From Lutjanus erythropterus (lineage: Eukaryota > Chordata > Actinopteri > Lutjaniformes > Lutjanidae), in NCBI GenBank assembly GCA_020091685.1, contig CM034593.1, positions 43,835,733 to 43,899,732 of the forward strand: 64,000 nt of DNA, written 5' to 3'. The translations under genes were made by a program, and so were the position numbers. This document shows, piece after piece, positions 1-64,000 of the stretch. The first letter of the stretch is position 1; every line of letters starts with the position of its first letter. The notes under the pieces are model-generated. The model had not been told where the DNA came from and ran no database searches. It worked only from the letters and a program-made list of their open reading frames with translations.

Positions 1-3000
1 TTTTTTTGACAGAGGAGTATGCTCAGTACCAACAAGAGTGTGGAGCTGGCTTACTTCAAGATGGATAGTGGTCGTGACCTTTCTCTTTTTTTTTACAGCT
101 AAAGACTCACTAAATTATGTTTCTGAAAACATTTTAAAGGTAGAATCAGTGGGATTTGTCCAAGCTGCTTGTAAATGCACCAGAAAGATGCCAGAAATTT
201 AATTGATCAATAGTTTCAGCTCTAGTAAGATGCGAGATGCATGTTGTGCTGTCATTCAGTTCTTGATTAAAAGACAAACACACAATTTCATGGTAAAAAA
301 AATTTAATAATCGCAATTCATTGTTAGAAATGCTTAAGATAATTCATAATTTGTGTAAAAAGGGATAAAATACTCCGTGTTAATGCTGTTCAGTTAAAAA
401 TAATTCATGCATTTAATTGTTTGTCTTAAAGGAGTAGTCTGAGAATTTTGTGGTTTATTATGGCCATAGTGGATAGAATTTCATAACTCTGGAGAGTAAT
501 TGCCTTGTTTTCATACAGTCTAGGTTTTTGACATGCCCTGGAAAAACCCTCAGATTTGGATTTTGGATTTTCCCTGAGGAAGGAGATGGTGAGCCAGCTC
601 TGAACCCGACCCCCTCCTTATCCTGAGGAGTTGGACCGACATTAACTTTTGGCCCAAGGAGGAAATTCCTGCACTTCGCTCACATCACTTGAGTGCACCG
701 TGTGGCAGGACTTTTAAAGCCCCACATCATACTACTTGACTTTTTGACAGTTCTAGGAGCTCATTTGAACTGAGCTGACTTGAGAATATCCTTTCTGACT
801 GAAGTGAACACACCAAAGGAACTGAGACAGAAGTATTTCTGAACTCTTGCTTCTTGTCAGAAACATTTCAATTTATTTTAATGGTACTGGTTACCGGTTA
901 ATGTGAAAGCACTGTTAAAGAAGTTATTGTCGCACCAGAATGCTGGCTTAAAAGGGCAAATATTATTTTTACCCTTTAAAAAAGTTTTGAGGAAAAAACA
1001 AAAGAAACAACAAGAAAACAATGGAATCATGTGTAAAGTGGGTAACATGATTAACTCTAAGATTTTTGTTACACTTTATTACAGTCTAATATATCCATAT
1101 ATTTCCAATTGAAATATTGTGTGAGCCAATACATTTTTTCATCTATCAAGCCACTTTTTCTTCTTAAGAAAAGATACATTACAGCTGCGATGTTTTACAG
1201 TTCCCAGACACCCTCTTCCCCATTGTTTCATAAGCTGAATAATTTTATCCATATTTGACATTAATAGATTTCATGTGAGCTTGTTTACTCATAAGAGTGC
1301 TAGCTTGCCTACGTTTTCCTGGAATTATTTTCATTTCAATTCAGATTCCTGCCATCGTTTCTATAAAAGTAGACACATATTACGGTATCAGCTCCAGAGC
1401 CAATCTCTCTCAGATTTTAAAAAAATATCTGAAAAAACAAATCCTAGAAATAGCATTAGTTAAAGTTTCTGTTTTTTGTTTTGTTTTGAGATATTTGAGA
1501 ACTTTGGTATATTTTTGTTGTTTTCTTAGGTTTTTTGTCTCATTTTTTTCTCCTGTTACTTATTTATATTTCTTTTTTTTTCTTCTTTTCTTTTCATATT
1601 ACCTATCTGTGTGATACCTATGCTATAAAAAGGGACTAAATCTAAATCTTTAGATCTGTAATCAGCAACTGTAATTGCATTTTGATTTGCTCCAATTTCT
1701 AACATTAGAGACCTATGGTAAGCCTTGTAGGCATTTATTCTCCCTTGCATATTCTTGTTATTTATCCTTTTGTTTGTTTTTTAATATTTGCTAAATCAAA
1801 TCAATTAAATTTTCTTTGTCCCAAAAATGAAAATATACTCTCAGTTAAAAGTATCCTGTGGCTCCAGTTGCTCATTGTCTCTTGTCAGTCTTTCTTCCAA
1901 CCCCTTTCACAAATGTAAACATATTTGAGTATACTGTGCACCCTAAGGTGGGCTACAGTATACATATATTGCCACTATACAAAAACCCAGAAAAGAAAAA
2001 AGATTCAGGTGATAGGTGAGAGAGGCTTCCACCGACTGGGCAAGTAGAAGTAAGCTGTCAATTAATGGTTGGACTGAGCCGATAACAGGCTTTTTTTTTG
2101 TTTTGTTTTGTTTTTTTTTGTTTTCTTAATTTCAGCGACTCAAACCCTGCATGGCATGATTTGGATCCATATGTCAAACCATTCCTCATCCTGTCTGTAT
2201 TTAAATTTAATCTTTAAATTTAACATTAGAGTGTTGTAATGACTTAATAAACTACTCTAAGACATGACACATCTTTATCATGTGTAGATACTTGAAATAT
2301 TTAGAGGCTGAAATTGAGTTGAAGTTGGGAGCACATGAATAAAAAATGACTTTCCAATGGCTTGAGAAGAATTCAAAACAATATAGCTTGTTAAAGAACC
2401 CATGAAATGGAGATTGGAGCTGACTTTATGACAAGTGGACCTGATAAAAAGGAAATAGGCAGGGGTTTTGCAAGCTGACGAGCAGTAGAGCACATCACAT
2501 CAGAACTTCACAGTACATTTACCATACAGTTGAAGGAAACGATTTGGGTCTATTTTTTTGTGTGCAGGCAAACTTTTTGAGCAACTTGCGGTCTGTATTG
2601 CCTCCTTGGAGAACCTTAGGTGTGAGGTGCATTGCTGAACACGTCCAGAAGTCATTTTTCACTTCATGGGGTCTTTGCTAGTCAATGCTCATCACATTAT
2701 AATAACATTAGAGCTGGCTGTTTATTCTGCCCCAGATTTGGCTGTGTGGGAGTTTAAGGCACTGGAGGGAGTTGTGTCCAGGAGAGAACATGCAAACTTC
2801 TAAGTTTCTCACGCACGTAATGATGCACCTGTCCATTAAAACCAAATGAGCACATCAAGTCATATATAACACTTGAGCACATGTAAAACACACATTCACA
2901 CATGCTCATTTGTAAGGTATGCTCGTTTACCCGATCCCTTGTTTCTTCACCTCCCCTCAGCTCACTCCTCGTTGAGTTAATTAGGTTGTGCATTCATCAC

Positions 3001-4230
3001 ACCTGGTAGAGTGAGAAAGACGATGAGAGACATTCTTTGTAAATTATGAATAAATGTAGCTCAGCATGCATGACTGTTTAGCATAGTTCATCATTCACAA
3101 GGTTTTTATTTTTTCCAGGGGCTCAAACGTCTAATTATCTCTCCTCCCACTCATGGATTGTTGTATTAATTCAAAACTAGAGGAGGTCACTCAGTGAAGT
3201 GCAGATCCGTGCCAGGCAACAGGTGGTGAAGCACCTACTGCAATGCCACCACAACTGCCAGATGCAACCAGCGGAGATAAGCAAAGTTCCACCAACACTA
3301 AGACGACCTCCACGTACATTGTCCTGAGCTAAAATAGGTGACAAAAAGTCATTAAATTGACAGAAACAGTTTAGGCTAAAGCTTTAACTTTTTATACCTA
3401 CCCTTTTTAAATACCATGTTGTAATGAAGATTTTTTTCACTCCTGGGTCTAAGCTTTACAAAGGCAAAAAACAAGACAGAAAAAACAGAAGATCTACAAA
3501 CAACACAGATACTGAAACAAGGTTACGGACATTACATTATTAATCACAGAGGTCCTTCAACATGCAGTCATGAATGTGCAAAAAAAAAAAAAAAAAAAGT
3601 ACATCAGTAACTCAATTCAGATTGTATCCTACATTTACATGCATTCATCATAATGTGATTTGATTGTGATTTATAGTTGTTAAGGATCTCAGAGTTAATT
3701 AGTGCTTAATTAGGAAGGTGCTTAAGTACTTGGAAAATGAGGCTTTAATTATGAAACCAAAAGTGTAATTACACAATAACATAGCTGTTGTGACCGGTGA
3801 GCCTCACAGCTCTGGGTTAGCAGGATGCAGCTTGAGAGCACACGTGTGCCCATATGGGCCTCGTTTTCAGCTTGACTATGCTGTGAGTTAATGAGAGCTA
3901 CTGCTGAGTGACTGCAACGTTGTGGACATCTGACCTTCCCTCTCTGTTTCCGTCACTGTCTTTCTCTCCCTCATTTCCCCCCCTTTTTTTTAACTATCTG
4001 CCTTCCTCTCCAACAACCTTGGAGGTTTCTGGCGTCGGATAATGTCAAACGAAGTATGGTGATTGTGTCCAGCAAGCTTTATCTTTCCTTTGAGTCCCTG
4101 CTGCATATATCTGTGCAGTAACTGTAAAATAAAAAGATTACAGGGTCAAGAGTGTGCCACAACAGTTTTGAAGTAAATAGTGCACAGCCAATTAAAGAGA
4201 TGAGAGACTTAACAGTCTTGCTCTTACTTA
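1..4230. other. Non-coding sequence, no supported gene
   Basis: I see no convincing exon, RNA gene or intact mobile element here. The open frames are under 80 codons, mostly T- or A-rich, and lack protein motifs or paired splice sites. Small landmarks are a (GTTTT)-rich run near 2090-2125, an A-run near 3581-3598 and a short hairpin near 1929-1967 (GTATACTGT pairing with ACAGTATAC). The stretch is best read as intergenic or intronic. Confidence 0.6.
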
Positions 4231-4233
4231 AAA

Positions 4234-4600
4234 GCTTGGGGAGTAAGGGATTACATGTAATGGGATTACATGATTAGGATATGAAAAAAGGTGACTGTAA
4301 TCCATTACAGTTGCAGAAAAAAGGCATAATCAGTTTACAGTTACATAGAATGTTACAAAGAAAGATATACTACTATATGCAGTGTGCACACATTACAACA
4401 CTTCTGGTCTCACAAGACCCCGTTGATCTTAATGAAACGTAAGTAATAAAAGTAATCAAGGCACAATACTTTAATATTGTGACACTTGGATGAGATTACT
4501 GATTACATTTTTTAACCGGTAATTTGTAATTGAATATACATATTTTAAAGTAAAACCTCCCATCCCTTCTCACTTGATAGTGCAGGCAGTCAGCACAAAC
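4234..4600. repeat. Teleost interspersed repeat of the 'TAATGGGATTACATG' type
   Basis: The stretch starts with GGGGAGTAAGGGATTACATG and continues with alternating 'GTAATCCATTACAGTT' words, ending in AT-rich 'TTTGTAATTGAATATAC'. This word pattern resembles a common teleost DNA-transposon-derived repeat. No clean terminal inverted repeat or target duplication is visible, so class and borders are uncertain. Confidence 0.4.
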
Positions 4601-5860
4601 AAATCAAATCTATTCCAGTGGTGGCTTTCACAAGATATTTCTCCTCTATGAGACAAGTTGAGAGGATCTTTCTTCACAAGGACAGCTCAAATATCCTTTC
4701 CCCTTAAACTTTGTTCAAATCAACATTTCACACAACTGGTGAATATGTAAGTATGTAATATGTAATCATATTTTGTCCATGAATACTCTGACCACTTCCT
4801 TTCATAGCTTTTCCCCTGGTTGTGCTGCTTCCAGACGTGTATTTTCATATTAAAGCATTTAACCAATCACATTTCAGCCATCATTTGTTGCCAGGGTCAA
4901 AGAAATCTGCCTGGAGGTCTTCACAATCAGTTCTGCGGGCCCTGTAGTATAAAATAAGTGTCGATCAAACTGTTGCTTCAACCAATCAGATTTTGAGTTG
5001 GTGACACCAAGGCCCTCTAGCAGGCGTATGGTAACGTCAGCATATTCACACCATTTGACTGGATAGTCAGAGAGTGTACTAGCCAGAGCTAGCCAACTGC
5101 AGTCTGTAGCGAGCTGCACAAGCAAAAACATAGTTCTGTTGATTTTAATCAGACAGAGATGTTATGCAACTGCCTGCCACTAGTCAGGCCTGCTGCCCTG
5201 TCAGACGGCGGCCCGTCTCTCCCAGCACAAATGCCTCGATGGTCCACCCAACCCCAGATGATATTATCAGCAAAGCTGGTCAGATTACAGCGAGGTTTGG
5301 CAGTGTTTTAATCTAGAAAATGAAAATAAGGTTAAATGTAAGCTGTGACAGAATAAATTGGTATATAACCACTTAACTAGAGCAATGTGTAACCACATTC
5401 AGTTCAGACATGGACATTAACCTACAAGCACAGTTGGCTGCTGCTGCTAGCGCTGCTAACGTTAGCCACACTGTGTGGCAGCTAAACCTGTCCTCCAAAT
5501 GAACAATGTCATTTACCCCCAGACACTGTGATCCATTTTGGTCTGAAAAGGTGAGGCATTTAGTGAGTTGTTGTCATGTTTTGTAGGTTAATGTGCAATG
5601 TTTGTATTGCAGGGCGCACAGTGCCACACATTTCAGCATTATTTAAAATACAATTTGACGATTGTAGACTGTGATTAACGTCTTCAAATGGCTCTTAATA
5701 CACAGCAGTTTTTGACACCAAGTTTTACATGATCAGTTAATAAACTATACTCAGTTTTAGCTACTTTCTCACTGTTAGACTAGTCAACTAGTCTAAATTA
5801 AAATTTTAATTTGGTTGACAGGGAAAGTAGTTGCCAGGAAAATGCCTAGGTGATAATGTA
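4601..5860. other. No supported gene
   Basis: This 1.26 kb holds no exon I can defend. A minus-strand open frame at 4874-5131 (85 codons) has no recognisable motif and sits in sequence with repeat-like words such as CAACCAATCAGATTTTGAG. The region could be intron 5' of the exon modules that begin near 5862. Confidence 0.5.
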
Positions 5861-5971
5861 CCTTGTTAACTGAAAATAATCGGAGAGATTCCAGACCAAT
5901 TCAGTTTGTGTGGCGATGACAGGCTTGACAGTTACAGGAATAATATTCTAACAGTGTGTGTGTGTGTTTAG

Positions 5972-6079
5972 TTCATAGGTTCACGCATACAAGACATCAC
6001 CCACAATCCCACCATCACATGTGATCTATGTTCAACCTGCCCCAGCTGAGAACTCACGGAACATGGAGAGTTCAGTCAG
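5972..6079 (+). pseudogene. Decayed duplicate exon of the gene at 6769-7402
   Basis: This 108-nt block has an acceptor (TG-rich tract then TTTAG) and a donor (CAG then GTGTGG) like the intact exon at 6769-6996, and is clearly homologous to its 3' half. In the matching frame it reads SPTIPPSHVIYVQPAPAENS and on to SSVR, against SPRIPPSCVILVQPAPVENT and on to DSVR in the intact exon. It is 120 nt shorter, an in-frame difference, and meets a TAG two codons after the acceptor if entered in the same phase. Flanking intron sequence is also duplicated (5862-5970 resembles 6656-6768; 6080-6230 resembles 6997-7120). It is probably a dead exon, though use as an alternative truncating exon cannot be excluded. 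Confidence 0.55.
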
Positions 6080-6768
6080 GTGTGGTGATTTCTTCTGGTC
6101 ATGACACTCATTTCTCAGACAGAGGAGGAAACGGTTCAGTTCAGCTGGAACGGGAGCAGATTTGAGTGTTTACCTCTGAGTGAAGTTTACGTAATTCTTT
6201 TTAGATGTCATGACAATAACTATCCTCTGAACCAGACAAATCTGCTGTGCTTGTTATTTGCTCTGGCAGATACATCTGCCCCCCTATCCATTCAAACAGA
6301 ATTCCACTAGCTTTTGATCCAGTCGAGCCAATCATTACTGCCTACATTATATGGGACAATGATTGACAGGGTTGTGTCACCAAATTTGGAAAGTCACATC
6401 ACACATGCTCTGACAGGCTGTAGGTCCATCTGATTGCGGATATGTTGAGCACAACGTCTCAGGTTCAAGAAACTCAGATCAACTGTCAAACTGGGAGTTG
6501 CTGATCATATATAGATACAGTATTGTTTGTAATCAGGCAGCCGCCATAATGTGCCCTGCTTGGAAATGTACCAAGCACTGCTAGATCATGTTTCATTATT
6601 CTGATTGGTTGTAGGTCACGTTTTGTTGCTCTGACTGGTTGTAGGTCTAACGCCCCTTGGTAACTGAAAATGATTTGAGGATTCCAGACTAATTTACGTT
6701 TGCGTGGCGATGACAGGCTCGACAGTAAGGGGAATAATATTCTAACTGTGTGGTGTGTGTGTGTTTAG

Positions 6769-6996
6769 TATATACATTCAGGTGAGCGAGACATCAAGCA
6801 GTGTATCCTGGATGTCTGCAAGTGAGAACCCTGTCCTTTCAACCAGTGGCAGGAGGGTCACACTCAAAGACACCCCCAACACCCAACTAGACCTCAACAG
6901 TCCATCACCCAGAATCCCACCATCATGTGTGATCCTTGTTCAACCTGCCCCAGTTGAGAACACATGGAATTTGGAAGATCTGGAGGATTCAGTCAG
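6769..6996 (+). CDS. Penultimate coding exon of an unrecognised gene
   Basis: A 228-nt internal exon, open throughout, with acceptor GTGTGTTTAG before T6769 and donor CAG then GTGAGA after 6996. It starts by completing a codon (entry phase 2) and ends with two bases of the next, so its length is a multiple of three. It joins in frame to the exon at 7159. The product is rich in Ser, Thr and Pro (SETSSSVSWMSASENPVL near the start; NTWNLEDLEDSVR at the end) with no domain I recognise. A broken relative lies about 800 bp upstream at 5972-6079, showing that the exon belongs to a tandemly duplicated module. Upstream exons were not found in the window. Evidence for a real gene is the matching phases, conserved splice signals and retained frame; function is unknown. 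Confidence 0.55.
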
Positions 6997-7158
6997 GTGA
7001 GATGACTTACTCTGCTCATGACACTCATTTCTTAGATAGAGGAGGAAATGGTTCGGTTCACCTGTGTTTTTACCTCTGAGTGAGGTTTACGAAATTATTT
7101 TAAGATGTCATGAAAATAATGAATAATAATCTAACACTGTGTTTGTGTGTGTATTTAG

Positions 7159-7402
7159 CTCGCAGGCTGAGCTGACAAATACATCACAATCATCAGTGAC
7201 AGTCCCTGAAAGTGACGATGACTCCGCCAGTTGTGACAAAAACCAGTCACCACAGTCACATCTGCCTGTGTCTGACTTGTCACCCAAGAAAACGAAGACA
7301 AAGAAAAACTGCTTCCGGCGTTTCGTCTCCTGGATGAAGAAGAACTTCTGGTCCTGCGTGACCTGTGTTGATGACAACGATATCTGTGTGTCGTCCGCAT
7401 AA
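7159..7402 (+). CDS. Last coding exon of the same unrecognised gene
   Basis: It is preceded by a TG-rich tract and ATTTAG. C7159 completes the codon left open by the previous exon (AG plus C gives Ser). It encodes about 81 residues to a TAA at 7400-7402: a Ser/Asp-rich stretch (SSVTVPESDDDSASCDKNQS), a Lys-rich segment (SPKKTKTKKNCFRR) and a Cys- and aromatic-rich tail (FVSWMKKNFWSCVTCVDDND). The basic-aromatic tail could be membrane-associating, but that is inference. The intron end resembles the acceptors at 5971 and 6768, so all three acceptor regions share ancestry. The last ten or so codons and the stop overlap an antisense LINE reverse-transcriptase fragment, so the C-terminus looks newly acquired. 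Family unknown. Confidence 0.55.
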
Positions 7403-7550
7403 CAATGGAAAGACACACTGTGTCGCTGAATAATCTAGCCAAGCAGGAGCATGTGAATAGGGAATAAAATTGGACCTAAAATTGAACCTTGTGGTACACT
7501 ACAGGCAATCTGGCTTTTAGAAGATGTGCGATTGCCTGTGGTGACCGCAA
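7372..7550 (-). mobile_element. Non-LTR retrotransposon fragment (reverse-transcriptase domain)
   Basis: On the minus strand the translation from about 7546 down to 7372 contains CSVPQGSILGPILF, then HMLLLG, a TAG stop where the family normally has Gln, then IIQRHSVSFHCYADDTQ. These are the palm-domain motifs of a fish L2/CR1/Rex-like LINE reverse transcriptase, including the catalytic YADD. Only about 60 codons remain, so it is a dead 5'- and 3'-truncated piece. It overlaps the 3' end of the plus-strand exon ending at 7402. Confidence 0.8.
7463..7468 (+). promoter_or_regulatory. Candidate poly(A) signal AATAAA
   Basis: AATAAA lies 60 bp after the TAA of the exon at 7159-7402, a normal spacing. 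It falls in the antisense strand of LINE sequence: on the minus strand the same bases are part of the codons for PILF in a reverse transcriptase. Use is inferred only. Confidence 0.45.
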
Positions 7551-7640
7551 AGGTTTTCTCCCCGTGTTTTGCGTGGGTTTCCTCTGGGTGCTCCAGTTTC
7601 CTCCCACACTGTAGTTAATCAATAAACCATGAAATTTTAA
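7551..7640 (+). repeat. Fragment of a widespread teleost LINE/SINE-associated repeat
   Basis: The words TTTTGCGTGGGTTTCCTC, GGGTGCTCCAGTTTCCTC and CCACACTG match a very common teleost repeat whose other part (CCCTGTGATGAACTGGCGAC) occurs at 38330 and 45733. No target duplication was seen. Confidence 0.5.
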
Positions 7641-8825
7641 TTTAAAAAACTGTCTCGTGATTTTTATTATGCAATACCACTAATATTTAGTATTTTCCTC
7701 AGTGATGGTCTCAGGTTTAGGACATAAAGCTGGAATAATCAATACTTTTGTGTTCATGGTGGATCAAATGATGATGTGAAATGTGTTACCTGTAGAGTAT
7801 TATCAGCTTTTTTTTCGGCGAAAAAGCTCTAAGAAACACTACACTACCTGTTCAGCAGCGGACACATGGACACACTGGTGAATGAGTAGATTATTTAGCA
7901 GCTAAAGACATTATGATAATGAGTTGGTAGAGACCAAAGCAGAGCTGAAACTGTGAATGTTGGGCTTGCATTCATCAGGTGGATACAAACGCAACTCTAA
8001 ATGAACTGCTTATGCCGCTGTGTGTCTCCTGGATGTGTCAATGAACAGCTGTTTGCTAACACTTAGCCAAATTTAACTTTATAAGGTGTTCACAGATTGT
8101 TGCACTTCCCCAACTGGCCAAGAAAATCAATCAATGCTGCTTTGAGTTTTCTTTAAGTATTTTAACACTACAATAAATTAACTGATGGCTATATATAACT
8201 TTGAATATTAAAGTTGTCAGTATGCTTCATCAGCAGTGCCTGGTTTTGAAAATCTTCTTTCCTTTAACAACGTGCTCTCCACAGTGCAGCCCGTGGGCCA
8301 ATAGCGGCCCCCAAACAGCTAAGGTGCTCATTTTGACCGTTTTCAAATTTAGATGTGCAGTAACTTTGTTGAGGTCAAAATGCAATGCTGCTGGTACCTG
8401 ACTTTTCTTATAAGTGTATTTTCATCTAAAATACTATTATATATAATATATATGTCTATAAAAACATTTTAAACATTACATGAATCTAAGCAGTTAAAAC
8501 CAAATATATAAAAACATAAAAACAAAAGCAAACAAATAAAACCAATACTTATATGCTGTTTGACAAGCATTCACTAATTTATATATTTTGCATTAATTAA
8601 TACATACGTAACTAATACCCCTGTGACTAAAAACACATAATAAGATGAGACTTGACTGTCGAAAAGGTGAGATTCAGTTAGCATCACAGACAAACACTCA
8701 GTAGAACTGTCCCTCAGTGGACAACTTTATTCTGTTATGGGTACTGTCTAATTAACAGAAATACAATAATTAATAACATACAGCTTTTACCCAAATCTGT
8801 TAACAAAAGTCATATCTGAAGAACT
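7641..8825. other. No supported gene
   Basis: No exon-like block was found. Words near 8281-8320 (CAGTGCAGCCCGTGGGCCAA) resemble the end of a degraded hAT-type repeat. The remainder is AT-rich unique-looking sequence. Confidence 0.45.
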
Positions 8826-9610
8826 TTTCTGAATTGGCCCTTTTACTGTGGCGAAAAACCTGAAAGAATCTCAGTCATAACTAACAAATCAGAGATCATA
8901 TAGATTCTCTGAACAAATATTTTGAAACTAAAGGGTGTCATGGTGTTAGATTTTGTTGGTTATTTCTTGTTTTATTTTGGTAGTTTCTGGTACTCACTCG
9001 TTAGTTTCGGCTTTCCCCTGTGTGTTCTTTGGATTCTGTTTATTCGTGATTTTTGGCTGGTTCATTCTGTTACAGGGTTCAGGGATTCTCAGGGTTGGAC
9101 CTAAATGCAGACCATGCAGAGAGGGGAGCAGTTTGTAAAGATATTTAATAAACAAAGACCAACAAAAGCTTACAAATAATGCAGGATGGTCTTCAGTCCA
9201 GGCAAGGGAGAAAAAAAAACAAAAATCCATGCAGGGAGAACCAAAAATCACATATAAACAGAATCCAAAGAACACACAAGGGAAAGCCAAAACGCACGAG
9301 TGAGTACCAGAAACTACCAAAATAAAACAAGAAATAACCAACAAAATCCAACACCATGACAAAGGGGACATTACTCACTAGAAATGTTATCAAAAGGCAT
9401 TTTAATGTAGGAACTATTTTAAAAATTGCAGTTTTCCTGAAATGCCCACCATTTTGTTTTCATTCTAACATTTTCCTGGCAAAACCTGAGAGAATCTTCA
9501 TCATAACTAACAAACTAAATGTCGTATACATCTACTGAACAAGAATGAGGAAACAAAAAGGCACATTACTCACTAAAAATATCATCAGAAGACATTTTAA
9601 TGTACAAACT
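8826..9610. repeat. Direct tandem duplication (about 190-bp unit) interrupted by a foldback element
   Basis: Unit 1 (8826-8936 plus 9361-9430) and unit 2 (about 9431-9610) share the order: CTGAAAGAATCTCAGTCATA or GAGAGAATCTTCATCATA, AACTAACAAA, then ACATTACTCACTAGAAAT or ACATTACTCACTAAAAAT, then CATTTTAATGTA. Unit 1 is split by the element at 8937-9360. Unit 2 therefore shows what the empty site looked like. Confidence 0.65.
8937..9360. mobile_element. Foldback / long-TIR non-autonomous DNA transposon
   Basis: The outer arms of about 120 bp are inverted copies of each other (GTCATGGTGTTAGATTTTG at the left, complement of CAAAATCCAACACCATGAC at the right) and differ at only a few positions. 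The central part has GTTCAGGGATTCTCAGGG and a poly-A-rich stretch, with no transposase. The left flank ends AAAGGG and the right flank begins AAAGGGG, a probable short target duplication. Overlapping open frames on both strands here simply read the two arms. Confidence 0.75.
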
Positions 9611-9965
9611 ATCTTAAAATATTCCAGAATGAACGGAAAGTCTGTCATTTTGTTTTGTTTTCACAGAAAGAAACTTGACAGTCCTGTGATTAGAAAAGAA
9701 TAGGACAGAAAAAAAATAGCATCTCCCAATTTAAGAGCCCTTATTGTAAAACTTATATATTTTGCACTATGGATGTAGAGTTTATACATTTTGTTTGAGT
9801 CTGGGTTGACTCAAAACACACAAGGTTTTATAGGTTGTATCTACATATAATAATCAAATACGATTATTTTGTGGTCCAATAACAAAACTCTGTTAAAGTT
9901 AAGGTGTAATGGTAAGTAAACTGTATAATGGTAAGATAATTCTATTTGTGCTGTACTTTGTTCAG

Positions 9966-10109
9966 AGCTTATTCCACATGCAGCTCCTGTCAATCAAGCA
10001 GTCTGTGGCAACAGTCATCACAGAGATGACGGGGTGCCAGACCACACTCACAAACTCGCATGCATTAGAGTACATGGCCATACGATTAAATGACAAGGGC
10101 ACTCAGCAG
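9966..10109 (+). CDS. Candidate internal coding exon, gene unrecognised
   Basis: A 144-nt block (48 codons) is bounded by a good acceptor (pyrimidine-rich tract ending TTTGTTCAG) and a good donor (CAGCAG then GTATGT). It is open in phase 0 at both ends and reads SLFHMQLLSIKQSVATVITE, then MTGCQTTLTNSHALEYMAIR, then LNDKGTQQ. The composition is protein-like and matches no transposon protein I know. No partner exon is identifiable in the window, so strand and frame rest on the splice pair and the open frame alone. I do not recognise the gene. Confidence 0.4.
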
Positions 10110-11253
10110 GTATGTATTCACTGTCCTGCTGCCTGTCACATTATGGAGTGACTCCCACACACTCAGAGGGTGTAGATGACAGCGTTCATAACACAGAACA
10201 CTTGCCATTTATATATTCATGGCCGGGATACACATTTGACTAACAGCAAGGCTGCTCTTTTGGAACAGTGAATGGCTCACAGATGCTCCAAAATAGGCAA
10301 GGGTGAAAAATTAATTAAAAGGACAAATTTGATTTTCTTCTTTCTTTCTTTCTTTCTTCTTATGCCCAACAACAGCACCAACAATGCCCAACTTTCTCCT
10401 GTTCTGACATTCACTGAATGCACTGTTTTTATTTGTTTACTGGAAGGGAAATTGTTGCGATTGAACAAAGGGCCTTATGCAAGAACATTAACGTATTATG
10501 ATTTAAAATTTCTCTTACATTTTTTCATACAATGGGCTTGTGCGAACATGCCACATCAGATTCTGTGTTTGTTCGTAACTTCAGATAACTGTGTAAATGA
10601 TCTGCCTGTATGTAATCCAGTGCACAGGCATGAGACTTGTAAATTAGCATAACTAACACTCTAATGATACCATATAAAGCTACTTTTCCTGCTCCTATGG
10701 CAGGAAGTGTTCATTCATAAAAATGGCATCAAAGAGTATGCAACCCTGTCACCACTGGCTCATGAGAGTGGAAACACTTTATGCAGTGTTCAATAAAGTA
10801 TTAACCCCTTTAAACACCAACCCTTTTTAAAAATAAAAGAGACACCTCATTGTAGAATAAACTTATCAAGGGTTAACTATGATTCTCACTCTGAGGCTAA
10901 GGAGTTAATGCTAGTACCAAAAGTATTACTGTATTATTTTAATTAACCAATTTATTTTTACAGTGTATTTAAAACAATTTGTTGTATAGTGTATTTAGTT
11001 TTACAGTGTAATGAATAACACCACACAGTTTCTCAGTTTTGGTTTTGTATTAATTACAATTTCACATGAAACCACAATATGAAAGATAATAAAGAAAAAT
11101 ATTTTAAAAAGACCTGTTTTCTTTCTTTTTTTTTTTTTTAACATGTTGTCAACCTGCACTTTTCTGTTTGTTCCTTAAGCAAGCTTACATTAAGGTTTGT
11201 TCGTGCACTTAAAGTTAGGGTTTATGAAGAAAACAGAACAATATTAACTCTGT
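10110..11253. other. No supported gene
   Basis: AT-rich sequence with a short (TTTC)n run near 10340-10358. The 126-codon open frame at 10272-10652 contains the microsatellite and shows no motif. Confidence 0.5.
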
Positions 11254-12655
11254 GGGCCCTATCTTACGCCCGGCGCAAAGCCGTTGTGCCACCAGCGCGA
11301 GTGATTTTGCTATCTTACACCAGCGCAAGTGCCATTTTTGCCATGTGTGTAAGATAGCAAACACACTTGTGCTGGGTCTGTGCCGCTGTGGGCGGGAGGT
11401 CTAAGCATGAAGGCAAAACGAAGGCATTTGCTATCTTGTGCTCATTGGAGTAAAAACCACTGCTTTAGACCAACTAAAACCTGGTCAAAGCGCAAAGTCT
11501 GTCCGTCCGTCTTTCAGCACAAGATGGCACCCGGCGGGCTTGGCCATAACACACACTCGTCTTCATAATCACAAAACACCTTCATTTATGGTCATTCTCT
11601 TCCTCACATGGGAGTGTGGATTAGTTAAGTGTTATTTGAACATATTTTTTTATCAGCAATAAAATGTAAATATTGAAGTTAAAAGCGTTCACGTGTGTCT
11701 CGTGCTTGGCTGAGGCGCACACACGTCTTCACAATCACAGAACACTTTTCATCAATGTTAAACAGCCATGCGCGCATGTGTCTAAAGATGAACTCAGTAA
11801 TGAGGAAAAGAATTATAATTATAAAGCCTAATAAATCTAAACAGACCTGCAAAGTGCTCACGGGACAGAATCACAGCTGTCAGATCGTCTTTATCAGATG
11901 AGTCAGCATGACAGGTGGAGCAGCTGTAGTGTTTGTGTCTGCCTGTTTGTTATGATCCAGAAAAACAATGATTAAACAATTATGATCTATAACATACAAA
12001 ACAAGACACTATATTTGACCACAGGAGTCCGGCCCAACCTGGAGAGAAAAAGTTATGTGAGCTGGTTGGATATATCTGTGCGTAATTTTGCGCACTTCAA
12101 ACTTCAGAAACTCTCTCTGATTGTTTCGCAGCGGGACAGAGGAGCGAGGATGGGAGGAGGAGATGAGGATTAGATGGGAGAGGAGAAGAAGGAGGAGCAC
12201 AGACAGCTGCGTAATTGCTCCTCCACCTGGCTCCTGGCCAGTGGAACCGGGAAGCTTCGTGGCGAGACTGGATCGGTGCGCCTCCCCTCTCTCCCTGCTC
12301 CCTCCCTGATGATAAGTCATTCTAAAATACAACACAATTTCAAGGTGCTTCAGGTTAAAATATAAACAGTTACATATCTGCATGACATTTGCGGTTCGTT
12401 TATTGTATTGGTTTTTGCAGGCGTTAACGTAAAATAAACTATTTACACATGAAGCTGTTTTGGAGACGTCCCGCTGTCTCCATATATTGCGTGCTCTCGC
12501 GCTTTGTCTCCTTGAACCAGGAGATCTGTCTCCTTGCTTTGAAAATCTTTTCTCTTTATTTCCTCCTGGTAAATCCGCCGTCATGCTACCTCCACTTGCG
12601 CTGCTGGTGCACCTGAATCTTAAAGTTGATGAGAGCTGACTTTCTGATTGGTTTA
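11254..12655. repeat. Degraded DNA-transposon repeat with 'GGGCCCTATCTTACGCC' end
   Basis: The left end GGGCCCTATCTTACGCCCGG, repeated words CTATCTTACACCAGCGCAAG and GTAAGATAGCAAAC, and a GC-rich interior match a well-known teleost transposon-derived repeat. The matching inverted right end is absent, so the right border is set only by the next repeat at 12659. The minus-strand open frame 12009-12701 (230 codons) crosses the repeat border and has no domain. Confidence 0.5.
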
Positions 12656-12658
12656 GTG

Positions 12659-12784
12659 CAGTGTTTCCCAACCCTGTTCCCCAGGTGCCACTGCCCTGCA
12701 TGTTTTAGATGTTTCCCTGCTCCAACACACCTGAATCAAATGATCAGCTTATCATCAAGCCTCTGCAGAAGCTTGATAACAGCC
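12659..12784. repeat. Truncated hAT-type MITE beginning CAGTGTTTCCCAACCCTG
   Basis: It starts with the hAT-like terminus CAGTGTTTCCCAACCCTG and carries the diagnostic words CATGTTTTAGATGTTTCCCT and GCTCCAACACACCTGAATC. The opposite terminus is missing. Confidence 0.6.
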
Positions 12785-12785
12785 T

Positions 12786-12813
12786 GGGCCCCGTTTTTCA
12801 GAGCCTTTGTAGC
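12786..12813. repeat. End fragment of the 'GGGCCCCGTTTCCCAGAGCC' palindromic MITE
   Basis: TGGGCCCCGTTTTTCAGAGC and the following CTTTGTAGC match one end of the complete inverted-repeat MITE at 24762-24928. Only this end is present. Confidence 0.45.
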
Positions 12814-14115
12814 TAGGGATGGGAATTGATAAGATATTTGCGATTCCGATTCCATTTTCGATTCTGCTTAACGATTCGGTTCTTTATTGATTCTCTTATC
12901 GATTCTCATTTGGAAAAAAGGAGAACAAACAAGAAGCTAGACATGAACTGGAGCGAGTACTGCCAGCCTCTGAGCCAGTCAGACTCTGTCTCTCGTCATG
13001 GTCATCTAAATGTAATGCATGAGAAGGCATTCATTTAACCTTAACAGTTAACAGTTAGTAATAGCAGGTTTTACAATGAGGCAAATGGCGCTAACATGAT
13101 AGGCAGTGTTAGTTAGTTAGTTACCTGCAGTATTAACTAGGGGTGCAACGGATCAAAAAAACTCACGGTTCGGATCGTATCAATTTTGAGTCACAGATTA
13201 GATAATTTTTTGGATCAGCAAAAAAGAAAAAAGTGGTGGGATTAGAGTTAAATTATTTTAAAAATGCACTTGTCTTTGATCTTTGTCTGTCTGTAATTAT
13301 CACCATAGTTAATAATGTAATAATAATGATAATAGTAATGATAATGGTAATAATATTAAAAACTTCAAACTTATACAGCGCTGTACTATGTATATACTAT
13401 ACATATATTAGATCATTATACACTGCACGGTATAATACACAACGACACTCTGTAGTCTGTCTCAATGTCCCGCCTACAGCAGCACATCTGATTGGTTAGA
13501 AGTCATGATCAATCAGCAGACACACTGTGTCACAGACGGGGTGAGACAGAGCTGCACCGGTGAGCAGAGAGGAGCTGTGTAGAAGTTAAGACAGCTGATA
13601 TCACCAAAGTTTCAATGAACATCACAGTTTTATGATCTGTTTCTTTGGTGATAGCATAGTTACATCAGTGACAAAAGTTATGGTCTGGATTTCACTTGAG
13701 GCGATGTGACGGCTTTTAAATGAGAGATGCGCTGCACACAGCAGCATCTGTCTTTTCACTGCAACTCTGCACTGACATGTCGGGTATTATAACTTATACA
13801 AAAGTAACAGTGACAGTAAAACTATGATGCTCACATGTAGTCCGTGGATCACATGCGTGCCGAACCGTAGAGGGCGATCCGTACGGGACACAGGTCAACT
13901 GCGATCCGTTGCACCCCTAGTATTAACAGCAGAGGACATACTAATGGTGCTGCTGCTGCTGGGTTGAGATTCACTCCGGAGCGGATCGAAAACGTGACGT
14001 TCATTCAAAGTTATCGCATGCTGTGTGTGAAAATGTTTCTACATATTGGTAGTATTTGCAACGTGCATGGTGACATCATTTGTGCCCACTGGAATCGATA
14101 ACGGAATTGAAACAC
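12814..14115. mobile_element. Degraded hAT-like element (TAGGGATGGGAATTGATAAG end), split by a second hAT
   Basis: The left end is followed by repeated GATTCCGATTCC / CGATTCTGCTTA / TTATCGATTC words, and the right part returns GGAATCGATAACGGAATTGA in the opposite sense. This fits a teleost hAT family with GATTC/GAATC subterminal repeats. The exact right terminus is not preserved. The element at 13138-13919 is inserted into it. Confidence 0.5.
13138..13919. mobile_element. Non-autonomous hAT element (782 bp) with perfect 8-bp target duplication
   Basis: Both ends carry the perfect 17-bp inverted repeat TAGGGGTGCAACGGATC. The element is flanked on both sides by GTATTAAC (13130-13137 and 13920-13927), an 8-bp duplication typical of hAT insertion. 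No transposase is encoded. It carries TCGGATCGTATC-type subterminal words and an AT-rich middle. Confidence 0.85.
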
Positions 14116-14482
14116 TGCAACACTTGCAAGTAAGGAAAATGCTAGCTCCGGCTAGTTAGCTAAGCTAAGCTTGCTTCACAGTGGACAAACACACCTTGTT
14201 GTCAGTAAACAGACCCAGAAGCACGCACTTTAGAGCGAACTGACCAGCAAACAGTTCACAATTCAGTGTTTCCTCTAGCTTTTTTGCTTTGGGAGGGGGG
14301 GTGTCTGGGCTGGAATGAACGTGGTCCGTTGTTGGGGTCCTTGCAGGACCCTCTCGCCAAAGGACTCCGTTACCATGATTACAGAGCATTTGGACCTGAA
14401 TAAACAGTTCACACTGATTTGTGTTCCCATTTTTTTTATTTTAGCAATGGTTTTATTCATTCATTTATTCATTCATTTATGT

Positions 14483-14517
14483 ATCCATCCATCCATCCAT
14501 CCATCCATCCATCCATC
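14483..14517 (+). repeat. (ATCC)n microsatellite
   Basis: About eight uninterrupted ATCC units lie in the left arm of the inverted-repeat element. The right arm has only short GATGGATGGAT remnants at the corresponding place, so the array expanded after the arms formed. Confidence 0.9.
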
Positions 14518-14566
14518 AGGTGCGGCATTATGGGTGGACCTAATGGGCCTGGGCCCACCCACTTCT

Positions 14567-15075
14567 TCTTCTTCTTCTTCTTGCCGTTTTATGGCAGTTG
14601 GCAAACAATGTTATGGTGCATTACTGCCACCAACTGGTATGGAGTGTGGATCAGGAATCTAACTTAAAACTACTAGCTCCAAATAAAAAAAAACAAAAAA
14701 AAAAACACTGAAAGTTAGGCAGTTAAACACAACAGTTAATATTCTCTTTATCAGTATTGATCTTTTAAGGTCCTCCTTTGCACACGTCAGCCATTTCATT
14801 CCCTCTCAGTCCTACATGAGCTGGTATCCATAACAATGTTATGATCAGTCCCATCATTTGAATCCTGAATATTGTGTGTTGTATTTCTAGTAAAATATCC
14901 TGTCTGCTGTCTGAGTGGCTGTTTTTCATGCTGATGACTGATGAGCTGGAGTCAGAGCATATTATTGTTCTCAAAGGTCTCACCTCTTCAACCCACTGGA
15001 CTGCTGCTAGTATAGCCATCATCTCCCCTGTGTACGCAGACAGCTCATTACTGATTCTCTTGCTTACTTTGATGT
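14567..15075 (-). mobile_element. 5'-truncated LINE with RNase H domain and 17-bp target duplication
   Basis: On the minus strand the translation contains ELSAYTGEMMAILAAVQWVE, then IICSDSSSS, then LLWIPAHVGLRGNEMADVCK: the Glu, Asp and His/Asp signature of a retroelement RNase H1 domain, as in I/Nimb-type LINEs. It ends in a (GAA)n-type tail, seen as (TTC)n at 14567-14582 on the plus strand. The identical 17-bp sequence TGGGCCCACCCACTTCT flanks it (14550-14566 and 15076-15092), a textbook retrotransposition duplication. The right arm of the host element preserves the empty site. Confidence 0.85.
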
Positions 15076-16178
15076 TGGGCCCACCCACTTCTACAGCTGG
15101 CCCACCTTAAATAACTGGGAGAACATATATTTTCTTAACTTTTATTTTAATTATTAAAATTCTAATCTCACTTTAACAAAAATCATTGGTATCATACTGT
15201 GGATGGCAACTAGCACTTCCAGTTGATTATGACACTTAAAATTTTTTGAACAGTTTCAGTCTGCAGTTTATATTTATTTCAAATGGCACAGGATATCTCC
15301 TTATCTGTGTTTTCACTGTGGATCATGTAGATCAGTATATCAGTTCATTAAGAAAACTGTCACTTTATTCCTTTTGATGCATTTTCATTTGATCTGGCTG
15401 GATTACTCTTTAAATTGATTGTAAGGAGAGATAGAAATGAAGTGATCAGAATGATGGGTGAGCTACAATGACTTTTAACAGGAGAGAGAGCGCAGTAATC
15501 TGAAGACAATCAAGTCAGGCAGCAATATTCAGCTCTACTTCCTGTATTGTCTACATTTTATAGATGTTCTAGTTTTGATGAAAAATGAATTTGCATGTAT
15601 AAAATAAGACAATGATAAGCTTTCCTCAGTACACCGGTCATCACTTCTGCTGAACAACCGCCATATTGTGACGTGTGCAAGCATAACATATCTGGTGCAA
15701 CAAATTATGGCCCACTGTGATTGGCCCAGACCTCACATGTGATAATAGCTGAATAAATGTTGTCTTTATGTCAAATGGAAACTTTTTTGTCTTAAGGGTG
15801 TATTAAAATGCTGATTTTAATAATTAAAAATAAAAGTTAAGAAAATATATGTTCTCCCCGTCATTTCAGGTGGGCCAGTTGTAGAAGTGGGTGGGCCCAG
15901 GCCCGTTAGGCCCACCATTAATGCTGTGCCTGATCGATGGATGGATAGATGCATAAATAAATAAATGAATGAATAATTAAATAAAAACAGTGTTCCACTG
16001 CTAAAATTACAAATGTGAACACAAATCAGTGTGAACTGTTTATTCAGGTCCAAATGCTCTGTAATCATGGTAATGGGGTCCTTTGGCGAGAGGGTCCTGC
16101 AAGGACCCCAACGACGGACCACGCTCATTCCAGCCCAGGCACCCCCCTCCCAAAGCAAAAAAGCTAGAGGAAACACTG

Positions 16179-17700
16179 AATTGAATAACTGTAATTTGTA
16201 TGAATGTTATTATGACAGTACATTTTGGGCTTGCTGCACCTTATACCTCATTCTGCAGTTACTTACTTAGTCCTGTTGTCTTCACTTGTAGACACTGTAT
16301 TGTAAAAAGCAAAAAGACTCTTGCACGTTCCTTTCTGCACTTGAAAAGATTTTATTAAAAACATTTCAGTGTGATGACCTTCATCAGCCTGATTTTACAA
16401 AACAAAAGAGACAGGTGGAGTAATCCACATGGACCAATCAATTCACACTACAAGCTGACATCATTCATAGAAAAATATTTTTATTGTCAACTCTTCTGCT
16501 ATGCACTTGTCTACTTACAGATGTGCAAACGTTTTCCTAATTTTAGACATTCTATTGTTCCATTTAGTGTTAGCTAAAGCACTATACACTCAATGCAGTG
16601 AAAGTGCAAAAGATACAAAATCTCATCAGATTCTATAGTTAAAACTTTTAAACATTTGACAAGTTCTCGTTTGAGGACATTGGTGTTTATAATGTTAATT
16701 ATAAAGGTGTAAAAGTAAGAAAACAGATTTAGGAAGAAACCAACAGTTTACAAGAGTACAAATAGTTCTTGCATGTGGTACAAATTCATCTACATCCTAT
16801 CCACATTGATTCCATTTTTTTATGTGGCACATTTTCATGGCATTTCTCTGTTGACAGCAGAAGTGATAAATCGAGCAAGGACGTTCAAAACTAACAAAAA
16901 TTACAAGGTTTTTAAGTGTGTAACATTGTTTGTAGTTTTGTTTTTGTAAAAGCCATGTTCAGATCAGTCACTAAAACAACCACTTTTATACTTTGTTACA
17001 CACTGGGGACCTTTTTGTGTTATACAGTAAGTTTTGCCAAATATGAGGACATACTTCTTTTCAAAAACTACCTCCTATTCAAAGTCAGTGCTCAGGTTTT
17101 ATTTTTTTTCCCACTACTCTCACACATAGCTAAGAGAAATTGATAATGCATACAAAATCAAAGCTCTATGACTAGCTAGCAGGACTATGGAGACTAGAAT
17201 GTAATTTCACCACTTTATTACCAACAGTATGCATCTCTTTATTAATACCTCAAAGTGTTTTTTCCCTGCAGGGGAGGGGATGAAGCAAAATCAATGGAAC
17301 TGAGTGAATGATCAGTATGTTTGCAGGTGGGAGAGGGTGGGAGTGGACACACACATTGCGGGAGCTGGCAGTAATAATGAGAAATCCACAGGGATTAAGA
17401 AAAAAGTCCTGCGCAGGGCTCTAACACGGTACTCTGTTACCCGTCTGTCAAGGTGGAAGCACTAGGTAACAAGAGTATTTGCTCCTCTGACCAGCAGACC
17501 TCACTCTCTGCAGGTTTTATTCCTGTTGGTGATATCAGAGTCATCTCTCCAGTGATGAAGGCCAAGACTCCTCATGCAACGAGTACATTGATTCTGTTCT
17601 ATTCTTTTCTCTTTTTTTGGAGCATTAGCGTTACATGCCTCTCTTAGATAGGAGTAATGGAAAGATGACAGGAGAGAGGTCACTATAATAATAAAAAGAA
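16179..17700. other. No supported gene
   Basis: No exon with protein motif or paired splice sites was found. Several short T-rich open frames (for example 16916-17143) are unremarkable. Confidence 0.5.
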
Positions 17701-17704
17701 AGTT

Positions 17705-18090
17705 AAGGAAGCTGATAATTTCAAGGCAACTGGCTTCACTGATTTATTTGAGTTTTAAGTCAAAGTCAAACTCATATGTTTTGAAAATAAACTAAAACAA
17801 GTTTTGGCAACCTGTAATCTTTTGTTGAGATAATTTACTTTTCTTCTTTAGATAAACTTGAATCTTTGAGATCTAGAACCCCCCGCCCCCAAATTCTATT
17901 AACCATTATTCATTGTGATTAATTTACTCAACAGTTTTTGAAATAAATAATAGCTGCTACTAATAGTTGCTTCTAAAACTCAAAGATTCAAAGTTTTTTT
18001 TAAAGATATAAAGTGAGTCATCTCAACAACAGCTTCTAGATTGTGAAACTTTTTGTTCAAAACTCAAAAAAACTAAAAAAAAAAGTGAAA
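17705..18090. repeat. MITE-like repeat, copy 1 of a family also at 29434-29878
   Basis: Shared features with the second copy: GATAATTTCAAGGCAAC near one end, CTTTTGTTGAGATAATTTAC in the middle, and TTCTAAAACTCAAAGATTCA near the other end, with inverted 'ACTCAAA / TTTGAGTT' words. No clear target duplication was found. Confidence 0.55.
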
Positions 18091-18269
18091 AAAACGTGAA
18101 AACAGTTTTTTGAATTTCATTATTATTTTTTTTATTTATTTATTTATTTTTTTCACAGTGATGTAACAATGACCATTAACCAAATGCATCCACAAACCTT
18201 TATCTTAAACCCTAAGCCATGAGGACACCTTTCATTTCATTTGTATGAAGATGAATATTATGTCCATCC

Positions 18270-18830
18270 CTCCAGGATTTTGCAGCCTGTTTTCGGGATT
18301 GTTATGGCCTAAAATTTCTGCAACATGTTTCGCAATTTTTAAGAAAAAGTTGCAGTGAAATCAGTGTTTTTCGCCATTTTTTGCAATGAAATTCCATAAA
18401 AAGTTGCTATTTTTTCATAACCAATTAAAAATCAAAGGTAACGTGTTCCAGGGAGAATAAAACTGCTCTCTGTTCCATACCCCACCAAGATGTCTCAAGA
18501 TTACAAAAATTCTAACAAAATATGATCAAATTATAAATGAAGAAGGTCACTTCGGGGGTAGTCACAAAGAAGCAAAATCTTTTTGGAAATAAAGCTCAGT
18601 CAAAACAGCACACAATTACAAAACATAATGCGCAGAGAGTTGACAAATGTCAATAACAACTGTGTTCTTTGCAGAGTTGGAACTCTGGAGGATTCAATTA
18701 ATTGGTCAAATTTGTGGAATAAAGTTGCTGTGATTTTAAAAAAAATTGCAAGGCTGCGTAGAATTTATGGGGATTGGTTGGATTTGTGCGAATTGTTTCA
18801 ATCGCACAACATAGCAGCTTCCTAGAAGGT
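18270..18830. repeat. Degraded interspersed repeat ('CCCTCCAGGATTTTGC' type)
   Basis: The left end CCCTCCAGGATTTTGCAGCC and the later GTTGGAACTCTGGAGGATTC have facing CTCCAG/CTGGAG ends around tracts of 'TTTTTGCAATG' and 'AAGTTGCTATT'. This resembles a common teleost DNA-transposon repeat, but the borders are not crisp. Confidence 0.35.
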
Positions 18831-21515
18831 CTGGTTATGTGGCCTGTAGGGACAAGTGAACTGATTTAAATCGGAGTGTTTTTTAATCAAGAGCATCATG
18901 TAGCAGATAACTGAAAAAGCTGAAATGTGTTTATTTTAGACATCCTGTTACTGTATACAGTCAGCATCAGACAGGAGCGGTGGGGAGGTCCTGATTAACC
19001 TTACAAGCAGTATGTGAATTATTCAGTGAGTTCATCCACAGAGAAGAGTGGGCAAGAGCCCAATAATGGGTGTAGCTTGTGTGAAATAGCACTTGGAATT
19101 ATTAAGTTGAGAAAATGGGGGCTCATTGATTTTCATAGAGGGGCAGTAACATGTTGCATGACTCACGCTGTGGAGCAGGAGCTTATGGAGAAGCCCGTCT
19201 GAAGAGATCATTTTCTTTACCACTGGAGATAAATGATAAGAAACTACAAAGCCTCTCCCAATCTGCTGGCTCATGTTGCCTTTATGGCCAAACATCCATT
19301 CACACACATATACACACACACACTCAATACAGCAGCTCATACACAGTTAGAGAGACAATAACACACAGTAACAAACATTAATGCACAGACCTGAGCACAG
19401 GCTCACTCTCTCTAATTGTCTTTGAGATGACTCTGCCACTCAGTGCAGATCTCTGGGAGGATGAATGATGATTATGGAGCTGCAGAGCATCACTTCTGAA
19501 AACTCACACTCACACATGAGTGCATTTATTCATACAGCACATTCACCAGCTATCACCCACAAATGCCCTTGCACCCCCGCCCACGCACACAAACCCATTC
19601 TGACAGAGCAGTCAGGCCTGCTCACACAAACATTACACACATTTGCGGACAAAATGTGGATTCATGCGATTTGTATGTGGAGGAATGTTGATTAATTTTT
19701 GAGGAGCCATACTACAGAGAACCAAATGGATTTTTTCCTGGAGAGGAGGGCAAGAAAAGGACAGCAGCGATCAGGGCTGAAGGCTAAAGGCATGGCATGT
19801 AGACGCTTGCCTAGGGCGCCACCCTCGGGTGGGCACTTTTTGCCCTGAAAGAAAAAATTAAAAATAAAAATTCTCAGGTGGGTGCTGCTCCTCAGCCTTG
19901 AGGTATCATATGAACCAAAAAATAAAGATAGAAGTGCACTTTGCAATGCAGCCCTGTTCTTCACAACGTCATCTGCCCTGCCTACACCAGGGTTACCAGG
20001 TCCACGTATTTCCGAAGCATTTGAGCCACTTTTCTTTAAGTGTTGCCGCAGGATTTTACATGCAAATTACATTGATAGTATCTATAGATACATATACAAT
20101 TTAAATTAAAAAATCTATTTATACCTAAATCCTATGGAACTGACTCCAGATAGGCACATACACACATGGACTTGGCACACATCACACGCACGCCCTCACT
20201 TTTATTGGCTGTTGGGCTGATTTTGTCACACAGACCTGGCAACCCTGGCCTGCAGTTTACTGTATGCGCTGAAAGTGAGGGATGTGCATCACAGGCAGCC
20301 CAACTCCTGAAAGTGACAGAGACCAAGTGACCGATGGACAGATGTCAAGAGGCATTTTCACACTTTAGTTCATAATTAAAGGGTCCAAGTCTTCAGGCAC
20401 ACAAGGAAGAAAATGGAAAAAAGAGGAGGAAAAGAGGAGGAAAAGGAAGCCTAATGAGGATTAAAAATCTGTTTCACGAGTAGAAGTTTCATTTGTACCA
20501 GCTAACTAGCTAATTAACAATAAAACTAGATTATAATGTAACAATGCCCGCTAGACTCAGATAAAGATTAAAGTTTATGAATCTGAATGTTAAGCCAGTA
20601 GAAGTATGTGGATAACTGCTCCTTCTGAGAACATAAAAAATAATGCTGCAATTTCACAGACCAGCTTCTGTGACATTTTATGAATTACATCTCCCCTAGA
20701 GGCAGGTGTGTAGAGGAACTATTTAGTTGTCATACTGTAACTTATCTGCATGGTGCCACTTCCATTATTTTAGTTATGTATAAATCACTAATATTTTATT
20801 TTAAATAGTTTTAAACTTCCACACAGCTGCTGCAACAGGCTGCAGATGTTTTTTAAAAAATAGAAAATGCCACCATGTTATCAGAAGTGACTGGAACTAT
20901 CTTACCACGACATCATGAAATAATGAAAGAAATGAAATAATTAAACTGTATAAATATTGGGTTATATTTATTACTAAGTGTAAGCTGGATTTTTTTTAGT
21001 CTTGCTTTCAGTAACAGGTTGTTTTTAGAGAAAAAAACATTTATGTACTGTTGATGTACTTGCCACAATAGTACATATTTGCCACATTGCAACACTTTAC
21101 CAACTATCCACCTTTAATTTCTTTTCCAAATATTCCCATTACTTAAGGTTTTTTTTTTAATGTTTGTTGTGTGGATTTGTGCATTAAAATGAGTATGTGG
21201 CAATGAGGCAGTACTGGTGGGGTAATGTGCTGGTGGTGCTGGTGCTGGTGGTGGTGGTGGTGGTTACCTGGGGCACCAAAGTGTCTCTGGCAGTAATTCC
21301 CCTGAATCCATGCAGTTGATTTCACGGTGTGGCTGATTTTCCCTTCACCTATACGATGTATGTGAGATTTTATTATTCTAAAATGTCTATTACCATGTTT
21401 AAATAGCATCCAAATGGCTGCTATCCAAAATTTCAACATTTGATTCTTAACCGCATTTTACATATTTATCATATTTTCAGCTATTCAGTGTCTACACTTT
21501 GTTTTAATACTTCAG
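18831..21515. other. No supported gene
   Basis: Unique-looking sequence with short CA-rich runs near 19300-19330 and a purine-rich patch at 20400-20455. A stretch around 19790-19870 (GCTTGCCTAGGGCGCCACCC) resembles an old interspersed repeat. I see no coding exon. Confidence 0.45.
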
Positions 21516-21557
21516 AAAGGCTTCTACCACAGATCAGAGACACAGACACTTGCAGAA
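21516..21557 (+). other. Possible small non-coding exon
   Basis: A pyrimidine-rich acceptor (TTTGTTTTAATACTTCAG) and a donor (GAA then GTAAGT) bracket 42 nt. It is open but cannot extend in frame into 21932-22131, where that frame soon meets TGA. If real, it would be a 5'UTR exon upstream of the ATG at 22006. The evidence is splice-site appearance only. Confidence 0.2.
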
Positions 21558-22005
21558 GTAAGTGTGGATGATTCAATTCTAGTGACATTTCACGGATGAA
21601 AACAATTCAATCAAAAACTGCAAATATAATTTGGGCATGAAAGTTCATTATTGACCTTGAAGAACAACGGTAATAGCATAATAAATAGAGTTAAATGGAA
21701 AGTAATAGGTACTTATGATAAGAAAGCCATTTAAGCAATGCTAGATGTTTTCAAAAGCTGTGAAAAAGGAAAGCAAGTGAACTAAAACACAAGACAAGTG
21801 TTATATTTTTTGTTGAATTGTATGCTTACATTATCCTAACTGTTTTACACACATCCTCTCAGTGCATCAAACCTGCCTCAGTTATGCTCTCCTGCATCAA
21901 TGATGCACAAACTGTAAACTGTTCTTTACAGGTCTACCAGAGGCCTGGTGGTGTGACCTGTACTGGATCCAGCTGTTTGTGAGAGGCGGACTGAAGAAAT
22001 GCAGG

Positions 22006-22131
22006 ATGATGCTGCAAATCCACTTGTTCCTGCTACTGAGCCCCGCCCTCCTTAGTTACTGTTGCTATGCCTGTCAAGCTTTCCACTCTCACACTGCACG
22101 GATGCTGGGGCCCACTGATGAAGGCTGGGCG
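22006..22131 (+). CDS. Candidate first coding exon with signal peptide, gene unrecognised
   Basis: The block 21932-22131 has an acceptor (TTCTTTACAG) and a strong donor (GCG then GTGAGT). From tandem ATGs at 22006 and 22009, both with A at -3, the frame reads MMLQIHLFLLLSPALLSYCC, then YACQAFHSHTARMLGPTDEG, then WA, and ends in phase 0 at the donor. The N-terminus is a plausible secretory signal (hydrophobic LFLLLSPALLS core). The same frame stays open upstream of the ATG to the acceptor, so this could also be an internal exon. No downstream exon was identified. I do not recognise the protein; a spurious open frame remains possible. Confidence 0.35.
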
Positions 22132-24564
22132 GTGAGTAAAAGGCTTGTTGGGTGATATTAGCCCTGAGTGTGACCCTCTTTTCTCTACACAATGGTGGCA
22201 GATTTAACATTGTAATTGGGAGTAATTGTTGAAAACTCATTTCTGGCTGACAGCCATGGAATGCTTAAACTCCTTGAGTCAGCTCAGAAGTCCGTCTCAA
22301 GCAGACTTTTCAATGTTTCCTTTTGACACATTTTAAAAGAAGAACCCTGTAAAAGGGTCTGACATACAGCAAACTTTGGTCAGATGGTGAAATACAAAAT
22401 GCATATGTATATGATATAAAACAGAAATGCACTCATTAATGTGAGATAAAGAAGAGCAGGGATCTGATTAAGTGCACCGGACTTTGAGACTGTCACCCAG
22501 CCAGACTGCCATCACCGCAGGAAGAGAGGTAACATTACTGCAGCTAGTAAGCTAGCTTTATTTAACAGGACATGCTAACATTCACAGCTTACGTCAGAGC
22601 AGATGTAAGCTCTGCAAGATGTGAAAAGCTCGATGAGAGAAGACAGAGTTTAATCCATTCCCCACGTGTGCTCTTGTGTTTTATGTTTTTGAAAGGCTAC
22701 AAAAAAACGACACTGCTGTCCAGACTCACGTAAAGCCAAGTATCGCTGGTCTCAGAGCCTCATTCAGATCACTTAAACAGAGAGAAATGCAAAGCTTGAC
22801 AGGCCTGTGGCGCCATGGTTATGGCTGCTAAGCTATGATTGGACAGTGGCTGCTCACTGGAGGGGCTTAGCAAGGGGTCAGTTTGACATTAGCTATAGGC
22901 TGACCATGTGGTCATGCAAATCAAAATCTGTTTTGTCTTGCTCGGTCCCACTGTCCTGTGTATTTTGAACAGCTTAAAATAAGTGTACACTTAAATCTTA
23001 ATTTAATATACAGCTGCTAACTGCAACATCCTTATGAAGACCAAAACAGTATATCTTTATTAATTTGATCACTTAAATGTCTCACTGCCTAACAAACATT
23101 ATTTGCTGAAATTTCAGCCATTTTGAAAGCCCAGAATGTGTTTCTTAGAGGACATCCAGACTCAGATAACTACATGCATGGTGTTTGCATTAGAGGCCTC
23201 AGTGTAATGTCCCCCACAGAGAACAAATATGAATTGGTGGGTCTTTTATGTATTTGATTGTGGTACAGTAATAGGTGTTGTTGCAAATTGCTTTCAAAAG
23301 CACAGTTAGACTGCAAATGTCATATGTGGAAAATAATTCAGTGGCATTCTAAAAAAAAAAGATCAAGAACAATCAAATTTTTTTTTAAGTAACGTTCAAA
23401 ATTCCTTCATTTACACTTTAGCTAAATACGGCTTGCTCATATAAAGTAATATTGAATTATGAGTCACACAAATTACGACATAAAAACTAGGATTATTAGA
23501 ATGTAGCATGATTGCCAGCGAAAAACAATAAAATGTCTTCAGAGAGTCTATTTCAAAATGTGGTGATTCTGAGTGGAACTTTGACAGTGTCAAACAAATC
23601 TGTTCAGAGGACAGGAGAAAAGGAGGTGTGAACCCCTGATGAGGTCTCTCTAAGCTCTAAAAAGGTCAGTAAGCAGTCAGGATGCTGTATGACTTTATAA
23701 CACCTCTTAAAATTGTCCTGTGAGCCTCAGTGCATTTTCTTTCCAACAAGGAACAACTTTTCTTCAAGCGTTTGCTCCCGCTGTGGCTGCCAAAGTAGTA
23801 GAAGTCCTCAGTGTCGATGTTACATTGACATCTCCCTCAGGAGCCCCAACACAGAGACAGAAACACAGCCAAACGTATTTTAGCCACATAAAGAAGGACC
23901 AGCTAAAGAAGTCATTACCGGTTTGAACATACGCTATATTTATTTTCACATTTTCACAGCTTTACTTTGCTGCAGGACAGTGCTCTCTTCACAGCCACCA
24001 CTCCTCCAGTCATTTTAGCTGAATTAGATGGGGCCTAAACTAACGTTACTTGCCACAGATTTAGGCAGCGGTTGACCAGCAACTCCTGGCTGGTCTAATG
24101 CTTAAAATGTTAAGCACGAGCAGCTCTGTAAGGGTTGTGCTTTGTTCATTTATTCAACACTTGATGTAGTGAGAAGGCAGCTACGTGTTACTTACTAATA
24201 TTGAGTAGAGGTTCTTCACAGGTCAACCCAGACCTTAGGCTTGGACCAAAGACCTGACCCAGAACCTGCATGGGAATTTGCACAACACTGTAGTTTCTCA
24301 CTAATGGCTGTGTATTTTATTAATCTGAAGGAAGTGTGTAATGAATTTTTTGAAAAATAAATTACACTTCATGATCATGTTGACACTATCCTGTTTGACT
24401 AGAATTAAAATATAATTCTAGGTTTATCCATAGCCTAACTATGTCATCATTCATTTAAATTGGGGATTAACTACTGCATGTTTATGCAAGTCACTGTCCA
24501 GGTCCTTTATGGACCTCTGAAGGCATAATTATGTTCTTCTTTTGGAGCAGGAAGTGCAGCCTTA
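22132..24564. other. No supported gene
   Basis: Mostly unique AT-rich sequence. No downstream exon for the candidate at 22006-22131 could be identified by eye. Open frames at 23720-23926 and on the opposite strand overlap each other and have no motif. Confidence 0.45.
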
Positions 24565-25259
24565 CCGTATTTTCCGCACTATAAGGCGCATCGGATTATA
24601 AGGCGCACCTTCAATGAATGGCCTATTTTAAAACGGTTTTCATATATAGGGCGCACCGCATTATAAGGCGCATAGAATAGAAACTACTGTAGTGGCTGGG
24701 GTTGCGTTATGCATCCACTAGATGGAGCTGCGCTAAAGGGAATGTCAACAAAACAGTCAGGGTCCCGTTTCCCAGTGCCTTCGTAGCGCTACGTGCGTCG
24801 TAAATTGTATTTTAAGGTCTCCCTTAAGGTTACGGGCTGTTTCCCAGAGTTGGGACAACCTTAAGGGAGACCTTAAAACACAACTTACGACGCACGTAGC
24901 GCTATGAAGGCTCTGGGAAACGGGGCCCAGATAAGTCAGTCAGTTGTTGAATTCTCTGGCTGCTGCTCTATTCCCATGTTCTTCTGCGTGACTGACAGCC
25001 TTGAGTTTGAACTCTGCGTCGTAAGCGTGTCTCTTGAAAGGTGCCATTTTGGGGTCTTTATACACACACAAGTGGTGTTGGAACTGGAATTCCCCTTTAC
25101 CGTTTTTACCGCTGTTACTTCAGCGACGCCCCCTGACTACGGTAGCCATAATTAACCAATATTGATCCATATATAAGGCGCATCGGATTATAAGGCGCAC
25201 TGTCGGTTTTTGAGAAAATTAAAGGCTTTTAGGTGCGCCTTATAGTGCGGAAAATACGG
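24565..25259. mobile_element. MITE with CCGTATTTTCCGCACTATAA termini, Tc1/mariner-like TA site
   Basis: The ends CCGTATTTTCCGCACTATAA and GGCGCA are repeated in perfect inverted form at 25232-25259, and the element is flanked by TA on both sides (24563-24564 and 25260-25261). Further inverted GCGCATCGGATTATAAGGCG words lie inside. It has no transposase. A second MITE is inserted at 24762-24928. Confidence 0.8.
24762..24928. mobile_element. Palindromic foldback MITE nested in the TA-site MITE
   Basis: Two arms of about 75 bp face each other: CCGTTTCCCAGTGCCTTCGT, AGCGCTACGTGCGTCGTAA and TTTTAAGGTCTCCCTTAAGG on the left, their near-perfect complement on the right, with a spacer of about 20 bp (TACGGGCTGTTTCCCAGAGT). 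The arms could form a long hairpin. A lone end of the same family lies at 12786-12813. Confidence 0.75.
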
Positions 25260-25636
25260 TAAACATCAAGCCTTGTTTCATCGGTTAAAGCAGATCTGGG
25301 CATTGTTCGGCCTGAATGATGGTTCTATCTGAAAAACAAACCCCAAACAAACCACACCATTTTACTTCGGAGGCTAAAGAGATGAATGAAATTATCTAAA
25401 TTGGCTTTTATTTTGAAATGCTTGTGTGGCGCGAGTGCGCTTCCTCCTGTCACAATTGATTGACGTGAGTGATGTTTGCAGTCGTTGCATCTTCTGCTGA
25501 GGTGACTGAGACACGCCCACGGCAGGTTGAGCAAATGGGGATTTTCATTTTGTTCATGGAACGCAGATGATGGAGAAATACATTGGAGTCACCAAATGAG
25601 CACTAAAAAGACTCCTGCGTAATTTAACGTTCTTAA

Positions 25637-26590
25637 CCCTTGTGCCCTCCTCAAACTTACTACCTTCTGGATACCTTTGTGGCAAAAATGGACACGCACA
25701 GAAAAAAACATTTCTATCAAACACACACACATAGATCATATGTTCAAAGCCTGGATATTTCTGTTTCAAATTTCTGTTATGTTCTCTTTTGTTGTAGAAG
25801 TTTACAAAGTTGTTGCACAATAAATGTTGACACTGATGAATCAGATGATGATTTAAAAATTATTTCACAAACACATACACACAAATCACTCTTGGGGCCC
25901 CCCTGGTAGTCACATGGCTCCATAATCTAATGGGCAAAAATACAAGAATTTCATGCATCGGCCTACAATGAGAAAACAGTGGAAATCTGGTGGAATACAG
26001 TAAAAATGTCAAATATCACTACTTTTCTTCAAAATGAAATGCTGACATTACAGAATGTATGGTTTTATATGAAGTAAAAGATTAAAAAATGTGTTTTTAA
26101 TTGAAGTCAATGAGCTGTTTTTGGCCACGAAGGTGTCAAGAGTATCTGGCACTACATAAAAAATACTAATGCAATCAAATCAATTTTGTTGCTAATCTTT
26201 GACACATCCAAGACTCTAATCACCACCAAAGTCCCATCCTCCTACTATTTATCATATGGAAAATAATTAATTTCTTGTGATTTAAAATCCTGAAAATGAT
26301 TGAATGTTTGGTAGTTTTGAACAAGTCTTAAGTTGTTTAAGTGAATATTGATGTATGATGATTTAATAGCAGTTTTTATGTATGTCCATTTTTGCCACGA
26401 AGGTGTCCAGAGGGTACAAAATGCATCAAGGGAGTATGAATGACATGTATGAGTAAAAGACACTGGATTTCAAAAATTTTACACAAAAGAAAAGTTCTTA
26501 CAAAAATTCATGCCACAAGCTGTGACACAGCCAAAATGATCACCAAATAAAAAAAAAAAAGTTGTAAAAATGTACAAAAATGCGTAAGGG
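25637..26590. mobile_element. piggyBac-like non-autonomous element at TTAA
   Basis: The element is flanked by TTAA on both sides (25633-25636 and 26591-26594) and starts CCCTTGTGC, ending GCGTAAGGG. TTAA target use with CCC-starting termini is the piggyBac hallmark. Inside, an inverted pair of about 36 bp lies near each end (CTGGATACCTTTGTGGCAAA at 25667 facing the complement at 26385-26420). No transposase frame is present. Confidence 0.65.
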
Positions 26591-26714
26591 TTAATAAGAT
26601 GCTGTTTGGAATGACTTTCAATTTAAGAAATGCTGAAGACTAAGAGTAAGTGTACAGTATGTTTTCTATATTTAATCTTAGCAATAAAATTGAGGTACAG
26701 TGTGACAAAAAATT

Positions 26715-26785
26715 TTTGCAGCCCCCCAGCAACAATCAGGGCTTCTCATGTGGCCCCATAGGAAAAATAATTGCCCACCCTTGGG
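26715..26785. repeat. hAT-type repeat end fragment
   Basis: The complement starts CCAAGGGTGGGCAATTATTT and continues with 'CCTATGGGGCCACATGAGAA', which resembles a common teleost hAT terminus. Only this end is preserved. Confidence 0.4.
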
Positions 26786-28200
26786 TTAAAGGCTTTTAAT
26801 GTGAAGCTACAGCAGTAGGAAATCTTCAGTTTGCATTGGCAGTAACTTTATACAGCATTTTTTTTTTTTAAAGATCACTGACCTTGAACTTTTCATGGCC
26901 CCATTGGACGAGGGGATCATCTGCCCTTTGACCCCACTCTGATGATGGAGCTGCATGGACATGACATCACTTTGACCACACCTGAGAATGGTCAAAACGT
27001 CGTCACATTGTCTGTGAAGAATAGATGAAGAATGAGGAAGGAGACAGCAGTGTGCAGGCATCTTTTGACCATATCTTTTTTTGTCATAATCTGTGATATC
27101 TTTAGTTTTGGTACTAAATTTCACTTCTGAGTTAGAGTTTTTGTTGTGTGTGTGTGTATGAGGAGAATAGTAGCAGTTTAGAAATTTCTTCGTTTTTCGA
27201 TACCGATGTTTTGGGGTTTTCAATTTCAAATGCCTCACAGTCATTCATGCCCATCTTCTGTGCATTGCATACATTAGGTTCCCCCCTGGGGATAAATAAA
27301 GTATTTCTGATTCTGATGGGGTTTTTTTTAACTTCTGTTACATTTCTCCTGCATCATGGAAGCGTGTTGCTCTCCATTGTGCTTCTGTGGACGGACAGAG
27401 GATCATCACCTGGGTTTTAAATAAAGGCCAGTGTTGTGCAAGTTCACACTTCAAAAAGAGTCAGATCAAAGTTCAGATCACAGAGATTAAAGTGAAGTAG
27501 TTCATGTTCATAGTTCAAAATTTGGAATTTTGAAATATCTTCACAGTCCCAAAGGTGAACTAGTCCACATATATTTATTCAATTTTTTAAACATTTAATT
27601 TAAAATAAAACCTCCTCTGGGATGCTGGAGTCTAAATGGTGCATGATGTGTGTGTCTTTTGTATTTATGTTTGCATTTGTACATGCCTTGCCATGGCCAG
27701 GATAACCATAGAAATTAATAATAAATAATTCACAACAATGTGAGAAAGTTTTACGCTGCAGCAGACATCCCTACAAACACAGTGTGTCCCTGCAACATCA
27801 CAACTGTGACATATCATTTGTGATGTTGTAACAACGTTGCTGCAATGTTACAGTTACAACATTAGCATTACTTACATATAACAGATATTCTACAGTATTT
27901 TTGCAACATCTGTACAACGTACTGTGCATGACACTTCCAGTACTTTATATAACATTATTGCTGCAATGTTGATAAAATGCTACATCTCCAAAAAGTAGTG
28001 GAAACATTGGGACAGCAAACCGACAACTGTTAAAATAACATGCTGGCACTCCATACGCTCTATATGAGAAGCTGCAAAGAAAGTGTTTCTATCACGTCAT
28101 CATTTCTGATTTTATCATTAAGTCTCTCAGGAATGAACAACGCTTATGTTCATTGGTTGCAAACTGTTTTGTTCAGTTCACCAAAAACATGAGCATGTTC

Positions 28201-28610
28201 CAGTGGCGGACTATTGCCTGATGGGCTGGGACGACAGCAACAAAAATGGCATGTTAATTATAATTATAATACAAACACACAGGAAACTACTGAACTATTT
28301 AAAGGCACATAGAGGCCTAGTATGTAGGGTAGCCTATGGCACTGTATTTTGTGTTCTCTCCATGAGAAGGGCATGTTAGAGGGCATTTTATCACATTTTG
28401 TCCAGTAGAATGGCAAATTAGAAGGCACTTTGCCACATTTTGTCCACTGGAAGGGCACCATAGAGTGTGCTTTATCACATTTTGGCACTCTGGACAAGGA
28501 ACCTTAGATGGCTCTAAATGATGCTTTATCTACCATAGGTGCATCTGAGAAGGCACTTTTGCATCGGGGGGCAATCGCCCCCTCGATGTCCCCACACCAC
28601 CACCACCTCC
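28201..28610. mobile_element. Minisatellite-bearing hAT-like repeat, copy A
   Basis: Starts CAGTGGCGGACTATTGCCTG, then from about 28347 carries four to five degenerate copies of the 42-bp unit (core TTTTGTCCACTGGAAGGGCA), and ends with the family-specific GGGGGGCAATCGCCCCCTC. The right terminal inverted repeat and target duplication are not clear. Open frames here on both strands are produced by the repeat unit. Confidence 0.55.
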
Positions 28611-28783
28611 CCCCACTCTTTTAAAGCATTCATGCACAACACTGACAAAGTTCATGCCCCTTGAAAGGAGAGCAGTAGAAATAGAGACTGTACGTAGAAA
28701 GAGAACTGAAAGTAAAAAAAGACGTATGGGGAAAAAAGCATGCAGGAAAAACTTGGTGGAGAAAGTAGAGACAGACTAGCTGG

Positions 28784-28945
28784 ATGAGGGAGATGAGAGG
28801 TGACGTTCAGGGTTTGCTGGAAGCCTCAGCTTCATACAGGATGTCAGTCAGCAAATTTTTACACACACTGGGACGTGTTCCAAACTTTGCATCATGCTCT
28901 CTGAGGAGAGGACATCACAGACATTTCAGATCATGTTCCAGCACG
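28784..28945 (+). CDS. Candidate first coding exon with mitochondrial-type presequence
   Basis: Open from an ATG at 28784, with further in-frame ATGs at 28793 and 28841, to a consensus donor (ACG then GTAAGT) after 28945, ending in phase 0. From the third ATG it reads MSVSKFLHTLGRVPNFASCS then LRRGHHRHFRSCSST: no acidic residue, several Arg, Ser-rich, and a RHFRS motif that would suit processing-peptidase cleavage. This is what the N-terminal targeting exon of a nuclear-encoded mitochondrial protein looks like. I see no CpG island or TATA box upstream, and no second exon was identified. The enzyme identity is unknown. A chance open frame is the main alternative. Confidence 0.4.
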
Positions 28946-29433
28946 GTAAGTATATATAGGCTGAAATAAATCCAACAGACATATTAAATTATTTCTCCAG
29001 TGTTTTGGCACAGATCTTATGCTTTTATGACCACCAAACCACAGAAGATATGTTTCCTTAATTAGATGACCATGTAAATGTCAGATATATGTCCCAAATT
29101 GGTAAAGAGAACAGATTCCCTGTCTCCGTAACTTAAGGATAAATGTCCTTAAGTTACATTCTGGAACAAGTTTCACTCCTACATTCTCCATGAGGACAAA
29201 AAGCGGCTGCAACCTGCCTCTTGCTGGTCCTTTTAAAAAAAAAAAAGGAATGAATTTCATAACAAACACAATCCCAATAGTGGAAATAAACACAGCACTT
29301 GCCAACCATGTAGTTAACTTCTCCCTGGACAGATGGGGAACTGTTTCAGAAAAGTTGTCTATTTATCATTGATCCATTAGAAACTGTCTTTAATGGAGGA
29401 CTTTATGTGTCCAGTAGCATATTTTATGCACGA

Positions 29434-29878
29434 TAAAAATGAAAAAGTTGAGAACACTCAAATGAGCCCAACTCAAATTCTAATGTTTTGAAAAAAGTTT
29501 TACCAACTACAGATCTTTTGTTGAGTTAATTTACTTTTCTTCCTTACATAAATTTAAAGAATTGAATTTTACTCAAAACATTGTTTAAAAAAATTGATTA
29601 AAATCACTGAAGTGAAAGTAAATGTTAAAATTGTAATATTTCCAGTTGAAACTATTTAATTTTTCAGGCACTAAGACAAAAGACAAATCCTGTTTGCAGC
29701 TCACTGTGACCAATTTTTATTTATTTATTTATTTATTTATTTATGTATTTATTTATTTGTAGTTTCTAAAACTCAAAAATTCAAGTTTATCTATTTGAGT
29801 TGGGCTCAAAACTCATAAATCTATTGCAGCATGTTGCCTTGAAATTTTCAGTCGTCTCAACTGTTTTTTTCTACAGTG
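29434..29878. repeat. MITE-like repeat, copy 2 of the family at 17705
   Basis: Its inverted ends (AAAAAGTTGAGAACACTCAA at the left, CAGTCGTCTCAACTGTTTTT at the right) and internal TTGAGTTGGGCTCAAAACTC and ACTCAAATGAGCCCAACTCA make an interrupted hairpin. It contains a (TTTA)n run at 29714-29759. Confidence 0.6.
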
Positions 29879-31429
29879 TAACAAAATAATATATTGAATA
29901 ACATGCAAACACTTAACTTTGCAAAAACACTTTGTCCACCTCAGCAAAACAATACAAGGTGGTCTGCTAATCTTTCCATTTCTGACAACAAATTCCTCGG
30001 CGTTGGAGGATAACATCCACTTTCGGCTGGTTGTGGGGAGGGGGGCTGCAAGTGCAGGCAGAGTTTGTGTTCTTGTCATTTAACGAGTCTTCGGTAAACT
30101 GATCATGCTGTCCCCTTTTTGTTGCGCTTATGGATGATGAATATTGTTGCTGCTCTAAAATAGTCCCTCTGCTGTGAGCTGTGCTCGGAAGTTGTGCTGC
30201 TGTCCACTGTGTGTTTGCTTCCTGCAAACGGGCACTGACTGAAAGAGCAAAGGTAGAGAGGCAGCAGACTGACTGACCGTTGTCGTGTTTATATCTCCAG
30301 TAAAGAGTAAAGAATTTCACATTGAGCCCTGAGCCACATGGCAAAGTGGCTAGTTAGCGTGATTGTGTTACCCGTTGTGACAAATTATATCATGGGCGGG
30401 TGCTAATGTCAAGCCCTGCTTGGAAATGCTTGAAGGCTGAAGAGTTGTCTGTTTCCACTTGCAAAATATGAGCAAACAGAGATAACCCTGATGATATCAA
30501 ATAGTGTTATTTGCTCAGACAGACTTGACAAAGATCCCTCCAGAGCTGAACAACTGTCTTCACATGCTCAGTGGTTTTCCCAGTGACAAGATACCCCCTT
30601 TAATTTTGTTGCATCTTAGTTATTGGGTTTCTAACATGAAGACATCAGTGGATTCAAGAATAGTCATTGTTCCAGTATGACAAAAACCTTACAACTATCT
30701 GCTCTCTGATCCTCTTGTAAGGACGTGTGCTTTCACCAACTTGCAAAGTGTTGGGAGGTCACAGAGAACCTGGACCAGTCTTTTCTCTTCAGAGATGTTT
30801 GCGGTGTTGTGGACAATATACTACTCAAAAAAGAAACCAGATAAACAGCGTTTTTCACCATACATTTGTCTGCTTACCATGACAGCTTGTCTTGGACTTG
30901 TTCCTGTGAAGGAACTACATTAATCACTTTCTTTGTCTCCCATCAGATTCTGTCAGCGGGGTGTGGCAGACACATGCCAAACAACAACACTGATCACGAA
31001 TCAAACCCATTTCTTCCTTGTAGACCTGGCACAGTCCAGTGGAGAATATGGGCTGTGGAACACACTTCAAACTAAACACAAATCCAAACTAAATCCCCTG
31101 GACTCTTTAAATGAAACTGCAAATCCCAGAGGAAGTCACTGTCGAGAAAAAGCGTGCCAACTGTGGGACACATTTCAAATTAAAAATGAGTCAATACAGC
31201 CAGACGAGAAACACTTCACCTCCTGAAAGTCAAATTATTTTCTTTCAATGCTCCACTCTTACCAATTCTCATCATGCACTGTTTACCCCAAAGGGATGCA
31301 CTGCAGATACCTCTAAAAAGAGAAATTATATTCCAGATCAAACCACCTGAACATGTTTTGTTGAGCCATAATGGGAACTCTCAAGGAGAGAAGTCAGCAA
31401 CAGAAGAGAATCACTGACTGTCTTAAAGA
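29879..31429. other. No supported gene
   Basis: A GC-richer patch at 30000-30340 and overlapping open frames at 30741-31350 show no recognisable motif. An acceptor-like TTCTTCCTTGTAG ends at 31022, but the following frame soon stops. Part of this may be older LINE sequence upstream of the recognisable reverse-transcriptase portion. Confidence 0.4.
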
Positions 31430-32080
31430 CAGAACAGGACAATTATCTAGTCAACAAAGTTGTCCAGTTGAAGGAGAGACTCTTCACATGCTGAGCTTGA
31501 ATACCAGTCTACAACTGGATATTGGACTTCCTCAAAAACAGACCCTAGATAGATTGGTGGTCTCACCTCTTCCACTCTAGTGTTCAGCATGGGTGTCCCC
31601 CAGGGCTGTGTGCTCAGCCCCCTCCTGTTTGACCATCATTGGCCGGATTTCAAACATCAATGAGACTTCATATCGGGAGGAAATCAACAGTCTTGCACAG
31701 AATACAACCTTGTGTTTAACATCAGCAAAACCAATAAGCCTTTTGTTGATTTTTGAAGAAAGGAGACTTTCTTCGGGGGCAGAGGTGGAGCAGAGGAACA
31801 GCTTTAGGTTCCTGCAAAGTCCAGGACAGGAAAACTCTGCAGCAGGTCATTACAACTGCCAAGAACATCATTGGTACCCATCCAAGGAGCATCAGTGATA
31901 TCAGGGAGGTGAGGTGCCCATGCAGAGCCCAAAGACAACACTAAAAGACAGCACCCAGCCAAACCACAGCCTGTTCACCCTGCTGTCATTAGGCAAGAGA
32001 TACAGAAGTATCCACTGCCATTCCACCAGACTGATGAGCAGGTGGTGAGACTGCTTAATTCATTCTCAGCACTCCTGCAT
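31430..32080 (+). mobile_element. Degenerate LINE (reverse-transcriptase to C-terminus remnant)
   Basis: Read across frameshifts, the plus strand shows in order LDFLKNRP, GVPQGCVLSPLLF, IIGRISNINETSYREEINSL, NLVFNISKTNK, RKTLQQVITTAKNIIG and SLFTLLSLGKRYRSIHCHST. This is the thumb-side reverse-transcriptase and tail region of an L2/CR1/Rex-like fish LINE. Several stops and frameshifts make it non-functional. Confidence 0.8.
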
Positions 32081-35000
32081 ATAAATTACTTTGTTCTATA
32101 TTTTATTTATCTCTTGAACCAAATCCAATCAATCAGTCAAATAGGGAACTACATTCAAATCTCACTATACAACCTTGTAAATGACAAAGAAATCAACTCG
32201 CATCCTGGGGAAAAAAAATAAAAGATATATCCTGGCCTGCTCATCTTCAAATATATTTACTTCAAGTTTTTAATTTTGATCATAATCCTCCAAATGGTCT
32301 GTTTCGCATAATTAAATAGTTTTAAAGCCAATCTAAAACTAAATTATTTACCTCATTACTTTTTATCTTTTTCACATTTGTCTGCTGTGCTACCAAACAC
32401 TACAGCATTAGCATAATATGATGCCTTCAAGTGGTTTTCAGAACATTTTAATTACAGGTAGAGCATGCTTCAAAAGCCAAAGCGGTAAATCCACAAGGCA
32501 GAAAGTTTTTTTTTACCAAATACACCAAGATGTGATAGCCTCACTTTCTGTTTGACTGTTGGTTCATGAATATTTAATATTTCATTTAAATATTACTTGG
32601 CAAACTTCCCTGTTATTTTTCCACTGCAGCACAAAGGAGCTCTGTCATCAAAGAAGCTACAGTGTGGTGCAGTACAATGACTTGACTATTTTCACCCACT
32701 TCAGTTTTTCTAGAGAAAGCGTTCTAGGTGTTATATATATGCAGAACATTATTATGTACATAATAATGTTAATAAATGATGACAGTTTTCACATTTTAGT
32801 CAGTGGTAATTTTGTTGACAGATGAATGGCATTGATGAATGACATTTTCCACTGGCAATAATAAGACCATAACTTAAAAAAAATGTCACTTTTCGTAAAC
32901 CAATAAAAAGAAGATAAAAGTTTTCGAGCAGAAATATGACTCAGCAAGTCTAATTCCCCAGAGGTTCCACTTCTCAGCCTGTGGCTCTCTCCTCCAAAGC
33001 TCCCCAGAGCTCAGCAGCCGCCTGTGGATGAGCAGCAGCTTGCAGCTGTCCATCCGCCCCACGCGGTCCTCACACCACTTTTTCACAACTCATGCTTTCA
33101 ACTTGCTCTTAATACAGTGTTGCTAGCAACATTTTATTAAACTTCAGTTATTTGGATAATAACCTCTCTGCTAAAACTATGGTGGCTCTGCAGGGTCAGA
33201 CAGAAAGGGCAGTAAAAAAGGCACACTGAAACGCACTGTACATTTAGGGAACATAACAGTGCCTATAGTGAACATAATGCCATAAGCAAAAGTGATAATC
33301 GCAGCAAAGTAATGTTTAAGTGGAATTATACAACAGTTCCAACCAAGTAATTTGATTGGACAAGAGGCATTCCATGGAAACAGAAAACCTTTCAGCCCTC
33401 AAACATTTCCAAGTTGTTGTGCCACTGTGGCAAAAACAAGAGTGGTTGTTTCCCATATGTGTTCCCCCTCACCTAAGCTCAGTTTCTTGTGTCTGTCTGC
33501 ATGTGAGTGTGTGTGCATGTGTACAGGTGTGTGGGTGTCTTTGTTGCCTCTGTGGTGTGTAACTGACTCTGCGACAGTGATTTTAACTGCTGGGTCAACA
33601 ATGACAAGCTTGGTACCAGGGGAAATATTTGCACTTAGATGCATGCTGTTGTGGCTATGAAATGATTTGAATAAATATAGTCCATACATGGCTTAAACAG
33701 ATAAATTATAAGATTGTTCCCTGAGCAGTTCTGTGGCAGGTTGGGAGACGCACATGGACAGCACGGCCTGGATTGCTGGGAGACTACCAGCCTGCAAGGG
33801 AAAGAAAAAAAGACAAAACACATGTGCCCAGGTTGTTCAGTTAACTTATTCTATACTATATACCCATACTTCACAAATTAACACGTACAAATAGACACAC
33901 CAAGGAAGAAAACTTGCCAAACATTCAGAAACTTGCCAAACTTATCCTAATGGCAGTAAAACTACACATCAATGTATAGAATATAACTGTAGCTATAGGG
34001 TGTATCATTAAAATGAAACTAATCTAAACTCACGCTCCAGTTAGGCTGTAAGTCTATCAAACACAGACTGGCTCCAGACTTAAACCACCAGCTTGGAGCC
34101 AAGAAGTTGTGAGAAGAATTTTTAGTTCTATAAATCAACATAAGCTCTTATATAGTACATCTGCTTAAAGCTTTAAATTAGATCTATCTATTAACAAAAG
34201 CATATTGCTGTAGTCACAACCAAAGGCTCATTTGGTAGTAAAACTTCAAGGATTTAAATGGACATCAATAAGAAGACCATAAATATTTTGGCTGTGCTGT
34301 TGTTGTACGTGGTCAGAATCTACTTCCTTCTGGCCACAAGCCTGTAACACACTCCTCCCCTGAGAGGGTGATAATGTGCTAGGACAACCTCCAGTTCAGA
34401 GAAGTAAAACTGGATCATAGGTGCAGTTTATGAACAGACGGAAGCATGTATGCAAACTCAGACATGCAGACAAGGGTGATGGCAAGAGAAGTGCCAGTTT
34501 CAGAAAGCCGAGTGGTTTTAATAGCTCCATAATGTCATGTAAATTTTGAGCTCGATGCTATTTATAAACCAAAGTAAAGAGGATGAGCTGACAAAACCAA
34601 CCTGTTTTTGATTGATAACAGCAGATAAAAGTTCTGAAGCTATAAACAGGCAGAGGGAGTGTAATGTGCTGTAAAAAGGCCAGGATGATGAATAGAACAA
34701 ATCCATAATTGCAAGTTCTCTTAGTCACCAGTGAACGACAGTCTTGAAGTCCTCAAACATAGATACAACAATTAACGTTTTATGAGCCACTTCAGGATCT
34801 GTTTATACTGAAATGCAGACTCATATAACCAGCCAACAGATTCCAAATCAAATACAAATTATGGTTATAAATGAAAGCTGAATGACTGCATATTACTGTA
34901 ATTACTGTAAACTGTGGTATGAATTCCGCTGGTTGGTGCATAAGCTGCCTCTAGTGGTACATGGAGGAATATCAGAAATCTATTTTAAAAGTAAAAGTAA

Positions 35001-35480
35001 TTCATTTAAAAACATCTCAGCTGCCAGAAAATCCTTGCTGGCCTCACTGCAGCCAAGAAATTGGTTACCACAAGGTGGAAACACCCACACTGCTCGTGTG
35101 ATTGGCGTCAGTGAACCCTAGATTGGTCTTTGGGTATTGGTGGCTGAAAAATTAAAGAAACGTATCTGGCCATTTAACCTGCTTTGCAGCATTTGGTCCT
35201 GGGGCGCCCTGGGGTGGCGGGAGGGATTGAGGGTTTCTCTTCTTTCCTTCTTAAAATAAGTTTTGTTTTTTCTGTACTTTTATTGCACTATTAGCCCCAC
35301 TAATCATGCATGATTAGTTACAAGCAAAACTGCAGTGGCAAGATAAGCATAAGGCAGAATAAAGAGACTGAAAATTATTGGTTCAAAAATACTGCAATTG
35401 TGCCTCAAACTGTGGACTATTACAAAGAGAAGTGCAGATCAGGAGGAGAATATTTTGAGCGTTCATGTTAAAAATGAAAT
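32081..35480. other. No supported gene
   Basis: Mostly AT-rich unique-looking sequence. A GC-rich patch at 32940-33080 has a minus-strand open frame (66 codons) whose bases around 32985-33030 match 35861-35902 in inverted orientation (GGGAGCTTTGGAGGAGAGAG), so it is more likely repeat than exon. Confidence 0.45.
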
Positions 35481-35608
35481 GGCTACTTAAGGAGCACCAC
35501 TAAAGTGTTCACAACACCTGCTATGGCACAAAATGGTGAGGTGGTACTTGGAGAGCTCAATATTTTCTGAGGTGGTACAAGGTGAAAAAAGTCTGAGAAA
35601 CTCTGCAC
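35481..35608 (-). repeat. End of a hAT-like repeat ('GTTTCTCAGACTTTTTTCAC')
   Basis: Read on the minus strand it begins CAGAGTTTCTCAGACTTTTT and continues CCACCTCAGAAAATATTGAG and AGCTCTCCAAGTACCACCTC. This resembles a common teleost hAT terminus that normally starts CAGTGGTTCTCAAAC. The other end was not found. Confidence 0.5.
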
Positions 35609-38127
35609 TATAACATTGTCAGACTCACAATGGACAGTTTTTTGTGTTTTTTTTTTTTTTTTTTGGGGGGGGGGGTTCTATTAAGCTATTTAACATTTTA
35701 AAAAACACCAAAACAGGATCCCAAAATAACTGTAGCTTTAATACAAGTTGAAAGCACAAATTGAAAGTATTCACTGAAAAGGCTGCATGTATTGCGCCTC
35801 ATTTTGGAATGTAGAGCAGGATCGGTCAGAGCCGGGGGACACTGTCTGACAGACAGCTGCTGCTGAGCTACAGGGAGCTTTGGAGGAGAGAGCCAGAGAC
35901 ACTGATTCAGATTCTGCTTGTCCCTACCTAACATTTATGTCAGTAGCACACCCCAAGATCTATGAAGAGACCTCAGCTGGGTATGCACAGCGGGGTCAGC
36001 CTCATTTTCTGCAAACTGGACCACTTACTCTAGTTGTCTGTATTTTCTTACACACATGCACATTTAATTTTAGAGAGTGACTGTAGCCAAGACACCACTA
36101 AAGAGCCTATTCTCAAAACAGTGACTGAAAAAATGACAAAAACTAAAAGCTCTAGGTCTAATATGTATGTTGCACACAAAAGAACTACCAGGTTCAATCT
36201 GTGCTGTTTCCTGGTAAATGTTGGATGACTGGGAGTGAAAATAGTTTGTTATCTGTTTGTATTTATATTGTGTGGTTGGTTTCTTGTTCCTGTGCAACAT
36301 TATGTGTAAAAATTGGGAATCAACAAGTATTAGAGACACAATGCCAGACACTGAAAACATCAACATTATAGAATGAATTCTTGTTCTTCCTGATAAAAGA
36401 AGCGAATGCCTGCACACTCCATGCCACAAAAATCATTCACCTCATGTGGCATGGAATAAGTCTGCAGGCATTACTTTTTTCCTTTGACACTTTTTCTCTG
36501 ATAGCCTTGCACCTACGTGATGTGCGTATAATTACCTTTCCTCATCTTGTTCTTCCTGATGCCATTAACAAAGATGAAACTTTCTTGAAGATGACAGGAG
36601 CTTCTTTGATTCTTTTCCAAATAAATCCTTACCAATCCCGTCAGGCCCACTTGACACGGCGTATATTCATAAATATGTGTAGGTTTTAAAGAGGTGCCAG
36701 CAGGCCCGGTTCCAGAACTAAATGACTGAGGGTGCGCAATGGAAAAAAAGTGTGCTATGGGTCCCTGATGAGCACAGTATGCTGGAGCACAGCTGGAAAA
36801 AGTTGAAGTAATAAGTAAGTAGTAAGTGAATCCAGCGAGTCATTCAGGTTTCTTTACGAGCCGAAAACACACCAATGATATGCACTATTGCAACACTATT
36901 ACACATGAAAGCTCACTGTCACTGTTTATCTTAAATCACTTGAAAACAACATCAGGCTGCTACATCATAACTATACACACGTCTACACACATCAGACTGG
37001 TCAGTTATAACTCATAACTTGTTACTATGCTTTTTTTATGAAGGAAATGACTGGTTACCAGGGCTCATTATAACCTTTTTTTTAACAAAAGTAGCTCATA
37101 TTTTATCAGTGAAACACAGCATATTACATACAGGGTGACATACTGGTAAAGCAGCATCAGTCCTACGTAATCTTTGCCTGATGTAATCACAGGTGGGTCT
37201 GCCTGCCGGGCCGTACCATCAGGGAAAGCTTTCTGTTTACTGAGCTGTCATTATCACATTTAACTGTGACTGGCACAGCTGTTCTAGAACTATGAGACCA
37301 GTGGTGTGACTGGCTGAGAAAGTATTTAATAAGATCACCACACCCGCTGATCTATATTCACCTTCACCCAGCGTGCATGTTGCACTGCTACACATCTATG
37401 AACAGAAAATAGAAGATGCGCATGGAGGCAGTCTGTGTGCTCTGAATGTACTTGCTGCAGATGGAACAGGCCCTGCCACACTGGGTGTGTAATCAGATTG
37501 AACTCCTAAAAAACAGGAAAAATAATGAAGCAGAGGAAAATTGCTGCCGTTTGTCCGGTAAGTCTGGCCAGAATTGATTAATAAAGCACATCATCAAATC
37601 GTCTTTGGTCTCACCGCAGATGAACAATTTCCATAAAAATAAAATGAAAGACAAAGAATTTAAAAAAGGAAAAGAAAGAGAAAGATGGCTCTGCTTACTT
37701 TAAACTGTTTTGCATGTTACCAGGCAAGATGACGACATATTATTTTATATGCAGAACAAGAACAGATTACACATAAAACGCTTGAAATGTAGGGAGTTGT
37801 GTCTATAGTTAATAGTAAATAAATGAGGTAGCTTTACCTTGCGAGACAGCTGGATTCATGAGATCATGCAAGATCACGTCCATCTTGCCAGGCTCCAAGC
37901 TGTCCCAGCATCCTCAGAGGGACGGAGGGAAAAAATGAAGCAGAGCAAACTTCCTGCCATTCGTCTGGTTGCTCTTGCCTGATGACAGCAACATCAACAA
38001 GACAATACCTTTATGATGAGCACTCTGCTGTCTTCTATCGTCCTCTGCTGCCCCCTAGTGTCTGCAAAGATGCATGTGTATTTTTACACAAAAGCCTTGG
38101 AGGACTTCATTAAATTAATATTTCCTG
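35609..38127. other. No supported gene
   Basis: It contains a T-run then G-run at 35641-35677 and a direct near-duplication of about 40 bp (37522-37562 and 37932-37972, both with ATGAAGCAGAG). I see no exon with convincing content. Confidence 0.4.
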
Positions 38128-38169
38128 AAGATTCAATTTTTGTATTAATTAATACAAAAATTGAATCTT
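38128..38169. repeat. Perfect 42-bp AT-rich palindrome
   Basis: The 21-base arm AAGATTCAATTTTTGTATTA plus A at 38128-38148 is followed with no spacer by its exact complement at 38149-38169. Outer inverted words TTAAATTAAT (38110-38119) and ATTAATTTAA (38172-38181) extend the symmetry imperfectly. It could extrude as a cruciform. Confidence 0.95.
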
Positions 38170-38212
38170 GCATTAATTTAAATCAAAACTGTGACAACAT
38201 TTTCGTACAGGT

Positions 38213-38440
38213 CATGGGGTACTCGTTCTGCCTCCCACAGTCCAAAGACATGCAGCATAATAGGTTAACTGATAACTCTAAATTGCCTGTGAATTTGAAT
38301 GTGAGCATGAGTAGTTGTCTGTCTCTATGTGGCAGCCCTGTGATGAACTGGCGACTTGTTCAGGGTGGGATACGCTCCAGCCTCCCGTGACCCATCAAGG
38401 ATGAGCGGTTATGGACAGTGGATGGAGGGTGCGATGCATA
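38213..38440 (+). repeat. Teleost LINE/SINE 3' repeat copy
   Basis: It contains the ordered words CTGCCTCCCACAGTCCAAAG, ACTCTAAATTGCCTGTGAAT, GGCAGCCCTGTGATGAACTG and GCGACTTGTTCAGGGTG, then a degenerate GGATGGA tail. It belongs to the same family as 45733-45864 and the fragment at 7551-7640. Confidence 0.6.
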
Positions 38441-39777
38441 CTGTTGCACCCTTGTTGAACTGGGCCTGGGCTTCAGGCAATTTGCAAGTTTATGACTCCT
38501 GAAATCCTGTGAGGTGATGCCAGTAAACTCATAATAGCACTCAACTGTACCAGCCTTGCCAGTTAGTGATGAGTTACTGAATACCAAAAGAAGCCAAAGG
38601 GAAGAAAGAACCAACGTTTCATGTATATTTAGTCCAGCTTTCTTTGGACAGAGTGCTCACACACCACTTGGGGTTAAGTTTCGATTTGTCACTTCCTGCT
38701 GGCTCAGAACATTTCCCAACAGAATCTATATCCAGCTGAGGAATTTAATTTGGGTAAATAGGGCAAATCTACTGGGTCTCCATTAGTGGGGATGAGATGC
38801 TGCTGTCTGCTGAGTCCCACCTTTTAGCTCGTAGGACGGGGGTGTTTTCACATGAAAAGTCTTGCCTGCTGCAGCTTCAACCATACCTTCATATTTCATT
38901 TTTCAGCATCTAAAGCTTTTAGATCTGGGAGCTACACGCTGCATGCTTTTCCAGGACCCGCTTGTTTTAAAAGGGATTGTTAGCATGTCCCATCCATTTG
39001 TTCTGTCTGTCAGTCATCATTTGTGTTTTCTCCACCTGACTGTGACGTGTGTTCATGTCCTTTTACATCAGTTGCAAAGCCTGTATGCCTCTGTTTTCAC
39101 TTGCAATTTTATCAATCTGCACCAGTCCTGTTTGGAAAAATAAACACACATAATACACAAAATGAGTGCATGGGTACGCACATGCGCACACACTTGCGTG
39201 CGCAGTGTCTTCATTATTATTTCTGGAACTTTCAGTGTGACTCCTGACTCCCGACCACTGTTACCTTCAGAGCAGTTCATTTGAAGTGCAGCAGGTAGTG
39301 AGAGTGATAGCACGGCACTGGGGACTGCTGCCGCTGCTGCTGACACTGTATGCTACCTGATAGTAAACCACAGAGCAGAGAGACAGAGGGAAAGAAGTCA
39401 GGAAGCAGAGGAGAAAAAGGCAGGAAAGAGAGCGAGCATAAATGTGACGCAACTTTTTAAACTTTAAAGCAATGTGGAAGGTGTGAACTGCAGCCAGACC
39501 GACTTCAACCCTGTGTGAAGAGCATCATTCATTTGAATGGAGCAGTCTGGTGATGCTGTGGGGAGCGTGACACAAAGGTCATCCAATGAAAAAGTTTAAA
39601 GGGTGATTCCATCTGTGCTCTTGTTTAGGTTTTTCACATGGAAACTCCCACTCAGCCATTTGCAAAACCAGTACTGTAGGTTACTGATGGCCAACCCTTC
39701 CTCCCTCAGTGCAGTTTGTATCTGGCAATGTCATTATGCAGAAAAAAAAGGTCAGGTAATATTTGTAGAATGGCTTG
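38441..39777. other. No supported gene
   Basis: Overlapping short open frames with no motif. A GCGCACAC/GTGTGCGC-rich patch lies near 39177-39205. This is the left flank of the hAT element. Confidence 0.5.
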
Positions 39778-39785
39778 GAAAAACA

Positions 39786-42700
39786 CGGGGTCGGCGTCAT
39801 GGGGGGGCACTCGCGGGCCATGCCCCCCCAAATGAGTCATTGTGCCCCCCCCTCCACACACCCACAAGCAGACCAAGCCTTTGTGCCAAACTTTGTATTT
39901 TATCTATCTATTACTTAAATTTATCGTATTGAACGTGAAATTGTCTTTGGTAAATGATATATATAAAAAAAAAAAAAAAACAACTACCACAACACACATT
40001 TGTTAGTTATATTTGCGTCACATGCGAGGACGTATGCTCATTGGTCCGGTGCTTGACCTATGACCTACTGGTTTGATTTGTTGTCGTTTCGTCCAGAGAA
40101 TGCGCGGTCAGTGAGCACTACAGCGCTAGCATTTTTCACAGTGAAAGCAAGCTATTATCAAACTGAAATAACAGAGAATGGATATAAGAAAGTGGCTACA
40201 CGGTGCTGCATCTTCTAGGCCTCCCTCAGCTCCATCTACGGAAGAGGGAGCAAATGCGCCCGGCCCCAGCGCCGCTGCCTCTGAAGAGCAAGGCCCAGAG
40301 TCGTCATGTATTAGTGGCCACGATGCATCTGCTAGCCTAAGTGCTACCTGTGGAAGAGCACCCATAGATGACCTCGGGACCGACCAGCCCAACCAAATTG
40401 TTTTACAGCAGTACCCTGCCAGCATTTTCAACGGTAGGAAGCGTTCGTTTGTCCCTGCTTGGTATCACAACCGAGACTGGCTTGAATACAGCATCAAAGC
40501 CAATGCAGCATTTTGTTTTTGTTGTAGGCGGTTTAGCGGCCACCGCAGGTCTCAGACACTGGATGCTTTTGTAAGTGTGGGTTTCCGTAACTGGAAAAAT
40601 GCCACGGAGAAAGATCGGGGATTTCATAAACACGAATCTTCAAAGGAGCACCTCTCTTGCTACGCACTGTGGAAGGAGCGGGACAGGCGCATTGATGCTG
40701 GAAAGGAGATTTCAACACTTGTCAACACAGACCAACTACGAAAGAACAGGTATTATGTCTCCTCTCTCATTGATGTTGTGGGATTTCTAACGGAAAACCA
40801 GCTGCCTTTACGAGGAAAGATAGACGCTTTTGACAACATGTCGGAGGGAGGGAGCGGCCTTTTTCTCTCCTTACTGGACTATACAATTAAAAAGGACCCG
40901 GATTTGGCAGCTGTTGTGAAAACAATCCCACGCAACGCCACATACACCTGTCACGACATGCAAAATGAACTCATAAGTACACTGAGCAGTGTGGTGACTG
41001 AGGCTATAGTGGGGGAGGTGGGGGACTCCTATTACACTTTGAAAGTAGATGGAACCCGTGACCCCACAGGATGTGAGAATATATCAATTGTCATCAGATT
41101 TGTAAATGAGTCATATGAGGTCACAGAGCGTCTGCTAACCATAGCAACCGCTGATAAAGGTGACGCACAGACATTAACAAACACTGTTTTGGCGGAGCTA
41201 AATGGAGCTGGACTAGACACATCAAAGATTCTTAGCCAGGTATTTGATGGAGCTGCTCTGATGTCTGGGAAACATGGTGGCGTCCAGAAGCTACTGCAAG
41301 AGAAGCTTGGTCGTGACATACCTTATGTACACTGTCTGAACCACCAGCTACACTTGGTGGTAGTGCACGCAATGTCAGCAGAGACAGCTGTAGTGGACTT
41401 TTTTCATGTTTGTAATGCCCTTTACAAATTCTGCAGAAAGCCGACAGTTGCTGTGCACTATAATGGTGTGCACCTTAAACGTCTATTGGAACAGAGATGG
41501 ACGGGACATCTCGCCACTGTGTCAGTCATCCTAAAATCCTTCAACGACCTGACATCCCTATTGACTGAGACTGATACAGTACTAGCCTTTGGCGCAGAGG
41601 TACGGATGGAGGCTGCGGGCCTGCTGCGCGAAATGACCGAGCCCCGCTTCTTGTTCATTGCTAACTTGGTGCACACAGTTCTTGCCCTGCTGGATCCACC
41701 AAACAAGCTTCTTCAGAGAGAGGACGCTGACTTGATGACAGGTTTAAGTATCGTAGCTAGTGCAACAGCCTGTGTGCGGAGACTCCGCTGTGACGAGGAG
41801 TTTAACAAGGTGTGGGATGCGGCTGCGGCTGCGAGCGCTCCACTGAGACCCACGACTCCCAAACGGAGACGCAAAGCGGCCGCCAATATGGATGATTATG
41901 TCTTTGTGGGAACCACAGGACACAGAGATGGCGATGACAAAACAGAACTGAAGAGACTGTACTACAGCACTATTGATTCAGTACTTGGAGAAATGGACCA
42001 CAGATTCAGCGAGCGCAACTCGGAGTTGGCCCGCGCGCTTGTTGCACTGAACCCAGAAAGTGACACATTTCTGGACGTGCAGGCTGTGAAGCACATTATG
42101 GATTTGTCACAGTCGCCTATTGTTGAGACGGAGTATGAGGTTGCTAAACAGTTTTTCAGCTCACAAAAACAATCGCAGCCAATCGAGGGGGACTGGACTG
42201 TACAGCACATCATCTCCAAGTACCACACGCATCTCACCGCAATGCCGAGTGTATTGACTGCTTTCAAACATGCTTTAACATTTGGAGCCTCCACAGCCAT
42301 GTGTGAGAACTCATTCTCCACCCTGAGAAACATATTTTCGGACCACAGACGCGTAATGCTCCACAAAAGAAAGGCCCAGTTGGTTCAGCTGGCGTTTGAA
42401 AGGGACTTAACCAGAAAGTGTACAACTGAGTGGAAGGACACTGTTCTCAGGAGGTTCCGCAACAACAGTCGCCGGTTGCAACTCTTCTAAAGGTAAGACA
42501 TGTATTTAATTCACTTCTTGGCGCCAGCCTTGGCTTTCATTATTATGCAAAGTGTGGAATATGTGGGTTTGGGTCTGTCTAAATTCGTCAAATTAAATTT
42601 GGAGATTCACTATTCACATTCGATATGTGTGTGTGTTGTATGAGAGAGATGGAGAGGGCGATGGAGGGAGAGGGAGAGACATGGCCTGCACATCGGCTTT

Positions 42701-42918
42701 TTTTTTTTTTTTTTTTGCAGTGGGGTGCACAATACATTGTGTGTGTATTTAAAAAGAGACTCTGCAGCATGTTGTGTAATTGGAGCTGGTTTGCTGTGTT
42801 GGTTGATGGCAAACTCATATTAAGAAGCATTTATATCATATATTGAGTTCTCAGCAGTATGTGCCCCCCGCTGGTTACTGTATGCCCCCCGATTAGATCT
42901 GTTCTGCCGCCGACTCTG
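39786..42918 (+). mobile_element. Complete, apparently autonomous hAT transposon (3133 bp)
   Basis: The left end CGGGGTCGGCGTCA and the inverted right end CAGAGTCGGCGGCA match at 11 of 14 positions. Both sides carry the identical 8-bp target duplication GAAAAACA (39778-39785 and 42919-42926). The element holds one intact transposase gene (40178-42490). Subterminal regions carry G/C runs: an inverted pair GGGGGGGCA / TGCCCCCCC at 39801-39829, then TGTGCCCCCCCC near the left end, and TGTGCCCCCC and TATGCCCCCC near 42860-42890 at the right end. An A-run after TGATATATATAAAA at 39955-39983 may be promoter-like. The perfect duplication and open frame suggest recent insertion. Confidence 0.9.
40178..42490 (+). 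CDS. hAT-superfamily transposase, TTF zinc-finger / ZMYM1-like, 770 aa
   Basis: Single uninterrupted frame. Residues 1-80 are low-complexity (Ser/Ala/Pro). About 88-165 form a TTF-type zinc finger (RKRSFVPAWYHNRDWLEY, then FCFCCRRFSG, then HKHESSKEHL), expected to bind the element ends. A DUF4371-like region follows. An RNase H-like hAT core is visible: LKVDGTRD with D291, QVFDGAALMSG with D357, and HCLNHQLHLV with the CxxH pair. A basic patch TPKRRRK lies near residue 545, and the C-terminal dimerisation region ends with GASTAMCENSFSTLRNIFSD holding the third acidic residue near E710. All three presumed catalytic acids are present. It would act in the nucleus, cutting and pasting its own element. 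Fish databases often label such proteins 'zinc finger MYM-type 1-like', but the flanking TIRs and target duplication mark it as a transposon gene, not a host gene. Confidence 0.92.
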   Translation: MDIRKWLHGAASSRPPSAPSTEEGANAPGPSAAASEEQGPESSCISGHDASASLSATCGRAPIDDLGTDQPNQIVLQQYPASIFNGRKRSFVPAWYHNRDWLEYSIKANAAFCFCCRRFSGHRRSQTLDAFVSVGFRNWKNATEKDRGFHKHESSKEHLSCYALWKERDRRIDAGKEISTLVNTDQLRKNRYYVSSLIDVVGFLTENQLPLRGKIDAFDNMSEGGSGLFLSLLDYTIKKDPDLAAVVKTIPRNATYTCHDMQNELISTLSSVVTEAIVGEVGDSYYTLKVDGTRDPTGCENISIVIRFVNESYEVTERLLTIATADKGDAQTLTNTVLAELNGAGLDTSKILSQVFDGAALMSGKHGGVQKLLQEKLGRDIPYVHCLNHQLHLVVVHAMSAETAVVDFFHVCNALYKFCRKPTVAVHYNGVHLKRLLEQRWTGHLATVSVILKSFNDLTSLLTETDTVLAFGAEVRMEAAGLLREMTEPRFLFIANLVHTVLALLDPPNKLLQREDADLMTGLSIVASATACVRRLRCDEEFNKVWDAAAAASAPLRPTTPKRRRKAAANMDDYVFVGTTGHRDGDDKTELKRLYYSTIDSVLGEMDHRFSERNSELARALVALNPESDTFLDVQAVKHIMDLSQSPIVETEYEVAKQFFSSQKQSQPIEGDWTVQHIISKYHTHLTAMPSVLTAFKHALTFGASTAMCENSFSTLRNIFSDHRRVMLHKRKAQLVQLAFERDLTRKCTTEWKDTVLRRFRNNSRRLQLF

Positions 42919-42933
42919 GAAAAACAGCATTTT

Positions 42934-43111
42934 TTGGGGGGCTTTTGGCTTTATTTTAATAATGACAGCTAAAGATATGATAGGAAAGAGAGAGGGGATG
43001 ACATGCAGCAAATGGATCGCAGGAGGGAGTCGAACCAGCGGCTGCTGCAGAGGACAAACAGCCTCAGAACATGCTGCATTCGCTCCACCAACTGAGCTAT
43101 AGAGGCACCAC
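42934..43111 (-). mobile_element. tRNA-derived SINE with 15-bp target duplication
   Basis: On the minus strand it starts GTGCCTCTATAGCTCAGTTG GTGGAGCG (tRNA A-box-like) and has GGTTCGACTCC (B-box-like) about 50 bp on, then the tail region TTTGCTGCATGTCATCCCCT, CTCTCTTTCCTATCATATC and AATAAAGCCAAAAGCC. GAAAAACAGCATTTT flanks both sides (42919-42933 and 43112-43126). The tRNA part does not fold as an intact tRNA, so this is a SINE and not a tRNA gene. It abuts the right end of the hAT element. Confidence 0.85.
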
Positions 43112-43126
43112 GAAAAACAGCATTTT

Positions 43127-45275
43127 GTTGCTAAAATATAATTTGACCAAAATCTGAATGTTCCGATCAGAATACATAAAGAAGCCTCACCGAAAAATAG
43201 ATAATGGCCTCGCCTTGTAACCTGGTTCGACAAATAATCAGAATAATAGCCCGATCATAATGAAAGTCTTGTGTAAATGCTTCAATTGGAAGAGACTGAT
43301 CAGATCTGGCTTGGTTGTAATTATTTTTTAGTCCAAACATTTGATGATCTGTGCAAAAGGAAATGTATCGAACGTTTCTCTCTGTGTTGTAGGACCTTCC
43401 ACATATACTTCCGCACTGTGCGGCCCATAGAGTAAGCATAAGAGAGACTTTCCTCTGAATGTTATTAGACTGGATGGATTAATTGGAAAAAAAATGCAAC
43501 TGTCACTTTACAACTGTGTCTTTCACAATGTAAATCCATGGGGGAAAAGTCTTTTTGTGGGCTGTAGAGCATCACTTGATGTTGTCATTACAAAGTTTGG
43601 CCACTATGTCAAATTGGCATTAATGTCTGGCACACTTCCTCGGGGCTTGTTTGTGGCATGTAAATACACGTTTTATCAAATCACTTTTTTTAGTGTCCAT
43701 GAAAATCAGATCAAAGAAATATTGTCCATATTGTCCAGGTCAAATTTTCTTCCTGGTGTGAAAGGACATCTTGTTTTTCTTTATTGTTTAGTGAGTTGTA
43801 TACTATAATTCAGCTGATATAATATCAATAGAATATAGAATATGAAGAGGAAGAGGAAGAAAAGGCAACAATGACTGAGACCAGTGAGTCAGTGCACATA
43901 CAGAGGGTGAAGGTTCTTGATGATGGAATATAATTCCAACAAAAACAAACACATATTCCTATTTATTTTTTACTTGATTTTTTTTTTCTTTGCACTACTC
44001 CTTTCGCTCTACTGTCATAAGCAAAATATAATGTCTTATCTTTTGTTATGTTTTCCCTTTACTCAATCACAAAGCAGCACACCGCTCTACACAATGAGTC
44101 AAGGCAACAGCATGTCTCATAATGCTTTGTAAGTGGATTTCATGAAAGAGATGTTGGAAGGTCATTTGGAGAGTTATTCACTACTTAAGAATGCCCACTG
44201 AGTACCAGCCTCATTTGAATAAACCTCAAGAGAAATTTGAAGGAAAAAAAGAAAGAATGAGAGTAGATATTCATACAGGAATAACATAATAATAACATTG
44301 CCTGGGTATCTTCTGTGATCTGTGAATGTTACAGGGATTAATATTTAAAAAATCGAGCATTGCCTACCATATAATATTACTTTGAGGATAGTAATGGCTC
44401 TCAGCTGGAAGTTATGATTCTGCTCTACTTGATCCGTTTAGTGGTAAATCTGAAAATGTCAGAAATAAATATATAGAACTTTGTGGAAAGGTTGGTCAAG
44501 GGCAGAAAAGAAGAGACAGTCAAGATTGATGAAGAACAAGCTCTACCACAAAATGTATTGTTCACACAGTAATAATTGGACTGTGTGATGATAAAAACCT
44601 TGGTGGCACAATAGGGGGTGAGTGAAGCAATACTTTTTGAAAGCAACCAGCTTGCACTTCAGAGGATAACAGGGAATAGCAGGATAAGAATATTTTTGAC
44701 ACACTTCTCTCCAACAGTGGTGTCAGCTTCAACTTTGGAAAAACTTTTGGAAACTTTTGGAAACTTTTTCAATTTTTGGAATGCAAAATACACAAGCTTT
44801 TACTTCATTAAGAATGCTCCTGTCTGAGACTGTACACTCCACAGAGATTGACTGAACACACAGAGGACCACGATGTTCACCAGAAGTGGATCAAGAATAT
44901 TAACAGAGAGGACGTTCCTGAAAATCTCAAATACCTTTAAGAGATATAAATTAATGTTTTCAGTGTCAGTGAGCCACAGGAGACATGGTGTCTAAGGGAA
45001 CCCTGCACCCATCAAAGATCTCGCAAGAGTGATCGTTTACCTGAAACCGTGAGAAAATCTCACAGATCTTGGGTTCACCTCTGGATACAACCAGCAGACA
45101 ACGAGTGACATACAGTAGGACGTACCACCGCAGTAATGCCAGCGCCGCTAGATGGCAGAACACACAAATCGGTCGTTGGATTTGTCTGTGTAGTACCATG
45201 AAACACTGTGCCACAAACACAACACAAAAAGATCTCTGTTCTGAAAAAAATAAGTGTAAAAAAAACTTTTTTGGG
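43127..45275. other. No supported gene
   Basis: Unremarkable AT-rich sequence. Short open frames lack motifs. A small direct repeat of CTTTTGGAAA lies at 44740-44770. Confidence 0.5.
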
Positions 45276-46033
45276 CAGGGTGGAAGTAACTAATTGCAAA
45301 TACTCATACTCAAATTTTTTGTTTTTTTTGTTTGTTTTTTGGGTATTTTGTGCTTTCAAGTCTGTTCCTCTACTCGTACTTAAGTATCCATTACACTACA
45401 TAATAGTTACTTTTAAAATCATAGTTGAGTACTGAGTACAATTTGATTAATATCCAAACCTTTCATCTGCATTTTTGTAGCCAATAAGGTGATCTGATTG
45501 CAAACAGGCCAATGAAAACATGACATTTGGATAAAAAAGTAAACACTGCAGCAGCACAGGTTAGAGTAAGAATGTTAATGATCAATCATTAATTGATTAA
45601 TTGCAGTTAAACATGTAACCAATTAAGAGTATATTCATGGATAGTGAATTAATAGTCTGGAAATGGCAGTACTTATTATTAAAAACTTTAAATGAGAAAA
45701 AATCATATAAAATCTTTATGAATTATTAATAGCCCTGTGATGAACTGGCGACTTGTCCAGGGTGAACCCCGCCTCTCGCCTAATGTCAGCTGGGATAGAC
45801 TCCAGCAGCCCGCGACCCTTACGGAATAAGCCGTTACAGAAAATGAATGAATGAATGAATAATGATTAATAGATTGTTTGCATTTTCAGCTACTGGCACC
45901 GTGGGAGAAAACTTTGTACTTTTACTTAAGTATTTCACTAACACAAGTACTTTTACATGTAAGTGAGTAATATTTTAGTAATGTAACAACACTTGTACTT
46001 GAGTACAGATTTTCAGTACTCTTTCCACCACTG
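45276..46033. mobile_element. hAT-like MITE ('CAGTGGTGGAAAGTAACT' type) with nested retro-tail
   Basis: The left end CAGGGTGGAAGTAACTAA and the complement of the right end (CAGTGGTGGAAAGAGTACTG) are inverted, and both sides have ACTTAAGTA / TACTTTTAC words typical of this abundant teleost family. The 8-bp flanks TTTTTGGG and GTTTTGTG match at 6 of 8. A retro-element tail is inserted at 45733-45864. Confidence 0.65.
45733..45864 (+). mobile_element. Short retroposed LINE/SINE tail with (GAAT)n and target duplication
   Basis: It starts CCCTGTGATGAACTGGCGAC, continues with CCCCGCCTCTCGCC and AATGTCAGCTGGGATAGACT, and ends in ATGAATGAATGAATGAAT. ATTAATAG flanks both sides (45725-45732 and 45865-45872). 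It is 5'-truncated, as expected for a non-LTR retrotransposition product, and sits inside the hAT-like MITE. Confidence 0.7.
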
Positions 46034-47805
46034 GTTTTGTGTGACTCCACTCACTGAACTACATCTCTCGTCATGCACAATATGCCATCTTAGCACATTT
46101 GACCTTATTCTTCCAGCATGACGTGAAAGTATTAAAGGAGATGAAAGCAGAGCAGAGTAAAGAGACACATCACAACTGTGACTTTCATGACTTGTAAAAT
46201 TATCCTTTAAATTGATCATCATATGTGTAATTCATGGCACAATACATGTTTATATACATGCCTCTCTATAAGATCTGCTGCTGATGAAATATAGTGATAA
46301 TCTGCAGTTTGCTAGAATGCTTAAAGCTACTACAGGGAGCTGTTAACACTAGAACAGCCAAGACAGTCATTTTGAACATTTTCATATTTATATATGTTGA
46401 ATTCAAAAATACTTGACTTTTCCTAAAAGTGTCTGTATTTTCATTAAAATGTTTTTCATGTAAATTAAAGAAAATGTGATCATTTTCACATATTGACCAC
46501 ACAAAGATTATGTTGTCACTTTTTGCATATTTGGATATGCATCTTGGTTGCCTAGCAACTATCATCATCTCTGTCAGCGAAACTTCACAAGTATTCTTGA
46601 TTTCCCATTTCCCAACATTAAAATACAAATAATCAATTACTTAAAAAATAAAGTAGGGGAGACCAGGGACGGTTGTAACACCTTTTGTCTCAGCACCTAT
46701 AACTCGCTGATTTTTTGTGCTAAAGCTCTCAAATTTTGAAACAAAGCACCCTTAATTATTACAAATAACAGTGTTCCCAACTTTTGTTTTTCATGCATAT
46801 TTCCAACCTTTTCCCATATGCTATGATTATTTTTGATGCTTCTAGGTGGGAATTTCTTATAATTAATGTTTAAATAACATTCTCACTCTGAGTAATTCTA
46901 TATTAATCTAAAATTTGGATTGGATGGTTATCCTACAGAAGAATATTGCTGTGAATATAGACCGTCATTACAGTTTACTACAGTGATGGCATGCATACTG
47001 ATAAATATAGAAATAAATTTGACAAAATTTACATTTTGGTGTTACTCCATTTCTAAAAAGTTAAACTAGCAGAATAAATGTATTCATCTCTTGGTCTGGT
47101 ATTTCTCATGAGAGATGATGGCCACTGTAGTAGTCATGAAATTCCAGCACTTTTAGAGTTAACTGGTTATGAAACAGCCTAAATTTAATACTGCTGTGTC
47201 TGTATGACCTATTTAAGTTAACAAGACCATCTGCAAGAAGATTGGCAACAAAATATTAAAGTTTCTTGACGTGGCTTTAAAATAAGCAAGAATCTTGACA
47301 GATATTTCATATCTGGTATCAAATGAAAATGTGTGCTTCTCCTAGTGTGAAGAGGGTCAAAAGTTGATATGAAGAAAAGTAATAATGTTTGCTTAAAGTC
47401 CAGCATGCTGATCTGATATATTAGATTTACCAGTGCCACCTGTCTTTTTTTTATTTCAGGCACACAACTATTCATTTTTTATTCTGCTGGGTAAATGCTC
47501 GGTCATATCCACAACAGTAAATACAAACACTTTTTATTTGGGGGTGATCAAATTGTTTCACAAGGTTGCTAAATAACAAGTGCTATCCAAATAGGGAGTG
47601 GGTGGGAAGGAAAAAAGAAATTCATAAGGAGAAAGATGAAGTCATAAAATTAGAACAGAGAATGCAGAAAGCAGGAGATGGAACAAGTGATGAATAGAGA
47701 AATGAAGGGAAGGAGTGGGACGCATGAAAGAAGGAGAAGGAACAGTGTCTTCTCAGCTGCTGAAGCATCTGTGCCCTGTCAGAGCTGCTTGACATACAAT
47801 AATAT

Positions 47806-47840
<35 letters not shown>

Positions 47841-48240
47841 TACACTCTTTTGAAAACTGTATGTAAAAGCGGGAAACAATGGGAGACACACACACACACA
47901 TACACAAGGCTGTGCTGCCATGTATGATAAATTTCTGTTTCTGCAGCCTCTGTGACCCACTTGAAGAAGATCCACTCTACTGTGTCTATTGGCACTAACT
48001 CACCGAAACATATTACCTATACACCTCCTATCCTCTCCTCTTTCGTTGCCTCTCTCCTCCTCTTCTCCCTCCCTCCTCTTACTCATCCCTCCATTCTCGA
48101 TGTATCTGCCAGATCTGATTCACTGAAGGTGAAACACCTCCTTCCACTTTGCTTTTTTGCAGTTTTTCTCCCTCTCACTTCACCAAGCAGTCCTTTTTTA
48201 TGTCACCTAGGATCTTTATTGTGATTCAACACCTCCATCC
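46034..48240. other. No supported gene; CA microsatellite and pyrimidine tract
   Basis: It contains a (CA)n run at 47806-47836, a shorter one at 47887-47901, and a CT-rich tract at 48005-48110. Open frames crossing these (for example on the minus strand at 47622-47995) read CV, HT or SLP repeats and are not genes. Confidence 0.55.
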
Positions 48241-50473
48241 CAGTGGTGGTGGACCCAATGTTTTGTCCACTGTAAGGGCACTGTAGAAGGGAATTTGTCA
48301 CATTTTGTCCACTAGAAATGCACTTTAGAGGGCACCTTATCACGTTTTCTCCACTGGAAAGACACCTTAGAAAGCACTAAATATTTTCCACTAGTAGGGC
48401 ACTCTAGAGGGCATTTTATCATGTTATGTCAACTAGAAGGGCTTTGTCCACTGGAACAGCACTCTAGGGGGCATTTCATCACATATTGTCCACTAAAAAG
48501 GCAGCTCATAAGGCACTTTATCATGTTTTATGCACTAGAAGGGTGCTCTAGAGGGCACTTTATCATGTTATGTCCACTGAAGGATACTGTACAAGTATTT
48601 TCCACTGAAAGGGCACTCTAAAGGTCACTTTATCGTGCTATGTCCGCTAGAAGGGCACCTTTGAAGGCACTTCATCATGATTCGTCTAATAGAAGAGCAC
48701 TCTAGAGGGCACATTATCATGTTTTGTGTATTAGAGGGGCACCTTAGAAGGGAGTTTGAAATGTCTTTTTTCCACTGGATGGACACTTAAGAAGGCACTT
48801 TACCACTGGAATGGAGGGCACTTTATCATTTTTGTGAACTAGAAGGGCACTCTAGCTTCCTAAGACCCGGCAATTCATTATTGTTATATATTGTCTCTGT
48901 GGAGGACATTACATTGAGGCTTTTATTTCAAACATCATGCACATGTGGGTGTGGCCAACAGAGCATGTCTTCTGTCTTTTTAAAATGGCAGGAATTTCAG
49001 CAAATACAGTTTTTGGCAGTAAGAGAGTTAAGTGATCAGGTTATAGATACATTGTTATCGTCTTTATGAGGATGTTATTTTTTATTAGTCTTAACTATAT
49101 TATATTAAGTTTGTATGCGTTTTTGTCAATTTTAAGCCTTTCAAAATACACAGTGGCGTTTGCTTCTTCTCATTTTCAACCATCTTCCATGCTTCAGGAA
49201 ACAGCGCTGCGTGAGGAAGAGGGTTTTTTGATCTGTGTGACCACATGATCAGCCTGTATCTAATGTTAAGTCACACAAAGAAGTGTGCTTTCAGCACCAT
49301 CCTGCATTTCTTTGATCTGGCTTCCACAAACAGCTGATCCACTACAGGCAAGACCACCAGGCCTCTGGGAGACCTGCAAAGAATAGTTTGCAGTATGCAC
49401 TTCAAAAATTGGTTAGGAGAGAAGGATGCAGTGGGAAAATGTGTCTCAAAGGCAAATATGTCAAAAAATGTTTGTAAAAATGACAAATTATAGATATTGT
49501 TTTATATTAATTTCCAGCATTCATCAAATAAGAAAGAACAAAATAGAAATGCAGAGCAAAGGAAAATTTAGCAATACCAAACTGATGCCTTGGAATATAG
49601 TTTTTGTGGGAAATTTCGTCTCAGTGTCCACTACAAGGAACATGTTATAAAACTTAAACAAATAACAAAGATTCTGATATGTTTCCTACATCCCATTTAC
49701 CTAAATTATGTAAGATAAATCTAAATATTAAACTTTTTTCTTTCAGGATTCTTCAGGGCTATGTCATGTTTTATCCACTTGAAGGGCACTCTAGAGGGCA
49801 CTTTATTATCTTTTGTCCATTGAAGGGCTCTGTGGAGAGCACTTTATCATGTTTTGTCCACCAGAAGGGCACTCTGGAGGGCACTGCATCACATATTGTC
49901 CACAAGAATAGTACTCTAGAAGTCACTTCCACTGGAAGGGCACTCTATAGAGTGCACTCGACTACATTTTGTCCACTGAAGGGCACACTAGAGGGCACTT
50001 TTTCATGTTTTGTCTACTGAAGAGTACTCAAGAGGGCACTCCAAGTATTTTCCACTGGATGGACACTCTAGAAGGTACTGAATTACGTGTTGTACCCCAG
50101 AAATGCACTCTAGAAGGCACTTCATCACATTTTGTCCACTAGAAGGGCAGTCTAGAGGGCATATTATCACGTTATATTCACTGGAAGGGCACACTAGAGG
50201 GCACCTTATCACCTTTTCTCCACTGGAAGGGCACTGTAGAGAGCACTTCATTACGTATTGTCCACTAAAAGGGCACTCTCGAGGTTGCTTTATCATGTTA
50301 TGTCAACTGGAAGGGCAGTTGAGAAGGCTCTTTACCACATTTTCTCCAGGTGAAGGGTAGTTAATCACATTTTTACCCTGAAAAGGCATCCGAGACGGCA
50401 CTATCTACCTTAGGGGTCCCCAGGGGAGGCAATCGCACCCTACGCCCCTGTACCTCCTCTGAGTCCACCAGTG
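48241..50473. mobile_element. hAT-like element built around 42-bp minisatellite arrays, copies B and C
   Basis: The left end CAGTGGTGGTGGAC and the complement of the right end (CACTGGTGGACTCAG) form a short TIR. The 8-bp flanks CTCCATCC (48233-48240) and CTCCATGC (50474-50481) match at 7 of 8. Arrays at about 48257-48856 and 49755-50430 consist of a degenerate unit of about 42 bp with core TTTTGTCCACTAGAAGGGCA and CTCTAGAGGGCACTTTATCA. The 900 bp between the arrays has no transposase and may be a separate insertion. The right side shares GGCAATCGCACCC with copy A at 28566. Because 42 is a multiple of three, long open frames with a 14-residue period appear on both strands; they are not credible genes. 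Confidence 0.65.
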
Positions 50474-53400
50474 CTCCATGCTCATGTCATTGTATTACTA
50501 CTACTACTACTGTACTGTGTTTGCTTGTGGGAAGTCACTGAAATGTTCATTCTTCCATCTATTTATAGCAATGTCTGAAAGCCAGTCTCGACACACAAGT
50601 TCATAGAATTTCAGTATCTCTATAAGCTGAATCACATTTTCTTGTACCTCCACATGCCTGTCTCTTCCTGCAGTCTCTCTCCCTGTCTGTCCTGTCCTCC
50701 TCTCATCCTTGTTGATATCAGCTGGAGCAAATCCACTAAAAATATGCTAAAAATAACCATCTTCATGCCTCATCCAGCCATCCTCAGCTGGTGGTAACTC
50801 ACTGATATCTCTTTTATATACACTTCCTCTGTATTGTGAGGTGTTGGCTTGCTCTCACTCATTTTTATCCATCCAGCGCTGCGTCAGTCCACATTATCTC
50901 CATTCGTCCTCCTTGCCTCCCTTCACTGAAACTAAAATCCTTCCCTAAATCACCTCTGCCGCTCCCACGTGCCTCTCTGTGCATTTGCGTCATCTCTCTC
51001 AGTTTGTATATTATCAGGACTTTATAGGACAAAACATAAACCCCCTTGTTTGTGTAATGATGATTGCTTATAGCACCACTGGCCACAGCTCTCTATAGTC
51101 TGTGACTGGTCTTGACTTTGACTATGACTTTCTAGGACGTAATTATTTTCCATTCCGGCTTTATCCACCAGAGCTAATTCAATGAAATGTATAATTCAGA
51201 AAAAAAATTAGATAAAATAAAGAATTTAAATAAAACTTTCAGACAGTCCTGTCTGGACTCCACTTCAAAATTTCAGCAGGGAGTCCAAGGCATTATGTCC
51301 ACACCTCCTCCAGCCCGGTCTCACTCCCATCTCATCAGATAGCAACGATTTGTCACAGCCTCTCTATGACTCATACTGATCCACCATGTTTTTCATACAG
51401 CTTCAGTGTAAACCCATCCACGGCTGTACAAGATGCCCCAGGCTTTCAGCATGGTATAAAGAGGGAGAAAGTCCAGACACGGAGCAGGGTGGGTGGACGG
51501 ATGCTTCAAACAAACTCAGGACTTTCACCTGGGAGACAGGGTTTCTTGTCCAATGTCCAGGATGACGTCGTCAAATGTCTTGTTTTGTCTACAACTCAAA
51601 CATTTCCAATTTACTGTCAGAGAAGAGTAAAGAAACCGACTAACGAGTGAGTGAGTAAGCTAACGAGTGATGTCACACACATCGTATGAAGTGATGAAAA
51701 ACCAAACATAAAAATGTAAAGTTGATATTCTGCTTGAAAATGTTGTTTTCCCAATTTTTGGCTGAAAAGTGTTTCTTGGCTCTTTCTTTGTCATCACCTG
51801 TGCATAGTTGCACAAAATGTGTCACCCTTAAAGGAAGCTAAGTCCACTTAGAGACAGGTGACACATTTTGAAACATGAAACTTTCTATCACAAGTCATTA
51901 TTTTGGTTGATAATAGCACAATAACATCAGATTTCATGTGAATAAGAGGTGAAATAGTCATTTGGATATAAATATGTTATTTACCACAGCTGTAAGGTGC
52001 TGAAAAAGCTGAAAATGCTTGAACAGTGCTTGAATTTGACTTTGGAAAAGGTGTACAAAGCCTGATATCTGATTTTGAGGACCCCAGAACAGTCAAAGTC
52101 TTGGGGACCCCCCCCCCCCACCCCCCCTCTGGTTTGGTCTGGTCTGGTTTCCAGATTAGGAACCTAACATTACCCTGTACAACCAGAAGAGCAGTAGATT
52201 TTTTTCTGCTTCAACATCATGGTTACATGGTTTTGAATATGGACTCAGTAGTCAGTAAATATGTCAGAGAAATCAATATTTGCTAACTTTTGGATTCACC
52301 TCTGAAAAGCTGAATCAAAATAACAAGAATGTAGTGGAGGCACCGTGAGGTAACACTGGTACCTTTGCAGCTACCAGCAGTTGCTCATCTTGGCATGCGT
52401 CCATGAAATTGTGTATTTAGTGTTTAAAATTTCGGCTTATTACTGGACCACTAGGTAGGGGGACCCCCTGATTGCCACCGGGTATTTTGCATCTATGAGT
52501 TGTGTTAGTAGAGAGTCAAAATAAAAGTCCTCTGCTTCTATCATATTTTTTATTGCACATGTTCAAAATAAATCTATGCCTATCTGTTCCTTACTAGTTC
52601 ATTTTATTGATTCTCACGTTCTCATTTCTCTTCGTACCCCTTTGAGTTTTCTACTCTCCCAGTCTCTCTTGCTGCTGGTCCTCTTTCCGACCACCTCTTT
52701 CTCTCTTTCTCTGCTACAGCTGTATCATTAATACAGTACCCTGCATTTTGACTCTCCAGTCCCTTCCTCCTCATCCATGCCAGTCCTTCCCTCTTTATTT
52801 TTTAACTGCATTCATTCCTTTTTTTCTCAGCTGGGAATACTGGCGATATATCACAGAACATCAGACCTTCCCTACCCACACACATATACACACACGCACT
52901 CTTACTTTACTGTGTATGCGCTCATTTTCCGCTGGGTCTATTCTTGTTCTACCTCTCCCTCTTTGCTGTGTTACTGTATTCCTCTCTCACTCTCCAAGGT
53001 ATGCCACAGCTAAACCAAATATCTGCTCTCCACCAATCTCTCCCAATCCTCTTGCTACTTTCACATTCCCTCTTTGCTTGCACTCTTACTTCACTCCTGT
53101 GCTCCTGTCTTCTCGCAGTCTTCATACCTGGCTGTGCCTGTCTGTCTCTTGTCTTTCTGCTGAACCTAGAGAGCAAAAGGAGACTGATGCCTGCTCTCTG
53201 ACTGATGCCTACCCTTTCCTGTTTATTTTTTTATCCTGTCTTCCTGAAAAACCCAATCCAACCTTACCCCCCAACTTTGCCTTTTATCGGCTCTTGGAGT
53301 ATCTCTTCTCCTTCACTGTGTTATTGCAGTCCATCTTTTCCTCCCTGTTCTCCCCTCCACATCTCTCCAACATGCCCTGGTACCCCCCTGTAACCCCTTC

Positions 53401-54050
53401 TCTCTGTGTTGCCTCTACTGAGAATAATCAAAATGCTGTAGGGGTGAAGTGTACTCACACGTTTGTGCACACACACAAATAGAAACAGTGTTGAGAGGAG
53501 CTTAGGCAACTCAATGATTGGGGACCAAATACTTGGACAATGCTGCCATCTGGTGGAGGAATACTAGAACGTCATACCTGTTAAAGTAATGGGCCTATTT
53601 CACAGGAGACTTTATGACATGACAGAAACAAAAGCACAGGTGTAATAAGATATAATAATAATAAAAAAAATTTAATATAATGTATAATATGTTTTCATTA
53701 GTGTAAAATCACATGGCAAAACATGACATGACAAAATAACAATTGTTGTATTTTTGTTACCTTAGAATGAGTTTCGACAGAGGGTACGGTTTCTCTTCCA
53801 TGAAGTCTGTCATGTGGAACTGGCATGTTTACTGTTGCCCAAAATGGACAAAGATAAAACTATAAACTATAACTATCTATAAAACTATAAAAAAAATATG
53901 TTTTTTTTCAATTTTTCTGAGTTTTGCGGCCACCTTAGTTTCTCCTAAAGACTTAGAAGGAGAGGGTGAGACAAGCCGTATTTAGTTGGTTGTAGTCTAC
54001 AACCTCACCACAGATGCCACTAAATCCTACATGCTGGACCTTACCTTTGA
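50474..54050. other. No supported gene; long pyrimidine-rich tract
   Basis: About 52620-53420 is strongly C/T-rich on the plus strand, producing open frames in all three forward frames (longest 52748-53482, 244 codons) with low-complexity Pro/Leu/Ser/Phe content. A C-run lies at 52109-52128. No exon with motif or splice support was found. Confidence 0.55.
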
Positions 54051-54054
54051 TATG

Positions 54055-54152
54055 ACAGCCAAAAGGACAGTAGAGAGGGTTGGGATGACATGCAGCAAAG
54101 GGCTGCAACAAGGAGTTGAACTCATGGCCACTAGGGCTACTAGGGCACCACA
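54055..54152 (-). repeat. Degenerate tRNA-derived SINE copy
   Basis: The minus strand reads GGTGCCCTAGTAGCCCTAGT, then GAGTTCAACTCC (B-box-like), then CCTTTGCTGCATGTCATCCC, matching the order of the SINE at 42934-43111. It is shorter and diverged, with no clear duplication. Confidence 0.6.
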
Positions 54153-54291
54153 AAAGTTGTATTTTCAAAACAAACAAAACAGAAGAACATTAAAACATGC
54201 AACAAAAGTTTTTTTTCACTTGATCACTTTTAATCTGTCATTACACAATGGACAATAAAATACAAAATACAGCAGATTGGACAACTTCAAC

Positions 54292-54545
54292 CAGTGGTGG
54301 ACTATTTTGTAGGGGGGGGGTCAAAAGTTGTGATGAACTTTTTCGTGTTTGCTACTGGACTGGGACACACATTTTTTTCTAGCGCAAGGGATCTGAGAGG
54401 GCACTTGTTTCATCATGTTTTTTCATTTTGAAGGGCATTCCAGAGGGCACTTTATCACATTTTGTCCACCTGACAGGTGCCCTGAGGGCGCTTTGTCAAG
54501 TTTTGTCCATTGGAAGGGACCTTAGGGCCCTTTATCAATGTATTT
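54292..54545. repeat. Minisatellite-bearing hAT-like repeat, copy D (truncated)
   Basis: Starts CAGTGGTGGACTATTTTG, followed by about four units of the 42-bp motif (ATTTTGTCCACCTGACAGGT; TTTTGTCCATTGGAAGGGAC). The right terminus is missing. Confidence 0.55.
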
Positions 54546-54715
54546 TGTCTGTACTGATTAGACCAATATGACATTAAAGAAACTGTGCCATTCGTTTTAT
54601 CTTGACAATCAAGGAAATCCAAGAAAGACTAATTGAATAAGATATATTGTGAAAATGTAATCAAGCATAATGATCACTAGGTGGAGCCATTGTGAAAATG
54701 CAATAAATTACTGTA

Positions 54716-57163
54716 CAGTGCCTATAAAAAGTATTCACCTCCTTGGATGTGTTCCCCTCTTATTGCCTTTATAAATGGAATCATGGACAAAAAATTATCA
54801 AAAAAATCTTTATTATGTCAAAGTGAAATATTCACCCCCTTAAAGTCAGAATTTAGTAGATGCACCTTTGGCTGCCGTCGCAGCACTGAGTCTGTTTGGA
54901 CAGGTCTCTATCAGGCTTGCACATCTGGACACTACAATTTTACTCCATTCTTCTTTGCAAAATTGCTCAAACTCTGTCAGGTTGCAGAGGAATCAGGCGT
55001 GAACAGCCATTTTCAAGTCCAGCCACAAATTTTCTATTTGATTGAAGTCCAGGCTTTGACTTGGTCACTCCAGAACATTCACCATGTTGTCTTTGAACCG
55101 TTTCTGTGTAGCTTTTGCTGTATGCTTCGGGTCATTGTCTTTCTGGAAAATAAATCTTATCCCAAGCGGTCGTTCTCTTGCAGACGGAATCAGATTGTCC
55201 TCCAGGATTTCCCTATATTTTTCTGCATTCATTTTACCTTCTACCTTTACAAACCTTCCAGGACCTGCTGATGAGAAGCATCCCCACAGCATGATGCTGC
55301 CACCACCATGCTTCACAGTGGGGATGGTGTGTTTGTGGTGATGTGTAGTGTTTGGTGTGATGAGGCCAAAAAAGAGGTTTTTGGCCAAGGGACCAGACGC
55401 TATGTTTGGCAGACACCAAAGAACCTTCTTCAACTAAACCATGGAGTCCCCCACATGCCTTTGGGCAAACTCTAGTCGAGATTTAATGAGCTTTCTGCAA
55501 CAGTGGATTTCTCTTTGCCACTCTCCTATAAAGCTTTGACTGGTGAATAACCTGGACAGCAGTTGTTGTATGCAGAGTTTCTCAGCCACTGAAGCTTTTA
55601 AGTCCTTCAGAGTAGTCATAGGTGTCTTTGTGGCCTCCCTCACCAGTCTCCTTCTTGCACAGTCACTCAGTTTGTGAGGACGACCTGCTCCAGGCACATT
55701 TACATTAGTGATGGGAATTCCGGCTATTTTTAGCGAGCTGGTTCTTTTGGCTCGGCTCACTAAAAAGAGCCCGCTCTTTCAGCTCCCAAGTGGCTCCTCA
55801 GATTTTTTGTTGCTCAAATTAATTTATTACCCAAAATAATGTAAAATTAATTACTAATGTAAAAAACATACATTATATCAAATGTTTATTATTTATATGG
55901 CTTTATTTATACACTCAACATACTCAACATGGAGGAGAGTACTACAATATTAAGCAGAGTGCTTAATTTTGACAACAAACACCACATATTATATTAATTA
56001 CAAATTTTCTGTGTAATTGTAATATTTAACACTGGATATATTAGTCTTCTGTTGTGCAATGAAGTTTTAATCTGTCAACAAGCAGATATTTTGTCTGATA
56101 ATAATAAAGATTATATATATGACTTATATATGACTTGGTTTTACAAGGCAGATAAAAGAACAGATGTTACATGTATCAGAAGGAGGATCTCTTCTATTTT
56201 AACCTCAATCAGTGATCAAGAACGCACTTTATTTCTTCAGTTATGATCGTGGTCTGCAGACTACAGGTAACCTACAGGTGGTCTCTTCCTCTATTCTGTC
56301 TTGACTTTGTTGAAAACTGTCCAACTTGACTGTAGATTTTCGCCTAAACTTCCTGCTGCGGCCGTCTGATCTCGTCTACTTTCCAGGCGAGGCGCAGTTC
56401 ATCTCAAACGAGTGTATTTTCTCACCTTTCAAGCGTGTTGTCTCTGTCTGTAGCGCATGTTCTCTCTCGTCACCCTCCCACTTGCTTATGTGCTCACTGT
56501 GTTGTATGTCTATAACCCCTCCCCTCCCCCTTCTACTCAGTGTGGACACACACACGCCACCAATCATGTGCGACTTTAACAGAAAAAAAACAGGAGAAAA
56601 AAACAAATCTGCTCCCAATCAAGAGCCGGTTCCCGTTGTTCACTTCAAAGAGCCAGCTCTAAGATCCGGATCATTCGCGACCGACACATGGAATTAACTG
56701 AAGTCCAGGGGATGCTCAGTGGCATGGATTTTTTTTGTATCCACCCCGACTTATACTTTTCAGTAACCTTTGCTTGGAGTGTTCTTTTGTCTTTATGGTG
56801 TCATTGTGGCCAGGAATACTGATGAACCAGTGACTGGACCTTCCAGACACAGGTGTCATTACTATAATCACTTGAGACACATTCACTGCACTCAGCTGAT
56901 CTTCACTAATCGTGAGACTGCAAGCACCAGTTGGCTGGACCTCTGTTGAATTAGGTCAGTCACTTTATAGGAGGTAAATATATATGCAATTGTTTACTTT
57001 ATGTTACATATTTTTATTTAATTGCCATTACTTTGTAGAAATCGGTTTTCACTTTGCCATTAAAGAGTTTTTCTTGCTAATTTTTCTTTTTGTAAAAAAA
57101 GCCAAATTATACTGACAATGATTCCATTTATAAAACCAATAAAACGAAAAAACAAAGGCACCG
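54716..57163 (-). mobile_element. Tc1-like transposon remnant, split by a nested hAT MITE
   Basis: It is flanked by TA (54714-54715 and 57164-57165) with short terminal match CAGTGCC/GGCACCG; the fuller left end CAGTGCCTATAAAAAGTATT is typical of a common fish Tc1 family. Minus-strand coding pieces: 55760-55434 has GAGRPHKLSDCARRRLVREA (HTH region), and 55433-55065 has KHGGGSIMLWGCFSSAGPGR, EKYREILEDNLIPSA and FQKDNDPKHTAKATQKRF, which carries the second catalytic Asp of the DD34E transposase. A stop between the two pieces, missing ends and the insertion at 55707-56688 make it dead. Without the insert it is about 1.46 kb, normal for Tc1. Confidence 0.88.
55707..56688. mobile_element. Non-autonomous hAT-like element inside the Tc1 copy
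   Basis: It interrupts the Tc1 reading frame just before GAGRP. Ends AGTGATGGGAATTCCGGCT (left) and complement TGTGTCGGTCGCGAATGATC (right) are loosely inverted, and both sides have facing AAGAGCC/GGCTCTT words (AAAAGAGCCCGCTCTTTC at 55763; AAAGAGCCAGCTCTAAG at 56647). Flanks TTACATTA and TGGAATTA match at 5 of 8, so the duplication is only suggestive. Confidence 0.6.
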
Positions 57164-57165
57164 TA

Positions 57166-58204
57166 TGTATATGCTGAAGCCTCGCAAGTGTTAAGTCAAA
57201 ACACAACTGCAGTACTCGCACACACATAAACACACACATATGCTCCTCTTCCGCTATTCCACTCTATTTAATTAATAATAATCTTGTGTCCAAATCTAAT
57301 ATTCATACTCAGTGCACTTGGCAGGACCCCTGACCAATATTGCCTTTGTGTGTGTGTGTGTGTGTGTGTGTGTACTGATTGCCCTTTGGCTGCTGCAGCT
57401 GCTGGTGCACATATACTATTCATATTCACAATGGGGAACGACTGTGTCAAATACCAAATACATTCACATGATAATCACTTACACACGGTCTGTCTGACTG
57501 AACAGTCATTGTGGTCCTTTAAGTCTATCAAGAGGTGTGTTTACGTATGTATTCACGCAGACTGGGTGTGTGCGCCCAAGTTTAGTCTCTCCCGTTCGGA
57601 CGTGGACTTTCTGAAGTCAGTTTGCATGTTCTCACCATGCATGTGTGGGTTTTTCTCCGGATGCTCCAATACCTCTGACCAAGGCACCGGTTTACATCTG
57701 GAGTCAGTCCCCGGGTGCTGCTCCTATAAATCTGACTGTATAATTAAACTCTTTATAATTGTGTAATGTCACAATAAAGTTGACCTTTACTTTTATTTCA
57801 GGCTCAGACTACTGCTTGCTTTGATAACATAAAAATATAGTCCCGCTTGCTCAGGCAGTGAAAGACGCTGCTAATTTGCATTGAAATTAACACAGATTAC
57901 AGGCTTTTTGTTTGACTTTGACTAAATTGGCTTGATTGATCTATTGTGTAAACTGTCTGCAGTTGCACAGTGTAATCATAGATGGCTCATAAATGATAGC
58001 TTCAGGTTGGAACACATTGTTGAGGTTAGTGAGAAAGTGACAAACTGAATGAGTCATTTGTCTGGTAAAATAAACTTCGTTTCCTTTCAAACGACGCAGC
58101 ATGGCTAAGCGAAAACCCACCATCTAAAGCACACACACATGCTTCACATTACACACACACACACACACACTAACAAACAGTTGTTGCATTTGCAAATGCT
58201 GCAA
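57166..58204. other. No supported gene; microsatellites
   Basis: (TG)n at 57347-57373, (AC)n at about 58151-58170 and a stretch at 57590-57720 resembling the repeat at 7551 (GTGTGGGTTTTTCTCCGGAT, GCTCC). The 160-codon open frame 57284-57766 reads through the TG run and is not credible. Confidence 0.5.
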
Positions 58205-58247
<43 letters not shown>

Positions 58248-58300
58248 TGTGTGTGTGTGTGTGTGTGTGTGAATGTGTGTGTGTGCGTGTGTGTGCAGAT
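58205..58300 (+). repeat. (GT)n microsatellite next to a promoter
   Basis: About 45 GT units with a few interruptions (TCTG, GAATG, GCG). It ends roughly 30 bp before the TATA box of the ADP-ribosyltransferase gene. Confidence 0.95.
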
Positions 58301-58328
58301 TTGGTGACTTGTCATGGACATGGCAGGG

Positions 58329-58336
58329 TATATAAG
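58329..58336 (+). promoter_or_regulatory. TATA box of the ADP-ribosyltransferase gene
   Basis: TATATAAG in the context GCAGGGTATATAAGTCCGGG. A start site about 25-30 bp downstream (near 58360) would give a short 5'UTR exon ending at a clean donor (ACTG then GTGAGT after 58421) with no ATG in it. Position and orientation agree with the downstream coding exons. Confidence 0.65.
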
Positions 58337-58359
58337 TCCGGGAAATCAACAAGTCTTTG

Positions 58360-58421
58360 TCTCATCAAACTTTTTGATCTGAGGGGTGCTCAACACTGAG
58401 GAGTTCTCCTATCAAAGACTG
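58360..58421 (+). other. Probable non-coding exon 1 of the ADP-ribosyltransferase gene
   Basis: The start is inferred from the TATA box and the end from the consensus donor GTGAGT at 58422. It contains no ATG. The following short intron would end at AAATTCAG (58536-58543), giving exon 2 from 58544. The acceptor has a weak pyrimidine tract, so this intron is less certain than the next one. Confidence 0.45.
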
Positions 58422-58566
58422 GTGAGTTGATTATTCAGACCACCTTTAGAGTACGAAAAAATCATAATTTGATTTACAGGTTGCCATGTGATTATTTTTT
58501 ATTATGGTTGTTGATGTCATGAATGCATTATGTGTAAATTCAGAAGCTGTTTGCCTGCCTGCCACG

Positions 58567-58641
58567 ATGACGGGTAACATGATGGTTTTCGTTACACTGT
58601 GTTCGATGCTTTGCTGGATGCTGCCTGCAGGCTCCAAGAAG
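58567..58641 (+). CDS. Ecto-ADP-ribosyltransferase, signal-peptide exon
   Basis: First coding exon, 25 codons: MTGNMMVFVTLCSMLCWMLP then AGSKK. The hydrophobic VFVTLCSMLCWMLP core with AGS is a good secretory signal with a cleavage site near AG/S. The donor AAG then GTGAGT is a perfect consensus and leaves phase 0, matching the phase-0 entry of the exon at 62872. The ATG at 58567 has A at -3 relative to the start (CCACG before ATG). Alternative in-frame ATGs four and five codons later would shorten but not destroy the signal. The intron to the next coding exon is 4230 bp and full of repeats. Confidence 0.75.
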
Positions 58642-58710
58642 GTGAGTGGAGCAATTTGAATTACATGAAAATCTGTGGAAATTCTAACACGATCTTCACA
58701 CTTATGCAAA

Positions 58711-59866
58711 CAACCAAAACCAAAAAGTTAGGATGTTGTGCAAAATGTAAATAAAAACAGAATGCAATGATTTACAAAGACTTTTCAGCCTATATTCAGT
58801 TGAACAGTAAAAAAAACAAAGTTTTCTGCCTTTCTGCATCACATTCTGAAAAAGTCAGGAACACGTCATGTTTAAAACCGATACACTCCGTTTCTTTTTG
58901 CAACACTCAGTGAGGGATTGGGAACTGAGGACACTAATTGTTGAAGTGAAAATGAAATTCTTTCTCATTCTAGTTTTATATATGACTTTAGGGGCTCAAC
59001 AGTTCGGGGTCTCTGTTGTTGTATATTTCGCTTCATAATGCACCACACATTTTCAATGGTACACAGGTCTGGATTGCAGGCAGGTCAGTCTACTGCCTGA
59101 ACTCTTTTATTATGAAGCCACGCTGTTAGAACGCGTGCAGAATGCGTCTTATTATTGTCTTGCTGAAATAAGCTGGGACGTCTCTAAAAAAGATGTTGTC
59201 TGGATGGCAGCATATGTTACTCCAAGACCCGAATGTACCTTTTCGCATTAGCAGGAGTAAGCGCTGGTAACAATCTGAATGGACCTTTTCTTCTTTAGCT
59301 CAGAGGACACAACGTCCATGATTTGTGAAAACAATCTGAATTGTGGACTCATGAGACCACTGCACATTTTTCCACTTTGCGTCAGTCCATTTCAGATGAG
59401 CGTGGGCCCCAGAGAATGTAGCGGCGTTTCTGGATGTTGTTGAAATATGTCTTCCTCTATTAACTCGAGTCTTAACTTGCATTTGTAGATGCAGCAACAA
59501 ACTTGGACTATTTGCCCACATAGTTTTTCAAAAAGTGGTGAACCCATGCTTCCATCCATGCTTGTGAACGACTGAGCCTTTTGAAGATGTCCCTTTAATA
59601 CCCAATCATGATAGTGTCACCTGTTACCAATCAACCTGTTTACCTGTGGAATGTGCCAAACAGCTGTTTGTGCGTTTTATAACTTTCCCAGTCTTTTTTT
59701 GCCCAACTTTTTTGGAATATGTTGCATAAATCAAATTCAGAATCAATATTTTATTCAGTTTGAACCTCAAATATCTTGTTTTTGTACTATGTGCAATTGA
59801 ATACAACTCAAAAATGCTTTACAAGTCATTGCAATCTAGTCCCAACTGTTTTTGGAATTGGGGTTG
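58711..59866 (-). mobile_element. Degenerate Tc1-like transposon in the ADP-ribosyltransferase intron
   Basis: Inverted ends CAACCAAAACCAAAAAGTTA (left) and complement CAACCCCAATTCCAAAAACA (right) belong to a very common fish family. The minus strand keeps transposase pieces: AHLKWTDAKWKNVQWSHEST near 59405-59350 (the WSDES block, Asp changed to His), and further on the sequence for a QQDNA-type block and SPDL-type block at 59175-59045, all broken by stops and frameshifts. Right flank is TA; the left flank is not. Confidence 0.75.
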
Positions 59867-60825
59867 TACACTGTACTTTGATCATGTCGCACACACACAC
59901 AAATCTTAATTGTCTCAGGTCCAGGTCAAGAGGGCATCAGTTAATACCATGAAACAGAAACACAAAAGACATCTATTTATTTCTGAACACTATTCATATA
60001 AAAGGAACATAAAAAAGGAAACATCAATTTATATGATTTGAATATTCCAGCAAATCTGTTTTGCTTAATCCTCTAATTAAGGGATCAAACAGCTTGCATT
60101 TTGCAGAAAGCCTTGATCCTCGTGTATCTCTTTGGATCTACAGTATCATCTTCCCAATAGGTACTTTCTAAAATTACTCAGGATTAATGTCTCTTTCATG
60201 TCAATCACACTATTGCTGTTGAGTCTCAAGAGGAAATTGTAGGCCATGTGTTGGCCTCAGTGATATATGAGATCAAAAGTGCATGTGTGGGAACAGTGCT
60301 TCTGTAGTTCTGAGCTTAGTCTTTGGCAAGCCCCTTCAACATTTAATCAGTAGGGATGACTAGGAGTGATATACTGTAGTTTTTTCACTAGTGGAAATGG
60401 CATGCCATTCAGGAAATTATATTATCTATTATATGATCTATATAATATGAAGTTTGAATATATGTGATGATTGAAACTTGAATATATGGAATGAAAGTCT
60501 GAATATATGGAATGAAACTTGAATATATGGAATGAAATCTGATGTCATCCTACTGGCGCCACCTTGTGTTTTCAATGTGTATTATCACTTAGCTTGATGC
60601 TAACACATAATGGGAATTACCATTAACATGCTAACTGAAATTAGCATTGTGATCATGGTAAGATTTTCTAAACAAACTTCACTCATATTTGACTTCATAT
60701 GATAAACATAAAAGGACATGTGTGCTCATACTGTCAGTCATATATTCCCTCTGTGGAAACAAACTAACAGCTGCTGACTTAAATTCAGTCTGTTACTCTG
60801 GCTTCAACACTCCACACTGATCAGC
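59867..60825. other. Intron sequence with a short tandem repeat
   Basis: Four imperfect copies of a roughly 21-bp unit (CTTGAATATATGGAATGAAA) lie at about 60445-60540. Otherwise I see nothing recognisable within the ADP-ribosyltransferase intron. Confidence 0.55.
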
Positions 60826-61264
60826 TACAGCAGCCTCAAAGGGTCAAAGTGGCTTTAAATACAAGGTGGAGACATTTGAGAGGCAGTATACATGTATTTA
60901 TAATTTTCTTATGGCAGTAATTTGAATATCTTAGCAATAACGCAGCTTAATTATACATCCCATAGAAGCATAGCACAAATATGAGCCATTAAGATACAAT
61001 CATTCATATATGAATCTGAATACTGACAATTTTAAAACCCTGAACTTGACTGCTTTTAAAAGTAGTAAATAAAATGTACAAGAGAATGAACAAAACATGT
61101 ACCTTTTGAAGTAAACTGCTTACATTTAGATGTTCCTGCTCATCAAGTTAGTGCCATAAGAAAATCCTAAAAAAAAAAATAGAAAAATGAAAATACATGT
61201 ATAGTGCCTCTCAAATGTCTCCACCTTGTATTTAAAGCCACTTTGACCCTTTGAGGCTGCTGTA
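60826..61264. repeat. 74-bp near-perfect inverted repeat with 291-bp spacer
   Basis: The arm at 60826-60899 (starting TACAGCAGCCTCAAAGGGTC, ending ATACATGTATTT) is repeated in inverted form at 61191-61264 with a single visible mismatch (G/C in AGGCAGTATAC against AGGCACTATAC). The right arm runs straight into a (TA)n tract. It may be a young foldback element or an inverted duplication; no terminal duplication is evident. Confidence 0.9.
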
Positions 61265-61296
61265 TATATATATATATATATATGTACATATGTATA

Positions 61297-61331
<35 letters not shown>

Positions 61332-61332
61332 G
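61262..61332 (+). repeat. (TA)n microsatellite
   Basis: About 70 bp of TA units with TG/CA interruptions (TATGTACATATGTATA), directly after the right arm of the inverted repeat. Confidence 0.95.
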
Positions 61333-61499
61333 TAAATAGGTAATTTTTCTACCTAAGTAAAAGCAAAAAGTGCAGTATGTACAATAAACTCAAAAATATA
61401 AAATTAATAGTCGTCCCGTAAAAGACATTTCTACCGGCTGCTTCTGTGCAAATCTAACTGAACCTCACCTTTTCTCTATGGCTGAGTGTCCCTCCCTGT

Positions 61500-61970
61500 C
61501 TGTTTTGTGTTACATCTTGTACATTGTTTTTGTGTTGTTACATCTAATTGAACTATTTTCATCTTGTTATGTGCTGTTATATCTTTCATCTTGTTTTTGT
61601 CTTGTTGTAGCATTTTTTCGTCTTGATGTATAATTTTTGTCTTTATACTTATTTTATGTAGTTCTTGTCTCGTTGCATCTTTTATGTTGTCTTTAATTTG
61701 TTATATCTTTTATGTCGTCTTCATCTTGCTATGAAGTTTTCTTATGTTGTTTTTCTCTTGTTACATCTTGTTATGTCATTTTTGTATTGTTATGTCTTCT
61801 TATGTCATTTTTGTCCTTTACACCTGTTCATCTTGTTATATATTGTTATGTGGTTTTTGTTTTGTTACATCATTTTTCTCTTGTATCCTCTTTTACATCA
61901 ATTCATCTTTTTACATCTTTTTTTTTGTCAATTTTGATCTTTTTATGTGTTATTGGTTGTTTTTGTCTTG
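61500..61970 (+). repeat. Degenerate T-rich tandem repeat (TCTTGTTATGTCATTTTTGT-like)
   Basis: Words such as TTGTTACATCTTGTTATGTC, TTTTTGTCTTG and TCATCTTGTTATAT recur every 15-22 bp for about 470 bp. The plus strand is very poor in A outside the repeated motif, giving long hydrophobic open frames in all three forward frames (61665-62001) that are not genes. Confidence 0.65.
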
Positions 61971-62871
61971 CACTGAAACTACAGTAACAAGCCTATTTTG
62001 AAAATGTAAAGAGTAGACACAGTACAGATATCTTTGTTCAAATATAGGGAGTGAATGTAAAAGTCATCAGAAAAAGAAATACTGAAGTAAAGTACAGATA
62101 CCTGAAAAATCTAAGTACACTGATGAGTTATTTGTACTCTGATAAATGGGAATCACTGGGGTTTCTCTACTAAAAGAAAACTTACTGCGGGTTTACAGAA
62201 TCTGCATCATAATGTCTGCTAAAATGAAACATTCTGCATTTTCATTATTTTAAATGTTAAGAAAAAATGTGTGATAAATAATACCAAACTAATATATAAA
62301 TAATACATAAAAACATCCCAGCTAAATCCAAATCTGATGATGATGGAACTTCACGAATTGGAACACCTCATACTTTGGCCAGTGGACAGTGTTTGATTTA
62401 GCATCAAATTGTTTCAACATGGTGGCCGAGTGACAAACCTGATAATTTTTCAGGTAAACTCTATGCTAAAATATGTTTCTTAAAACATTTTAGGCAAGAA
62501 ATAAGCAACAGAATTACAGAAATATTTGGTCAGCGTTGCCTAGTTTAATCAGTCCAGATCAGTAGATGGTCTGCTACGATGTGTTGAGTGGACCTCTTTT
62601 GCATAAAGTAGACATCTTGTTGTGATTATGCAAGTTCAGATATGGCGGATGGTCCGTCAATAACATGATTTTGAATAGCAGCGGGGATACTGAATGTCGG
62701 ATCTGGCACTGAACACAGATCATCACTACATCATACCGTTTGGGGGCACCCCGGTGGCTTTGGGGGCCCTGTGCAACTGCAGAGTACACATATGGCAACA
62801 TGGCCCTGCTCATGCACAAGTACATTTAATTCATCACCTCTCCTCTCATCTTTTTCCTTATTCTCTTCTAG

Positions 62872-63627
62872 ATCAGTTTTGTCTTCACTCTTCCAAAGGC
62901 AAGCCAGAGCATCCCACTGAGCATGGTTGAAGAAGCTGTTGACGACATGTACCACGGCTGCAACGAAGCAATGACGAAACTGATCGAGGGCAAATACTTT
63001 AAAAAAGAGAACACTGGAATATTTGCAAAAGTGTGGAAACAAGCAGAGCCCTGTGCAAATAGAAGTGAAAAAAATAAAGAGAAAGGGGACGAGGCTCTGA
63101 CCAAGAATCACCTGCAGGCAATTTGTGTTTTCACATCTGATCGAGAAAAGTTTTATAAGAAGTTCAATGATGCAGTCCGGACCAACAGAAAATCCTATGG
63201 CACCTCCTTCCCATTTCACTCCTTACATTTCTGGCTGACATCAGCGGTACAGATCCTCAGTAATAACAGAAAATGTCTCACCACTTACCGCAGAACCAAC
63301 AGTAAGTTTACTGACAAGAATATCAAAACAATTCGGTTTGGTTTCTTTGCATCCAGCTCCAAGAGAAACAACCTGACACAGTTTGGCACCAAGACCTGCT
63401 TTGAAATTACCACCTGTTTCGGTGCTTTCCTGAAAAAGTATCCATATCTGAAAGATAAAGAGGAAGAGGTGCTTATCCCGCCCTATGAGAAGTTCACAGT
63501 CGAGAAAGCTCAGAATAAATTCACGGGTCTGGCTGATTGTGAGGTTGTGTACATCCTGAAGAGCGCAGGATTTGAAAGCAATCTTGACTGCAAACTAGGG
63601 CACAAACCAACAACTGGTTCTTTCTGA
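62872..63627 (+). CDS. Arginine-specific ecto-ADP-ribosyltransferase, catalytic exon (ART family)
   Basis: The exon begins after a strong acceptor (CTTATTCTCTTCTAG) in phase 0 and encodes ISFVFTLPKASQSIPLSMVE and on to TGA at 63625-63627; joined to the signal exon the protein is 276 residues, normal for fish ARTs. The R-S-EXE signature is complete: CLTTYRRTNSKF with R165/R166, FGFFASSSKRN with S186-S188, and KEEEVLIPPYEKF with E222 and catalytic E224. The usual N-terminal DDMYHGC motif and paired cysteines are present. Potential N-glycosylation sites are NRS near 88 and NLT near 192. The C-terminus (KLGHKPTTGSF) is polar with no hydrophobic GPI-signal tail, so the enzyme is probably secreted (ART5-like) rather than membrane-anchored. 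It should transfer ADP-ribose from NAD+ to arginine on extracellular proteins. The last exon is intact with no frameshift. Confidence 0.92.
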   Translation: MSFVFTLPKASQSIPLSMVEEAVDDMYHGCNEAMTKLIEGKYFKKENTGIFAKVWKQAEPCANRSEKNKEKGDEALTKNHLQAICVFTSDREKFYKKFNDAVRTNRKSYGTSFPFHSLHFWLTSAVQILSNNRKCLTTYRRTNSKFTDKNIKTIRFGFFASSSKRNNLTQFGTKTCFEITTCFGAFLKKYPYLKDKEEEVLIPPYEKFTVEKAQNKFTGLADCEVVYILKSAGFESNLDCKLGHKPTTGSF

Positions 63628-64000
63628 TGGAGCAAAGAGGAAAGTCATTTGGGAAGTTTAGTCTTCTTCAGCAAACTATGTGCGCAAAAACCTTCTAAAA
63701 TCCAAGCTCATTACAATATATGCATACATTCTCCTCAACCCCTAAATCACTCATTCTTGGGAATTGGGATAAAACCATGAAAATATAATATAAAGGACCA
63801 AAATCTTCATTTAAAAAAAAGGAATTTTGAGTGTTGGTATTCATTTTTTTTTTTTTTTTTTTTTTTACATTTTTTGATTTGTCCTCAAAAATGGGTGAAA
63901 TTCATGTTATTGTTTCATGTTGGGGGGTGTTTCTTAAACAATTGCTTAAGTTTTAATACTTGCTTAACATATTATACTGCAAAGCAATATGAGCAACAGC
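63628..64000 (+). other. 3' flank / probable 3'UTR of the ADP-ribosyltransferase gene
   Basis: No canonical AATAAA is seen before the window end; AATATAATATAAAGG near 63784 contains only variant hexamers. A T-run of about 26 lies at 63843-63868. No further gene is visible. Confidence 0.4.

Follow-up and report, generated by a model that had tools for sequence, protein, structure and literature searches.

Does the element at positions 39786-42918 of this stretch represent an intact DNA transposon, and has it, or the family to which it belongs, moved in the recent past? A sequence-only reading had described a complete hAT transposase with matching terminal repeats and a perfect target site duplication and had proposed that the element may be recently or still active. 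The window analyzed here is the whole 64,000-nt stretch (C3:43835733-43899732) of a Lutjanus erythropterus assembly of 937.6 Mb in 444 contigs. Our main reading, which we hold at a probability of roughly 0.85, is that the locus is a structurally intact, autonomous-looking hAT DNA transposon encoding a DUF4371 transposase that carries a TTF-like finger, that it is the only full-length copy found of an old family, and that its lineage kept a constrained coding frame. This reading leaves present competence aside.

Ends and Target Site Duplication

The hAT transposon occupies 3,133 bp, and its coordinates proved exact on re-check. Its tips, CGGGGTCGGCG and CAGAGTCGGCG, form 11-bp terminal inverted repeats (TIRs), which are present as the sequence-only reading had claimed, with an imperfect identity of 9/11. 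The 8-bp duplication that it had called perfect is so: GAAAAACA flanks the element on both sides. The length and the 11-bp TIRs fit the hAT criteria given in the available portion of PMC3942097 (TIRs of 10-25 bp and a length of 2.5-5 kb). The ends and noncoding parts of the element are as follows:

39778-39785, no strand: left target site duplication GAAAAACA; duplications also at other copies
39786-39796, plus strand: left terminal inverted repeat CGGGGTCGGCG, which recurs in other copies
39797-40177, plus strand: 5′ noncoding region of the element
39802-39850, no strand: left subterminal octamers GGGGGGCA/TGCCCCCC at 39802, 39821 and 39843 (shuffle test); putative binding sites
42491-42907, plus strand: 3′ noncoding region of the element
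42862-42890, no strand: right subterminal octamers TGCCCCCC at 42862 and 42883 (shuffle test)
42908-42918, minus strand: right terminal inverted repeat, reading CAGAGTCGGCG on that strand
42919-42926, no strand: right target site duplication GAAAAACA, with which the left flanking repeat of a SINE also begins

Across the whole window, a duplication paired with a 9/11 terminal repeat occurs three times in the real sequence and 0 to 5 times per shuffle (20 shuffles). Between the two flanks of the open reading frame (39300-40170 vs 42495-43400), there are 24 octamer pairs, and the runner-up adjoining repeat reaches only 5/11. Since such pairs arise by chance across the window, it is the other genomic copies that prove the ends; the ORF-flank comparison, together with the duplications of those copies, rules out a chance origin of the ends.

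The element's two tips have five TGCCCCCC/GGGGGGCA octamers within 65 bp. The two 150-bp ends hold these five, compared to a maximum of one in any of 5000 single-base shuffles, and two more are found elsewhere in the window. These subterminal octamers are possible transposase binding sites. DNA hairpins at the ends did not stand out: 26 of 200 shuffles fold at least as well as the left end, which is thus not stronger than chance, and the right end folds less well than most shuffles (171/200). The observed/expected CpG ratio is 0.649 in the element versus 0.33 in the remaining window; one of 110 other sliding windows lies above the element, and coding DNA itself partly raises CpG.

The Transposase

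The complete 770-codon transposase reported by the sequence-only reading is borne out by an uninterrupted frame on the plus strand, running from MDIRKW to RRLQLF. Measured stop to stop, this frame is 772 codons long; block-shuffling the element 200 times gave a frame of at most 259 codons, which rules out a chance ORF. Its features are as follows:

40178-42490, plus strand: transposase gene, 770 codons plus stop in one open frame
40463-40672, plus strand: TTF-like zinc finger region (C113, C116, H152, H158); the sole finger profile match, zf-C17orf113 (E 0.0097), is under its cut-off, and the TTF name follows the available portion of PMC3985635
40562-41278, plus strand: DUF4371, RNase H-like hAT transposase core, first part (Pfam E 5.1e-19, 69.5 bits, over the cut-off of 32.1)
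41048-41050, plus strand: D291 (VDGTRD), presumed catalytic Asp by analogy (9/9 rows)
41246-41248, plus strand: D357 (FDGAA), presumed catalytic Asp by analogy (9/9 rows)
41333-41344, plus strand: C386..H389 motif (9/9 rows)
41495-41500, plus strand: R440-W441 motif (8/8 rows reaching it)
42209-42385, plus strand: hAT C-terminal dimerization region (Pfam Dimer_Tnp_hAT E 0.0012, 19.0 bits, slightly under the cut-off of 21.4)
42305-42307, plus strand: E710 (CENSFS), presumed catalytic Glu by analogy (7/7 rows reaching it)

The rows are those of an alignment of this protein with eight further frames, recovered from its own genome by similarity and 24-30% identical to it over their matches; one of them (L023) is a fragment of a broken frame. 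D291, D357, C386 and H389 are invariant in all nine rows, R440-W441 is the same in every row reaching it, and E710 is Glu in every row reaching it. The expected catalytic residues are therefore in place, in agreement with the earlier claim, and D291, D357 and E710 presumably form the DDE triad; the roles of this triad, used here for analogy, come from other hATs, whose superfamily fold is an RNase H domain with an inserted helical domain. The Cys/His pattern of the finger is common to the aligned relatives. Four of the eight relatives were checked in Pfam (L008, L010, L011 and L022), and all four carry DUF4371 and the dimerization domain over cut-off. A search of solved structures yielded no sequence match for the whole protein (E up to 1) or for residues 270-770 (E up to 10). 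According to the portion of PMC3985635 available, DUF4371 proteins are hAT transposases that have a TTF finger at the N terminus, an RNase H-like core and, in many cases, a hAT dimerization region. The description of an autonomous-looking hAT is supported, with DUF4371 over cut-off and a finger that is TTF-like by its Cys/His pattern.

Copies Elsewhere in the Genome

The transposase search of the genome, in which the best 58 of 173 candidates were scored, returned at least 64 matches. One is full-length at 100%, and the next nearly full-length matches reach at most 30% identity among the matches scored. Searching with the whole element returned at least 57 matches in at least 31 loci, matches less than 5 kb apart having been joined so that 31 is a lower bound; a full-length element is present at one of the 31. 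Counting near-identical copies had been proposed as a check, and the result went against expectation: there is this one full-length copy and, among the at least 31 loci, no near-identical second one.

We inspected the sequence of 21 of the 31 loci for ends and duplications; the other ten are C15:13.17M, C16:3.31M, C18:9.37M, C19:32.18M, C2:26.53M, C3:41.11M, C4:40.99M, C5:0.82M, C6:5.15M and C7:6.20M. A copy was taken as two-ended when its ends were located where the element alignment places them. The count leaves out copies listed a second time in reverse, chance pairs in unrelated-family loci and a pair at C7:42.17M whose duplication matches at 2/8 and whose left end, with four mismatches, is placed some 100 bp beyond the aligned start. 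Of the eight two-ended copies in the inspected loci, seven are flanked by an 8-bp duplication of their own that matches at 7/8 or better. The duplication is perfect in four: the window copy (GAAAAACA), C20:29.74M (GGCCTATC), C21:0.34M (CTGTGGGG) and C9:1.72M (ATTAGAGA). It has one mismatch in three: C2:42.0M (GGGTCACC/GGGTTACC), C8:12.54M (TGTACAAG/TGTTCAAG) and C14:4.49M (GTTCCAGT/GTTCTAGT). The eighth copy, C8:12.03M, shows no duplication (4/8). As a control, the right octamer was offset by 8-25 bases, giving best matches of 4, 6, 5 or similar and a mean near 2. The left 11 bases, CGGGGTCGGCG, stand beside the copy's own duplication in C20:29.74M, C21:0.34M and C8:12.54M; they are altered in the C9:1.72M and C2:42.0M copies. 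Own duplications at independent loci show that the boundaries are right and that the family has truly transposed.

Outside the genome, we found no confirmed relatives in phages and plasmids. Pattern matches in viral contigs (7 and 6) and in prokaryote genome contigs (6) were not confirmed by tblastn in any case. A separate search of viral contigs with a 17-base left-end pattern gave six loci; the match spans 17-18 bases in five of them and 36 bases at 83% in the sixth, none has transposase similarity, and we treated them as chance.

Deletion Derivatives

Three sets of copies share internal deletion junctions. The first (C20:29.74M and C14:56k, the latter without the first 22 bp of the element) has common junctions from about 389 to 1803 and from about 2228-2236 to 2399-2414. 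These two are the nearest relatives found, diverging from the window copy by 3.35% and 3.72% over aligned sites; over one 435-bp piece, identity between the C14 copy and the window element is 98.6%. The second set (C8:12.54M, C21:0.34M and C7:42.17M) has a common junction from about 190 to 2304, with pieces 74-94% identical to the element. The third (C20:21.80M, C10:2.63M, C5:42.35M, C17:26.18M and C8:12.03M) shares a junction from about 155 to 2490-2514, with pieces at 72-83%.

Because the same deletion recurs in differing flanks, the simplest account is that the derivatives moved in trans once the deletion had arisen, using transposase from elsewhere. Since the sets span a range from 3-4% divergence to 72-83% identity, the family seems to have been mobilized in this genome over a long time. 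The proposal that the element is recently or still active stands in its first part: the set-1 derivatives lie 3-4% away and the copies carry their own duplications, which points to fairly recent movement of the family. Recent activity of the lineage is thus fairly well supported, and intactness and autonomy as matters of structure are well supported; the second part, continuing activity, goes over into the more tentative reading discussed below.

Age and Constraint of the Window Copy

For a four-way comparison, 7 of the 31 loci were aligned, with C8:12.54M as the outgroup. Across 722 sites, private changes number 5 in the window copy, 9 in the C20 copy and 15 in the C14 copy. Divided by region and with the junction left out, the counts in the same order are 0, 4 and 2 at 284 coding sites and 5, 5 and 12 at 409 3′ noncoding sites, with 0 changes at 16 5′ sites. 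The noncoding part therefore gives the window copy no younger age than C20, and the coding part is cleaner; the short terminal branch of the window copy (5 of 722) becomes weaker with this split. Without an outgroup, 28 of 1491 sites differ in the window copy versus 20 and 27 in the C20 and C14 copies, the 28 including the common branch of the derivatives and five junction sites attributable to misalignment. Ages of the element from neutral rates were set aside, as they depend on assumed rates.

By codon position, private changes on the window lineage number 6/7/17 (chi-square P 0.025), compared to 16/19/15 and 33/31/33 in the dead copies C156 and C2:42.0M (third versus other positions, Fisher P 0.021). 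This test is of modest size and uses two dead copies only. The third-position excess on the window lineage, set against the flat distribution in the dead copies, indicates that the frame was under selection for function while its relatives drifted.

These data bear on whether the element is recently dead, that is, a young insertion with an open frame and disabling changes in the transposase or the ends. Such an element would differ from our main reading in competence alone, and we consider it a serious possibility, at somewhat less than even odds. It would account for a single full-length copy with no near-identical daughters found among the at least 31 loci. Under an assumed neutral model, an ORF this long survives to 1% divergence with a probability of 0.04-0.21 and to 2% with a probability of 0.002-0.05, so the open frame alone is no proof of activity. 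The left tip, CG in the window copy, is CA in two of the eight two-ended copies, as a disabled end might suggest. However, the other six all have CG, and all six have a duplication of 7/8 or better, so the CG tip did not block movement. The third-position excess and the intactness of all the expected residues also speak against a dead element.

Possible Domestication and the Adjacent SINE

Could the host instead retain the transposase for another purpose, which would yield both constraint and a single intact copy? Pairwise Ka/Ks against the two dead copies is 0.37 (406 codons) and 0.42 (504 codons), and one full-length copy was found, as such a domesticated gene would predict. Yet both ends and the 8-bp duplication of the window copy are intact, and the constraint can predate its insertion. 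Moreover, the derivatives at 3-4% divergence have deletions in common while sitting at different loci, and one has its own perfect duplication; this implies that some functional transposase mobilized these ends. We regard domestication as improbable.

A tRNA-type SINE with A-box-like and B-box-like sequences lies on the minus strand at about 42934-43111, between 15-bp flanking repeats (GAAAAACAGCATTTT) at 42919-42933 and 43112-43126, and abuts the right end of the transposon. ARAGORN and Rfam identified no RNA gene at the SINE, and Rfam gave no match at gathering score. The SINE's flanking repeat starts exactly at the transposon right end, which explains a third occurrence of GAAAAACA at 43112-43119. 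Insertion of the SINE first and insertion of the transposon first explain the site equally well. The suggestion that the element is mis-bounded, its duplication belonging to the SINE, draws on these three local occurrences and on GAAAAACA beginning the 15-bp repeat, but has almost no credibility, as the left GAAAAACA abuts the left end on the far side from the SINE and, decisively, other copies have the same ends with different duplications; a role of GAAAAACA as SINE flanking repeat only is thereby ruled out. The window also has an ADP-ribosyltransferase frame, Tc1 remains and CA repeats.

Probable Mechanism and Significance

Returning to the intact, autonomous-looking transposon of our main reading, we infer an autonomous cut-and-paste element with its own binding sites. 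Transposase would be expressed from the single-frame gene, and its finger and core may bind the terminal and subterminal repeats, by analogy with Hermes and other hATs. The DDE RNase H-like core, acting as in other hATs, would excise the element, which would be rejoined elsewhere with an 8-bp stagger, giving rise to the 8-bp duplication. The old family would in this way have left several generations of deletion derivatives, moved in trans.

A further-reaching proposal is that the window element is the last working copy of the old family: a hAT that is still competent, carries a variant left tip (CG for CA), repeatedly spawned and mobilized deletion derivatives and departs from the target preferences of both Ac and Buster. 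We offer it tentatively, as something that may well turn out otherwise. If true, it would provide a native vertebrate Tip-like transposon for which the transposase source and the natural substrates are both known. Should the element prove functional, it could be used as a tool for gene transfer and could offer a case in which to study how an autonomous element persists in one copy as its derivatives increase in number. To our knowledge, few native vertebrate hATs are known with an intact transposase and their own series of non-autonomous descendants.

Comparison with Known Systems

Target sites of the hAT Buster group tend toward nnnTAnnn; TA at positions 4-5 is present in 0 of the 7 duplicated sites, seven being few. 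The Ac group consensus given in the available text of PMC8961557, nTnnnnAn, is a tendency and not a strict rule, and T2 with A7 is likewise present in 0 of these 7 few sites.

Hermes, as described in the available portion of PMC10368747, has an N-terminal zinc finger, an 8-bp target and subterminal repeats, as does the window element, and the Hermes finger binds the subterminal repeats. It is of the BED type, whereas that of the window protein is TTF-like.

The DUF4371 hAT transposases, in the portion of PMC3985635 available, have the same domain order, and the DUF4371 of the window protein is well over cut-off. The presumed catalytic positions are common to the window protein and four Pfam-confirmed DUF4371 long frames of its own genome; its identity to these four is only 25-30%, and its dimerization and finger profiles are below cut-off. 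The same portion of PMC3985635 gives DUF4371 as absent in plants.

Tip100 of morning glory, in the available parts of PMC12511174 and PMC3942097, also has one long transposase frame (808 aa versus 770 here), 11-bp terminal repeats and an 8-bp duplication. By eye, each end of the window element matches the Tip100 repeat printed there (CAGGGGCGGAG) at 8/11 positions. The likeness is one of structure and repeats, as opposed to a protein comparison, and any relation to the plant element is putative, given the stated absence of DUF4371 in plants. According to the available text of PMC12511174, plant Tip100 is functional in medaka when it has 100 bp per end, and it makes 8-bp duplications there. Vertebrates have hAT-Tip100 families too: UN-Zaphod1_Ola is so classed in the accessible text of PMC9004415, and the cichlid families in that of PMC11753138, to which the window element, here a single full-length copy, is likened by description, include some that were likely active in recent time. 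As a sequence, the window element is an ordinary member of an already known hAT type.

A second DUF4371 hAT transposon in the genome

Judged by copy identity, a hAT transposon related to the window element is a better candidate for recent movement than that element. Its two copies lie on separate contigs of the same assembly:

C17:255279-260543, minus strand: L010, DUF4371 hAT copy
C18:29871-35132, plus strand: L011, DUF4371 hAT copy

Both copies carry an 823-codon stop-to-stop open frame, and they match each other over 2,828 bp at 99.26% identity with sharp limits, the C18 copy being longer by approximately 100 bp. The termini are CATTGGCGTAGC/CAGTGGCGTAGC. A perfect 8-bp duplication, GTACAGAC, accompanies the C18 copy; the C17 copy has none.

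Left-tip variation in the window-element family

Six of the eight two-ended copies of the window-element family have CG, not CA, at the left tip:

Left ends of L007, L009, L026, L028, L044 and L016: left-tip CG variant

All six show a duplication of at least 7/8. The CG left tip is thus a variant with which copies could still transpose, and did.

Other features of the window

A SINE adjoins the window element: the 15-bp repeat that flanks it begins precisely where the transposon ends on the right. At 54052-54121 the SINE has a diverged relative, 76% identical over 74 bp.

42934-43111, minus strand: tRNA-type SINE

The window also holds four separate arrays of 42-bp period with related units, the largest having 14 copies; TTTTGTCCACT is present in three of the four consensus units.

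28365-28484: 42-bp array
48261-48376: 42-bp array
48648-48751: 42-bp array
49764-50348: 42-bp array

Coding remains include those of a Tc1-like transposase, in two adjoining frames (55065-55778, minus strand; HTH_Tnp_Tc3_2, E 7.5e-6, and DDE_3, E 0.0043, both below cut-off) and an RNase H fragment, probably from a retroelement (14765-15106, minus strand; E 1.6e-6). An open frame at 62872-63627 (plus strand) matches NAD:arginine ADP-ribosyltransferase (ART, E 1.3e-40) and is likely an exon of a host gene.
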